DNA of 46,012 bases from an uncultured Clostridia bacterium (GTDB taxonomy: Bacteria > Bacillota > Clostridia > Lachnospirales > Lachnospiraceae), in the NCBI GenBank assembly GCA_946629525.1, contig CAMOXU010000007.1, forward strand, positions 1-46,012. Reading direction: 5' to 3'. A program made the translations under genes and the position numbers. The notes below the pieces were generated by a model. That model made no database searches and was not told the DNA's origin. It saw only the letters and a program-made list of their open reading frames with translations. Positions 1 through 46,012 of the stretch are shown here, one piece after another. Positions within the stretch are counted from its first letter, which is position 1; every line of letters begins with the position of its first letter.

Positions 1-2
1 AA

Positions 3-464
3 AGGTACCAGCCTCCGCCTCCTTTCAGTCGGCGTTTTCTGGACTTTCACAGTAACAACAGCAAAAAGGCCGGCAGACTTTCAAGGCTCCCCGGAGAAGG
101 CGGGACAAAGCGTGCCGAAGAAGATGCCTATGCGAAGTTCAAGTATGACGCGACAGCAAAACAGGATAATGTGATCATCGGACGAGTTGCGGAACTGGCG
201 GAAAAACATGGTGTGACCATGACGGAGGTATCTCTTGCCTGGCTGCTCACCAGAGTGACATCGCCGGTCGTCGGTGCAACAAAGCTGCATCATATCGAGG
301 GCGCGGCGAAGGCAGTGGATCTTACACTGACACCGGAGGAGATCCTGTATCTGGAAGAGCCTTACGTGCCGCATCCGCTGGCCGGGGTCATGGCACAGAA
401 TAAGCCTGCCGCCGCAAAGGAAAAACATGTCTGGTCCACGGGCGACCAGAAGATCGCAAAGTAA
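3..464 (+). CDS. Aldo/keto reductase, C-terminal part (5' end outside window)
   Basis: The reading frame is open from the window edge to TAA at 462-464. The C-terminal half matches the end of NADP-dependent aldo/keto reductases of the YajO/Tas type: a GRLSRL element, then a helix ending VSLAWLL, the cofactor-binding PVVGATKLHH segment, LTLTPEEILYLEEPYVPHPL, and a short Lys/Ala-rich tail. Such enzymes reduce aldehydes or ketones with NADPH in the cytoplasm. The N-terminal TIM-barrel with the catalytic Tyr, Lys and His is not in the window. The first 20 or so codons do not resemble the expected WSPLAxG strand, so the edge may hold a frameshift or rearrangement. The gene is followed by a 168-nt gap with nothing recognisable before the next gene. 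Confidence 0.75.
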   Translation, partial: RYQPPPPFSRRFLDFHSNNSKKAGRLSRLPGEGGTKRAEEDAYAKFKYDATAKQDNVIIGRVAELAEKHGVTMTEVSLAWLLTRVTSPVVGATKLHHIEGAAKAVDLTLTPEEILYLEEPYVPHPLAGVMAQNKPAAAKEKHVWSTGDQKIAK

Positions 465-632
465 GAGGAAAAGACAAGTCTGGACTATGAGAAGGCTGGA
501 TGGCTGGTATTTCTTGAAAATCTGCTGATGCTGTCATTCTGGGCGTTTATCGGATCCCGGACGGCTCTGATCTGCAGGAAAGCAGGCAGGCTTGAGAAGA
601 ACGGTATCAAGTGAATCAGACAGGAGGTCTGC

Positions 633-1166
633 ATGAAGATCATTGTGCTTATGGGAAGCCCGAACCGGAACGGTTCGACAGGCATTCTGGTGGAAAATTT
701 CAAAAGAGGGTCTGAGGAAGCCGGACATTCGGTAGAGGTCATTGATGTCTGTCACGCAAATATCCATCCCTGCATCGGCTGCGTGAAATGCGGATATGAA
801 GGACCCTGCGTACAGAAGGATGATGTGGAGATGATCCGTAAAAAGCTGCTTGCTTCCGATATGGTCGTCTTCGCTACGCCTCTGTATTACTACGGCATGA
901 CCGCACAGCTGAAGACTGTCGTGGACCGCTTCTGTGCTTACAACAGCAGCCTGAACAGCCGGCATCTTAAGTCCGCGCTGCTTACGGTTGCATGGAACTC
1001 GGATGACTGGACTTTCGACGCGCTGGAAGCACACTACAAGACGCTTGTCCGCTACATCAATTTCAAAGACTGCGGGATGGTATTGGGCTATGGCTGCGGG
1101 ACTCCAGGGATGACAAAGCGCAGCAGATATCCGCAGGAAGCCTGGCAGCTGGGAAAGGATTTGTAG
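633..1166 (+). CDS. NADPH-dependent FMN reductase / flavodoxin-fold iron-sulfur flavoprotein
   Basis: 177 aa with a flavodoxin-like fold. The N-terminal strand and phosphate loop read MGSPNRNGST (residues 7-16). A Cys-rich CIGCVKCGYEGPC stretch follows around residues 48-60, as in iron-sulfur flavoproteins and related NAD(P)H oxidoreductases. The P-L-Y-Y-Y-G flavin loop (about 88-93) and the QLKTVVDRF helix come next. It probably reduces FMN or a quinone or small acceptor in the cytoplasm. The start is the ATG behind an excellent AGGAGG about 6 nt upstream. The protein is slightly shorter than most relatives. It is followed after 80 nt by the HD-domain gene. No promoter was recognised in the 168-nt gap upstream. 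The family is reliable, the substrate unknown. Confidence 0.85.
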   Translation: MKIIVLMGSPNRNGSTGILVENFKRGSEEAGHSVEVIDVCHANIHPCIGCVKCGYEGPCVQKDDVEMIRKKLLASDMVVFATPLYYYGMTAQLKTVVDRFCAYNSSLNSRHLKSALLTVAWNSDDWTFDALEAHYKTLVRYINFKDCGMVLGYGCGTPGMTKRSRYPQEAWQLGKDL

Positions 1167-1246
1167 AATGAAACACGGAAAATAGAAGATACGGAAACCG
1201 GAAGAACATCACCGGTGCATAGGGGGAGATGAAAGGAAGAAATCAT

Positions 1247-1903
1247 ATGACGTACAAGGATATAGTTCAGAACAAAGAAATACTGGAATATTATGCGCGG
1301 GCCGGCATAATACTGGACACATTGGGGTATACAGATCACTCCATTGCCCATACAAAGCTGGTCGCGGAGAGGGCGGCTGATATTCTGAGTTCTTTCGGTT
1401 ACGGGCAGGATGTGATCGAACTGACGAAGATTGCCGGTTTCATGCATGACATAGGAAATGCGATCAACAGACACCATCACGCGGAATACGGCGCTTTACT
1501 GGCCAATGAAATATTAAAGGAAACAGACATGGATCTGAAGGACCGGGTGCACATTGTGTCTGCCATAGCGAACCATGATGAGTCCGACGGGGTCGCATCG
1601 GATCCGGTCTCTGCGGCGCTGATCATCGCGGATAAGACGGATGTACGGAGAAGCCGTGTGCGGCCCAAAGACCCCATACTGTTCGACGTGCATGACCGTG
1701 TAAATTACGCGGTGACCGCAACAAGACTCAAGTGCGCGGTGGAGGAGAAGCGGATCACGCTCTGTCTGACGGTCGATGAGAGTATCTGTACGATGTATGA
1801 GTACTTCGATATATTTCTTGGCCGTATGACCATGTGTTCACATGCCGCCAGAATACTGGATGCACAGTTCTCGCTGAAAGTGAATGGCCAGAAGGTCCTG
1901 TGA
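1247..1903 (+). CDS. HD-domain phosphohydrolase-like protein
   Basis: 218 aa from the ATG at 1247. This start is preferred to an in-frame ATG at 1229 because AAAGGAAG at 1232-1239 lies 7 nt upstream, whereas the 1229 codon nearly touches its purine run. Metal-ligand motifs of the HD superfamily are visible in order: SIAHTKLV, MHDIGNA, HHHAEYGA and ANHDESDG, followed by an IIADKTDV helix. This matches metal-dependent phosphohydrolases that act on nucleotides or related phosphoesters. The last 70 residues are not diagnostic. The gene stands 80 nt after the FMN reductase and may be cotranscribed with it. The substrate cannot be told from sequence. Confidence 0.85.
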   Translation: MTYKDIVQNKEILEYYARAGIILDTLGYTDHSIAHTKLVAERAADILSSFGYGQDVIELTKIAGFMHDIGNAINRHHHAEYGALLANEILKETDMDLKDRVHIVSAIANHDESDGVASDPVSAALIIADKTDVRRSRVRPKDPILFDVHDRVNYAVTATRLKCAVEEKRITLCLTVDESICTMYEYFDIFLGRMTMCSHAARILDAQFSLKVNGQKVL

Positions 1904-2029
1904 CGGCTCGCTGATGCAAAAGGTGTACTGACAGCTCCTGATTTAAGGTGACGCTAAACGCCTTGCTCCGTGAAATTACCGTGAGAGGATCGGAACAGGG
2001 AAGAGGAAGCCGATATTGAATCAAAAAAC

Positions 2030-2058
2030 TTGACACTTCTTCTTCATAGTTATATAAA
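2030..2058 (+). promoter_or_regulatory. Sigma-A type promoter
   Basis: TTGACA at 2030-2035, a 17-bp spacer and TATAAA at 2053-2058, placed 55 nt before the ATG of the PF06541 membrane protein. The rest of the 210-nt gap after the HD gene shows no other feature. Confidence 0.7.
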
Positions 2059-2113
2059 AGTTCAGGTGAAGACGGAGAGTAGAGTGAGATTGAGACCGGG
2101 AGGCACTTTTTAG

Positions 2114-2920
2114 ATGTGGGTCAGCAGATATGTATGCCTTTTCATGATATACAGCTTCATGGGCTGGGTGTATGAGACCATGTTCTGTACGATAAAGGAA
2201 GGCCGATGGATGAACAGAGGCTTTCTGTACGGACCGGGATGCCCGATCTACGGAGTCGGCGCTGTGACGATTTCCGTGCTTATGCATTTTATCGTAGGAT
2301 GGCAGGGAGAACCGCCGGTATGGGAGGTCTTTCTCATCGCCTTTCTGGGAAGCGCGGTCCTTGAATATACGACCTCGTGGATCCTGGAGAAGCTCTTCCA
2401 CGCGGCATGGTGGGACTACAGTGACTGGCCCTTCAATATTCACGGCAGGATCTGCCTGTTCGCCAGTCTGGGCTTTGGTGTCGGCGGGCTTCTGACGGTC
2501 TATGTCATAGCGCCGTTCACGGAAAATGCCATCAGTATTCTTCCGCCGATCGGACTCGAGTTTCTCGCGCTTTTTCTCCTGTTTACATTTGCAGTGGATC
2601 TTACGCTTACGGTGACGATCCTGCTTCATTTTGATATATTGGTGACTCAGATAGAGGACAACTTTAACCAGCGCATGGAGTCCTTTGTGGACGCCACGGT
2701 GCAGCAGTCCAGCCGGATCAAAAAGACCATCCTGAAGACGGGACATTCTGTCAATGAGCGGATCGACGCTTTGAGCAGGTTCACAAAGGGTACGCTCGGC
2801 AGGGTAAAATCGTTCAGGGACAGGGATGAGGAGAGGAATACGGTCAAGAACAATATCCTTTCAAGAGTAAGGAATGCCGCGAGACGGACCAGACAGGAGA
2901 ATGCAGCCGGCAATGAGTGA
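2114..2920 (+). CDS. Putative ABC-transporter type IV membrane protein (PF06541 family)
   Basis: 268 aa. The N-terminal hydrophobic segment holds the family hallmarks YSFMGWVYE and NRGFLYGPGCPIYGVGA. Further transmembrane segments follow (about residues 50-70, 75-95, 115-140 and 145-180), with the conserved Trp-rich HAAWWDYSDWPFNIHGRICL between them. The last 80 residues are a charged cytoplasmic tail rich in Arg and Lys. The family is widespread in Clostridia and its transport role is unproven. GGGAGG lies about 10 nt before the ATG, and a good promoter precedes it. It appears monocistronic, since the next gene has its own promoter and riboswitch. Confidence 0.8.
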   Translation: MWVSRYVCLFMIYSFMGWVYETMFCTIKEGRWMNRGFLYGPGCPIYGVGAVTISVLMHFIVGWQGEPPVWEVFLIAFLGSAVLEYTTSWILEKLFHAAWWDYSDWPFNIHGRICLFASLGFGVGGLLTVYVIAPFTENAISILPPIGLEFLALFLLFTFAVDLTLTVTILLHFDILVTQIEDNFNQRMESFVDATVQQSSRIKKTILKTGHSVNERIDALSRFTKGTLGRVKSFRDRDEERNTVKNNILSRVRNAARRTRQENAAGNE

Positions 2921-2970
2921 CGGATTCAATTCAGCACGGAATCAATTCTGCCGGCCGTCATTGTTCAGGC

Positions 2971-2998
2971 TTGACTTTGCATCTGCAGAATGTATAAT
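2971..2998 (+). promoter_or_regulatory. Promoter of the glycine-riboswitch/AGCS transcript
   Basis: TTGACT at 2971-2976, a 16-bp spacer and a perfect TATAAT at 2993-2998. Transcription would begin near 3005, about 60 nt before the riboswitch aptamer. Confidence 0.75.
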
Positions 2999-3068
2999 GG
3001 TAAAAGTTATAATAACTGAATACTTCCTATGAAGCTCCTTGAAGTGAAAACGACAGGGAGTGGAGGAA

Positions 3069-3152
3069 CATCCGGAGAATCCCCGCGTCCGGCGGGGTGC
3101 CGAAGGTGCAAGGCGGCTTATACCGCTGAATCTCTCAGGCGAAAAGACGGAT
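3069..3152 (+). promoter_or_regulatory. Glycine riboswitch (single aptamer)
   Basis: The conserved core of RF00504-type aptamers is visible: CCGGAGAATC at 3072-3081, a GC hairpin, GTGCCGAAGGTGCAA at 3097-3111, a second hairpin, then ATCTCTCAGGCGAAAAGACG at 3130-3149. The ends ATCCG (3070-3074) and CGGAT (3148-3152) pair as P1. A short stem at about 3030-3060 (CTCC...GGAG) may be the 5' ghost aptamer of a singlet riboswitch. Only one full aptamer is present. A terminator follows 70 nt downstream and the gene controlled is a glycine/alanine symporter, which fits the ligand. Confidence 0.88.
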
Positions 3153-3221
3153 CTCTGAATCGTTTATCGAACAGTTCATGAACCTGCGTTCATTGGGCTG
3201 CTTATAAATATGAGTCGTTTC

Positions 3222-3259
3222 AGACCGTCGACGGATGACCTCCGCCGGCGGTCTTTTTC
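3222..3259 (+). terminator. Intrinsic terminator, likely riboswitch expression platform
   Basis: AGACCGTCGACGG at 3222-3234 pairs with CCGCCGGCGGTCT at 3242-3254 with one mismatch, followed by TTTTT. It lies between the glycine aptamer and the symporter gene, so it is the probable switch point. Confidence 0.75.
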
Positions 3260-3272
3260 ATTTTTGAGATCG

Positions 3273-3369
3273 CGATTCTTCTGTTCGGGAGGACGGCAGC
3301 TGCAGGTGCGATTCTTCTGTCCGGGAGGATGGCAGCCGAAGATCACGATTCCTCTGTCCGGGAAGATTT
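3273..3369 (+). repeat. Two and a half imperfect tandem repeats of 36-37 bp in the AGCS leader
   Basis: Units begin at 3273, 3309 and 3346 with CGATTCTTCTGTTCGGGAGG-like sequence and differ at a few positions. They lie between the riboswitch terminator and the symporter ATG, in the untranslated leader. A small open frame across them overlaps the terminator and was not called as a gene. Confidence 0.65.
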
Positions 3370-3458
3370 CAGTTGGAAACTGTATTCTTAAGCGATGAAA
3401 GAGCCGCGTACGCTGCTCTTTCATCCGGATATGAAACCATGAGAGGGGAAAGAAAATT

Positions 3459-4853
3459 ATGAACACACTGCTTGACGTCGTCAAGACCATCAACGCTTAC
3501 CTGTCGGATTATATCCTGATCGTTCTCCTGATCGGTACGGGCGTCTACTTCTCCGTCCGCACGAAGTTCGTTCAGGTCCGCTGCTTCGGCGAAGGAATGA
3601 AGAAGGTCTTCGGAAATCTCAGCCTGCACGGCGGAAGACATCACGGCGGCATAAGCTCCTTCCAGGCGCTGACCACCGCGGTCGCAGCCCAGGTCGGTAC
3701 GGGCAACATCGTCGGTGCCTGCGGCGCGATCCTCACCGGCGGACCCGGCGCGATCTTCTGGATGTGGATCATCGCGTTCTTCGGCATGGCGACCATCTAT
3801 GCCGAGGCTGTGCTGGCCCAGGAGACACGTGCGGTGGACAAGGACGGAAATGCCACCGGCGGACCGGTCTATTATATCCGGAAAGCCTTTCCCGGCAGCT
3901 TCGGCAGCTTCCTCGCAGGATTCTTCTCTGTCGCCATCATTCTCGCACTGGGATTTTTCGGCTGCATGGTGCAGTCCAACTCTATCGCGGAGTCCTGCAC
4001 GAACGCGTTCGGTATCCCGGGCTTTGTCATCGGCATCATTGTGGCAGCGGTCGCAGCCCTCATCTTTATCGGAGGCGTGCATCGCATCGCTTCTGTGACG
4101 GAGAAGATCGTTCCGATCATGGCCTGCCTGTACCTCGTGGGTGGTCTGGCGGTTCTCATCGTCCGGATCAAATTCCTGCCGGCTACCATCGGCATGATCT
4201 TTAAATATGCCTTCATGCCGAATGCGATCATCGGCGGCGGCATCGGCTACGCACTGAAAATGGCCATCAGCCAGGGCGTAAAGCGCGGACTCTTCTCCAA
4301 TGAAGCCGGTATGGGTTCCACGCCCCACGCGCATGCCCTTGCAAAAGTAGAGAAGCCCCATGATCAGGGGGTCGTCGCCATGGTCGGCGTTTTCATCGAT
4401 ACATTTGTTGTACTTACAATGACAGCCCTCGTCGTCATCTCCACGCTGTATACTTCTGACGGTGTGCTCGCATCGGGCACGGCCGAGGGCGTGGCCAAGA
4501 CGAATATGGCCCAGCTTGCCTTCGGAAGAGTCTTCGGCACCGGATTCGGCAGCGGCTTTGTCGCGGTCTGCCTGCTGTTCTTCGCTTTCTCCACCATCCT
4601 CGGATGGAACCTTTTCGGAAAGGTGAACGTGGAGTACCTGTTCGGGAAAAAGTCGGTGCCGGTGTATTCGGCCATCGCCATCGTCTTCATTTTCCTGGGA
4701 TCGCTCCTCTCGAATGACCTCGTATGGGAGCTGACGGATATGTTCAACCAGCTCATGGTCATCCCGAACGTCATCGCGCTGATCGCTCTCGGCGCCATGG
4801 TGGCCAGAACGGCAAAGGCCGGTGAAGAGGCCTGGAAGAAAAGACAGAAGTGA
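3459..4853 (+). CDS. Sodium:alanine/glycine symporter, AGCS family
   Basis: 464 aa, normal for the family, with about 10-11 transmembrane segments. AGCS signatures are clear: an N-terminal IGTGVYFSVRTKFVQVRCF, the highly conserved QALTTAVAAQVGTGNIVG (about residues 69-86) and GGPGAIFWMW, and the central FSNEAGMGSTPHAHA (about 279-293). These proteins import glycine or alanine with Na+. The glycine riboswitch directly upstream indicates glycine as the sensed and probably transported substrate. Whether the switch turns the gene on or off needs the anti-terminator pairing to be modelled. A strong terminator ends the unit 40 nt after the stop. Confidence 0.93.
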   Translation: MNTLLDVVKTINAYLSDYILIVLLIGTGVYFSVRTKFVQVRCFGEGMKKVFGNLSLHGGRHHGGISSFQALTTAVAAQVGTGNIVGACGAILTGGPGAIFWMWIIAFFGMATIYAEAVLAQETRAVDKDGNATGGPVYYIRKAFPGSFGSFLAGFFSVAIILALGFFGCMVQSNSIAESCTNAFGIPGFVIGIIVAAVAALIFIGGVHRIASVTEKIVPIMACLYLVGGLAVLIVRIKFLPATIGMIFKYAFMPNAIIGGGIGYALKMAISQGVKRGLFSNEAGMGSTPHAHALAKVEKPHDQGVVAMVGVFIDTFVVLTMTALVVISTLYTSDGVLASGTAEGVAKTNMAQLAFGRVFGTGFGSGFVAVCLLFFAFSTILGWNLFGKVNVEYLFGKKSVPVYSAIAIVFIFLGSLLSNDLVWELTDMFNQLMVIPNVIALIALGAMVARTAKAGEEAWKKRQK

Positions 4854-4889
4854 TCTGCGGCAGATGATCTGAAGGTAATCTCTGATAAT

Positions 4890-4946
4890 GCACCCCAAAG
4901 AGGACTATGCACTGCCATGCAGTATCTCTTTGAGGGTGCTTTTTTC
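4890..4946 (+). terminator. Intrinsic terminator after AGCS symporter
   Basis: GCACCCCAAAGAG at 4890-4902 pairs with CTCTTTGAGGGTGC at 4926-4939, followed by TTTTTT. The 320-nt gap to the next gene otherwise holds only the promoter of that gene. Confidence 0.8.
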
Positions 4947-5097
4947 TCCCTGAGGAGATCCGGACGGATCTCTGGTGAGAGAAAAGATCTTCGTACAGGA
5001 CTGCACACGAGCAATCGCGCACCGGCGCGAAAGGAAAAATGCCGCTTTGCAGTCGGCAGGCAGACGTATACTTTGCGGTCTGTGAACAGGGGCGCGA

Positions 5098-5126
5098 TTG
5101 ACACGTGAGGCTGAATGCTGTAGAAA
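5098..5126 (+). promoter_or_regulatory. Probable promoter of small lipoprotein
   Basis: TTGACA at 5098-5103, a 17-bp spacer and a weak -10, TAGAAA at 5121-5126. It is 55 nt before the lipoprotein ATG. Confidence 0.5.
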
Positions 5127-5180
5127 TAAATGTGAAATCAGAATTCTGATGAAAAAAACTGATGAAGGAGAATAGAAAAC

Positions 5181-5579
5181 ATGAAAAGAAGCAGCATTTT
5201 TACAGTTATCATCGCACTTGTGCTTTCTGCAATAACACTCTGCGCATGCGGAAAATCTGAATTCGGAGCAGAATTCATGAGCGAGAAGAAGATAACGATC
5301 ACGGCCTCGAACGCTTCCGGGGAGGATTCCGTTATGAACGGCACTCTCGAGGTCGCTGACGGAGAGACGGTAGAGCTCAGTGCGGACCTTACGAAGGGAT
5401 CAATCAGGGTGGAAATCTTTGCAGTTCCGGAAGACCAGAGCATAGAGGAGCTGCCTGAATTCGAGGGAGACCCGATTCTGAAAGCGGATCTTGCGAATAA
5501 GGACGGATCGTCCGCCACAGTTCCCGCAGGGGAGTACATGGTGAAGGCGACCGGAACGGTTCTGATCGAGGTGAAGTGA
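5181..5579 (+). CDS. Small secreted lipoprotein, unknown function
   Basis: 132 aa. It starts with Lys-Arg, a hydrophobic stretch and the lipobox LCAC, so Cys23 should be lipidated and the protein anchored outside the membrane. The mature part is about 110 residues, acidic, and looks like a single beta-sandwich with alternating strands (ITITASNAS, VELSADLTKGSIRVEIFAV, EYMVKATGTVLIEV). I do not recognise a named family. GATGAAGGAGAATAG gives a good AAGGAG site before the ATG. It has its own promoter and appears monocistronic. Confidence 0.8.
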   Translation: MKRSSIFTVIIALVLSAITLCACGKSEFGAEFMSEKKITITASNASGEDSVMNGTLEVADGETVELSADLTKGSIRVEIFAVPEDQSIEELPEFEGDPILKADLANKDGSSATVPAGEYMVKATGTVLIEVK

Positions 5580-5728
5580 CGGAAAGTGCACCGGAACATG
5601 GAGCGGATCGACGGAGCGTGACTTCACTTTGCGCTCATATCTCACGATTCCGAAGCTGCAAGTATTGTGACAGGACGAATAAGAATTCGGATGATTCCTC
5701 GTGCATGAGGAACCTGCAGGAGGTTTTT

Positions 5729-5788
5729 ATGAAAAAGAGAATCGGTTCATTAGTGACGGCTGCCGTACTTACGGCAGCTATCCTTAAG
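5729..5788 (+). pseudogene. Truncated start of a secreted protein (signal-peptide remnant)
   Basis: A perfect AGGAGG at 5719-5724 precedes ATG at 5729. The first codons read MKKRIGSLVTAAVLTAAIL, a typical signal-peptide N-terminus. The frame then runs straight into the terminator hairpin at 5797-5836 and continues only antisense to hypB. This looks like the 5' stub of a gene whose body was deleted. A functional short peptide is less likely but cannot be ruled out. Confidence 0.5.
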
Positions 5789-5796
5789 ACGAACGA

Positions 5797-5836
5797 AACC
5801 CCTGCTCTCACAGGTCCTGTGAAGGGCAGGGGTTTT
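5797..5836. terminator. Terminator between lipoprotein region and hypB-like gene
   Basis: AAACCCCTGC at 5796-5805 pairs with GCAGGGGTTT at 5826-5835. T-runs on both sides suit termination of rightward transcripts best (TTTTT) and of the leftward hypB-like gene less well. Confidence 0.65.
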
Positions 5837-5858
5837 TCTGCAGGCTTGCCTTTTTTGT

Positions 5859-6527
5859 TTATGCGTTGTGCTTTTCGATCATTTCCCGGAGCCATGCGAT
5901 CCATTCGTCAAAGCCCTCGCCGGTTTTTGCGGAGAGGAAGAAGACCTCTGCCATCGGATTGCAGCGGTGGATCCGGCGGACGACAGCCTCGTCGTCAAAG
6001 GAGAAGTATGCGCGGGTGTCGATCTTGTTGATGAGCACGCACTGGCACACTTCGAACATGAGAGGGTACTTGAGCGGTTTGTCGTCTCCTTCCGGAATCG
6101 AGAGGATCTCGATGTTGACGGCGGAACCGACATCCTCTTCCGCCGGGCAGACGAGGTTGCCGACGTTCTCGAGAAAAATGACGTCCAGATCATCCGCCTT
6201 GAACTCATCGAGAGCTTCCTTCGTCATGTTCGCGTTCATCGCGCATTCTCCGCCCGTGTGGACCTGGATGGAGCGGACGCCGGCGGCCTGCATTTTTTCC
6301 GCGTCGACCGTAGCGTCGATGTCGGCTTCCATGACGCCGATCCTGTAATCGGGCTTCAGCGCCTCGATGGTCTTAAGAAGGACGGAGGTCTTGCCTGCGC
6401 CCGGGGAGGCCATGATGTTGGCGAGGAAGGTCTTATTTATTCTGTTGCGCGTGCGGATCTCATCTGCAACGCGGTTGTTCTTGTCATATACGCCGATGTT
6501 GACGTTGATCACCTTTAAGTCGGCCAT
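5859..6527 (-). CDS. HypB-like GTPase with altered nickel site
   Basis: 222 aa, HypB/UreG class of SIMIBI GTPases, which load nickel into hydrogenase (HypB) or urease. The P-loop is SPGAGKT (41-47), then GVMEADIDA (switch region), ENVGNLVCPAE with Cys127, PEGDDKPLKYP and NKID (167-170). In HypB the G-domain metal site is a Cys-His pair plus the later Cys. Here the pair reads Cys95-Ala96, so the His is missing. The paralogue next door keeps Cys-His. There is no N-terminal His-rich or CXXCGC nickel-binding extension. AAGGAG lies just before the ATG. No hydrogenase or other hyp genes lie in the window. It may serve another metal or partner. Confidence 0.88.
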   Translation of the reverse strand: MADLKVINVNIGVYDKNNRVADEIRTRNRINKTFLANIMASPGAGKTSVLLKTIEALKPDYRIGVMEADIDATVDAEKMQAAGVRSIQVHTGGECAMNANMTKEALDEFKADDLDVIFLENVGNLVCPAEEDVGSAVNIEILSIPEGDDKPLKYPLMFEVCQCVLINKIDTRAYFSFDDEAVVRRIHRCNPMAEVFFLSAKTGEGFDEWIAWLREMIEKHNA

Positions 6528-6566
6528 GGGAATCTCCTTTTTATCTTACTCGGGAAAATAGATACT

Positions 6567-6799
6567 TGCGAAACTTTGTACGGAATGAAAGTGTGCGAAT
6601 TATTCAAACAATCTGCACAAGCCTTAGAACTTCTTCATGAGCGCAAGATGCGAAATGAGCAAAAAGCCCGCTGTCTGAGCGAAGCGAGTTTGGGCTTTTT
6701 GTGAATGCTTCTTCGCAGCTTGCACGAATGATCAGAAGTTCTTGGCGCGGAAGCCGTTTGAATAATCGCACAATTTTTCATGAAGTACAGCGTTTCGCA
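6567..6799. repeat. Family A element, copy 1: 233-bp imperfect palindrome
   Basis: The left arm at 6567-6609 begins TGCGAAACTTTGTACGGAAT. The right arm at 6756-6799 is its inverted copy, ending TACAGCGTTTCGCA, with about 36 of 44 positions paired. The inner flanks also pair (AGAACTTCTTCATGA on the left, TGATCAGAAGTTCTTGG on the right). The centre is the terminator at 6661-6700. It separates the two hypB genes. Related arms occur at 12806-13091, 17815-17970 and 36149-36197. Confidence 0.75.
6661..6700. terminator. Bidirectional terminator in the centre of element A1
   Basis: AAAAAGCCC and GGGCTTTTT enclose a loop that can itself pair (GAGCGAAGCG). It carries T-runs on both strands, so it ends the leftward hypB transcript and any rightward one. 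Confidence 0.75.
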
Positions 6800-6808
6800 G
6801 CCCTTTGC

Positions 6809-7483
6809 TTACTTGAGAAATGTCCGAACTTCCTGCAGGAGCCAGCCGCACCACGCATCCACCCCTTCACCGGTCGCGGCGGAAATCGGGAAGACCGGGC
6901 AGCCCGCGTTGCGGGAGCGGACATTTTCCGTGAATTTTTCCATATCAAAATCGAATACCGGGAGGGCATCGATCTTGTTCACGAGCACGACGTCGGCCTT
7001 CTCGAACATGAGCGGGTACTTGAGCGGCTTGTCGTCGCCCTCCGGAATCGAGAGGATGACGGCATTCCTGCACGCACCGGTGTCGAATTCCGCCGGGCAG
7101 ACGAGGTTCCCTACATTTTCAAGAATGACAAGGTCAAGGTCGTCCGTGCCCAGCGCGCGAAGGCCCTGCCGGGACATATCCGCATCCAGATGGCACATGC
7201 CTCCGGTGTGGACCTGGATCGCTTTAATGCCGAGGGCTGCGATCGTCTTCGCGTCGACGTCGCTGTCGATATCGGCTTCCATGACCCCGATCCGCAGTTT
7301 GTCCCGAAGCCGGTCGATCGTGGCTTTGAGGGTAGTGGTCTTTCCGCTTCCCGGAGAAGACATGAGATTCAGGTAGAAGGTCTTATCCTTTTTGAGCTCC
7401 GAGCGGAGAAGGTCCGCGTCGGCATCGTTATTCTCCAATATGGTCTCTTTCAGCTCGAGAATCCGTACGCTTCTTGTTTCCAT
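6809..7483 (-). CDS. hypB: Hydrogenase/nickel maturation GTPase HypB
   Basis: 224 aa. P-loop SSPGSGKT (42-49), GVMEADIDSDVDA, VHTGGMCHLDADM with the Cys97-His98 nickel pair, ENVGNLVCPAE with Cys129, and NKID (169-172). These are the residues used by HypB to bind Ni2+ at the dimer interface and hand it on to NiFe-hydrogenase through HypA. The short form without an N-terminal nickel-binding tail is common in Clostridia. It is about 55% similar by eye to the gene downstream, from which the A1 palindrome and its terminator separate it, so the two are probably independent transcripts. The AGGGGG site is 8 nt before the ATG. No structural hydrogenase genes are nearby. Confidence 0.9.
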   Translation of the reverse strand: METRSVRILELKETILENNDADADLLRSELKKDKTFYLNLMSSPGSGKTTTLKATIDRLRDKLRIGVMEADIDSDVDAKTIAALGIKAIQVHTGGMCHLDADMSRQGLRALGTDDLDLVILENVGNLVCPAEFDTGACRNAVILSIPEGDDKPLKYPLMFEKADVVLVNKIDALPVFDFDMEKFTENVRSRNAGCPVFPISAATGEGVDAWCGWLLQEVRTFLK

Positions 7484-7544
7484 AGATAAATCCCCCTGGA
7501 TTTTTTGCGGCAGAAAAAATGTATTCTTCTACCGCTTTATTGAT

Positions 7545-7571
7545 AGTATACAAAAAAATCGGTACGGTCAA
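7545..7571 (-). promoter_or_regulatory. Possible promoter of hypB
   Basis: Reading leftward: TTGACC (7571-7566), a short 15-bp spacer and TATACT (7550-7545), about 62 nt before the ATG. The spacer is short of ideal. Confidence 0.4.
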
Positions 7572-7639
7572 GCCGAAGGGAGCGGGAAAAGAGAATCGGA
7601 AAAAGAAGAATAAAAACAGGTATGAAACGCCGAGCAGTA

Positions 7640-7648
7640 TGCTATAAT
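7640..7648 (+). promoter_or_regulatory. Extended -10 promoter of the exchanger gene
   Basis: TGCTATAAT at 7640-7648 matches TGnTATAAT. No good -35 is seen. The leader to the ATG would be about 117 nt and shows no known riboswitch. Confidence 0.5.
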
Positions 7649-7771
7649 GGCAAAACAGCGGCAGTGACAGCCGGAAGGCACGAAAAAGGAAAGATCGGAG
7701 CGCCGGGCTTCACTGTATCTGAAGAAGCTGATCCGTATGCTGAAAGGATTTGACAGGGGGGGACACGAGCT

Positions 7772-8713
7772 ATGGAGCTGGCTAAGAATATCGCGCTGCT
7801 TGTTGTTGGTTTTGTACTGCTCATAAAGGGTGCAGACTTCTTTGTGGAGGGTGCATCCGGTTTTGCCAGAAAGTTCGGGATCTCTGAGCTCATCATCGGC
7901 CTCACGATTGTCGCAATGGGGACCAGCGCTCCGGAGGCGGCGGTCAGCATCACCGGTGCCATTTCCGGCAACGCGGACATCTCGATCGGTAATGTTCTGG
8001 GAAGCAATATTCTGAATGTTTTCCTTATTCTCGGAATCGCCGCGGTGATCGTGCCGATCGCCGTCGGGAATTCCACCGTCAAGAAGGAGATGCCGTTCCT
8101 GATCCTCGTCACGCTGATCTTCATCCTGCTGGGATTCGACGGGAGCATCAGCCGGATCGACGCGGGAATACTTCTCGTTCTTCTTGTCGTCTATCTCAGT
8201 TACCTGTATCGTTCGGCAGTGAGCGGTCAGGCGGAGGAGCCGGAAAATGAAGCCCCCAAAAAAGAGCTTCCCATCTGGCAGATGGCTCTCTTTATCGTGG
8301 GCGGTGCCGTCATGATCGTCCTCGGCAGCAACTTTGCGGTGGACGGAGCGAAGGCGCTCGCCGCAATGTTCGGCATGAGCGAGCGGCTTATCGGTCTTAC
8401 CGTGATCGCGATCGGAACGTCGCTTCCCGAGCTCGTGACATCGGTCACGGCTGCGAGAAAGGGCAACGCCGATATCGCGATCGGAAATGTCGTCGGCAGC
8501 AACCTTTTCAATATTCTTTTCATCATCGGGCTGACGGGAATGATACGGCCGATGAACTTCGCGAAGAATTTCATCTCGGACGGGATCGTCGCGATCGTCG
8601 CCGCGATCCTCCTGTGGATCCTCGCGAGGGACGACAGAAAGGTCGGCAGACGAGACGGTGTTATTCTGCTCGCCGCGTATGCCGCGTATCTTGTATATAT
8701 CATTGTCATGTGA
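7772..8713 (+). CDS. Calcium/sodium antiporter (YrbG-type, CaCA superfamily)
   Basis: 313 aa with two homologous halves of about five transmembrane segments. Each half holds the alpha-repeat: GLTIVAMGTSAPEAAVS with GNVLGSNILN (about residues 45-87) and GLTVIAIGTSLPELVTS with GNVVGSNLFN (about 208-250). The acidic Glu in both (SAPE, SLPE) is the ion-coordinating residue of Na+/Ca2+ exchangers. It would export Ca2+ in exchange for Na+. A charged loop (residues about 150-168) joins the halves. A GGGGGG run lies 8 nt before the ATG. It is followed after 194 nt by an FNT channel with its own hairpin-containing leader, so it is probably monocistronic. Confidence 0.92.
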   Translation: MELAKNIALLVVGFVLLIKGADFFVEGASGFARKFGISELIIGLTIVAMGTSAPEAAVSITGAISGNADISIGNVLGSNILNVFLILGIAAVIVPIAVGNSTVKKEMPFLILVTLIFILLGFDGSISRIDAGILLVLLVVYLSYLYRSAVSGQAEEPENEAPKKELPIWQMALFIVGGAVMIVLGSNFAVDGAKALAAMFGMSERLIGLTVIAIGTSLPELVTSVTAARKGNADIAIGNVVGSNLFNILFIIGLTGMIRPMNFAKNFISDGIVAIVAAILLWILARDDRKVGRRDGVILLAAYAAYLVYIIVM

Positions 8714-8907
8714 GGAGAAATAAAGTCGTTTGCGAAAACTTCCCGCATCTATTTATGCGGTGGCGGCCGGGAATAAATAATTTTCAAAGGACGCAGAAAT
8801 TTTGTTCCGGGAGCCTCATAAATCCGGAAGCGGGACGTTTTGGTCAGCTGCATCATCATTATGGAGAAGGGGAGTCAGGATAAGTACCAGCCTGACAAGG
8901 AGGTTTT

Positions 8908-9570
8908 ATGAATCTTACGAAAACATTTGTATCCGGCATCCTTGCCGGCATCAGCATTGCAATCGGCGGCCTTGTCTTTCTGTCGGTCGATAACCGCGTG
9001 ATCGGAGCAGCCCTCTTTACGGTCGGTCTTTTTTCGGTATGCTCTTTCGGCTTCCATCTTTTCACCGGAAAAGTCTGCTATGTATTTCAGAATGACAGGG
9101 AGTATGCCATCTCGCTGCCGTTCATATGGCTCGGAAATCTTGTCGGCACAGGTCTTGTGGCAGGGTTCGCCACGCTGACGCGTGCGGGAGCAGGCCTTTC
9201 GGAGAAGGCTGCGGGTCTCTGTGAGACGAAGCTCTCCGACAGTTTTGTGAGCCTTTTCTTCCTTGGGATCCTGTGCAATATTCTGATCTATATCGCGGTG
9301 GAGGGATACGGCAAGATCCAGCATGAAACTGGAAAATATCTGGCGCTTCTCTTCGGTGTCATGGTATTCATTCTGTGCGGCACGGAACACTGCGTCGCGG
9401 ATATGTTCTATTTCTGGATGGCCGGAGCCTGGAGCGGCAGAGCTGCTGCGTCGATCCTTGTGATCACGGCCGGCAACTGCGTCGGCGGAGTGCTCCTCCC
9501 GCTTCTTCGGATGTCGGCAGCACCCGCTGCTTCGAAGAGCAAGGCGGGGGAAAGGAAGGGAAGAAAATGA
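8908..9570 (+). CDS. Formate/nitrite transporter (FNT) family channel
   Basis: 220 aa, shorter than the usual 250-285, with six predicted membrane spans. Family marks are the first broken-helix region LFTGKVCYVFQND (51-63), LGNLVGTGLV (75-84), and GTEHCVADMFYF (158-169), where His161 is the pore histidine of FocA/NirC. It conducts formate, nitrite or hydrosulfide as the acid or with protons. The stop overlaps the folA start by 4 nt (ATGA), so the two are translationally coupled. A hairpin (GTCAGG...CCTGAC, 8875-8897) lies right before the AAGGAGG site. The pairing with dihydrofolate reductase suggests formate for one-carbon metabolism, which is inference. Confidence 0.87.
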   Translation: MNLTKTFVSGILAGISIAIGGLVFLSVDNRVIGAALFTVGLFSVCSFGFHLFTGKVCYVFQNDREYAISLPFIWLGNLVGTGLVAGFATLTRAGAGLSEKAAGLCETKLSDSFVSLFFLGILCNILIYIAVEGYGKIQHETGKYLALLFGVMVFILCGTEHCVADMFYFWMAGAWSGRAAASILVITAGNCVGGVLLPLLRMSAAPAASKSKAGERKGRK

Positions 9571-10043
9571 TCGGACTGATCGCCGCAAGATCGAAGAACA
9601 ATGTGATCGGAAAAGACGGTAAAATTCCCTGGAGGATCAGGGGAGAACAGAAGCAGTTCAAAGAGCTCACGACCGGAAATGTTGTGATCATGGGGCGGAA
9701 GTCCTATGAGGAGATCGGTCATCCGCTTCCGAACAGGATGAATATCATCGTGTCGGGGACGCTTGATCTCTGCGGGCCCGATATTGCGACGGCAAGATCC
9801 CTCAGTGAGGCTCTTTCTATGGCGGACGGCCGGGATGTGTACATTTCCGGCGGTTACGGACTCTTTAAGGAGGCGATCCCGATCGTGGACCGGATGTATC
9901 TCACGGAGGTCGATCTGGAGGTCCCGGACGGGGATGTGTTCTTCCCCGATTTTGACGAGGACGATTTCGAGAAGGAAGTGATCGGGGAAGGCGGGGACGA
10001 GATCACGTATACCCGCGTGCTCTACACCCGGAAGAAGGACTGA
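9567..10043 (+). CDS. folA: Dihydrofolate reductase
   Basis: 158 aa, the usual length. It reduces dihydrofolate to tetrahydrofolate with NADPH. Sequence marks: MIGLIAARSKNNVIGKDGKIPW at the N-terminus with the Met20-loop equivalent and Trp, the substrate helix with QFKELT, VIMGRKSYEEIG (NADPH site), NRMNIIVS, DVYISGGYGLF with the cis Gly-Gly, and YLTEVDLEVPDGDVFFPDF near the end. The catalytic acidic residue in the first helix, usually Asp or Glu, aligns with RGEQ (Glu near residue 28). ATG overlaps the FNT stop; AAGGAAGGGAAG is the ribosome-binding site. No thymidylate synthase lies alongside, unlike in many genomes. Confidence 0.93.
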   Translation: MIGLIAARSKNNVIGKDGKIPWRIRGEQKQFKELTTGNVVIMGRKSYEEIGHPLPNRMNIIVSGTLDLCGPDIATARSLSEALSMADGRDVYISGGYGLFKEAIPIVDRMYLTEVDLEVPDGDVFFPDFDEDDFEKEVIGEGGDEITYTRVLYTRKKD

Positions 10044-10051
10044 CAGGGGAG

Positions 10052-10170
10052 AATTCCGGGAAGTACAGGAAGACGCCTTGGCATCCGGCTCCCGGCGGCA
10101 ACTCATCAGGAGGATTCCGGGAAGTACAGGGAGACGGGTATCCGAAAGGGCAACTTCCCTGGTGGTAAAT
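10052..10170 (+). repeat. Imperfect 60-bp tandem duplication after folA
   Basis: ATTCCGGGAAGTACAGG occurs at 10054-10070 and again 60 nt later at 10114-10130. The following GACG, ATCCG and GGCAACT elements also repeat in order. The stretch lies between the folA stop and its terminator. Confidence 0.55.
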
Positions 10171-10218
10171 TGAGCTTCCGGGAGCTGTGTCCCAGTGCAT
10201 TGAGAGAAGGGTATTTGA

Positions 10219-10248
10219 AGAGACTGGCATCTGCCGGTCTCTTTTTTT
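10219..10248 (+). terminator. Terminator of the FNT-folA unit
   Basis: AGAGACTGGC pairs with GCCGGTCTCT around an ATCT loop, followed by seven T. Confidence 0.85.
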
Positions 10249-10250
10249 GT

Positions 10251-10455
10251 ATCTGGCGTACAAAACTGGCGTCTCGGATTACAACTCAGCAAAAAGGCAG
10301 CTTGAACAGGACGCGTTTCGTGTACAAACGATGCATCTCGCTTACAAAAATGGCATCTGGCGTACAAAACTGGCGTTTCGTTTACAAATATGCAGTTTTC
10401 AATTTACAAACAAGCATCTCGCCTTACAAACTGGCGTCTCGGATTACAACTCAGC
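10251..10455 (+). repeat. Degenerate array of about ten 18-24 bp repeats
   Basis: Consensus about TGGCRTCTCGNNTTACAAAA with unit starts near 10251, 10267, 10288, 10312, 10332, 10351, 10371, 10391, 10414 and 10432. Some longer blocks recur almost exactly: the 25 bp at 10266-10290 equal those at 10431-10455, and 10251-10276 equals 10355-10380 but for one base. There are no spacers, so it is not a CRISPR. It lies between the folA terminator and the promoter at 10526 in a gap of 584 nt. Open frames through it encode only repeat-derived peptide. Confidence 0.75.
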
Positions 10456-10525
10456 CTTCCAATTCACCTTCGTGCCTCGTGTGACGACAAAGTGTAAATT
10501 CACAAAAACATAATGTAATATATAC

Positions 10526-10554
10526 TTGACAAATAGTCGCGTGTGATGTATTCT
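10526..10554 (+). promoter_or_regulatory. Promoter of membrane protein/XRE pair
   Basis: Perfect TTGACA at 10526-10531, a 17-bp spacer and TATTCT at 10549-10554. The ATG is 74 nt downstream. Confidence 0.7.
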
Positions 10555-10627
10555 GTGATCAGAACAGAAAAAGATCCTCCGCAGGGAGGAGAGCAGGAGA
10601 TTTCATAGATATAGAAGGAGAACAATC

Positions 10628-11152
10628 ATGAATGAATATGGCTTAGGTCTTGCAAGCGGTATTATTTTTGGAGTTTTATTTCTGGGAGTCTGGATCATTT
10701 TTCGCAAGCTCAGGGGACAGGCTGCGATGGAGCAGTTCGATGAGAAGCAGGTGACAGACAGATATAAAGCCTATAAGATCGGCTTTTTCGCTCTTATCAT
10801 ATGCATCGCGGCGGATGCCATGCTCAAGCTGTTCGGCATGAGCTTCTATGAGGAACCCGTCGGAGATTTCATTGCGGTCTTTATCGCGATCGGCGTATTT
10901 GCCTGCAGAGCCGTCATGTCAGATGCATACTTTGCACCGGGGGCGAGTATGAAAAAATTCATCCTGTTGTACGGCGTGATCTGCTTCGCCCAGCTGGTCA
11001 ATACGGTGAGGTCTTTTTCGGACCACGAGATGATCCTGAACGGCAAACTGACGATCCACTGTATCAGCCCGCTCTGTCTCATTATATTCTCGGTAATAAT
11101 GGTCACGGTGCTGATTCGTGCCCGTCAGCTTAAGTATGATGAGGAGGAGTGA
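10628..11152 (+). CDS. Small integral membrane protein, unknown function
   Basis: 174 aa with four to five hydrophobic segments (about residues 5-25, 48-66, 78-96, 108-128 and 142-165) and a short charged tail. I recognise no catalytic motif. It sits directly in front of an XRE-type regulator whose ATG is 3 nt past this stop. Such membrane-protein/XRE pairs are very common in Firmicutes, where the membrane protein is often proposed to influence the regulator or to protect the envelope. The gene has a strong promoter and GAAGGAGAAC before the ATG. The upstream repeat array could be a binding site of the partner regulator (inference). Confidence 0.75.
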   Translation: MNEYGLGLASGIIFGVLFLGVWIIFRKLRGQAAMEQFDEKQVTDRYKAYKIGFFALIICIAADAMLKLFGMSFYEEPVGDFIAVFIAIGVFACRAVMSDAYFAPGASMKKFILLYGVICFAQLVNTVRSFSDHEMILNGKLTIHCISPLCLIIFSVIMVTVLIRARQLKYDEEE

Positions 11153-11154
11153 TC

Positions 11155-11355
11155 ATGAAGAATCTGAAGCTGAAATCCGCGAGAGCGGCAAAGGATTACT
11201 CCCAGCAGCAGCTGGCGGAGCTTGTGGGAGTTTCGCGGCAGACGATCAATGCCATCGAGAAAGGGGATTACAATCCCACGATACGGCTCTGCCTCGCGAT
11301 CTGCAGGGCGCTTGACAAGACGCTGGATGAACTGTTCTGGGAGGATGAACCGTAG
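11155..11355 (+). CDS. XRE-family (YozG-like) transcriptional regulator
   Basis: 66 aa, almost entirely one Cro/C1-type helix-turn-helix. The N-terminal NLKLKSARAAKDYSQQQLAE, the recognition helix region VGVSRQTINAIEKGDYNPT and the final LCLAICRALDKTLDELFW are typical of the short regulators of this group. ATG at 11155 is chosen over GTG at 11149 because GAGGAGGAG ends 5 nt before it. The gene follows the membrane protein with 2 nt between them, so they form one operon. It likely binds DNA as a dimer and may autoregulate. Confidence 0.9.
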   Translation: MKNLKLKSARAAKDYSQQQLAELVGVSRQTINAIEKGDYNPTIRLCLAICRALDKTLDELFWEDEP

Positions 11356-11506
11356 GACAGAGGAATGTTCCGGGAGAATGAGGCATTCGTTCGCTTCGTG
11401 TAAAAAGAGGAACAGATAAATGTGAAACTCTGTGCGGAGGGAACAGCTCCGGCAATTCCTTAAGGAGCGCAGGGTCTCGAGAATGCCTGTAACGTAAAGG
11501 AGGGTC

Positions 11507-12790
11507 ATGATGAAAAAGACAGCTGTCATCGTCGGTACCGGCGCGGGCGGTGCCGCGGTGGGAAAAGAACTCATGAAGCGCTATCATGTTGTATTTCTGG
11601 AGGAGGGCAAAGATTTTCACCCGTTCGGGCTGCCCGTGAACGGTCTGGCCAGCCTCAGAAAGAGCGGACTTTTTCTGGATGAGAGGATGATCCATACCCT
11701 CTTCCCGAATATGATCGTCCGCAAGTCGAAGGACATGGTCCATGTGAACGGGCGCGGCGTGGGGGGCACGACGACGCTTGCCACGGGAAATGCAGTGCGG
11801 TACGACGGCGCTCTCCGGGAGCTCGGGATCGATCTGGACCGGGAATTTGAGGAGCTCTATGAGGAGCTTCCGATCACGACAGAGCACGAAAAGTACTGGG
11901 ACACCTCGACCAGGGATCTCTGGGATGCATTTGTAAGATCCGGGATCACGCCGCAGGTCACACCGAAGCTCCTGAAAAAACCGGACTGCGCCCGCTGCGG
12001 GCACTGCGCGATCGGATGCCCGACCGGGGCAAAATGGGATACGCGGGAGATCATCGAGGAGTGCGTCGCTCTCGGTGCGGAGCTTCGAAAGGGCTGCAGG
12101 GCGGTCCGCTTCGAGACGGAGAACGGGAGAGTGACGGGACTGCGCGCGGTCGAGGACAGTGTGAAGCTCGATTTCCATGCGGATCTCTATGTGCTGGCTG
12201 CCGGCGGTCTCGGAACGCCGGAGATTCTGTCAAACTCGGGCATCCCGGTGACGGAGACTCTGTTCGGGGATCCCGTGCTCGCGGTAGCTGCCCACATGCC
12301 GGGATTTCATCAGGAGCACCAGATCCTGATGCCGTTCATTTCCCAGCATGACGGCTATATCCTTTCTCCCTACATGGACTACCTGAGCTTCTTCTTCAAT
12401 AAGAAGTGGCGTCTGCCGATCACGGATATCGCGAGCGTGATGATCAAGATGGCGGATGAGTCCGTGGGTTCCGTCCGAAAGGGAAAAATTGAGAAAGAAC
12501 TCACGGAGAGGGATAAGGAAATCCTGCATGACGGCGTTCGCACCGCATCGAGGATCCTTAAAAATCTGGGCGCGAGGAAAGAGGACCTCTTCCTCGGAAC
12601 AGTCAATGAAGGCCATCCGGGCGGCATGCTTCCGCTCACGGAGAAGGAAGCCCGGAGCCTGCACAGCCCGCTCCTTCCCGAGAACCTCTATGTGGCGGAT
12701 GCGACGATCCTTCCCCGGTCGATGGGAAATCCGCCGATCCTCACGATCATGGCGCTGGCGAGAAAGATCGCAAGGACGATCGACATCTGA
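11507..12790 (+). CDS. GMC-type FAD-dependent oxidoreductase with four-Cys motif
   Basis: 427 aa. The FAD-binding Rossmann motif is VGTGAGGAAVGKEL (about residues 10-23), followed by the GMC signature NGRGVGGTTTLATGN (about 85-99). A CARCGHCAIGCPTGAKW block (about 163-179) has the four Cys spacing seen in clostridial GMC relatives, perhaps a metal or Fe-S site. The C-terminal HPGGMLP and ADATILPRSMGNPP carry the conserved active-site and FAD-contact elements. It probably oxidises an alcohol or sugar-like hydroxyl group. AAGGAGGG precedes two successive ATG codons, at 11507 and 11510; the second is better spaced. It follows the XRE gene after 150 nt with no obvious terminator. Confidence 0.87.
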   Translation: MMKKTAVIVGTGAGGAAVGKELMKRYHVVFLEEGKDFHPFGLPVNGLASLRKSGLFLDERMIHTLFPNMIVRKSKDMVHVNGRGVGGTTTLATGNAVRYDGALRELGIDLDREFEELYEELPITTEHEKYWDTSTRDLWDAFVRSGITPQVTPKLLKKPDCARCGHCAIGCPTGAKWDTREIIEECVALGAELRKGCRAVRFETENGRVTGLRAVEDSVKLDFHADLYVLAAGGLGTPEILSNSGIPVTETLFGDPVLAVAAHMPGFHQEHQILMPFISQHDGYILSPYMDYLSFFFNKKWRLPITDIASVMIKMADESVGSVRKGKIEKELTERDKEILHDGVRTASRILKNLGARKEDLFLGTVNEGHPGGMLPLTEKEARSLHSPLLPENLYVADATILPRSMGNPPILTIMALARKIARTIDI

Positions 12791-12805
12791 GCTTTGACTA
12801 AGATG

Positions 12806-13091
12806 TGCGAAACCTTAGCCTATGTCGAAATTGCGTGAACAATTTGCAGAATAGACGGAAATCTGCAAGGATTATCCTGTAAAAGTGAAAAGAATAGAGA
12901 AAGTTCTTCCCCGTTTATGTTACAATGAGAGAAGTGAAACGGACGCTTCAGGCAGTCCGGTTTCGGATGGAAGAATCGGTCCGTCTCCCCGGAGGCCGGA
13001 CGAATTCTTTCCTTACAGATGACAGGTGAATTGTGGAACCGTGTGCGGGATGGAATTGCCCATATGATTTTCATGGAGCACAGTGTTTCGC
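12806..13091. repeat. Family A element, copy 2
   Basis: The left end begins TGCGAAACCTTAGCCTATGT (12806). The right end, read leftward from 13091, is GCGAAACACTGTGCTCCATG followed by AAAA, nearly the same as the right arm of copy 1. It fills the gap between the GMC gene and the YunG-DUF2804 gene. Confidence 0.55.
12919..12927 (+). promoter_or_regulatory. Extended -10 promoter inside element A2
   Basis: TGTTACAAT fits TGnTATAAT with one change. No -35 is clear. It would give a leader of about 195 nt for the gene at 13130. Confidence 0.4.
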
Positions 13092-13129
13092 GAGCGTCTG
13101 TAAAATGACAAGTGCGGGGAGGACAGATT

Positions 13130-14590
13130 ATGAGTTACCAGTTTTATGGATGGCAGGAAGCAGACATGGCTCCCGTTGATCAGCGCTACAGCATCATTCG
13201 AAACCCCAGAGTCCTCTATGATTTTCTCTCTTCCGTGTGGTGCGCGGAGACCTGCGCTCCCCGCATGCGGAAGGACTGGAGCGAGGACAACAGGACGCTT
13301 GGGCAGTGCTCCATTACGTCATTTCTCGTGCAGGATATCTTCGGAGGAGAAGTCCGCGGCATCCTGAGACCGGGCGGGAACTATCACTGCTACAATGTGG
13401 TGGACGGGAAGGTCTTCGACCTGACGAGCGAGCAGTTCGGCGGAGAAAAGCTCTGTTATGAGGACAATCCGCTGCAGGATCGGAAAGTACATTTTGCAAG
13501 TGAGGAGAAGAAGCAGAGATATGAGCTCCTGAAAATGAAGCTCGCTGCCCGTATCCCCGGTATGAACCGCAGAAATCACGAGGTGACCCGGGTCCAGCCG
13601 CTGCTTCGGGAGGACGGGTCTCTCACGGAGCCCGGCTGGTCCAGAAAGCTCCTCCAGGTCTATGACAGGAACGCGATCCGTGCGCCGAAGATGCGGATCA
13701 AGGAGTGGGATTATTATCTTGTACTGAACGAGGACTTCGCCGGTGCGTTCACACTGTCCGACGACGGCTACATCGGCCTGCAGTCGGTATCCCTGCTCAA
13801 TTTCAAGGAGGGCTGGGAGCATACGGAGACGATCCTCAACGCGCTTCCGATGGGAAAATTCAACCTCCCGGCAAGCTCTGACAGCGGCACGATCCGCTAC
13901 GATGACGGGAGACTTACCATGACCTTCTGGAAGGGAGAGGGAAAGCGGGCGATCGCCTGCAGGTTCAGGAACTTCAAGGATGGAAAGACCTTCCGGTGCA
14001 GGATCGAGCTCGAGCAGCCGGATATGGACACGATGGTCATCGCAACGCCATGGAAGGAGAAGAAGAACGCCTTCTACTATAACCAGAAGATCAATACCAT
14101 GCGCGCGAGCGGCTGGATGAAATTTGACGGGAAGGAGTACGTGTTCAACCGGGAGACAGACTTCGGAACCCTCGACTGGGGACGCGGTGTCTGGACCTAT
14201 GATAACCGCTGGTACTGGGGATCCGGAAACGGGATCGTCGAGGGAAAGCCCTTCGGCTTCAATATCGGCTACGGATTCGGCGACACGTCGGCGGCTTCCG
14301 AGAACATGCTCTTCTATGACGGGAAGGGGCACAAGCTCGCGGATGTGACGTTCCACATTCCGGAGGGGAATTACATGAAGCCCTGGAGTTTTACGTCGAG
14401 CGACGGCCGCTTCGAGATGGATTTTGTCCCTGTACTGGACCGGGCCGCGAAGATCGATGCGAAGGTCATCGTGAGCGACCAGCATCAGGTCTTCGGGCGA
14501 ATGAGCGGGAAGGCGGTGCTGGACAACGGGCGGACGCTCGAGATAAAGAATCTCATGTGCTTTGCGGAGGACGTTCATAACCGGTACTGA
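13130..14590 (+). CDS. Fusion of YunG-like and DUF2804 domains
   Basis: 486 aa. Residues about 10-125 resemble YunG: DNRTLGQCSITSFLVQDIFG, NYHCYNVVDG and KVFDLTSEQF. The Cys in GQC, the His in YHC and the Asp in FDLT are spaced like a papain/NlpC-type triad (inference). Residues about 165-480 match DUF2804, a large beta-rich domain of lipocalin/hydroxylase-like fold: EWDYYLVLNEDFAGAFTLSDDGYIG, FNRETDFGTLDWGRGVW and GYGFGDTSAASENMLFYDGK. Each domain usually occurs as its own protein. ATG at 13130 is chosen for its GGGGAGGA site; a GTG at 13112 is upstream in frame. The biochemical role of either domain is not established. Confidence 0.8.
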   Translation: MSYQFYGWQEADMAPVDQRYSIIRNPRVLYDFLSSVWCAETCAPRMRKDWSEDNRTLGQCSITSFLVQDIFGGEVRGILRPGGNYHCYNVVDGKVFDLTSEQFGGEKLCYEDNPLQDRKVHFASEEKKQRYELLKMKLAARIPGMNRRNHEVTRVQPLLREDGSLTEPGWSRKLLQVYDRNAIRAPKMRIKEWDYYLVLNEDFAGAFTLSDDGYIGLQSVSLLNFKEGWEHTETILNALPMGKFNLPASSDSGTIRYDDGRLTMTFWKGEGKRAIACRFRNFKDGKTFRCRIELEQPDMDTMVIATPWKEKKNAFYYNQKINTMRASGWMKFDGKEYVFNRETDFGTLDWGRGVWTYDNRWYWGSGNGIVEGKPFGFNIGYGFGDTSAASENMLFYDGKGHKLADVTFHIPEGNYMKPWSFTSSDGRFEMDFVPVLDRAAKIDAKVIVSDQHQVFGRMSGKAVLDNGRTLEIKNLMCFAEDVHNRY

Positions 14591-14723
14591 CGGGGATGAG
14601 GAACCCGTCCCGGATGCGGAGTTTCATGACAAGATTGCAAACGGCACCATTGAGAATGCAGGATTTTTGCTTTGTCAACTGTATTGGCAGATGGTGTACT
14701 GATGAAAGTACCTGTGACAGATC

Positions 14724-14760
14724 AAAAAAGGAGTGACTGCCAATCGGCGGTCACTCCTTT
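14724..14760 (-). terminator. Terminator of DUF2225 gene
   Basis: AAAGGAGTGACTGCC (14727-14741) pairs with GGCGGTCACTCCTTT (14746-14760). Read leftward it is followed by TTTTTT. The stem overlaps the last codons and stop of the gene. The 130 nt before it hold no feature. Confidence 0.8.
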
Positions 14761-15407
14761 GCCATATGGCGGATCATATGCTGCATCTCGATCTGCTTCA
14801 GGAAGATCTCCATATATCCCTTCAGGATGACCAGATCCTGCTCGGGATAATCTCTCTCGTACTGCATGTATGTATCTCCCAGGATCCGGAGGAGATCCGG
14901 CGTGCTGATGAGCTCCCTCTGCTGAAGATAATCCGCCACGGAGTCGAAGAGGTTCTTCTCTGTGACTTCCTCCGCGGGCTTGTCCAGCTCGCTGATCGCG
15001 TAATCCTTGACCAGGATCTCAAGGGCTTTGCAGTATCCGAGGGCAGCCAGCTCGATATGGCCCTCTTTCTCCGCCGCGAGTCCCTGATTGTAGAGATTCA
15101 TGAAGCGGGGAGAGATCTTTTCAAGAGTCTCGTTCCGGAACGGGTCCGCTGTGTTCGGATAAATGCTCACGACTTCCGCGTCGGCATTTCCGGACTCACG
15201 CACACAGGAGAAGAAAAATGTCCTGTGGCAGCCCGTGCATTTTGCCGAGGCGAAGAGAAGGTTTGCATTTCCCGTGAACGGAAAGACCTCCCGGGCGGTC
15301 ACGACCGCGTCTGTCCCGACACCGCAGTGGGGGCAGGTCGCAGGCTTCAGATAATAGCCGGTGTAGCCGCTCTGAAATTCACTTGCGTTCTTTCTGATAA
15401 AATCCAT
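14751..15407 (-). CDS. DUF2225/DUF4145-like zinc-ribbon protein
   Basis: 218 aa. The N-terminal third has two Cys pairs, CPHCG (about 24-28) and CTGCH (about 55-59), likely a zinc ribbon. The rest is helical: SPRFMNLYNQGLAAEKEGHIELAALGYCKALEILVKDYA resembles the DUF4145-type helical core, ending QIEMQHMIRHMAKE. Function is unknown; such proteins have been linked with defence or chromosomal housekeeping only loosely. ATG at 15407 is chosen for its AAGGAAGGAGA site; a longer frame upstream would run into the B1 repeat. It lies downstream of mscS on the same strand with the repeat between. Confidence 0.75.
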   Translation of the reverse strand: MDFIRKNASEFQSGYTGYYLKPATCPHCGVGTDAVVTAREVFPFTGNANLLFASAKCTGCHRTFFFSCVRESGNADAEVVSIYPNTADPFRNETLEKISPRFMNLYNQGLAAEKEGHIELAALGYCKALEILVKDYAISELDKPAEEVTEKNLFDSVADYLQQRELISTPDLLRILGDTYMQYERDYPEQDLVILKGYMEIFLKQIEMQHMIRHMAKE

Positions 15408-15437
15408 TCGTCGATCTCCTTCCTTGCGGGAATCAAA

Positions 15438-15522
15438 GCCTTCGGCGGATCGCAGCCGCGCAAATGGGAAGGTGCTTCGCACTCTGCGCGGCGCGGCAAG
15501 TACGCCGAGGCATTCCTGAATT
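15438..15522 (+). repeat. Family B structured repeat, copy 1
   Basis: Contains GCCGCGCA (15455-15462) pairing with TGCGCGGC (15485-15492) around GGTGCTTCGCAC, followed by a second arm with GTACGCCGAGGC. It is about 80% identical to the copy at 20494-20578. It fills the gap between mscS and the DUF2225 gene. Confidence 0.75.
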
Positions 15523-16462
15523 AAAGTGAATGTGAACGATTCTCTGTTCCTGCCGCGCCGCTCAGGGCGTCAGGCAGCTCTTTCCGCACAGTCTGATCCA
15601 GGTGGACATCCAGCTGATTGACCGGGATCTCAATGCCGTTCTCGTCGAACAGCAGCTTGACGTGCTCGGTCACGTACCATTTTGTCGCCAGATAATCCGA
15701 TCCGGGGCAGAAGCCGTACCCGCCGAGGCGGACGCCGCTGTCTCCGAGATCATCGACGAAGATCGTGACCGGCTGCGTTTCGAGGACGGTCGGGCAGGTG
15801 CGGAAGGCCTGCTCGAAGACTTCCTTCGCACGTCTGAGATCGGCATGATAACTGACGCTGACGAAGATATCGACGCGGCGCTCCCTGATCATGCTTGCAT
15901 TGGTGACGGCAATACTTGAGAGAATGCCGTTCGGGATCGTGATGATCCGGTTGTCGAGTGTCTGGATCGTCGTATAGACGAGGCCGATGCTCTGGACGAC
16001 ACCGTCGCCGTGGGCGCAGCTGATGTAATCGCCGACTTTGTAGGGACGCATGACGAGGAGCAGTACGCCGCCTGCAAAGTGCGACAGACTTTCCTGCATG
16101 GCCAGCACGACGGCCAGAGCTGCAGAGCCCATCATCGTGAGAAGGGAAGCCGTGCTGAATCCGAGCTCTCCTACGATGACAAAGACAAGCGCAAAGTAAA
16201 GCAGTACGTTTGCAAGAGAATGTGCAAAGCGCTGGAACGTGACATCGCCGCTGGCCTTCAACGTGGTCTTGTCGATCACTTTCAGAAGGCCCTTGATCAG
16301 CTTCCGCCCGATCAGATAAATGATGAGCGCGATCACGAGACGGAACAGGAACGTCTGGATCTCAGGCATGTGATCCTGTATTGCGTTGACGGTCTTGGAA
16401 ACATTTTCTACAACTTCTTCTGTCTGTTCCGCCGCCTGGTTCGTATAGAATATATATTGCAT
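15521..16462 (-). CDS. mscS: Small-conductance mechanosensitive channel, MscS family
   Basis: 313 aa. An N-terminal periplasmic stretch with three hydrophobic helices leads into the pore helix TM3, here SLLTMMGSAALAVVLAMQESLSHFAGGVLLLV, with the Gly/Ala packing typical of MscS. The beta domain follows with RPYKVGDYISC, IGLVYTTIQTLDNRIITIPNG and the alpha-beta C-terminal cage domain to about residue 295. It opens under membrane tension and releases solutes after osmotic downshock. ATG at 16462 is chosen because GGAGG lies 7 nt before it. It stands alone; the upstream 347 nt lead to the divergent BI-1 gene. Confidence 0.9.
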   Translation of the reverse strand: MQYIFYTNQAAEQTEEVVENVSKTVNAIQDHMPEIQTFLFRLVIALIIYLIGRKLIKGLLKVIDKTTLKASGDVTFQRFAHSLANVLLYFALVFVIVGELGFSTASLLTMMGSAALAVVLAMQESLSHFAGGVLLLVMRPYKVGDYISCAHGDGVVQSIGLVYTTIQTLDNRIITIPNGILSSIAVTNASMIRERRVDIFVSVSYHADLRRAKEVFEQAFRTCPTVLETQPVTIFVDDLGDSGVRLGGYGFCPGSDYLATKWYVTEHVKLLFDENGIEIPVNQLDVHLDQTVRKELPDALSGAAGTENRSHSL

Positions 16463-16682
16463 AAAACCTCCGTGAAAGCTTAGCTGCTGTGCAGATCGCA
16501 AAAAGTCAGAGAATGAAAGCTTCAGGAATTCATTATGGCCTCATCCGTGCGGTTTTACAAGAACAGCTTTCGGAAATCATAGCACGGGAAAGTGTTCAGT
16601 CTGTGTCCTGCGTCTCAAAAAGAACAGTACAAAAGCAGGCGGGAGGCGGGGAGTGAACACAAAGTTTTCATGATTCCCGTCC

Positions 16683-16710
16683 TTGACGGAGGAATTGAAT
16701 GTGATACTAT
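16683..16710 (+). promoter_or_regulatory. Promoter of the BI-1 gene
   Basis: TTGACG at 16683-16688, a 16-bp spacer and TACTAT at 16705-16710. The leader carries a hairpin at 16746-16772 (TGTGCAG...CTGCACA). The rest of the 347-nt gap between mscS and this gene shows nothing else. Confidence 0.5.
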
Positions 16711-16809
16711 AGATGTAACGAGGTGTATTTGACCAAACTTATATATGTGCAGCCGGCATGCGGCCTGCACATGCATGCCATATAAAGAGTATATAAAGGA
16801 GGAAGAAAA

Positions 16810-17715
16810 ATGGCTGATTTCAGAGGAAACGGCCCCGACAATAACGGAGGCAATTTCAATTACTATAATTCCCAGAGCGGGAACAACACAGGAAATTATA
16901 ACTATGGCCCGCAGAACGGGAACTACAACATGCCGAACGGGAATCCTTCCGGAGGATATCAGTATAACGGCGCAAATGCCAGCTTCGGCAACTACGATAT
17001 GAGCGGTTTTGAAAAGAACACGGCCTATGCCGGGGAGAGGATCTCCCTCAGCAGATATACGGCGATGACCTATCTCTGGATGGCGGCAGGACTTTTCCTT
17101 ACCTTCGCGATCTCTTTCGGGCTCTACAGATCCGGAATCATGTACAGCCTGATCTCAAGCGGACTTCTGCTTCCGCTCATGATCGCGGCGACCATCGCGG
17201 AGCTTGCGCTGGTGTTCATCCTTTCCGCAAGGATCACAAAGATGTCCATCGGCGGGGCAAGAGTGATGTTCTTCGCATATGCCGCGGTCAACGGGCTGAC
17301 GCTGTCCCTGTACTTTGTACGCTTCAACGTGACGATCCTTGTCTTTGCGTTCGCTGCGACAGCGGTCCTCTTCGCACTTATGGCGGGAGCGAGCCTGATC
17401 TTTAATCTTCAGCTCGACTCGATCCGTCCGGTGCTGTTCTTCGGACTGCTGGGACTGATCATTTTCGGTATCCTCGGCATGTTCCTGAATCTCGGAGTGC
17501 TCAATATTGCGCTCTGCTATGTCGGGATCGCGGTCTTCATGGGCTACACAGCCTATGATACGGCCAAGATCAAGAATCTGTATGCCGTCTACAGCGGACG
17601 GGATACGGCCATGCTGCAGAAGGCATCGATCTTCGCGGCTCTTCAGCTGTATCTTGACTTCATCAACCTGCTTCTCTACATCGTTCGCCTTTTCGGCAGC
17701 AGAAGCAGCGACTGA
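16810..17715 (+). CDS. Bax inhibitor-1 (BI-1/YccA) family membrane protein
   Basis: 301 aa. The first 75 residues are hydrophilic and very rich in Asn, Gly and Tyr (GNNTGNYNYGPQNGNYN), an added low-complexity cytoplasmic tail. Seven transmembrane segments follow from about residue 95, including YTAMTYLWMAAGLFLTFAIS, VMFFAYAAVNGLTLSLYF and the last ones with MGYTAYDTAKIKNLYAVYS and LQLYLDFINLLLYIVRLFG. The acidic residues in the late helices are those that gate the Ca2+ leak in characterised BI-1 proteins. AAGGAGGAAG lies before the ATG. A strong terminator ends the gene. Confidence 0.9.
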   Translation: MADFRGNGPDNNGGNFNYYNSQSGNNTGNYNYGPQNGNYNMPNGNPSGGYQYNGANASFGNYDMSGFEKNTAYAGERISLSRYTAMTYLWMAAGLFLTFAISFGLYRSGIMYSLISSGLLLPLMIAATIAELALVFILSARITKMSIGGARVMFFAYAAVNGLTLSLYFVRFNVTILVFAFAATAVLFALMAGASLIFNLQLDSIRPVLFFGLLGLIIFGILGMFLNLGVLNIALCYVGIAVFMGYTAYDTAKIKNLYAVYSGRDTAMLQKASIFAALQLYLDFINLLLYIVRLFGSRSSD

Positions 17716-17749
17716 TCCCGCGATCGGATCGATTGAACAGGTTATGACC

Positions 17750-17791
17750 AAAAGGAGGGGACTGTCCCGGATGGGACAGTCCCCTCCTTTT
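17750..17791 (+). terminator. Strong terminator of the BI-1 gene
   Basis: AAAAGGAGGGGACTGTCCC pairs perfectly with GGGACAGTCCCCTCCTTTT around a GGAT loop. Confidence 0.9.
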
Positions 17792-17814
17792 CTCACTCTA
17801 TAGGAAATAGGCTC

Positions 17815-17970
17815 TTGCGAAACGCTCCGCGAGGGTGCCTGGACCTTTCAACCTTGAAAAGAGACCGCCTCTGCGATATAATCGACCTGTATTGTCATCG
17901 CAGACGGTATCGTTCCCCGGCGTTTGATCGGACGGGAGAGGGTATATACCTGCGGTACAGCGTTTCGCAA
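17815..17970. repeat. Family A element, copy 3 (short form)
   Basis: TTGCGAAACGCT at 17815-17826 is repeated inverted as AGCGTTTCGCAA at 17959-17970. Reading leftward, the right end (TTGCGAAACGCTGTAC) matches copy 1. A promoter lies between the arms. Confidence 0.55.
17854..17882 (+). promoter_or_regulatory. Promoter within element A3, for the Bmp lipoprotein
   Basis: TTGAAA at 17854-17859, a 17-bp spacer and TATAAT at 17877-17882. The lipoprotein ATG is 129 nt downstream. Confidence 0.6.
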
Positions 17971-18010
17971 ACGCCTGATGGGTGCAGGATACGAAAGGAG
18001 GATCACAGGT

Positions 18011-19099
18011 ATGAGACAAAAAGTGCAATATATCATCCTGAGTGCGCTCCTTATTCTGTCGATGACAGCCTGCGGTCTTAAAAGCACAAGCCCCCGATAC
18101 GGACTCGTCACCGACAGCTCGGGAGTCGGGAAGACCGGTGCGAATGCGGATATTATGAACACACTCCTCCAGATCGGGAAGCAGAAGGAGAATGAGGCAA
18201 GGGCCTACGAGTCCGCTACAGACAGAGCATCGGATCTGGACGCGCAGTTCGACCAGGCGGCCAGAGACGGAGCCGGATTGGTATTTGCCTGCGGCGATCG
18301 GGCGGGGGAAGCACTGCTTCGGTCGCAGAGTGAGCACAGGAAAGTCAGATACGCGCTGATCGGTGACTATGCGGGATCGGAGGAGCTGCATCTTGAAAGC
18401 AACGCGATGAGATGCGTCTTCCGATATGAGGACATGGGCTTCGTCGCGGGATATGTAGCCGTCATGAGCGGCTACCGGTCTCTCGCCTTCGTGGCCGGTT
18501 CGTATGACGATATGTCGAAGCGGATCGTCAGCGGATATGTGCAGGGCGCCGAGTACGCGGCGGAAAAGCTGCACCTTGAGGAGAACGCCGTGAGCGTCCT
18601 GGGGACCTACGCGGGCAGGGCTGAGCTCACACCGCTCCGCATGGCGGACGCGCTGGCTTTTTACAACAGCGGTGCGGAGATCGTCATGGGGGTCGGAAAA
18701 AACATGTCTGCCGCGGTCTCGAAGGCAGCCGAGTATGCGGAGCGAATGTTCATCTCGACGGATGTCGACCTGTCGGCGACGGATAAGAACTGCATTTTCA
18801 GCGCATGTCCGGTCTATTCCGGGGCGGTGAACACAGTTGTTAAGTACTATGAGACTAAGGATGCCTTCCCGGAAGGGAAGACGATCGAGTGCGGAATCAC
18901 AGAGGATGCCGTGGGCCTGGCTGCGGATTATACCAAGCTCCGCACTTTTACAGATGATAACTTCCGGACGCTCAAATCGGATATCAATGAGGGGAAAGCA
19001 GTGATATCACCCGAGGAGGCGACCAAAGGAAATGCATATGTCTCGTTCAGGATCGTGAATGCGCCGTCTTCGGAGGAGAGTACGGGCAGCGCTTCATAG
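18011..19099 (+). CDS. Bmp/PnrA-like substrate-binding lipoprotein
   Basis: 362 aa. The signal peptide ends with the lipobox LSMTAC, so Cys21 is lipidated. The mature part fits the Bmp family of periplasmic-type nucleoside-binding proteins: RYGLVTDSSGVGKTGANADI near the start, GAGLVFACGDRAGEALL, a V-A-G-Y-V-A-V-M-S helix after the FRYEDMGF motif, and the second lobe AEIVMGVGKNMSAAVSKAAEY with FISTDVDLSATDKN. Family members bind purine nucleosides or similar ligands for an ABC transporter. No ATPase or permease genes follow, so it is an orphan receptor here. AAAGGAGG precedes ATG 18011. It is followed by two flavodoxin-fold genes. Confidence 0.83.
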   Translation: MRQKVQYIILSALLILSMTACGLKSTSPRYGLVTDSSGVGKTGANADIMNTLLQIGKQKENEARAYESATDRASDLDAQFDQAARDGAGLVFACGDRAGEALLRSQSEHRKVRYALIGDYAGSEELHLESNAMRCVFRYEDMGFVAGYVAVMSGYRSLAFVAGSYDDMSKRIVSGYVQGAEYAAEKLHLEENAVSVLGTYAGRAELTPLRMADALAFYNSGAEIVMGVGKNMSAAVSKAAEYAERMFISTDVDLSATDKNCIFSACPVYSGAVNTVVKYYETKDAFPEGKTIECGITEDAVGLAADYTKLRTFTDDNFRTLKSDINEGKAVISPEEATKGNAYVSFRIVNAPSSEESTGSAS

Positions 19100-19133
19100 A
19101 GATGTATGGCGGATTGAAGGGGTTCTTTACTTT

Positions 19134-19631
19134 ATGAGATTTATCATAGCGGATATTCCCGGCGCAGAGGTGAGGAGACTCTACCCGGGAGATGAGAATT
19201 TTATTCTTGCGGAGGATGAGTGCGATGCGCATCCGTGCATCGGCTGCATGAAGTGCTGGATCAGCGACCTTTCTGACTGTGTGATTCGGGATGGATTTTC
19301 CGGAATGATCGATAAGTTCAGGGCCTGCACGGAGCTGGTCATCCTGTCCAGGTGTGTATACGGCGGCTTCAGTCCGTTCGTGAAGAACGCTGTTGACAGG
19401 CTTTTCCCGATCTTCTTCCACAGTCTGGAGATGAGAGACGGCAATACGGCTTTTCAGTCAGGGATCGAGAATCCGATCGAGATGACAGTCTGCCTGTATG
19501 ATGCCCGCGATGAAAATGAAGAGCACACCGCGGAGGACTACGCAAGACATCTTGCCGCGTCTTTTGAGGCTTCCGGAATCTCGGTCGCCTTCTTCGAAAA
19601 TGTAACGACATTGGAAGGAGGTGACGAATGA
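19134..19631 (+). CDS. Flavodoxin-fold oxidoreductase, NADPH-dependent FMN reductase-like
   Basis: 165 aa. The first strand is MRFIIADIPG, then a DAHPCIGCMKCWISDLSDC element like the Cys-rich loop of iron-sulfur flavoproteins, DKFRACTELVILSRCVYGGFSPFVKNAVDRLFP (flavin loop and following helix), and a C-terminal helix. The N-terminal phosphate loop (usually G-S-P-R) is missing from this protein but present in its neighbour, so the two may act as a split or heteromeric flavoprotein (inference). ATG at 19134 is preceded by a weak AAGGGG. The stop overlaps the start of the next gene by 4 nt. Confidence 0.75.
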   Translation: MRFIIADIPGAEVRRLYPGDENFILAEDECDAHPCIGCMKCWISDLSDCVIRDGFSGMIDKFRACTELVILSRCVYGGFSPFVKNAVDRLFPIFFHSLEMRDGNTAFQSGIENPIEMTVCLYDARDENEEHTAEDYARHLAASFEASGISVAFFENVTTLEGGDE

Positions 19632-20290
19632 AAGCTGCACTGATTAACGGGAGTCCGAAGGTCAATGTTGACGGCAACGATTCATCGGTCTCCTATGAGA
19701 TGCTTCAGATCGCAAAGAGATATCTGAGGCGCAGACATGTCCACAATATGGAGGAATTCCATATCAAGACAGGGATCCTCGGAGAGAAGGAGATGCAAAG
19801 GCTCATGGAGTGCGATGTCTGGCTCTTCTCTTTTCCGGTCTACTCGGGAAGCGTTCCGTCCCACCTGCTCAGAGTTCTCATGGAGATCGAACAGTATCTC
19901 CGGAAGATGAGGAGCCGGAAGGATTACGAGGAGAAAATGATCCATATCTACGCGATCGCGAACGGAGGGCTTTTTGAGGGAACGGAGGCCCGGTATGCAC
20001 TGGAAGTCATTGAACACTGGTGCGTCGAGTGCGGACTGATCTGGGGATCCGCGATCGGTCTTGGGGGAAGCCCCGCGATCACCCGCTCGTCGATCCTCCC
20101 GTTCGGGATCCGCAGATGGCGGTCCCTCGGAAGGGCGATGAGTGCCTTTTCCCTCTCGATCGCCAGCGGGATGTCGACCGGGTTTTTCTTCTGTTCTCCG
20201 GATATTTCGAAAAAAGCGTATGTCAACGGCCTGAACCGCTTCTACAGGAGAATGAGGCGGGAGAGGGAGAACGAGACCATAATCATTTAG
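19628..20290 (+). CDS. Flavodoxin-fold NAD(P)H oxidoreductase, partner of the preceding gene
   Basis: 220 aa. The N-terminus MKAALINGSPKVNVDGNDSS is the FMN phosphate loop. A YSGSVPSHLLRVLMEIE segment (about residues 73-90) forms the flavin loop and the ISOALLOXAZINE-side helix. A middle IYAIANGGLFEG is like the NADPH-dependent FMN reductase core. The last 50 residues are basic and not diagnostic. The gene overlaps the previous one by ATGA with AAGGAGGTGA at the overlap, so both are made together. Acceptor unknown. Confidence 0.75.
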   Translation: MKAALINGSPKVNVDGNDSSVSYEMLQIAKRYLRRRHVHNMEEFHIKTGILGEKEMQRLMECDVWLFSFPVYSGSVPSHLLRVLMEIEQYLRKMRSRKDYEEKMIHIYAIANGGLFEGTEARYALEVIEHWCVECGLIWGSAIGLGGSPAITRSSILPFGIRRWRSLGRAMSAFSLSIASGMSTGFFFCSPDISKKAYVNGLNRFYRRMRRERENETIII

Positions 20291-20395
20291 GTACAGAAAA
20301 AAGAGACGCGGCAGTCTGAGACTGCCGTGCCGGGTCGGGAGCCGCACGGAATTGATGCTTTTTCAGGAAATCATCAATTTACGGGCGGCTTCCGT

Positions 20396-20492
20396 TTTAT
20401 CTCAGTGGGGAAGACCCCCGCTTCTATAAGCGGGGGATAGGTCAATATCCTGCTCGTCTCAGTGGCGGGTTTCAATCCCCCACTGAGATAAA
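20396..20492. repeat. Family C element, copy 1 (IS200/IS605-like hairpin element)
   Basis: A 15-bp perfect inverted repeat, TTTATCTCAGTGGGG (20396-20410) and CCCCACTGAGATAAA (20478-20492), encloses two more hairpins: CCCCCGCTTCTATAAGCGGGGG, and CAGTGGCGGG...CCCCCACTG, which competes with the outer pair. About 45 bp recur at the end of the window (45957 on). The form recalls the structured ends and omega-RNA part of IS200/IS605 TnpB elements. No transposase or tnpB is present, so it would be a solo or non-autonomous copy. The 8-bp inverted repeat AATTGATG/CATCAATT at 20350-20379 lies just before it, and a hairpin CGGCAGTCT/AGACTGCCG at 20312-20330 follows the flavoprotein stop. Confidence 0.6.
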
Positions 20493-20493
20493 C

Positions 20494-20578
20494 GCCTCCG
20501 GCGGATCGCAGCCGCGCAAAAAGGAAGGTGCTTCGCACCATGCGCGGCGCGGCAAGAACGCTGAGGCGTTCTTGAATT
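20494..20578 (+). repeat. Family B structured repeat, copy 2
   Basis: GCCGCGCA (20511-20518) pairs with TGCGCGGC (20541-20548) around the hairpin GGTGCTTCGCACC. A second stem AAGAACGC/GCGTTCTT (20554-20572) follows. It abuts element C1 directly. The gap from 20579 to the TRAP gene holds no clear promoter beyond a lone TATACT at 20656. Confidence 0.75.
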
Positions 20579-20739
20579 TACGGCCTTTCGGTATAATGCG
20601 GAAGGACGCCTGGGCTTTGCTGAATAATTTCAGTGGAAAAGAAAACCTTATTATTGTATACTTTTAACTATGGCAGCTTTAATACCCTAACATGGCAAAG
20701 TGTAAAAGACATCAAAAGCTCAGGAAAGGAGAGATCACA

Positions 20740-21702
20740 TTGAAGGCATTTAGAAGAGCAGTTGCAGTATTTGCCGCATTTGTCTGCGTGGTCGCACTGG
20801 CTGGGTGCGGCGGAGGAGGACGCCTCATGATGGGGACCGGCGGAACGGCCGGTACGTATTATGCTTACGGCGGAATCCTGGCGCAATACATGAAGAAGCA
20901 GGCAGGCATCAGTGTGACGGCAGTATCGACCGGAGGATCCAAGGTCAACATTCAGAGTATTCAGGACGGAGATTACCAGCTCGGAACCGTTCAGTCCGAT
21001 ATCATGACTTATGCATGGAACGGAGTGAAGGCGTTCGAGACAGAGGGAGCGACCCATGATTTCCGCGTGATCGGAGGACTCTACGCGGAGACCGTTCAGC
21101 TGATCACGATGAATGCGGAGATCCGGAGCGTTGAGGACCTGAAGGGAAAGAGCGTCTCGATCGGCGCGCCCGGCTCCGGTGTCTACTATAACGCGATGGA
21201 TGTACTCGAAGGCGCGGGCATTTCCACCGACGACATCAAACCGCAGTACCAGAGCTTTGAGGACAGTAAGGAAGCGCTGAAGGACGGAAAGATCGACGCC
21301 GCTTTCATCGTGGCAGGTGCGCCGACGTCGGCGATCACCGAGCTCGCGACGACCAACGGAGTCTATCTCATCCCGATCGACGGTGAACTTCAGGCCAAAG
21401 TCATGGAAGCCTGCCCGTACTATACGCCGATGATCCTTCCCGCCGGGACTTATCCGGGACAGGACGAGGATATCGAGACGATCACGGTCAAGGCGACGCT
21501 GATCGTTGCGGATTATGTCAGCGAGGAGGATGTCTACGCGATGACGGCTGCGATCTTCGATCACATCGATGAGATCGCGCTTGAAAATGCAAAGGGTGCA
21601 GAGCTCTCCCTCGAGAATGCAACGGACGGAATTTCTGTCCCGTTCCATGCCGGTGCAGCCCGCTACTACGCCGAGCACGGCATCACAGTAGCGACTGAAT
21701 AA
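20740..21702 (+). CDS. TAXI-family TRAP transporter substrate-binding lipoprotein
   Basis: 320 aa from a TTG start. TTG 20740 is preferred to ATG 20692 because AAAGGAGAG lies 7 nt upstream and the signal peptide then begins KAFRRAVAVFAAF and ends at the lipobox LAGC (Cys23). The TAXI signature GTGGTAGTYYAYGGILAQY follows at once, then STGGSKVNIQSIQDGDYQLGTVQSDIM and SVSIGAPGSGVYYNA. It captures the substrate outside the membrane and delivers it to the fused permease next door. The ligand of TAXI proteins cannot be read from sequence. The gene is 31 nt upstream of the permease and in the same operon. Confidence 0.92.
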   Translation: MKAFRRAVAVFAAFVCVVALAGCGGGGRLMMGTGGTAGTYYAYGGILAQYMKKQAGISVTAVSTGGSKVNIQSIQDGDYQLGTVQSDIMTYAWNGVKAFETEGATHDFRVIGGLYAETVQLITMNAEIRSVEDLKGKSVSIGAPGSGVYYNAMDVLEGAGISTDDIKPQYQSFEDSKEALKDGKIDAAFIVAGAPTSAITELATTNGVYLIPIDGELQAKVMEACPYYTPMILPAGTYPGQDEDIETITVKATLIVADYVSEEDVYAMTAAIFDHIDEIALENAKGAELSLENATDGISVPFHAGAARYYAEHGITVATE

Positions 21703-21733
21703 CTGCAGAGAGAAGAGAAAGGGGGATATATCA

Positions 21734-23677
21734 TTGAGCAATAATCAGAATGATTATACAAAGACACAGCTGGACGACGATCTTGATGCCGTGATGCGGA
21801 AGTATGACCGCGAATCAAACACCAGGATCTGGCAGGGAACGCCCCGTCTGATCGAGAGAATTATTCTTGCAGGCTTTTCTCTGTTCTGCATATACGTTAC
21901 ATTGTTCGCGACCTTCCTTGAGGAGATCAGACTTACGTCCTTTATGGCTCTGATCGTTCTTCTGGGCTTTCTCACATATCCGGCGAAGAAGGGTATGCAG
22001 AAGGTCAACTATATGCCGTGGTACGATATCGTACTCATGGTGGCAGGCACAGGTTCCTTCCTGTACTACACATTCAACGCGCTGACGATCATCCAGCAGG
22101 GAACGCGCTTTACGACGATCCAGATCATCATCGGTGTCGTCGGTGTCATTGCCCTGATGGAGGTCACGAGAAGATCCGTCGGCTGGCCGATCCTCATCGT
22201 GGCGGCGGCATTTGTCATCTACGCACTCGCCTACGGACTTACGAACCCGGATTTCTTCGGACGCGTGCGGTATCTGATCCGCAACCTTTTCTACACAAAA
22301 GAAGGAATCATGTCGACTCCGATCAATGTCTGCTCGAAGTATATCGTCGTGTTCATTGTCTTCGGAGCCTTCCTTGAACGGACAGGGATCTCCGATTTCT
22401 TCATCAGCCTCGCCAACTGCGTGGCAGGCCGCTACGCGGGCGGACCGGCAAAGGTCGCGGTCATCTCCTCCGCTCTCTGCGGAATGGTCTCCGGCTCCTC
22501 CGTCGGCAATACAGTGACGACGGGATCCGTCACGATCCCGATGATGAAGGATACAGGATATAAGCCGGAATTTGCCGGCGCTGTCGAGGCGGCTGCTTCC
22601 ACGGGCGGACAGATCATGCCTCCGATCATGGGCGCTGCGGCTTTCCTCATGGCAGACTTTGTCGGCGTGCCGTATTCGAACATTATCGTGCGCGCGATCC
22701 TGCCGGCAGTTCTGTATTTTACGGGTATTTTCATTTCCGTGCATCTCGAGGCGAAGAGACTCGGTCTCAAGGGCATCCCGAAGGAAAAGCTTCCGAGGTT
22801 CGGCGATCTGATCAAAAAGATCTACCTGCTGCTTCCGCTCGTCATGCTTGTCATCTGGGTCTCCGGAAATATGATGACCATGCAGCGCGCGGCTTCCTTC
22901 GCGATCCTGCTCACGATCGCTGTCGGCCTCGTTGACAGCGAGAACCGCATTACTCCGCTCAAGGTCTTTGAAGCCCTTGAGGCCGGCGGACGCGGCACGA
23001 TCACAGTCGGAGCGGCCTGCGGCGTTGCGGGTATCATCTCCGGCACGATCACGATGACCGGTCTCGCGAACGAGCTGATCAATGCGATCGTCAATGTTGC
23101 GGGAGACAAGCTGATCATTGCGCTCGTCCTCACCATGCTCTGCTGCATCGTTCTCGGCATGGGTGTCCCGACGACGGCGAACTACTGCATCATGGCCGCT
23201 ACTTGCGCGCCGATCCTGATCCGCATGGGCGTTCCGACACTGGCAGCCCACTTCTTCGTATTCTACTTCGGTATCGTTGCGGACATCACGCCGCCGGTCG
23301 CCCTTGCAGCCTATGCAGGCTCTGCGATCGCAAAGAGTAATCCGATGAAGACGGCTTTCAACGCGTCAAGACTTGCGATCGCGGTCTTCATTGTTCCCTA
23401 TGTATTCGCGTACTCACCGTCCATGCTTCTCATTGATACGAACGCGATAGAGGTCATCCGGATTTCCGTGACTTCCCTGATCGGTATCTTCGGTGTTTCC
23501 TCCGGACTGGAAGGATATCTGTTCGCGAAGATGAATCCGGTCATCCGCATTGCCTTCGTTGCCGGAGGCCTGATGCTGATCGTCCCGTCCCTTCTGACGG
23601 ACCTCATCGGCCTGGGAATCATTGCGGCTTCATGCGTGTTCCAGTTCACAATGGGCAAAAAGGCTGTTGCTGCCTGA
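21734..23677 (+). CDS. TRAP transporter fused permease (DctQM type), TAXI class
   Basis: 647 aa. The N-terminal third has about four spans that correspond to the small DctQ part; the rest is the large DctM-type membrane domain of about 12 spans with re-entrant hairpins. Typical stretches are GAFLERTGISDFFISLANCVAGRYAGGPAKVAVISSALCGMVSGSSVGNTVTTG (split here by function, near residues 213-265), STGGQIMPPIMGAAAF, GMGVPTTANYCIMA and ADITPPVALAAYAGS. It imports the substrate with Na+ or H+. Like its partner it starts with TTG, with AAGGGGG 8 nt upstream. No other start is as well placed. Confidence 0.93.
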   Translation: MSNNQNDYTKTQLDDDLDAVMRKYDRESNTRIWQGTPRLIERIILAGFSLFCIYVTLFATFLEEIRLTSFMALIVLLGFLTYPAKKGMQKVNYMPWYDIVLMVAGTGSFLYYTFNALTIIQQGTRFTTIQIIIGVVGVIALMEVTRRSVGWPILIVAAAFVIYALAYGLTNPDFFGRVRYLIRNLFYTKEGIMSTPINVCSKYIVVFIVFGAFLERTGISDFFISLANCVAGRYAGGPAKVAVISSALCGMVSGSSVGNTVTTGSVTIPMMKDTGYKPEFAGAVEAAASTGGQIMPPIMGAAAFLMADFVGVPYSNIIVRAILPAVLYFTGIFISVHLEAKRLGLKGIPKEKLPRFGDLIKKIYLLLPLVMLVIWVSGNMMTMQRAASFAILLTIAVGLVDSENRITPLKVFEALEAGGRGTITVGAACGVAGIISGTITMTGLANELINAIVNVAGDKLIIALVLTMLCCIVLGMGVPTTANYCIMAATCAPILIRMGVPTLAAHFFVFYFGIVADITPPVALAAYAGSAIAKSNPMKTAFNASRLAIAVFIVPYVFAYSPSMLLIDTNAIEVIRISVTSLIGIFGVSSGLEGYLFAKMNPVIRIAFVAGGLMLIVPSLLTDLIGLGIIAASCVFQFTMGKKAVAA

Positions 23678-23696
23678 GATCAGGATGTTGTGCCGG

Positions 23697-23810
23697 AGAC
23701 TGAGCACCAGGATATAAGCTGCTGTGAAAGAGACTGAGCACCAAAGATATAAGCTGCTGTGAAAGAGACTGAGCACCAAAGATATAAGATGCTATGAAAG
23801 AGACTGAGCG
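23697..23810 (+). repeat. Three and a third tandem repeats of 34-35 bp
   Basis: Units start at 23697, 23731 and 23766 and a partial one at 23801, with core AGACTGAGCACCAAAGATAT then AAGCTGCTGTGAAAG. They fill the gap between the TRAP permease and the potassium channel. In the last unit GTGAAAG has become ATGAAAG, creating an in-frame ATG at 23794. Confidence 0.85.
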
Positions 23811-23854
23811 TAAAAAGCAGAAAAAGAAAAACCGGATCGAACAGTCTGAAAGGC

Positions 23855-23878
23855 AGAGAGGCGTATTAATGCGCCTCT
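23855..23878 (+). promoter_or_regulatory. Hairpin enclosing the K+ channel start codon
   Basis: AGAGGCG at 23857-23863 pairs with CGCCTCT at 23872-23878. The ribosome-binding site is in the stem and ATG 23869 is in the loop, so translation could be limited by the fold. No known regulator is implied. Confidence 0.4.
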
Positions 23879-25047
23879 TTCGCATCGTTGAGGTCGGCTA
23901 TACGGAGGATTTCGTGAGCCGGTCCTATGATATTCTGGGTGTTCTTGCGATTCTCATCAATCTGATCGCCAGCATACTGATGACGTTCGACGGGATCAGT
24001 GCAAGGTGGGGAGGACTTCTCGACTGGATCGAGGCAGTTACCGTGATCTTCTTTGCGGTCGATTATGTTTTCCGCCTTATCACGAGCGGATTCCTGTACC
24101 CTGACAAGAGAAGGGGAGAGGCGCTTGTCCGCTATATGTTCTCCTTTACCGGAGTCGTGGATCTTCTGTCCTTTCTTCCCTATTTCCTGCCGGTCTTCTT
24201 TCCGGAAGGGGCGATCGCGTTCCGCATGTTCCGGATCATCCGCGTGTTCAGACTGTTCCGGATCAATGCCTACTACGATTCGCTGAACGTCATCACAAGA
24301 GTCATCGTCTCGAAGAAGCAGCAGCTCCTATCGTCGGTCTTTATCATCCTGGTACTCATGCTGGGCTCCAGTCTCTGTATGTACAGCATAGAGCACAGTG
24401 TCCAGCCGGATGTTTTTGAAAATGCATTCTCCGGTATGTGGTGGGCAGTCTCCACGCTGCTGACAGTGGGGTACGGGGATATTTATCCGATCACAACGGC
24501 AGGCCGCGCTTTCGGCATAGCGATCGCTTTTCTGGGCGTCGGCATGGTCGCCATCCCCACCGGTATCATCAGCGCCGGTTTCGTGGAACAGTATCAGAAG
24601 CTCTCCGAGCTTTCCGAGGAGGCGGAGGAGAGGGACCTGCAGTTCATCCGCGTCAGGCTTGCTGCCGGCGATTACTATGTGGGCAGGACCGTGCGGCAGA
24701 TGCGATTTCCAAAGGGGATCGCGGTCGGCGCCGTGGAGAGAGACGGCAGGCTTCTCCTGCCGGATCCGGCGCTCGTGCTTATGGAGAACGATATCGTGCT
24801 CATCGGCGCGGAGAGCTTTACGGACAAGTGGAATGTCAACCTGCTTCGTCTGGAGCTCAAGAATCTGCATCCGTGGGTAGGGGAGTACGTCCGGGATCTC
24901 GATCTGTCGAGGCAGAGCCTGATCGTCGCGATCAGAAGGAACGGAAAGAAGCTCGTCCCGGATGGAGATACAAAGCTTCTTACCGGGGATATTCTCTTCC
25001 TCTATTCAAGAAAAAAGATAATCGATACGACAAAGATCCCGCTGTGA
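23869..25047 (+). CDS. Voltage-gated-type potassium channel with TrkA-C domains
   Basis: 392 aa from ATG 23869. Six transmembrane segments: S1-S3 up to about residue 110, an S4 with Arg every third position (FRMFRIIRVFRLFRI, about 118-132), S5 at about 153-172, pore and selectivity filter TVGYGD (199-204), and S6. The cytoplasmic part has two TrkA-C/RCK-C-like modules (about 245-310 and 315-390), including RLAAGDYYVGRTVRQMRFP and DGDTKLLTGDILFLYSRK. It would conduct K+ with ligand or voltage control. An in-frame ATG at 23794 adds 25 Lys-rich residues but lacks a ribosome-binding site and comes from the tandem repeats. The stop codon lies in the loop of the terminator. Confidence 0.88.
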   Translation: MRLFRIVEVGYTEDFVSRSYDILGVLAILINLIASILMTFDGISARWGGLLDWIEAVTVIFFAVDYVFRLITSGFLYPDKRRGEALVRYMFSFTGVVDLLSFLPYFLPVFFPEGAIAFRMFRIIRVFRLFRINAYYDSLNVITRVIVSKKQQLLSSVFIILVLMLGSSLCMYSIEHSVQPDVFENAFSGMWWAVSTLLTVGYGDIYPITTAGRAFGIAIAFLGVGMVAIPTGIISAGFVEQYQKLSELSEEAEERDLQFIRVRLAAGDYYVGRTVRQMRFPKGIAVGAVERDGRLLLPDPALVLMENDIVLIGAESFTDKWNVNLLRLELKNLHPWVGEYVRDLDLSRQSLIVAIRRNGKKLVPDGDTKLLTGDILFLYSRKKIIDTTKIPL

Positions 25048-25061
25048 GGCGGGATCTTTTT
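25034..25061. terminator. Terminator between K+ channel and chromate transporter genes
   Basis: GATCCCGC (25035-25042) pairs with GCGGGATC (25049-25056), then TTTTT. It serves the rightward channel gene and possibly the converging leftward genes. Confidence 0.8.
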
Positions 25062-25079
25062 ATCCAAATCAGAGAGGCT

Positions 25080-25649
25080 TCACAACGAGATGAGAGCCGT
25101 AAAGAGAAGCTCCGCGGCTCCGCAGCCGATCATCACTTTAATGGGACCGATCCTGAACATTCGCAGAGCGACCAGGGCTCCGGCAAAGCACAGGATATGA
25201 AAGAAATGGATATTGTCTGCCGCAAAGCGGATCGACCCATCCGTAAAGATCGTCGGGATCAGGATGGAAAGCCCCGCCGCAAAGATCATCGCCACGACAG
25301 CAGGGCGAAGGGAACGGAGAACACCCTGCATGAGCCGGAGGCTCCGATACTTTGCGTACAGGAATGCCAGACCGGTCACCAGGATACAGGAGGGCAGGAT
25401 CACACCGATCGTTGCGACCAACGCACCGGGGATTCCTGCGACCTGATTCCCCACGAAGGTGGCTGCGTTGATGGCGATGGGGCCGGGCGTCATCTCGGCG
25501 ATCGTCACGAGATCCGTGAAATTTTCGATCGTCATCCAGCTGTAGGTATCGATGACCTGAGCTTTTATGAGCGGCATGGCCGCATAGCCGCCCCCGAAGC
25601 TGAAGGCGCCGATCTGTAAGAAGGCGAAGAAAAGCTGCAGAAATACCAT
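25080..25649 (-). CDS. Chromate transporter family protein, half-length subunit
   Basis: 189 aa, one CHR domain of about five to six spans. Family marks: FFAFLQIGAFSFGGGYAAMPLI, DLVTIAEMTPGPIAINAATFVGNQVAGIPGA and a C-terminal pair of spans. In many Firmicutes chromate transporters consist of two such halves coded by adjacent genes; the other half is directly upstream. Substrate may be chromate, sulfate or another anion. ATG at 25649 is chosen for the GGAGGA site; a GTG at 25673 is in frame. It is the second gene of the pair, 93 nt after the first. Confidence 0.87.
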   Translation of the reverse strand: MVFLQLFFAFLQIGAFSFGGGYAAMPLIKAQVIDTYSWMTIENFTDLVTIAEMTPGPIAINAATFVGNQVAGIPGALVATIGVILPSCILVTGLAFLYAKYRSLRLMQGVLRSLRPAVVAMIFAAGLSILIPTIFTDGSIRFAADNIHFFHILCFAGALVALRMFRIGPIKVMIGCGAAELLFTALISL

Positions 25650-25742
25650 TTTTTGAAATCCTCCGTGCTGCACGTTCCGTGACAGGAACGACGGTGTGTT
25701 CCGGAACCGGGTGGGAATGTCCTGTTAAAGATCTCCGTGAGC

Positions 25743-26327
25743 CTACAGCCCGTGAGGAGACTCCCTCTGTGACAAAACGGTCCTGACAGCGCCGAAAGCG
25801 GCTGTCAGCAGAATGATGACGACAACGTTGATATGAAGAACATAATTTGCCAGAAAGGCTGCGATCATCACGATGACGAGAACGGGATCTTTTGATTTTG
25901 TGACTCCTGTCATCATATCGAATACGACAGACATGATGACGGCAGCCACGCCGGCCTTCATCCCGGTAAGTATTGTTTTTATGACCATATTGGATTTAAA
26001 GACCGTGTAGAAGGAGGAGATGACCGTCAGGATCACGAAGGGAGGGATGACCGCACCGAGAACGGAGATCAGGACTCCGGGGAGCCCGGCGAGCTTATAT
26101 CCCACAAGGATTGCTCCGTTCACGGCGATCGGTCCCGGCGAGGACTGGGCAAGGGCCACCAGATCCAGCATCTCATCCTCGCTGATCCAGCGGAGCTCGT
26201 CGACGAACTTCTGCTTGAGAAGCGTGATTATGACGTACCCGCCGCCGAAGGTGAAGGCGCTCAGATAAAAGGTCGAGAAAAAGAGCTTTTTCATTATTTC
26301 GAGCCTGTTCGTTTTCTGCTGTTCCAT
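25743..26327 (-). CDS. Chromate transporter family protein, other half-length subunit
   Basis: 194 aa. FFSTFYLSAFTFGGGYVIITLLKQKFV, LDLVALAQSSPGPIAVNGAILVGYKLAGLPG and VLGAVIPPF are the CHR motifs, with five to six spans in all. The two halves would form a heterodimer of opposite topology. The frame is open far upstream, up to 26660, but the hydrophobic core begins only here. ATG 26327 is preferred because GGGAG lies 9 nt before it and gives the family's normal length. Confidence 0.85.
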   Translation of the reverse strand: MEQQKTNRLEIMKKLFFSTFYLSAFTFGGGYVIITLLKQKFVDELRWISEDEMLDLVALAQSSPGPIAVNGAILVGYKLAGLPGVLISVLGAVIPPFVILTVISSFYTVFKSNMVIKTILTGMKAGVAAVIMSVVFDMMTGVTKSKDPVLVIVMIAAFLANYVLHINVVVIILLTAAFGAVRTVLSQRESPHGL

Positions 26328-26603
26328 TTCTGGTATCTCCCGGTCATCTTTGTCTGTGGATGCGGCTTCCGGATCCTGATTGTCAGGAGCCTGAAAAACG
26401 CTGCACTCTGCGGGAATTGCTGACAAGATCCGTTTCATGCAGGGTCCGGCAATTTCCTTATCTGATAGTATCATGAGAAAACGCATTCGTAAAAGTGATT
26501 TGAGAGGATATCTGATCGGAAACTGCGAAGCAGCTTTCGATAAAAAGGCCTGTAAGGCAGGCCGGGTCATGATCATGAGAAACTGCGAAATTGCGGTCAG
26601 GAA

Positions 26604-26649
26604 AACAGAAAGGCCGGCCCGCGAGAAAAAATCCCTGCGGACCGGCCCT
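26604..26649 (-). terminator. Terminator of the iron alcohol dehydrogenase gene
   Basis: Leftward, GGGCCGGTCCGC pairs with GCGGGCCGGCCT, followed by TTTCTGTTTT. The 370-nt gap between 26328 and 26700 holds otherwise only unrecognised sequence, including two similar AACTGCGAA stretches at 26521 and 26581. Confidence 0.65.
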
Positions 26650-26700
26650 GCCATATGCAAAGTGGTATGTTCAGTCTCCGGACTCGCTTCCTTCAGATGA

Positions 26701-27918
26701 TCAGAAGTCTACATCCAGATCATAGTAGACGCAGTCGAGAAGCTTCTCCATCTCCGCTACGGACGGCTGACGCGGATTGGAGCCCGTGCATGCGTCTGCG
26801 ATCGCGTTGACGGCGATGTCATGCTTTCTTGCCTGGAAGACATCTTCCGGAACGAAGCCCTGCTCTGTCGGATAGCTGTCAGCGCCGTAGTTCTTGATGC
26901 AGTGCGGGATGTTCAGATCGTCGTTCATCTTGCGCAGCATGGCGATGAGATTTGCGATCTTTTCGTCCCGTGTCTCTCCGCCGAGTTTCATGTAGTCAGC
27001 GATAAATGCATAACGCTCGGCAGCTCTTTCGTCCTTCGCGTTGAAAGCGATGACCTTCGGGAGATACATGGCATTGGCTGCGCCGTGGATGATGTGTGCG
27101 CCGTAATCAGCGAAGATCGCTCCGGTCTTATGAGCCATCGAGTGAACGATGCCGAGAAGACCGCTGGAGAAAGCGATACCTGCCAGGCACTGTGAGTTGT
27201 GCATACGGTCACGTGCTTCCATATCGCCGTTGTAGGATTTTACAAGGTCATCCTTGATGTGATCCATAGCGTAGAGTGCGGGAGCATCTGTGAAATCGGA
27301 GGCGACTGTGGAGACATACGCTTCGATTGCATGTGTGATTGCGTCCATACCCGTATGAGCGACGAGCTTCTTCGGCATGGTCTCTGCAAGTTCCGGATCG
27401 ACGATAGCGATGTCAGGTGTGATCTCAAAATCAGCGATCGGATATTTAATACCCTTCTCGTAATCCGTGATGATAGAGAATGCGGTCACTTCAGTCGCTG
27501 TTCCGGAGGTGGAAGAGACAGCGACGAACTTTGCTTTTTTGCGAAGTTCCGGGATTCCGAAGATCTTGCACATATCTTCGAATGTACATTCCGGATATTC
27601 GTACTTGATCCACATTGCCTTGGCTGCGTCGATCGGTGATCCGCCGCCCATAGCTACGATCCAGTCCGGCTCGAACTCGAGCATTTTCTCAGCGCCCTTC
27701 ATAACTGTCGTCACAGACGGGTCGGATTCGATGCCCTCGATCAGGGCAACTTCCATACCGGCTTCTTCGAGATAAGCCTGTGCCTTCTGAAGAAAACCGA
27801 ATCTCTTCATGCTGCCGCCGCCGACACAGATGACAGCTTTTTTGCCTTTGAGTGTTTTTAAAGCCTCGAGGGCTCCTTTTCCATGATACAGGTCACGGGG
27901 ATTCGTAAATCTCTGCAT
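26701..27918 (-). CDS. Iron-containing alcohol dehydrogenase
   Basis: 405 aa. Group III (Fe-ADH) marks: the NAD(P)-binding GGGSMKRFG and AMGGGSPIDAAKAMW, STSGTATEVTAFSIITD, PELAETMPKKLVAHTGMDAITHAIEAYVS with the metal-ligand Asp and His, and GIVHSMAHKTGAIFADYGAHIIHG with three metal-ligand His. The enzyme interconverts an alcohol and its aldehyde with NAD(P)H in fermentation; the substrate may be ethanol, butanol or a related alcohol. GGAGGA lies before the ATG. It is divergent from clpB, with a shared 284-nt upstream region. Confidence 0.92.
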   Translation of the reverse strand: MQRFTNPRDLYHGKGALEALKTLKGKKAVICVGGGSMKRFGFLQKAQAYLEEAGMEVALIEGIESDPSVTTVMKGAEKMLEFEPDWIVAMGGGSPIDAAKAMWIKYEYPECTFEDMCKIFGIPELRKKAKFVAVSSTSGTATEVTAFSIITDYEKGIKYPIADFEITPDIAIVDPELAETMPKKLVAHTGMDAITHAIEAYVSTVASDFTDAPALYAMDHIKDDLVKSYNGDMEARDRMHNSQCLAGIAFSSGLLGIVHSMAHKTGAIFADYGAHIIHGAANAMYLPKVIAFNAKDERAAERYAFIADYMKLGGETRDEKIANLIAMLRKMNDDLNIPHCIKNYGADSYPTEQGFVPEDVFQARKHDIAVNAIADACTGSNPRQPSVAEMEKLLDCVYYDLDVDF

Positions 27919-27995
27919 GTTTGTTCCTCCAGTCTGTGCAGGTGACGAAGCTCCTTGCGGACAGTCCTGTCGCTCACCTGCCGAATAATTGAATG

Positions 27996-28023
27996 TTAAT
28001 ACACCTTTAATATGATATCACAA
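27996..28023 (-). promoter_or_regulatory. Possible promoter of the alcohol dehydrogenase gene
   Basis: Leftward TTGTGA (28023-28018), a 16-bp spacer and TATTAA (28001-27996). The -35 lies within an inverted repeat, GATAT-TGTG-ATATC, that could be an operator. Confidence 0.4.
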
Positions 28024-28122
28024 TATCGATAATTTGCAACTGATATTTTTTCGGAACCGGCAGGGGGCGTCCTTCCGGAGCTGCATTTCCTGAAATAAGA
28101 GAATGAAAAAAATTAAAAATAA

Positions 28123-28149
28123 TTAGCACTCGACGCTTGACAGTGCTAA
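28123..28149 (+). promoter_or_regulatory. CIRCE operator (HrcA site) of clpB
   Basis: TTAGCACTC-N9-CAGTGCTAA. It matches the CIRCE consensus TTAGCACTC-N9-GAGTGCTAA except for the first base of the right arm. The -35 hexamer of the promoter lies inside it, so HrcA binding would block polymerase. Confidence 0.93.
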
Positions 28150-28165
28150 CAACAGGTGTTATATT
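28137..28165 (+). promoter_or_regulatory. Promoter of clpB
   Basis: TTGACA at 28137-28142, a 17-bp spacer and TATATT at 28160-28165. It is overlapped by CIRCE. Confidence 0.85.
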
Positions 28166-28202
28166 CCAGTTAGAACAGTAAAAACTGCTCAGGAGGTAAC
28201 CT

Positions 28203-30806
28203 ATGAACATTCAGAAATTCACACAGAAATCACTCGAGGCGATGCAGAGCCTCGAAAAGATCGCTTATGACTACGGGCATCAGGAAGTCACCGAGGAGCA
28301 TCTTGTCTACGCGCTCCTCACGCAGGAAGACAGCCTGATCTTAAAGCTGATAGAGAAAATGAACATCGAGCCGAAGCTCTTCACGAGTGCCGTACAGGAA
28401 GCACTTGAAGGATTTGTGAAGGTGAGCGGCGGAAAGCCCTACATCGGGGCTGACCTCAACAAGGCCCTGATCAAGGCGGAAGATGAAGCCAGGTCGATGG
28501 GAGATGAGTATGTCTCCGTCGAGCATCTCTTCCTGTCGATCCTCAAGTATCCGAGCCGGAGCATGAAGCAGCTCCTGAACCGGTTTGGCATCAGCCGGGA
28601 CAGCTTCTTAAAAGCGCTCAGCACGGTGCGCGGCAATCAGCGCGTGACCTCCGACAACCCTGAGGCCACCTACGACACGCTCAATAAGTACGGCTCAGAC
28701 CTTGTTGAGAAGGCACGGCAGCAGAAGCTCGATCCGGTCATCGGCAGAGACGACGAGATCCGCCAGGCGATCCTCATTCTCTCGAGAAAGACGAAGAACA
28801 ACCCGGTCCTGATCGGTGAGCCCGGCGTCGGCAAGACTGCGGCGGTCGAAGGACTGGCCCAGAGGATCGTTGCCGGGGATGTCCCGGACAATCTGAAGGA
28901 TAAGAAGATCTTCGCCCTCGATATGGGCGCGCTGGTCGCGGGCGCAAAATACCGCGGCGAGTTCGAGGAGAGGCTGAAGGCCGTTCTCGAGGAGGTGCGG
29001 AAGTCAGAAGGAAAGATCATCCTCTTTATCGATGAGCTGCATCTGATCGTCGGCGCAGGGAAGACCGAGGGTGCGATGGATGCCGGCAACATGCTGAAGC
29101 CCATGCTGGCCCGCGGCGAGCTCCACTGCATCGGCGCGACGACGCTGGATGAATACAGAAAGTATATTGAGAAGGATAAGGCTCTCGAGCGCCGTTTCCA
29201 GCCGGTCATGGTCGACGAGCCTACGCTGGAGGAGACCATTTCCATACTCCGCGGTCTAAAGGAGCGCTATGAGGTCTACCACGGCGTAAAGATCACGGAC
29301 AGTGCGCTTGTTGCGGCAGCGACCCTGTCCCAGAGATATATCACGGACCGGTTCCTTCCGGACAAGGCGATTGACCTGGTCGATGAAGCCTGCGCGCTGA
29401 TCAAGACGGAGCTGAACTCCCTTCCGACGGAGCTCGACGAGATGCAGCGAAAGATCATGCAGATGGAGATCGAGGAGGCAGCGCTCAAAAAGGAGAGCGA
29501 TGCGCTGAGCCGTGAGCGTCTTCTCGCCCTGCAGAAGGAACTTGCCGAGCAGAAGGACGCGTTCAACGTCCAGAAGGCCCAGTGGGAAAATGAAAAGCAG
29601 GATGTCGAAGGCCTCAAGAAATACCGTGAGCAGATCGATGAGCTGAATGCGCAGATCGAGATTGCGAAGAGGGATTACAATCTCGAAAAGGCAGCCCAGC
29701 TGCAGTACGGCGAACTTCCGAAGATCCAGAAAGCGCTGGAGGAAGCGGAGGAGAGGATCAAGGGCAAGGATCTCTCCATGGTGCATGAGGAGGTCTCCGA
29801 CGACGAGATCGGCAGGATCGTCTCCAAGTGGACGGGGATCCCGGTCGCAAAGCTGACGGAAGGTGAGCGGGAAAAGGTCCTTCACCTGGACGCGCAGCTC
29901 CACGAGCGGGTCATCGGACAGGACGAGGCGGTGCAGAAGGTCGCGGATGCGATCCTCCGGTCCAAGGCCGGCATCAAGGATCCCAAGCGGCCGATCGGCT
30001 CCTTCCTGTTCCTCGGTCCGACCGGTGTCGGCAAGACGGAGCTGGCGAGAACGCTGGCGGCCAGCCTCTTTGACGATGAGAACAATATGGTCCGGATCGA
30101 TATGAGCGAGTACATGGAGAAGTTCTCCGTCTCCAGACTGATCGGAGCGCCTCCGGGATACGTAGGCTACGATGAGGGCGGACAGCTGACGGAGGCAGTT
30201 CGCAGAAAGCCCTTCTCCGTTGTCCTCTTCGATGAGATCGAGAAAGCCCATCCGGATGTCTTCAACGTGCTGCTTCAGGTCCTTGACGACGGACATATCA
30301 CCGACAGCCAGGGCAGGACCGTGGACTTCAAGAATACGATCATCATCCTGACATCCAACCTCGGCTCCTCGTATCTGCTTGAGGGCATTGACGAGAACGG
30401 GGAGATCCGCGAGAGTGCGCTCGCGATGGTGCAGAATGAACTGAGGTCGCACTTCCGTCCGGAGTTCCTGAACAGACTTGACGAGACGATCATGTTCAAG
30501 CCGCTGACGAAGGAGAATATCGCCGGGATCGTGGATCTGCTTCTTAAGAACCTGAATCAGAGACTGGCGGAGCGCCAGATCAGTATCCGGCTGACGGATG
30601 CCGCAAAGCAGTTCTGCATTGACCGGGGCTACGATCCGGTCTACGGTGCAAGACCTCTGAAGCGCTACCTGCAGCAGAATGTGGAGACACTGGCGGCCAG
30701 AATCATTCTCGGCGGAGATATCCACGAGGGAGCGGTCATTGAGATCGATCAGGAAAATGAAGAACTCACGGGCCGCGTGATCGAATCGGTAAGACTTGAG
30801 AAGTAA
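28203..30806 (+). CDS. clpB: Chaperone ClpB (Hsp100 disaggregase)
   Basis: 867 aa, full length. N-terminal Clp repeats (about 1-145), AAA+ domain 1 with Walker A GEPGVGKT (about 205-212) and Walker B LFIDELH, a coiled-coil middle domain of about 120 residues (about 405-530), AAA+ domain 2 with GPTGVGKT (about 605-612) and [13 protein letters not shown], then the C-terminal domain ending [18 protein letters not shown]. The long coiled coil separates it from ClpC and ClpE. It solubilises aggregated proteins with DnaK. AGGAGGT precedes the ATG. The CIRCE site shows HrcA heat-shock control. Confidence 0.97.
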
Positions 30807-30917
30807 TAAAGAGTCCTGGCAGACTGCACGGCGTACGCGTATCGTCAGGAGCAGCCTGCGGAAGCAATCAGGATCAGGGCAGGAGAGCTGCCCGGGGAAA
30901 CATAAAATCAGAGCATA

Positions 30918-30959
30918 AAAGAACAGGCGGGAGACTCGATGTCTTCCGCCTGTTCTTTA
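30918..30959. terminator. Terminator between clpB and the DUF4250 gene
   Basis: AAAGAACAGGCGGGAGAC (30918-30935) pairs with GTCTTCCGCCTGTTCTTT (30941-30958). T-runs on both strands suit both converging genes. Confidence 0.85.
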
Positions 30960-31000
30960 CTTCGTTCATGCAGTATGCTTTTGCGGGTCTGCCGGAGCTT

Positions 31001-31225
31001 TCACTCCCAGGGATACTTGGGCCGCTCATTCGGGAAAGCGTAGTCGCCCCACGATGTGGTGAACTGATTTGTATCAGGATCGTAATCGTAGTTCACATCG
31101 CCGAGCCGGTCCTCGAGCTCTTCCCGGTCCACGCATTCGGCTGCGCAGAAAGCGTCAAGATCCGGATAGAAATCCCGAAGCTTCATATTTACATAACTCA
31201 GTAATATATTAGGATCTTTTGGCAT
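31001..31225 (-). CDS. DUF4250 domain-containing protein
   Basis: 74 aa. The start MPKDPNILLSYVNMKLRDFYPDLDAFC is the family signature, found in small proteins of Clostridia. The C-terminal 25 residues (YDYDPDTNQFTTSWGDYAFP) are an acidic, aromatic tail. Function unknown. It follows prs on the same strand with 26 nt between and probably shares its transcript. Confidence 0.85.
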   Translation of the reverse strand: MPKDPNILLSYVNMKLRDFYPDLDAFCAAECVDREELEDRLGDVNYDYDPDTNQFTTSWGDYAFPNERPKYPWE

Positions 31226-31251
31226 TCAGCAGCCGTCCTTCCTCTTCCAGA

Positions 31252-32448
31252 TCAGATCTTTTCCCCTGCCTGATATTTCTTTACGACTTTGTGGATACGG
31301 TCAACCGGGTCGAGCAGGGCGCTCAGGGAAGCGTCATGGTTCAGCGTATCAATGATCAGAGCAAGGTACTTGCTCATATCACAGCAGACATAGTAGGATT
31401 TTTCCCGAAGCTCTTCCGGCTGGTATACGAGATTCGTCGTGACCAGAAGATCGAAAATCCCGTTCTTATAGGCGCTGTCGAACTTGCCGAGGCCGCCGGT
31501 AAAGATGCCGAACGTCGCGCAGATGAAGATGCGCCTTGCCTTCTTGCGCTTCAGAAGCTGAGCGGTCTCCAGTACCTTGTCCCCGGAGGAGATCATATCG
31601 TCGATGATGATGATATCCTTGCCGTCCACGTCAGTACCGAGGAACTCGTGCGCGATGACCGGGTTCGTTCCGTCGATGACGGTCGTGTAATCCCGGCGCT
31701 TATAGAACATACCCATGTTGATTCCGAGAACATTGGCGAGATAAATCGCGCGGCGCATTCCGCCGGAGTCCGGGCTGATCGCCATCAGATGCTCGTTGTC
31801 CAGCTGAAGGTCGTCGAATTTGCGCAGGATGTTCTTGATGAACTGGTAAGCCGGGCTCATGGATTCGAATCCGGCGAGCGGGATCGAGTTCATGACGCGG
31901 GGTTCATGTGCGTCGAAAGTGATGATATTTTCCACGCCGAGCTCCGTGAGCTCCTGAAGAACGTGGGCGCTGTCCAGAGACTCGCGGCCGCTTCGCAGCT
32001 GCTGGCGTCCCTCATAAAGATAAGGCATGATGACATTGATGCGGTGCGCTTTGCCGCAGGCGGAAGCAATCACACGCTTCAGATCCTGATAGTGGTCATC
32101 CGGAGACATGATGTTCTCGAACCCGGCCATCGTATAGGTCAGGCTGTAGTTGCATACGTCGACGAGAACATAAAGATCCTTGCCGCGGACAGACTGTTTG
32201 ATCGAGCCCTTGCCTTCCCCGGAACCGAAGCGGGGAGTGGAGGCTTCCACTATGAAGGAGTCGAGGGAATAATCATTCGTATTCTCTACGATTCCGGATT
32301 CTACGCGTTCTTTTCTCCATTCCACGAGAAAAGCATCGACTTTTGCACCAATCTCTTTGGTGCTGCTGAGCGGGATGATTCCCAGTTTTCCGTATGTAGA
32401 TGCGCCGTTAAAAGGCTTTTCCTGCGTGATGCCTGATCCGTTATTCAT
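31252..32448 (-). CDS. prs: Ribose-phosphate pyrophosphokinase (PRPP synthetase)
   Basis: 398 aa, longer than the usual 310-320. The extra is an N-terminal 75 or so residues with a DUF-like beginning and a divergent first domain. The core shows IMPYLYEGRQQLRSGRES (flexible ATP loop), FDAHEP, the ribose-5-phosphate loop ISPDSGGMRRA and the PRPP loop DGKDIIIIDDMISSGDK (about 280-296). It makes PRPP from ribose 5-phosphate and ATP for nucleotide, His and Trp synthesis. Long relatives of this kind are a second prs paralogue in many clostridia. The start overlaps the dnaI-like stop by 4 nt (ATGA), with GGAGGG upstream. Confidence 0.9.
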   Translation of the reverse strand: MNNGSGITQEKPFNGASTYGKLGIIPLSSTKEIGAKVDAFLVEWRKERVESGIVENTNDYSLDSFIVEASTPRFGSGEGKGSIKQSVRGKDLYVLVDVCNYSLTYTMAGFENIMSPDDHYQDLKRVIASACGKAHRINVIMPYLYEGRQQLRSGRESLDSAHVLQELTELGVENIITFDAHEPRVMNSIPLAGFESMSPAYQFIKNILRKFDDLQLDNEHLMAISPDSGGMRRAIYLANVLGINMGMFYKRRDYTTVIDGTNPVIAHEFLGTDVDGKDIIIIDDMISSGDKVLETAQLLKRKKARRIFICATFGIFTGGLGKFDSAYKNGIFDLLVTTNLVYQPEELREKSYYVCCDMSKYLALIIDTLNHDASLSALLDPVDRIHKVVKKYQAGEKI

Positions 32449-33437
32449 CTGTTCCCTCCAAGTAGCTTTTTTTGAATGCGAATGTCATCCCCGATCAGCC
32501 GGATGATCGTGTAATGGCTGGTCATGCGTGAAAAAATCCGCTCAGAATAGCGGGCAGAAATCTCCTGTATCGGAAGATTTGTTGAGATGATCGTCGACTT
32601 CTGCCTCAGGATCCGCTCGTTCAGGACCTGGAAGAATCCTGTCGCCACAAGATTATTCGTGAGCTCAGTGCCGAGATCATCGATCGTCAGAAAATCACAT
32701 GAGAAAATTGTCTCAAGGTGCGAGGAATTCCGCCCGTCCCTTCCGAACGTCACATCCGCGAGAAGCTCGAACAGATCTCCTGCGGTGAAATACAGTGCGG
32801 AATAGGAACGGTCCAGAACTTCTTTGGCAATACAGTGGGTGAGAAAAGTCTTTCCGACTCCGGTATTTCCGAAAATGAAAAGATTGTTATCCTCCTCCCC
32901 GATCCTGTCAATGAAGCGAAGGGCTGCCCTGTAGGCGGTGACTGCAGTCTCCCTGGCGGTCATTCCCGTTGTGTTGTCTTTCATTGTATCAGAATACCAA
33001 TTAAATGAAAAGTGACTGAAGTTTTCTTTTTCAAGGATGCCGCTTATGCTGTATTCCCTGTAGAGAAGCGCAGCCGCAGCCTTCCGGAAGCAGGCGCACT
33101 GCTCGCCGTCCACGTAGCCCGTGTCCCGGCAGATGGGACAGTCATACTGCATTTCGAGATAATCTGCGGGGTAGCCGCCGTCAAGGAGGAGCCGGGTCCT
33201 CCTTTCGGAGATCTCCCGCAGGGATTCGTTGAACTCCTTAAGATCAGCGCCGGGATCTGCTACCCTTCGCTTTGCGGCAGCGATGGACAGGGCTGCCGCC
33301 TCGTCATCGAGAGCGCCGATCGCGGGGATCTTCTGCGCGATCTCCGCCTCCCGGTCCGAAAGCTCATGACGGTGCCGGTCGCGGATCTCGTCGTAGCCGC
33401 GCATGATCTCATCATATTGTGCATTGAGTAGTGCCAT
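32445..33437 (-). CDS. dnaI: Primosomal helicase loader, DnaI/DnaC-like AAA+ ATPase
   Basis: 330 aa. N-terminal helical region, then a zinc site CPICRDTGYVDGEQCACF (about 105-122), AAA+ domain with Walker A GNTGVGKT (about 189-196), Walker B FLTIDDLG, sensor 1 STNLP and an Arg-finger region SERIFSRM. It loads the replicative helicase at the origin or restart sites with DnaD and DnaB. It lies after the dnaD-like gene, as in many clostridia. IstB of insertion sequences is similar, but no transposase is present and the zinc site favours DnaI. Confidence 0.9.
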   Translation of the reverse strand: MALLNAQYDEIMRGYDEIRDRHRHELSDREAEIAQKIPAIGALDDEAAALSIAAAKRRVADPGADLKEFNESLREISERRTRLLLDGGYPADYLEMQYDCPICRDTGYVDGEQCACFRKAAAALLYREYSISGILEKENFSHFSFNWYSDTMKDNTTGMTARETAVTAYRAALRFIDRIGEEDNNLFIFGNTGVGKTFLTHCIAKEVLDRSYSALYFTAGDLFELLADVTFGRDGRNSSHLETIFSCDFLTIDDLGTELTNNLVATGFFQVLNERILRQKSTIISTNLPIQEISARYSERIFSRMTSHYTIIRLIGDDIRIQKKLLGGNR

Positions 33438-33522
33438 AAATCATCTGTCCTCAAAAAGAATACGCCGGCATGACTGCCCCGCAGTACGACCGGGAAGATG
33501 CCCTGCATCTGTGCGTCGGGGA

Positions 33523-34596
33523 TCATGTCGATTGCTCTCCGCCGCCGCTCCCCAGAGAGAGGAGCTGCTTCTCCAGCGAATCATAATCGTAGTTTCTCTG
33601 CTCAAAATTGTAGAAGCTGCCCTTCCGGGGCTCGCCGGACGCTTTCTGAACCTTTTTTGATTCCCTGCGGTTTTTATTGTGCTCCGTGTCGATCCTCGCG
33701 ATATCCTCGAGGGAGGACACTCCTTTATTATGCCAGCTCGAAAGAATTCCGTCCGCATAGGCGAGAGTGGGCTTTGCGGTGCTCATGACTGTGCGGGTGC
33801 AGGCTTCGCTGATGATGTCCATGGAATAATTGAAGGTCTTAAGCCACTTGTCCATGATGCGGATCTCCGCCGGGATCGGGTTGTGGTTATTGATCCCGAG
33901 TGCCCGGAAGATCGCATAATAGTCCTTGTTGAAGCTTTTTGCCTGCTGCCTTGCCTCCTCGACCGTCCGGATGCCTTCATCATGCCATGAAAGAGCCACT
34001 TTTTCAATATAATGAATGCTGTTATGGCCGCCGTTCGTACAGTACTCGATCAGGTAATCGATGAGCTCGGAGGAAAAATGAAGATTATCGTAGAAGTACA
34101 GGATCTTCTCGAGCTCTGTCCTGTTCAGAGGATGTCCGAGATACTGCTGGGCGATGAACAGAAGCTCCTGGATCTCCTCGTTCTCCCGGAGCTCATCGAT
34201 CCGCGCGGCTGTGATCGTCGGGCGGGGGGTATCCGGTGTCACTGCGGCAGCCCGGGGCTTTTCTTTCCCGCTGCCTTCCGCAGCTTCCGAAGCTTTTTCC
34301 GCAGCCGGCATGCCAAGAGAGATTCCGTCCATTTCCCCGGAAGGATCCCCGGAGATCAGAAGGAGCCCGGTCTTTTCCCAGTAACGCAGCGCACGCCGGA
34401 CGTCCGCCTCTGTGCAGGAGAGGGCGTCTGCGACTGCTGTGAGGGAGAACTCCGCGTTCTTCCCGGCCATCCGCAGCAGATAGAGATAGATCTTTACGAA
34501 CTCTCCGTTCGCGGAGGGCATATATGTGTCGAGGAACACGTTCGGCAGGATCGTGACGTCGACCGGATAGGTTGTCTGGATGGAAAATGTACTCAT
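33523..34596 (-). CDS. DnaD-like primosome protein
   Basis: 357 aa. N-terminal winged-helix of the DnaD type (GEFVKIYLYLLRMAGKNAEFSLTAVADALSCTEADVRRALRYWEKTGLL), a low-complexity linker, then two DnaB_2/DnaD helical domains: LNRTELEKILYFYDNLHFSSELIDYLIEYC...HYIEKVALSWHDEGI and SMDIISEACTRTVMSTAKPTLAYADGILSSWHNKGVSS, ending with the YxxxIxxxW-like W-H-N-K-G motif. It helps DnaA and DnaI load the helicase. ATG 34596 is chosen; the ribosome-binding site is GAGG. The gene is 86 nt upstream of the dnaI-like gene. The span before it holds DnaA-box-like sites. Confidence 0.87.
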   Translation of the reverse strand: MSTFSIQTTYPVDVTILPNVFLDTYMPSANGEFVKIYLYLLRMAGKNAEFSLTAVADALSCTEADVRRALRYWEKTGLLLISGDPSGEMDGISLGMPAAEKASEAAEGSGKEKPRAAAVTPDTPRPTITAARIDELRENEEIQELLFIAQQYLGHPLNRTELEKILYFYDNLHFSSELIDYLIEYCTNGGHNSIHYIEKVALSWHDEGIRTVEEARQQAKSFNKDYYAIFRALGINNHNPIPAEIRIMDKWLKTFNYSMDIISEACTRTVMSTAKPTLAYADGILSSWHNKGVSSLEDIARIDTEHNKNRRESKKVQKASGEPRKGSFYNFEQRNYDYDSLEKQLLSLGSGGGEQST

Positions 34597-34650
34597 AAGA
34601 ACCTCGGAATCGGATTTTTGTCCTATGAGTATACCACATCGGAAAAATCC

Positions 34651-34735
34651 TGCATCCACAAAATCATCCACATTCTGCGCCGATTTATACACAAACGCGG
34701 AATGTGGATGATGTGATTTCAGTGGATTTTGTGTC
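34651..34735. promoter_or_regulatory. Stem-loop and DnaA-box-like cluster upstream of dnaD-like gene
   Basis: Arms at 34663-34679 and 34696-34712 (ATCATCCACATTC / GAATGTGGATGAT) pair with one mismatch. They and the flank contain three or four 9-mers close to the DnaA box TTATCCACA: GCATCCACA at 34651, TCATCCACA at 34664 and TGTGGATGA at 34704. The element lies in the 137 nt between murC and the dnaD-like gene. DnaA control is inference. Confidence 0.4.
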
Positions 34736-36110
34736 AGTCGACGAGCTCAGGACCGATATTTGTTACGTTCCCGGCACCCATAGTTATCAACAGGTCCCCG
34801 TCTGCACACTGTGCACGGACAAAATCCTCAATTTCCTTAAATGTTCCGAAAGAGTGGACATCTGTGCCGCGCTTTGCGATTTCATTCGCGACATCATCGG
34901 AGGAGACTCCGTAGATATCCTTCTCACGCGCCGCGTAGATCGGCGCGAGGACGACATGGTCGGCAGCGCTAAGGGCCTCGGCGAATTCCGGGAGCAGGGC
35001 CTTTGTGCGCGTATATGTGTGCGGCTGGAAGATGACCCAGAGCTCTCTGTGCGGATACTGCAGGGCGGCGCTCACTGTTGCGGCGATCTCCGTCGGGTGG
35101 TGGGCGTAGTCGTCGATGACGGTCACGCCTTTCATTTTTCCCTTGTATTCAAAACGGCGGTCTGTCCCGGTGAAAGAGCAGAGCCCTTCCGCGATGACCT
35201 CCGGAGCGATGCCCATCGTCCGGCCCATGGCGATCGCGGCGAGCGCATTGGAGACATTGTGAATGCCGGGGACGCTCAACCGGAAGGTTCCGAGGTCCTG
35301 CCCGCGCTCTCTGCAGGTGAAGGATGCGCAGCCGTTCCCGTCGAAGGTCACATCGGAAGCCGTGTAATCTGCATCCCCCGTGAGAGAGGTAGTGATGATC
35401 GAACAGTCGATCCCGTCCGTGACCGTATCGAACTTTTTGGTATCACGGTCGATGATCAGCGTGCCCTCCTTAGGGATCCGGGCCGCGAACCGGTGGAAGG
35501 AGTTTGCGATGTCATCGAGATCCTTGAAGAAGTCCAGGTGATCTGCGTCCACATTGAGAATGATGCCGATCATCGGGACGAGCGAGAGAAAGCTGTTCGT
35601 ATATTCGCAGGCCTCCGTGAGGAAGGTGTCTGACTTGCCGACCCGGATATTTCCATGAATCGACTGCAGGATACCTCCGACAGAGATCGTAGGATCCATG
35701 TCCGCCGCAAGGAGTATGTGGGAGGCCATCGAGGTCGTCGTGGTCTTTCCGTGCGTGCCGGCGACGGCTATGGACATGCCGTAATTCTGCATGATCTCTC
35801 CGAGAAGCTCGGCACGGCTCAGCATGGGGATCCCGGTCTCCTTCGCCCTGGCGAATTCAGGATTGTCCGGATGGATCGCCGCAGTGTAGATGATGGCGTC
35901 GTACTCCTCCCGGATATTCTCCGCGGACTGTCCGATGAAGATCTCCGCACCCTTCGCGCGGAGACGGGAGAGAAGCGCGGAATCCTGCGAATCGGATCCG
36001 GTGATGTGAAAGCCTCTGCCGAGCAGGATCTCTGCAAGACCGCTCATGCTGATCCCGCCGATCCCGATAAAATGAACATTCTGCGGCTTGTTAAAATCGA
36101 TCTGATACAT
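34734..36110 (-). CDS. murC: UDP-N-acetylmuramate-L-alanine ligase
   Basis: 458 aa, full length. It adds L-Ala to UDP-MurNAc, the first step of the peptide stem. MurC marks: an N-terminal FIGIGGISMSGLAEILLGRG (UDP-MurNAc binding), the ATP loop AGTHGKTTTTSM (about 107-118), NVDADHLDFF, and the C-terminal domain with VIDDYAHHPTEI and QPHTYTRTK. AAGGAG before the ATG. A promoter lies about 150 nt upstream, and family A and B repeats fall in the leader. It is first of a leftward block with dnaD-like, dnaI-like, prs and DUF4250, though the 137-nt gap after it may contain a promoter. Confidence 0.96.
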   Translation of the reverse strand: MYQIDFNKPQNVHFIGIGGISMSGLAEILLGRGFHITGSDSQDSALLSRLRAKGAEIFIGQSAENIREEYDAIIYTAAIHPDNPEFARAKETGIPMLSRAELLGEIMQNYGMSIAVAGTHGKTTTTSMASHILLAADMDPTISVGGILQSIHGNIRVGKSDTFLTEACEYTNSFLSLVPMIGIILNVDADHLDFFKDLDDIANSFHRFAARIPKEGTLIIDRDTKKFDTVTDGIDCSIITTSLTGDADYTASDVTFDGNGCASFTCRERGQDLGTFRLSVPGIHNVSNALAAIAMGRTMGIAPEVIAEGLCSFTGTDRRFEYKGKMKGVTVIDDYAHHPTEIAATVSAALQYPHRELWVIFQPHTYTRTKALLPEFAEALSAADHVVLAPIYAAREKDIYGVSSDDVANEIAKRGTDVHSFGTFKEIEDFVRAQCADGDLLITMGAGNVTNIGPELVD

Positions 36111-36148
36111 TATAGACTCCTTGTGTCTGAAAGAATTATTACAGGCGA

Positions 36149-36197
36149 TTGCGAAAGCCTGTGCTCCGTGGGCATTGTATATTCAAAAGGCTTTCGC
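36149..36197. repeat. Family A element, copy 4 (hairpin) in the murC leader
   Basis: GCGAAAGCCT (36151-36160) pairs with AGGCTTTCGC (36188-36197). The part between (CTGTGCTCC...ATTCAAA) matches the right arm of copies 1 and 2. Confidence 0.55.
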
Positions 36198-36201
36198 GCC
36201 A

Positions 36202-36230
36202 GATGCGAAGCACCTTCCGGACCTTGCCGG
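36202..36230 (-). repeat. Family B fragment in the murC leader
   Basis: Reading leftward, CCGGAAGGTGCTTCGCATC matches the first hairpin region of family B. Only about 25-30 bp are recognisable. Confidence 0.45.
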
Positions 36231-36263
36231 GCAGCACCTCTTTTTAAGGAACGTTTATAGTGC

Positions 36264-36292
36264 ATTATAGGGCGGTTCGGAGAAATTTGCAA
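36264..36292 (-). promoter_or_regulatory. Promoter of murC
   Basis: Leftward TTGCAA (36292-36287), a 17-bp spacer and TATAAT (36269-36264). Confidence 0.6.
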
Positions 36293-36471
36293 TCGGATGG
36301 GCGTGCGAATTTCAGGGGAATTTTGCGCTGATTTTCAGCTGTCCTTCCCGTGGCGGAACGATTGCCCGCAGGGGGCGTTCAGTTATTGAAAAATGTTGTT
36401 TTTCAGCGGAAAAATGCGATGCATGTGATAATCCAAAAAAATACTTAATTATTCCCGAATCCATATTCTTG

Positions 36472-36480
36472 TGTTATAAT
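36472..36480 (+). promoter_or_regulatory. Extended -10 promoter of the glg operon
   Basis: TGTTATAAT, a perfect TGnTATAAT, 43 nt before the glgC-like ATG. The -35 is weak. No other feature is seen in the 230 nt between this and the murC promoter. Confidence 0.65.
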
Positions 36481-36522
36481 GCTAATACAAAAAGTCTATG
36501 TATCAGTACGTGAGGTGAGCTT

Positions 36523-37809
36523 ATGATCAGAAAAGAAATGATCGCTATGCTGCTTGCCGGCGGACAGGAAAGCCATCTGGGCGTTATCACGGAAACAATA
36601 GTGAAACCGGCTGTAACGTTCGGCGGAAAGTATCGAATAATAGATTTTCCGCTCAGCAACTGCATCAATTCGGGCATAGACACAGTTGGTGTAATTACTG
36701 AGGATAAGCAGATTGGACTTACGAGTTATATCGGGATCGGAATTCCGTGGGATCTTGACCGGAGCGCGGGGGGCGTGACCGTCCTTCAGACGTACGACCG
36801 GTCGTCGGAATCCTACGCGGTGACGGGACCGGCCAATGCTGTTTATCAGAATCTTGATTTTATCGGGATGTACGATCCTGAATATGTCCTTATCATTCCG
36901 GGAGATCAGGTCTACAGAATGGACTACGAGATCATGCTGGATTTCCACAAGGCCCTGAATGCGGAGGTCACGATTGCGGCTGCACCTCTTGCAGAAGGGG
37001 AAAAGAAGCGCGGCATGATCCGGACGGACCTCTACGGAATCGTTGAGGAGTATGCGTACGAACCCGATAAGATCGAGGGAACGATGGCGGACCTGGGGGT
37101 TTACATTTTCAACAGCAGAGTGCTGAAATCAGCGCTCGAAAAGCTGGGGAAGAAGGAAAACCTCGACTTTGGGAAGGATATCATCCCGTATTGTCTTGCC
37201 GAAGGCAGATGCATAAGCGCATATGAGTTCAGCGGTTACTGGAAAGAAGTCGGCAGCATTGAGCAATACCGGAAAGCCAACATGGATCTGATCGAGACAA
37301 ATCCCGACCTGAACCTTTACGAAGGTTTCTGGAGAATATACACCAGGGGGGAGACCCCGGCACCTGTATATATATCCGGACAGGGCAGCATCGAGAGAAG
37401 TATTGTCGGAGAGGGCTCTGAAATCAGCGGGAAAGTGCAGAATTCGGTCATAGGACCCGGCGTGATCATCAGTGAGGGCGCCTGCGTCAGTGACTCGATC
37501 ATCATGCAGGAATCTTTCATTGGAAAGGAGGCTCGAATCGACAAAACAGTAGTTGCTGAAGGCGTTTGCATAGGGGATCACGTAGTGATCGGATCCGGTG
37601 AATATGCGGACAACGTATACGACCCGGTCCTTTACAACGCAGAGACAAGTGTAATCGGTGCAGGGTCCCGAATACCTGCCGGAGTGAAAATCGGAAGGAA
37701 CGCAGTAGTTTCCGGCCGGACCGAACTTTCGGATTATCCGGATGGGGAGCTCCCTGGCGGACATGTACTCTTCGCCGGTCACCGGGAGAAAGAAGGTGAT
37801 AAGGCGTGA
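36523..37809 (+). CDS. glgC: GlgC-like ADP-glucose pyrophosphorylase subunit with altered active site
   Basis: 428 aa, the usual length, with an N-terminal nucleotidyltransferase domain (to about 250) and a C-terminal left-handed beta-helix. It should make ADP-glucose from glucose 1-phosphate and ATP. Several catalytic motifs differ from active GlgC. The nucleotide loop reads GGQESHLG where GGQGSRLG is expected, the RFG loop is KRGMI, the EKP motif is EYAYEPDK, and SNLASMG is TMADLG. Asp128 of GDQVY is kept, as are GGKYRIIDFPLSN and WDLDR. It may therefore be a weak or regulatory subunit (inference). GAGGTGA precedes the ATG; glgD overlaps its stop. Confidence 0.88.
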   Translation: MIRKEMIAMLLAGGQESHLGVITETIVKPAVTFGGKYRIIDFPLSNCINSGIDTVGVITEDKQIGLTSYIGIGIPWDLDRSAGGVTVLQTYDRSSESYAVTGPANAVYQNLDFIGMYDPEYVLIIPGDQVYRMDYEIMLDFHKALNAEVTIAAAPLAEGEKKRGMIRTDLYGIVEEYAYEPDKIEGTMADLGVYIFNSRVLKSALEKLGKKENLDFGKDIIPYCLAEGRCISAYEFSGYWKEVGSIEQYRKANMDLIETNPDLNLYEGFWRIYTRGETPAPVYISGQGSIERSIVGEGSEISGKVQNSVIGPGVIISEGACVSDSIIMQESFIGKEARIDKTVVAEGVCIGDHVVIGSGEYADNVYDPVLYNAETSVIGAGSRIPAGVKIGRNAVVSGRTELSDYPDGELPGGHVLFAGHREKEGDKA

Positions 37810-38912
37810 GAGCGATCGGAATCATTCTCGCAGGCGGGAACAGCAGGAAGATGAGGGAATTGACAGACCGGAGAACGGTTGCGGCAATGCCCATCGCCGG
37901 CGCATATCGAAGCATCGATTTTGCATTATCCAATATGACGAATTCCGGTATTCAGAAGGTGGCTGTACTTACCCAGTACAATGCCAGATCGCTGAATGAA
38001 CATCTTGGGTCATCCAAGTGGTGGAATTTCGGAAGAAAGCAGGGAGGGCTTTTTATATATCCTCCTGCAGTTACAGGGGACAGCTGGTGGTACAAAGGTA
38101 CCGCGGACGCCCTGTATCAAAACCTGTCATTCCTGAGGAACAGCCGTGAGCAGTATGTGGTGATTGCCTCGGGAGACTGCATATATAAGCTGGATTATGA
38201 TAAGGTGATGGATTATCACGCAGAGAAGGGAGCCGACGTGACGGTCGTCTGTACGGAATGTACGAATGACGAGATCAGCCGATTCGGCGTCCTTCGGCTG
38301 GATGAGGATTCCAGAATCCGTGCGTTTGATGAAAAACCAACATTCTCTGAATCTACGACCATTTCGACGGGCATCTATATCGTCAGGAGAAGACTCCTGA
38401 TCCGGATGCTCGAGCAATGTGCGAGGGAGGGGAGAACAGACTTCGTAAAAGACATATTAATACGGTACAAAGACACAAAAAAATTATATGGCTACAGGAT
38501 GAATACTTACTGGAGCAATATTGCTGCAGTAGAATCGTATTTTCGCACGAATATGGATTTCCTCAAACCCGAAGTGCGCGATTACTTCTTCCGTCAGTAT
38601 CCGGGTGTATATTCAAAAATGGATGACAATCCTCCGGCAAAGTTCCTGGCCGGCAGCACTGTGAAGAACAGCCTTGTCGCGGCAGGGAGCATAGTGGATG
38701 GAACCGTTGAAAATTCCATTCTTTTTAAAAAAGTTTACGTCGGAAAGAATTGCATCATCAGGAACTCGATTATTCTTAACGATGTTTTTGTAGGCAATAA
38801 TACGACGATCGAGAACTGTATCGTAGAGAGCCGAAGCTATATTAAGGCAGATGCAGTTCATCGCGGCGAAGATGGCGTTAAGATCATCATCGAGCAAAAG
38901 AAAGGCACGTGA
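37806..38912 (+). CDS. glgD: GlgD, glucose-1-phosphate adenylyltransferase regulatory subunit
   Basis: 368 aa. GlgD-specific sequence: IILAGGNSRKMRELTDRRTVAAMP, ALSNMTNSGIQKVAVLTQYNARSLNEHLGSSKWWNFGRKQGGLF, SGDCIYKLDY and SRFGVLRLDEDSRIRAFDEKP, followed by the beta-helix with KNSLVAAGSIVDGTVENSILF repeats. GlgD forms a heterotetramer with GlgC in Firmicutes and stimulates it; it lacks the GxGxRL loop, as here. The start is GTG 37806 overlapping the glgC-like TGA, with AAGGTGAT upstream. Both are co-translated. Confidence 0.93.
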   Translation: MRAIGIILAGGNSRKMRELTDRRTVAAMPIAGAYRSIDFALSNMTNSGIQKVAVLTQYNARSLNEHLGSSKWWNFGRKQGGLFIYPPAVTGDSWWYKGTADALYQNLSFLRNSREQYVVIASGDCIYKLDYDKVMDYHAEKGADVTVVCTECTNDEISRFGVLRLDEDSRIRAFDEKPTFSESTTISTGIYIVRRRLLIRMLEQCAREGRTDFVKDILIRYKDTKKLYGYRMNTYWSNIAAVESYFRTNMDFLKPEVRDYFFRQYPGVYSKMDDNPPAKFLAGSTVKNSLVAAGSIVDGTVENSILFKKVYVGKNCIIRNSIILNDVFVGNNTTIENCIVESRSYIKADAVHRGEDGVKIIIEQKKGT

Positions 38913-38959
38913 TCTGATAGATAGATATCGGGTAAAGTGAACACGGGAAAGGGGTATTT

Positions 38960-39262
38960 ATGAACATTACAGATGTCAGGGTGCGTAAAGTTGCCAAAGA
39001 GGGCAAGATGAAGGCAGTTGTCTCCATCACAATTGATGACGAGTTTGTCGTTCATGACATCAAAGTCATCGAGGGAGAGAAGGGCCTGTTCATCGCGATG
39101 CCGTCTCGCAAGGCAACGGACGGTGAGTACAGAGATATCGCTCACCCAATCAATTCTTCCACGAGAAATGAAATTCAGGACATCATCCTCAACAAGTATG
39201 AGGAGACTATCGCACAGGAAGAAGCCGAAGCGGAAATCGCTTCAAACCCGGATCTGTTCTGA
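38960..39262 (+). CDS. spoVG: Septation/sporulation regulator SpoVG
   Basis: 100 aa, normal length. [39 protein letters not shown] and [32 protein letters not shown] are the SpoVG core, a small DNA/RNA-binding protein that affects septation, sporulation and capsule genes. The C-terminal tail is acidic. AAAGGGG stands before the ATG. The 47-nt gap after glgD has no terminator, so it probably reads from the glg transcript. Confidence 0.96.
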
Positions 39263-39329
39263 CTTACAAGAGGACGATCCAAAGATGACCCCATGTTACT
39301 CAAACCCGATTGCTAGATTGAAAAAATAT

Positions 39330-39465
39330 ACAGGCTGAAGGGCGGCCTGTATGAATAAGGGGCCGGCAGCTGCCGGAGCATTAAAAATAAATAAATGCCT
39401 GCGCTCTAAGGACGCGGGATGGGCGAAGAGACCTGCATTCCGAAAGAGGAGAGCAAAGGAACTGC
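39330..39465 (+). other. Structured intergenic RNA candidate after spoVG
   Basis: The stretch between spoVG and the terminator at 39470 has several hairpins in series: ACAGGC/GGCCTGT, the palindrome CCGGCAGCTGCCGG, and GGGC (39420) pairing with GCCC (39463) around a purine-rich CCGAAAGAGGAGAGCAAAGG loop. It ends directly at a terminator. I do not recognise a known riboswitch or sRNA consensus. It may be the structured 3' UTR of spoVG or a separate small RNA. Confidence 0.35.
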
Positions 39466-39469
39466 CCGA

Positions 39470-39510
39470 AAAAGACGGCGGGGCTTAAAAAGCACCGCCG
39501 TCTTTTACTT
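39470..39510 (+). terminator. Terminator of the glg-spoVG unit
   Basis: AAAAGACGGCGG (39470-39481) pairs with CCGCCGTCTTTT around a 14-nt loop, followed by a T-rich tail. The 210 nt from here to the next promoter region hold nothing I recognise. Confidence 0.85.
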
Positions 39511-39726
39511 TTACAGGAAGCTCCGATTAAATTTCTTTTATTCTCATGCAGGTCTCGCCCGTAAGACCTGGCGCGGAATTCGTGTCAGCGTCAGCCGACA
39601 TAATATCTGAACGAAATCTCTGCGCATCCTCGCGTGCCTTAGCGGGCATAATGTACCCTCTGAGCGCTTCTTCAGGAGAAGACAGAACTGCCGCAGAGGA
39701 GTGTACAGGGGCCTATACGATAAAAA

Positions 39727-39743
39727 TGTTACGGAAATGTTAC
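39727..39743 (+). promoter_or_regulatory. WalR-like box upstream of 3D-domain gene 1
   Basis: TGTTAC-N5-TGTTAC fits the WalR (YycF) consensus TGTWAH-N5-TGTWAH exactly. It ends 41 nt before the -10. WalR activates cell-wall hydrolase genes in Firmicutes. Confidence 0.6.
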
Positions 39744-39781
39744 GCAGATTCGTTTTTTTTCTTTCATTTTGGTAAAGGGCA

Positions 39782-39790
39782 TGCTATAAT
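39782..39790 (+). promoter_or_regulatory. Extended -10 promoter of 3D-domain gene 1
   Basis: TGCTATAAT, a perfect TGnTATAAT. The ATG is 114 nt downstream. No clear -35, as expected for an activator-dependent promoter. Confidence 0.6.
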
Positions 39791-39903
39791 CTCTTCCAAA
39801 GAATAGCGAAAAGATGATTGAACGGCTGCATGGCAGGCGTTCTTGAATGCACTCTTTTGACGCTTTGGCTTTTTCAACACCCATTTTTAGAAGGAGTACA
39901 GGT

Positions 39904-41340
39904 ATGCGCAGGAACAAAATTGTCAGTATCGTACTGGCTGCTGCCCTTACCGTGTCGCAAGCCGCAGTGCCTGCATTTGCAGATACACAGGCGGAAATTG
40001 CGGCAGCAGAGGCTTCGAAAAATGAAGCCCAGAGCAGTCTCGACGAGACGCAGAGCGATATCAACAGTCTCCAGACTGAAAAAACAGAGCTTGAGACTTA
40101 CCTGAATGAACTGAATACGCAGCTTACGCAGCTTTCTGCGGATCTCACATCGATCAACGACAGCATGATCGGAAAGCAGGTCGAGATCGAAATCACGCAG
40201 GTCGCAGTCGAGCGGGCCAGGACCGATGAGCAGGCCCAGTACAACGCGATGAAGACCCGTATCAAGTACCTGTATGAGAACGGGAGCGCGGATTTTTTCA
40301 CGACGCTTCTCGAAGCGAAGAGCTTTTCCGAACTTTTAAATAAGGCATCCCAGATCATAGAGATGACGAAGTACGACCGGAAGAAGCTTCAGGATTACAA
40401 GGCGGCGAAGGCAGTCGTCGAGGAGCAGGAAGCGACGCTCGTCGCTGAGCAGCAGAGCCTTGCAGCGCTGAAGACGGAGCACGAGACGAGGAAGACTGAG
40501 GTGGAGAACCTGGTCGCCACGACGGACGCGAATATCGCCCAGTATTCTCAGAATATCAGTGCGGAGGAGCTCGCGGCATCGAATCTCACGACGAAGATCG
40601 AGGAACAGAAGAATCTTCTCGCCGGACTTCAGGGCCAGCTCGCCGCGGAGGAAGAGGCGAGACAGCAGGCCGAGCAGGCAGCCGCTCAGGCAGCGGCATA
40701 TGCGGCCCAGCAGTCAGCGGAGCAGGCAGCGCGTGAGCAGCAGGCGGCGGTAGCAGCGGCAGCCCAGCAGGCAGCGGAGCAGGCTCAGCAGCAGGCAGCA
40801 GCGGAAGCGGCGGCAGCTCAGCAGGCAGCGGCGGAAGCGGCAGCAGCCCAGCAGGCAGCGGAGGCGGCGGCAGCACAGCAGGCGGCAGCGGAAGCGGCGG
40901 CAGCTCAGCAGGCAGCGGCAGAAGCGGCGGCAGCGGAGCAGGCTCAGCAGCAGGCAGCAGCGGAAGCGGCGGCAGCACAGGCGGCGGCCGAAGCGGCAGC
41001 CGCTCAGGCAGCGGCAGAGGAAGCAGCCCGCCAGGAGGCAGAGCAGCAGAGCTCTTCCGGCGGCACGTACCTCGGAACCTTTAAGATCACCGCTTACTGC
41101 AACTGCGCAAAGTGCAACGGTGTTGCAGGCAGGGCGACGGCGAGCGGAAGAATGCCGGTCTCGAACCACACGGTCGCCATGGGAGGCGTTCCCTTCGGGA
41201 CACAGCTCCTGATCTTCGGAACAGTCTACACGGTCGATGACCGCGGGACACCGTACGGCCATGTCGACATCTTCTTTGATACACACGAGGAGGCGCTGAA
41301 TTTCGGTCTCACTTATGCGGATGTCTATCAGGTGGGCTGA
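39904..41340 (+). CDS. Secreted PcsB-like coiled-coil protein with C-terminal 3D domain
   Basis: 478 aa. A signal peptide (MRRNKIVSIVLAAALTVS...AFA) precedes a long coiled coil (about 28-240) like the PcsB/CwlO N-terminus: SSLDETQSDINSLQTEKTELE and YLYENGSADFFTTLLEAKSFSEL. Residues about 245-385 are almost only Ala, Gln and Glu in AAAEAAAAQQ-type repeats (a flexible linker). The last 85 form a 3D domain: TAYCNCAKCNG, GGVPFGTQLLI and VDDRGTPYGHVDIFFDTHEEAL with its three Asp. 3D domains belong to peptidoglycan-cleaving enzymes (as in YocH and RlpA/MltA-type lytic transglycosylases). AAGGAG lies before ATG 39904. A terminator follows at 41365. Confidence 0.9.
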   Translation: MRRNKIVSIVLAAALTVSQAAVPAFADTQAEIAAAEASKNEAQSSLDETQSDINSLQTEKTELETYLNELNTQLTQLSADLTSINDSMIGKQVEIEITQVAVERARTDEQAQYNAMKTRIKYLYENGSADFFTTLLEAKSFSELLNKASQIIEMTKYDRKKLQDYKAAKAVVEEQEATLVAEQQSLAALKTEHETRKTEVENLVATTDANIAQYSQNISAEELAASNLTTKIEEQKNLLAGLQGQLAAEEEARQQAEQAAAQAAAYAAQQSAEQAAREQQAAVAAAAQQAAEQAQQQAAAEAAAAQQAAAEAAAAQQAAEAAAAQQAAAEAAAAQQAAAEAAAAEQAQQQAAAEAAAAQAAAEAAAAQAAAEEAARQEAEQQSSSGGTYLGTFKITAYCNCAKCNGVAGRATASGRMPVSNHTVAMGGVPFGTQLLIFGTVYTVDDRGTPYGHVDIFFDTHEEALNFGLTYADVYQVG

Positions 41341-41364
41341 GAAATCGGACAGAGAGGAATATAG

Positions 41365-41395
41365 AGCGGACAGTGCGGGGCGCTGTCCGCTTTTT
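41365..41395 (+). terminator. Terminator of 3D-domain gene 1
   Basis: AGCGGACAG pairs with CTGTCCGCT around a GC-rich loop, followed by TTTTT. Confidence 0.85.
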
Positions 41396-41512
41396 CAAGC
41401 TTTCTGCCCGGTGCAGAATAAGATCTGCTTCGTCCCCTTCAGAGTGGAAACACACCTTTATTTCAGCTTCCGCCAGTCTCCCGCCTGCTCATAAAAAAGT
41501 TTAAAAAGAGGG

Positions 41513-41541
41513 TTGACACCGGGAGGGCTTTTCTATATAAT
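41513..41541 (+). promoter_or_regulatory. Consensus promoter of tRNA-Pro
   Basis: Perfect TTGACA at 41513-41518, a 17-bp spacer and perfect TATAAT at 41536-41541. The tRNA begins 40 nt later. Confidence 0.9.
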
Positions 41542-41581
41542 CACTATTGTTGTGCAGAACGAATGAGTTCTGAACACGAAT

Positions 41582-41655
41582 CGATGCGTGGCTCAGTTTG
41601 GTAGAGCGCTGCGTTCGGGACGCAGAGGTCGCAGGTTCAAATCCTGTCGCATCGA
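41582..41655 (+). tRNA. tRNA-Pro (anticodon CGG)
   Basis: 74 nt. Acceptor arms CGATGCG and CGCATCG pair fully; D stem GCTC/GAGC; anticodon stem CTGCG/CGCAG with loop TTCGGGA, anticodon CGG; T stem GCAGG/CCTGT with loop TTCAAAT; discriminator A. CCA is not encoded. It has its own consensus promoter and terminator. Confidence 0.95.
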
Positions 41656-41656
41656 C

Positions 41657-41696
41657 GAAAAAAGAACGGACACCGCGAGGTGTCCGTTCTTTTTTC
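41657..41696 (+). terminator. Terminator of tRNA-Pro
   Basis: AAAAAAGAACGGACACC pairs with GGTGTCCGTTCTTTTTT around a CGCGA loop. Confidence 0.9.
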
Positions 41697-41731
41697 GTTA
41701 ATATGAAAGCACTTGAACTTGCGGCTTCTGC

Positions 41732-41858
41732 ACGAGCGAACATTCGGGACGTGGAGGGCGCAGAACGTCCAGTGGACGTTCGCTTTGCGCCGACCGAAGC
41801 GGAGCGGAGACGAAATGTCCAGTGGACATTTCGCCGGTTCAGCTCCTGTCGCATCGAC
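41732..41858 (+). pseudogene. Degenerate tRNA-Pro copy interrupted by two hairpins
   Basis: GAGCG (41734) and TTCGGGACG (41743-41751) resemble the D and anticodon arms of the tRNA next door, and GGTTCAGCTCCTGTCGCATC (41836-41855) resembles its T arm and 3' end. Between them (about 41764-41833) lie two perfect hairpins with AGT loops, AACGTCC-AGT-GGACGTT and AAATGTCC-AGT-GGACATTT. It cannot fold into a tRNA. Confidence 0.5.
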
Positions 41859-41870
41859 TTAGGAAATAGC

Positions 41871-41903
41871 AGGGCTTCGGGAAACCGAGGTCCTTTATTT
41901 TTT
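41871..41903 (+). terminator. Terminator after the tRNA-Pro fragment (left copy)
   Basis: AGGGCTTCGG pairs with CCGAGGTCCT around GAAA, followed by a T-rich run. It recurs at 42719-42748. Confidence 0.7.
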
Positions 41904-42098
41904 GCCCGAGTTCTGGAAATGTTCTAACATTTTCCGTTTACTTCCACATAAACCCAGTTGAAGGATCTGTCAAAAATGGAGAATGATACAACGAACACGA
42001 AAACCCGTATAATTGCAAGAGCCAACAACATAGGCTATAATAATTATCATAAAGTTCCATACCGCAGGTAATACACAGTTCAGTGGGAGGGATTGGAT

Positions 42099-42335
42099 AT
42101 GAGGCATGAATACTGTGAAAAAAACGGGATTATTATTACATATTCGGATACAGATGTTGCGTTTGAGGAACGAGACACAGCTATGTCAATTCTGATTTCG
42201 AATGACGGCGTGATTTTGCATAACAATTTTATAGCAGACCCGAAAAAGACGCAGTATTTTCTGGATGATTTCCAGAGAATATATCCTACGGTCTGCTACT
42301 TTAGGTCTCTGAACCAGATGGGAGATGCAGTGTAA
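42099..42335 (+). CDS. Small protein, partner of DUF4160 protein
   Basis: 78 aa, no family recognised with confidence. The sequence is polar with a short conserved-looking core (GIIITYSDTDVAFEERDTAMSILISNDGVILHNNF). GGGAGGG lies about 8 nt before ATG 42099. The stop overlaps the DUF4160 start by one base, so the two are coupled. DUF4160 genes commonly pair with a small DUF2442-type or similar partner, and this protein occupies that place. Its base composition is AT-rich relative to the flanks, as expected for a transferred cassette. Confidence 0.65.
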   Translation: MRHEYCEKNGIIITYSDTDVAFEERDTAMSILISNDGVILHNNFIADPKKTQYFLDDFQRIYPTVCYFRSLNQMGDAV

Positions 42336-42610
42336 TGCCAGTATATGTCAGATACAATGGATGGTATGTCTATTTTTGGACAAATGAAAATGATGAGCCG
42401 ATTCATTTTCATATCGCAGAGGGAAAGCCGGCTGAGAATGCTACAAAGATCTGGGTCTTAAGCAATAACTCATTCAGATTAGCAAATAATAATAGTCAAG
42501 TGCCTCCGAAAATACTTCGACATATTCTTGCTGTTATGCAGGCATCCATTGATGAGTATAAAACTCTTTGGCTTCAATATCAAAAGACTATCAGGTATAT
42601 TGATCGATAA
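42335..42610 (+). CDS. DUF4160 domain-containing protein
   Basis: 91 aa. MPVYVRYNGWYVYFWTNENDEPIHFHIAEGKPAENATKIWVLSNN is typical: a short beta meander with the H-F-H-I motif that corresponds to the PPHVHV strand of the family. The C-terminal helix (ILRHILAVMQASIDEYKTLWLQYQKT) is also conserved. The family is found in two-gene modules suspected to be toxin-antitoxin-like, though that is not proven. It forms an AT-rich cassette with the gene before it, flanked by repeats of the tRNA-Pro 3' end. Confidence 0.85.
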   Translation: MPVYVRYNGWYVYFWTNENDEPIHFHIAEGKPAENATKIWVLSNNSFRLANNNSQVPPKILRHILAVMQASIDEYKTLWLQYQKTIRYIDR

Positions 42611-42655
42611 ATAAGTTCCGGGAAAGAGAACATCTGATGACTTGTGCACGAAAAA

Positions 42656-42706
42656 CGCATTCGGTCCGGGCCACAGAGACCCCGGATTCAAATCCTGCCG
42701 CATCGA
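42656..42706 (+). repeat. tRNA-Pro 3'-half fragment downstream of the cassette
   Basis: CGCATTCGG (42657) is like the anticodon region, and GGATTCAAATCCTGCCGCAT (42684-42703) matches the tRNA T arm and acceptor. With the terminator at 42719 it repeats the left copy at 41836-41903 imperfectly. Confidence 0.65.
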
Positions 42707-42718
42707 TGCAGATAGTAC

Positions 42719-42748
42719 AAGGGCTTCGGGAGACCGAGGCCCTTTATT
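42719..42748 (+). terminator. Terminator after the tRNA-Pro fragment (right copy)
   Basis: AAGGGCTTCGG pairs with CCGAGGCCCTT around GAGA, followed by TATT. It is near identical to the left copy. Confidence 0.7.
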
Positions 42749-42759
42749 CTGTCTGGATA

Positions 42760-42807
42760 AAACAGCGGGAACCGGCACATCTGTTGTGCCGGTTCCCGCT
42801 GTTTTTT
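42760..42807. terminator. Strong terminator between the cassette and 3D-domain gene 2
   Basis: AACAGCGGGAACCGGCACA pairs perfectly with TGTGCCGGTTCCCGCTGTT around TCTGT, followed by TTTTTT on the plus strand. It lies 3' of both converging units. Confidence 0.85.
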
Positions 42808-42840
42808 CATGAGTACAGTTCAACTTGCCTGATTCTTTTC

Positions 42841-43707
42841 TTATTCTTTTATAAGGTAGACATCCGCGCTGCCCATTCCGAAATCAAGGGCTTCCTCATG
42901 CGAGTCGAAGAAGATATCGACGTGGCCGTAAGGTGTGCCGCGGTCCTCCACGGTATAGATGGTGCCGTCTATGAGAAGCTTCGTTCCGAAGGGAACGCCG
43001 CCCATGGCGACCGTGTGTCCCGATGTCGGCATGACACCGCTGGCGGTCGGATTTCCCGCCGAGCCGTTGCATGCTGCACAGTTGCAGTATGCGGTGAGCG
43101 TGAATGTCCCGAGATATTCGGCCGAAGCGAGCGCTTTTTCCCTGGCAGCGGCCTCTGCCTCGGCTTCTGCTTTCGCTTTGGCGGCAGCCTCTTCCTCTGC
43201 AGCTTTCTTTGCCCGGTCTGCTTCTGCCTGCGCTGCTTCTTCGGCTTCTGCAGCAGCCTGAGATGCCTCCTCGCGGGCCGCCTCTGCGATCGATGCGGTC
43301 ATTTCCACGGTCTGCATGTCATTCGCTGCGGCTACAAGGTCTGACGCCGCTCTGGCATTCTCTGCATGAAGGACTGCGGAATCTGCCGCTTCCTCGATTT
43401 CTTCTCCCTCAGTCTTTTCAGCACAGTCCAGGGCTTCATCGGCAGCCTCTTCTGCCGCATCCGCTGCTTTTGCCGTTTCTGTACGGATTTTCATGAGCAC
43501 GGCTTTCTCTGCCTCCTGCTTCTCCTCTAATGAAGTGAAGAGCCTGTTCTGATCACTCTCACCGGATCCGGCAGCAGCTCCTGATTCATATCTTACTGCG
43601 TTTATACCGGCAGCTGTATCTATGATGCCTGCAGATACAGGGTTTGCCGTGAAAACGGTAAACATAGATGCAGCAAGCAAAATACTTGTTATTTTTTGGT
43701 TAAGCAT
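42841..43707 (-). CDS. Secreted 3D-domain protein (paralogue)
   Basis: 288 aa. A signal peptide (MLNQKITSILLAASMFTVFTANPVSA) leads to a low-complexity helix rich in Ala, Glu and Lys (about 60-200) and a C-terminal 3D domain about 85 residues long, nearly identical in motif to the other gene: TAYCNCAACNG, MGGVPFGTKLLIDG and VEDRGTPYGHVDIFFDSHEEAL. It lacks the PcsB-type N-terminal domain and has a shorter coil. It presumably cleaves peptidoglycan outside the cell. AAAGGAG precedes ATG 43707. It has the same promoter design as its paralogue 2.4 kb away. Confidence 0.88.
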   Translation of the reverse strand: MLNQKITSILLAASMFTVFTANPVSAGIIDTAAGINAVRYESGAAAGSGESDQNRLFTSLEEKQEAEKAVLMKIRTETAKAADAAEEAADEALDCAEKTEGEEIEEAADSAVLHAENARAASDLVAAANDMQTVEMTASIAEAAREEASQAAAEAEEAAQAEADRAKKAAEEEAAAKAKAEAEAEAAAREKALASAEYLGTFTLTAYCNCAACNGSAGNPTASGVMPTSGHTVAMGGVPFGTKLLIDGTIYTVEDRGTPYGHVDIFFDSHEEALDFGMGSADVYLIKE

Positions 43708-43732
43708 ATAATTCGCTCCTTTCAAGGGAGTG

Positions 43733-43741
43733 ATTATAGCA
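43733..43741 (-). promoter_or_regulatory. Extended -10 promoter of 3D-domain gene 2
   Basis: Leftward TGCTATAAT, the same nonamer as in front of 3D-domain gene 1. The ATG is 25 nt downstream of its last base. Confidence 0.6.
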
Positions 43742-43777
43742 CTGACATTAAAAAAAGAAAGGGGAATTTAACAATTT

Positions 43778-43794
43778 GTAACTTTTCTGTAATA
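43778..43794 (-). promoter_or_regulatory. WalR-like box upstream of 3D-domain gene 2
   Basis: Leftward TATTAC-N5-AGTTAC: a near match to TGTWAH-N5-TGTWAH with one change in each half-site, 37-39 nt upstream of the -10. A further TGTTAA stands 4 nt downstream. Confidence 0.45.
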
Positions 43795-43916
43795 ATTGAG
43801 TCTTTTTTCAACTCCTTCGCTTTTTGGTTTACTAATATGAGCAAATTTTATAAATATGAGACGCTGAATTTAGTAAATATGTCTAAAAACCCGCTGCTCA
43901 TGCCTTGTGAGACGCG

Positions 43917-43942
43917 TAAAAAAATGAGGGCCGTGAGCCCTC
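43917..43942 (-). terminator. Terminator of the acyltransferase gene
   Basis: Leftward GAGGGC pairs with GCCCTC around a 5-nt loop, followed by ATTTTTTT. The rest of the 250-nt gap upstream of the 3D-domain gene is AT-rich and featureless. Confidence 0.75.
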
Positions 43943-43959
43943 ACCGCCTTCAGGTTCTC

Positions 43960-45114
43960 TCATATTTCCGAATCCTCTGATATCAGATGCGACAAAAGTT
44001 CGGTCTCGAGAGTGATGGCCAGACAGATCAGATAAACGAGAATAGCGCTGAATTCCATCATCGGGTAAAATGCGTGTCGAAATAAATATGATCCTGCGAC
44101 CTGCAGAAAGAAAAAGACCGGCTGAGTGAGCAGATAAATCCTCCAGGAACAGCTTCTTCCGTGCATGACGAGGAATTTTATCTTCACATCGTTCATCTTC
44201 ACATTCTTTATTTTCAGGAAGAGGCAGCAGACGGAAAATGCCATGATGCCATACCCGATCATGTGCCCTGTATAGACGAGTAAGTCTCTCTTTGTAAGGA
44301 TCACAATCTCTGCGATTGCCGCGAGAATACCTGCAATAAAAGCCAGACAGTAGTTCCATGACGGGCGTGAGAAAAATGCGTCTTTTTTCTCGTACAGGAA
44401 TCTTCCGAGCAGCATATAGGGGAGTGCGCGGGTGATTGCATTTCCCGGAATATATGTGTGTCCGTGGAAACTGAGGTGGAGAACTCCGGCAAACTCCCCC
44501 AAAAGCAGATTCAGCAGGAAGGTAATGATCAGAACTGTTTTGTAGTGCTTCATCAGACCGGACCTGTTCATAAGGTACAGGATGACTCTGGCATAAAAGA
44601 GAGCCTGAATGAACCAGATCGTTGATGAGTACAGGAGAGGCCAGTTACACAGGACGAGGATATCGAAAAGCGCTTCCTTCTCCGTAAGCAGCTGAAATGT
44701 TCCGCTGGCAACACCGTTGAACAGCCAGGTGAGTTCATTTATGATGATCACGATGACAAATAAAAGAGCGAACTGCCAGGCGGATCTCTTTAAGACTCTT
44801 TTATAGATCCCGGGATCGTTCTTCTCAGAGGCTGCAACCAGGAAGCCGCAGAGAATAAAGAAGGCATTCGGGGCGAAGCTGCTGAGCTCTGAGATGTAAC
44901 TCCCATACGGTCCCGGAAAGCTGAAGGAGGCAATGCATACGAACGGCATCAGAAAGAACTTGAGAATATTCGCTCCGGGATAAGTCATGTGCCGTTCGGC
45001 CCCGGCCGGCATTTCTTCAGACGAAACCGGATCTTCCGGTGTCACTTCAGACAGCACAGTTTCGTCTTTTTCCGAAAATACATTATTCGAGGTATCGGTT
45101 TTCTTTGAGTTCAT
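43960..45114 (-). CDS. Acyltransferase-3 family membrane protein
   Basis: 384 aa. The first 40 residues are acidic and cytoplasmic. About ten transmembrane segments follow. Family layout is seen in LKFFLMPFVCIASFSFPG, FAPNAFFILCGFLVAASEKN (the FFLSGFL-like segment), WFIQALFYARVILYLMN and YMLLGRFLYEK. Members O-acylate cell-surface glycans. The conserved catalytic His expected about 10 residues after the first Lys or Arg in TM1 is not found; Ser or Phe occupies that place, so activity is doubtful. GAAGGTGA precedes the ATG. It ends 3' to 3D-domain gene 2 on the same strand. Confidence 0.8.
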   Translation of the reverse strand: MNSKKTDTSNNVFSEKDETVLSEVTPEDPVSSEEMPAGAERHMTYPGANILKFFLMPFVCIASFSFPGPYGSYISELSSFAPNAFFILCGFLVAASEKNDPGIYKRVLKRSAWQFALLFVIVIIINELTWLFNGVASGTFQLLTEKEALFDILVLCNWPLLYSSTIWFIQALFYARVILYLMNRSGLMKHYKTVLIITFLLNLLLGEFAGVLHLSFHGHTYIPGNAITRALPYMLLGRFLYEKKDAFFSRPSWNYCLAFIAGILAAIAEIVILTKRDLLVYTGHMIGYGIMAFSVCCLFLKIKNVKMNDVKIKFLVMHGRSCSWRIYLLTQPVFFFLQVAGSYLFRHAFYPMMEFSAILVYLICLAITLETELLSHLISEDSEI

Positions 45115-45179
45115 TGAATTTCACCTTCCGCACCTGTTTTTTCAATTCGGGCGCGATGTTTTATTTCAGTAGTCATTGC

Positions 45180-45245
45180 GTAGCCGGGGAGGTGCTTCGC
45201 ACCTAAGCGCGGTGCGGCAGGAATGTCTGCGTGTTCCTGAACGCA
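45180..45245 (+). repeat. Family B structured repeat, copy 3
   Basis: GAGGTGCTTCGCACC (first hairpin) and CAGGAATG...TGTTCCTG (second stem) follow the family plan; the second stem has changed on both sides, keeping the pairing. It is just upstream of the acyltransferase gene. Confidence 0.65.
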
Positions 45246-45411
45246 GAACTGCTTTCATTTTTTCAGGTATTATTCGTTCTGTCAATCAGAAAAAGAAGCA
45301 GCTTCTGAAAGTCTGCCCCTTTCTGGACAATGAATTATTTCATCATGGCGGAAACCTGCGATTGTATCAAAGAGAGTACTGCCCGCTTTTTGGACGAACA
45401 GGTGCGGCGCC

Positions 45412-45447
45412 AAAAAAGCAAGCCCATGTATTTTGTCTTGCCTTTTT
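45412..45447 (+). terminator. Possible terminator
   Basis: AAAAAGCAAG pairs with CTTGCCTTTTT with one bulge. No complete gene precedes it, and the 330 nt from 45180 otherwise hold only repeat B3. Confidence 0.45.
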
Positions 45448-45512
45448 GATCTCATTATGTATTTAGTTTACCCCTTGTCAGGGTGTGACTTGTAACGGAT
45501 TATTTTATTTTC

Positions 45513-45992
45513 GTGACAGAATTGATTGAAGAAGGTGCGCCGCAGCATGTATTATATATTTCGGAAAATGGACGACGATGCAGCACATCTGTGAGATCGA
45601 CGTGGGAGCGCTCTGTGCCATTTACCGGCAAGCCGCTTCCGGCCGGGTTCAAAACAAAAGTCGTTGTCCGTGATGGACGGAAGACGGATACGGCGAGCTA
45701 TACTTATGGAATCTCCTATGCCGGGAAAGTCCGCTTTGGAGAGGAGATCGATCCGTATGTCACATCCCTGACCGCCTGCGCGGGCAGCTATTCGTATCCA
45801 TTCTGGATCCTGGCCTGTGAATTCGGAGGGATCCTCAGGATGGTCTTTACGCAGGCCTATGAGAGCGATACACTGGTAAGGAATATCTGTCAGGAAATAG
45901 CTTCCGAGATACCGGGAACGACTTTTTCGGACTGGGGACATCATGAGTTTGATGAGTTTTATCTCAGTGGGGGAAGACCCCCGCTTCTATAA
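45513..45992 (+). CDS. C-terminal fragment of a condensation/acetyltransferase-like protein; probably broken gene
   Basis: 159 aa from a GTG. Residues about 60-140 (SYTYGISYAGKVRFGEEIDPY, then LACEFGGILRMVFTQAYESDTLVRNI) resemble the C-terminal part of condensation-domain-like acyltransferases, where an SNxGxV strand is followed by the last helix. The N-terminal half with the HHxxxDG site is absent. The open frame starts in sequence without a ribosome-binding site. The final residues (LSGGRPPLL) are coded by the family C repeat. Both ends are thus unnatural, so I regard it as a relic. The family assignment is tentative. Confidence 0.4.
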   Translation: MTELIEEGAPQHVLYISENGRRCSTSVRSTWERSVPFTGKPLPAGFKTKVVVRDGRKTDTASYTYGISYAGKVRFGEEIDPYVTSLTACAGSYSYPFWILACEFGGILRMVFTQAYESDTLVRNICQEIASEIPGTTFSDWGHHEFDEFYLSGGRPPLL

Positions 45993-46012
45993 GCGGGGGA
46001 TAACCAATACCC
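45957..46012. repeat. Family C element, copy 2, cut by the window end
   Basis: TTTTATCTCAGTGGGGGAAG and the hairpin CCCCCGCTTCTATAAGCGGGGG repeat copy 1 (20395-20439) with one inserted G. The right half is outside the window. Confidence 0.6.

Follow-up and report, generated by a model that had tools for sequence, protein, structure and literature searches.

Two genes in the window (the whole 46,012-nucleotide stretch analyzed, from an uncultured Clostridia bacterium of the Lachnospiraceae) are each preceded by a direct hexamer repeat with a 5-nt spacer, followed at a conserved distance by an extended -10 promoter (Table 1). The repeats resemble the known WalR site, TGTWAH-N5-TGTWAH (PMC4168254). 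These boxes are probably operators of an OmpR/PhoB-family regulator, most likely the WalR-like one encoded in a comEA/GerMN/comEC operon, with activation or repression that would depend on box placement. It is the comparison across genomes, and not the source genome, that carries the case for the boxes.

A preliminary description had placed boxes and extended -10 promoters in front of both genes, and both elements were found there. From the end of box 1, the gap was 38 nt to the TGC and 41 nt to the TATAAT; for box 2, the values were 36 nt and 39 nt, respectively. Counted from the box start, the TATAAT followed after 58 nt (gene 1) and 56 nt (gene 2). The poor quality of both -35 regions was borne out, with the best hexamers agreeing with TTGACA at 3/6 (gene 1) and 2/6 (gene 2) positions. 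Box 2 showed two mismatches to TGTWAH-N5-TGTWAH on the strand originally considered; read on the plus strand (position 43777, TGTAACttttcTGTAAT) it was an exact match. When both strands of the window were searched, boxes 1 and 2 were the only exact matches. The TGTTAA following box 2 was also present at the same place in the relatives L071, L072, and L046.

Table 1. Boxes, promoter elements and genes in the window.
Feature	Positions	Strand	Remarks
Box 1, TGTTACggaaaTGTTAC	39727..39743	+	upstream of gene 1; exact match; kept in gene-1-type upstreams
CTTTC at -35 position, gene 1	39761..39765	+	from sequence; C-T-T invariant across 25 gene-1-type promoters (position counts)
Extended -10, gene 1, TGCTATAAT	39782..39790	+	from sequence
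Gene 1	39904..41340	+	exported; PcsB-type coiled coil and C-terminal 3D-like domain (PF24568; C-terminal-domain alignment)
Gene 2	42841..43707	-	exported; C-terminal 3D-like domain (ORF, ATG at 43707; alignments)
Extended -10, gene 2, TGCTATAAT	43741-43733	-	from sequence
Possible third half-site, TGTTAA	43768..43773	-	4 nt after box 2
Box 2, TATTACagaaaAGTTAC	43794-43778	-	upstream of gene 2; kept in gene-2-type upstreams

Both genes had been described as 3D-domain genes, and gene 1 as a combination of PcsB and 3D domains; YocH of Bacillus subtilis is a 3D protein. The PcsB-type coiled coil of gene 1 was recovered with PF24568 (31.8 bits, above the Pfam cut-off of 27 bits). Neither protein matched PF06725 (3D) at the Pfam cut-off, and a PF06725 search of the source genome gave zero matches. 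The gene 2 protein aligned with the L275 protein (35% identity over 93 amino acids, E 8e-16); PF06725 was matched by one among 30 Pfam-scanned proteins, a set that includes the L275 protein, which is presumably this one match. No convincing match of the gene 2 C-terminal domain to solved structures was obtained. The C-terminal domains of both proteins are referred to here as 3D-like.

The expectation that the box is kept upstream of orthologues was confirmed within the genus. TRTTAM-N5-TRTTAC was located 56-58 nt before TGnTATAMT, together with a poor -35, in 25 of 26 gene-1-type and 10 of 11 gene-2-type upstreams (own copies included; 4 of 30 gene-1 loci, in which the match began past residue 30, were left out, as was L075 before counting because of its location at a contig end). 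In these 35 promoters the spacing between box and -10 was constant within 3 nt, and each scored above 200 of 200 dinucleotide shuffles with patterns chosen after the conserved upstreams had been viewed. The strict box gave 23 matches in 42 genus genomes versus 0 for the reversed pattern, and 17 of the 23 precede gene-1- or gene-2-type genes. The arrangement of box and -10 was absent from the gene-1-type upstream L020 and, outside the genus, from the gene-2-like upstream L076. Beyond the genus, 20 PcsB-type upstreams were compared, and the full activator arrangement occurred in only one; the totals in this set were 18 for one upstream, 17 for a second, and ≤15 or no candidate for the others. 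A scan of genome contigs yielded two near relatives.

Across 299 Lachnospiraceae genomes, the strict box was matched 116 times versus 9 times for the reversed pattern and 11 times for a control with a 6-nt spacer, and the excess was spread over 94 genomes. Reversing the 6-nt-spacer control gave 35 matches (our count), above that control's own 11; pattern backgrounds therefore vary several-fold. After 11 of 114 loci without a neighbor gene (rule: ATG, ribosome site, and 400 nt) had been dropped, 59 of the 103 scorable loci bordered NlpC/P60, M23, SleB-type, CAP, 3D, or LCP genes. No wall family was assigned at the other 44. Of 60 opposite-strand genes, 30 were scanned with Pfam (20 chosen for extension because they seemed exported and the opposite side lacked a clear gene, plus 10 whose flanks were longer), and the Pfam tally of these genes is biased upwards. 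Some boxes precede genes without an evident wall role. The rules for matches inside an ORF were alike but not identical in the two box analyses. In both genus and family, the boxes are found before cell-wall genes much more frequently than control patterns are, and to this extent the earlier expectation of a higher frequency before hydrolase genes held. In the source genome by itself enrichment was not clear and the box was about as common as its reversed pattern: TGTWAC-N5-TGTWAC matched 4 times, at 3 places, with 0 matches for the reversed pattern, and TRTTAH-N5-WRTTAC gave 5 versus 4 reversed, so that one genome alone is weak evidence.

Two box placements were observed, either upstream of the -10 or over the promoter start site. 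Among genes on the same strand, the best -10 was found 45-49 nt past the box start in 10/44 and 56-58 nt past it in 4/44; a best -10 located 5-35 nt before the box start was found for 18/44 same-strand and 28/47 opposite-strand genes. As the promoter finder retains the best-scoring promoter only, -35 quality is inflated in this survey. The upstream placement appears activation-like, and the placement over the start site repression-like. Two PcsB-NlpC/P60 genes of the source genome carry TGTTAC-N5-TATTAA at or just past a -10. Since further hydrolase genes, these two included, have the box over their start site, repression in addition to activation is suggested. The activator-type pattern originally proposed agrees with the geometry at genes 1 and 2; the start-site boxes had been overlooked.

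The source genome encodes nine OmpR-type regulators, of which L035 had the highest YycF score (276.3 bits, the best of the families tested). This value is below the NCBIfam equivalog cut-off of 340, and WalR/YycF membership is therefore not claimed. The top five of 57 solved chains matched by its DNA-binding domain included VicR (2hwv), YycF (2d1v), and WalR (2zxj), the remaining two being named merely as response regulators. Judged from these sequence comparisons, the best candidate is this conserved OmpR-type protein with its VicR/YycF/WalR-like DNA-binding domain. An L035-type regulator was encoded by 37 of the 42 genus genomes (one copy being partial) and by 95 of 100 sampled family genomes. 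Its operon has the conserved order comEA-like gene, regulator, kinase, GerMN lipoprotein, and comEC-like gene; a GerMN domain is also carried by LpqB of Actinobacteria. In B. subtilis the wal operon neighbors are walHIJ; walH, walI, and walJ were not among the neighbors in G033 and G025, which were the comEA-like, GerMN lipoprotein, and comEC-like genes instead. The partner kinase scored 250.9 bits with WalK over the kinase core (NCBIfam cut-off, 725), and a Pfam search of the G033 kinase matched HisKA and HATPase_c, with PAS absent. Of the WalRK pair and regulon proposed earlier, a WalR-like regulator with its kinase and conserved boxes before wall genes were thus recovered, with both proteins under the YycF and WalK cut-offs. 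Autoregulation was rejected, with zero TRTTAM-N5-TRTTAM boxes in 39 regulator loci (134 kb).

It is unlikely that another OmpR-family regulator of the source genome binds the boxes, for example the SaeR-like L036 (beside a mutS2-like gene) or the ArlR-like L040. Relatives of both are widespread in the genus too, and L036 reached 255 bits with YycF and 260 bits with MtrA, its best model; however, the DNA-binding domains of L036 and L040 had their best matches in SaeR and ArlR, nearer to these than to WalR, and the box agrees with the known WalR consensus (PMC4168254). Clearly less probable is that the regulator is better termed MtrA-like, in a system of the actinobacterial MtrAB-LpqB type, and that the boxes are MtrA-type sites. 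There, the regulator, kinase, and lipoprotein genes mtrA, mtrB, and lpqB lie together and the sites consist of direct repeats whose core is similar (PMC6265350), and here, too, a lipoprotein gene comes after the kinase gene, but L035 scored only 245 bits with the MtrA model versus 276 with YycF, and its DNA-binding domain favored WalR-type chains (92.5-87.5 bits) over MtrA (77.5 bits). That the repeats are A+T-rich promoter elements, or alike through common descent without function, would fit the unclear excess within the source genome and the many compared upstreams from a single genus, but is highly improbable given the -10 spacing kept in the 35 promoters and a family-wide excess that vanishes with one extra spacer base.

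From the established boxes, spacing, conservation, wall-gene association, and regulator presence, we infer the following course of binding, signal, and sign of control by the WalR-like regulator. A pair of phosphorylated subunits would occupy the half-sites, both on one helix face. At the two 3D-type genes of the window, where the box center lies about 61 nt before the presumed start, the geometry suggests that the box aids RNA polymerase at the extended -10/poor -35 promoter, resulting in activation. At other promoters a start-site box would repress, and the two PcsB-NlpC/P60 endopeptidase genes of the source genome have this placement. An active kinase may then shift the cell from one group of wall-cutting enzymes to a different one.

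In B. subtilis, WalRK activates yocH, lytE, and cwlO and represses iseA and pdaC (PMC4478028, PMC7299342), so that one regulator exerts both signs of control, as proposed here; box type, wall-hydrolase targets, and a 3D-type target are shared. The systems differ in the PAS-less kinase and in the operon neighbors, and many NlpC/P60, M23, SleB-type, and CAP genes carry start-site boxes here, whereas B. subtilis WalR is described as activating its D,L-endopeptidases. In WalRK-WalA of Clostridioides difficile, the kinase likewise lacks PAS and the operon includes a lipoprotein gene; WalR overproduction lowers an NlpC/P60 gene there that has two putative sites (PMC9210968). A beta-propeller lyase domain is described for WalA, unlike the GerMN lipoprotein here, and the accessible text of that report gives predicted WalR sites and no fixed promoter spacing (PMC9210968). 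The VicR operators of Streptococcus mutans, which were footprinted, are also direct repeats with an N5 spacer, with a consensus refined to TGTWAHA-N4-TGTWAHA; the target set differs, and a fixed spacing to a TG-extended -10 is not reported in the text available (PMC4168254).

A wider reading, a little less likely than not, is that of a Lachnospiraceae-wide position-coded switch operated by one WalR-like regulator encoded with a GerMN lipoprotein. Boxes that begin about 47-49 or 56-58 nt ahead of the -10, distances differing by one helical turn, would activate 3D-type and some NlpC/P60 genes, and start-site boxes on either strand would directly repress many NlpC/P60, M23, SleB-type, and CAP genes. 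Among the titles and abstracts found on Lachnospiraceae and WalR, none described such a regulon. Lachnospiraceae are dominant gut and rumen bacteria; the source genome is that of a rumen bacterium. If the position-coded switch is true, control of endopeptidases would be largely inverted relative to Bacillus, box position would tell which wall-cutting enzymes go up or down in uncultured genomes, and an essential envelope switch would have been rewired between Bacillus and Clostridia.

The assembly that contains the window (contig C7) was 82% complete and comprised 2.73 Mb in 163 contigs; its nearest named relatives were uncultured Lachnospiraceae/Clostridiales assemblies labelled RUG, which we take to denote rumen. 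As judged from its N-terminus, the product of gene 1 is predicted to be exported, and the C-terminal domains of gene 1 and gene 2 aligned with 76% identity. Apart from small corrections, the WalR-like boxes and extended -10 elements were found where the preliminary description had placed them. Between the two genes, the 3′-end of a tRNA-Pro (CGG) gene recurs downstream as two degenerate copies; these two copies additionally have 62 nt in common at 79%, and the pair of small ORFs between them comprises an unmatched first frame and a DUF4160 (PF13711) second frame. The stretch is possibly the remnant of an insertion at tRNA-Pro.

Coordinates of genes, boxes and neighboring features
Feature	Location	Strand	Description
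Gene 1	window, 39904-41340	+	PcsB-type coiled coil and C-terminal domain
Gene 2	window, 42841-43707	-	C-terminal domain akin to that of gene 1
tRNA-Pro (CGG)	window, 41582-41656		
First degenerate 3′-end copy	window, 41815-41869		
Second degenerate 3′-end copy	window, 42664-42718		
Possible insertion remnant	window, 41582-42718		between gene 1 and gene 2
L142 (G033)	3225-4244		lipoprotein with two GerMN stretches, directly after WalK-like kinase, before comEC-like gene
L143 (G025)	3329-4279		lipoprotein with two GerMN stretches, directly after WalK-like kinase, before comEC-like gene
L001	G000:C6:43606-43623		intergenic GTAAC repeat

The pattern TRTTAH-N5-WRTTAC gave five matches in the own genome versus four for the reversed pattern; this genome alone is weak evidence for real boxes over chance, and relatives were therefore compared. 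Gene 1 was matched to some extent in 93 of 99 genomes (own genome included), and the 26 of 30 returned loci with an N-terminal match were used. A TRTTAM-N5-TRTTAC box or near form started 56 to 58 nt 5′ of a TGnTATAMT-like element in 25 of these 26 upstream regions (own included), the exception being L020, and the 25 scored higher than all 200 dinucleotide shuffles of their own sequence, a test that is partly circular because the scoring patterns were fixed after the gene-1-type upstream regions had been viewed. The same spacing and shuffle result was obtained for 10 of 11 gene-2-type upstream regions (own included); at the eleventh (L032) the script had picked a wrong start codon, and a separate look revealed the box. 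Alignment of the 35 promoters on the -10 element showed strongly conserved half-sites, then an A-rich stretch and TG-n-TATAAT, with CTT at the -35 position in all 25 gene-1-type promoters. At most four of six positions matched TTGACA in 34 of the 35 promoters; the poor -35 region remarked on earlier is therefore a property of the group.

The genus and family genome scans were independent of the box-to--10 spacing. Among 42 genus genomes, the strict box TRTTAMRNAAATGTTAC was found 23 times and its reversed pattern never. Judged by the genes read downstream, 14 boxes precede gene-1-type genes (one, L049, at a contig end and assigned by promoter identity) and three precede gene-2-type genes; single boxes precede a PcsB-type protein with a different C-terminal domain, an L,D-transpeptidase-type protein (PF03734) and an exported YARHG protein (PF13308), and one, in reversed orientation, lies some 250 nt 5′ of a PcsB-type gene. 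The remaining two precede a presumably nitroreductase-like gene, a box that wall function does not explain. It is kept in the own genome and two near relatives (L003, L053, L154), and where read, the gene diverges from what we take to be an ilvE-like gene. A wider pattern gave 36 matches versus two in the control; the 13 gained comprised six further gene-1/gene-2 sites and seven others without evident wall role. The box TGTTACgaaaaAGTTAC was also observed upstream of a presumably flavodoxin-like protein in two relatives (L150 in G022, L153 in G020), and the L001 repeat, which matches the box on either strand, lies next to what we consider to be DnaA-box-like sequences.

In 299 Lachnospiraceae genomes (298 genera), the strict box gave 116 matches in 94 genomes, and the reversed pattern nine. 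With one base added to the spacer, 11 matches were obtained, and 35 for its reversed form; backgrounds of the order of 11 to 35 therefore do occur, yet well below 116. By similar open-frame rules, five of 114 boxes outside the own genome lay inside a long open frame, as did eight of the 11 altered-spacer matches. A neighboring gene was scorable at 103 of the 114 loci; in profile searches built from the neighbor proteins themselves, 59 bordered NlpC/P60 (30), M23 (9), SleB-type (9), CAP (6), 3D (3) or LCP (2) genes, a wall-hydrolase role being not proven for CAP and LCP. The value of 59 is probably a lower bound, because the retrieved sequence truncated some of the other opposite-strand genes. 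The same families adjoined one of 11 altered-spacer loci. In agreement, Pfam assigned 12 NlpC/P60, nine M23 and six Hydrolase_2 among 59 same-strand genes. In the 30 opposite-strand genes submitted, a sample biased upwards (20 picked as exported-looking with no clear gene on the other side, 10 with longer flanks), it assigned 17 NlpC/P60, four CAP, three Hydrolase_2, two LCP and one 3D.

Nine OmpR-type regulators are encoded in the own genome. L035 (contig C101) had the highest YycF score of the nine, and YycF was its best-scoring family (276 bits, cut-off 340); its kinase scored best with WalK, at 251 bits over the catalytic core only (cut-off 725). VicR, YycF and WalR were within the five best solved chains for the L035 DNA-binding domain; the best chain was SaeR for the regulator L036 and ArlR for L040. 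L035-type regulators occurred in 37 of 42 genus genomes (77-100% identity, one partial) and, across the family, in 95 of the 100 genomes sampled; no box was found across 39 scanned regulator loci. In the relatives G033 and G025, a comEA-like gene, regulator, kinase, GerMN lipoprotein and comEC-like gene follow in this order, and the G033 kinase contains HisKA and HATPase_c and no PAS domain (Pfam). The kinase-lipoprotein order recalls mtrAB-lpqB, and the MtrA sites and mtrA, mtrB, lpqB region, in the part of the source consulted, resemble the boxes and regulator region here (PMC6265350). The corresponding part of a C. difficile study describes a WalK without PAS and a lipoprotein in its operon (PMC9210968). 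No paper on such a WalR regulon in Lachnospiraceae was found, going by titles and abstracts. For the WalRK regulon initially proposed, the cis part, boxes and targets, is strongly supported well beyond the window; in trans, an L035-type WalR-like protein is the best candidate regulator that we infer, and strict YycF/WalK family membership was found for neither regulator nor kinase.

Two box placements were distinguished by the best-scoring -10 position relative to the box start. Of 44 same-strand genes, 10 had it at +45 to +49 (eight NlpC/P60, mostly with TTGACA just 3′ of the box) and four, including both same-strand 3D genes, at +56 to +58, about one helical turn away. In another 18 of the 44, and in 28 of the 47 genes on the opposite strand, it lay at -35 to -5, and the box therefore covers the likely start site. 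C4 and C42, two further own-genome proteins found with gene 1, combine a PcsB coiled coil with NlpC/P60; their boxes are TGTTACgcattTATTAA, 19 nt 3′ of TATAGT, and TGTTACggaaaTATTAA, overlapping CATAAT, respectively. Of 1000 shuffles each, two to four reached the scores of these boxes and of box 1, and 32 reached the score of box 2. The published WalR site is TGTWAH-N5-TGTWAH, and the discussion of that source, as far as consulted, has direct-repeat-binding regulators activate when their site lies 5′ of -35 and repress when it overlaps the promoter and start (PMC4168254). In the sections consulted, B. subtilis WalR is an activator of yocH, lytE and cwlO and a repressor of iseA and pdaC (PMC4478028, PMC7299342), and overproduced C. 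difficile WalR lowers expression of an NlpC/P60 gene with putative sites (PMC9210968). Judged from predicted promoters, endopeptidase genes are likely repressed via start-site boxes, which would be the most surprising element of the regulon.
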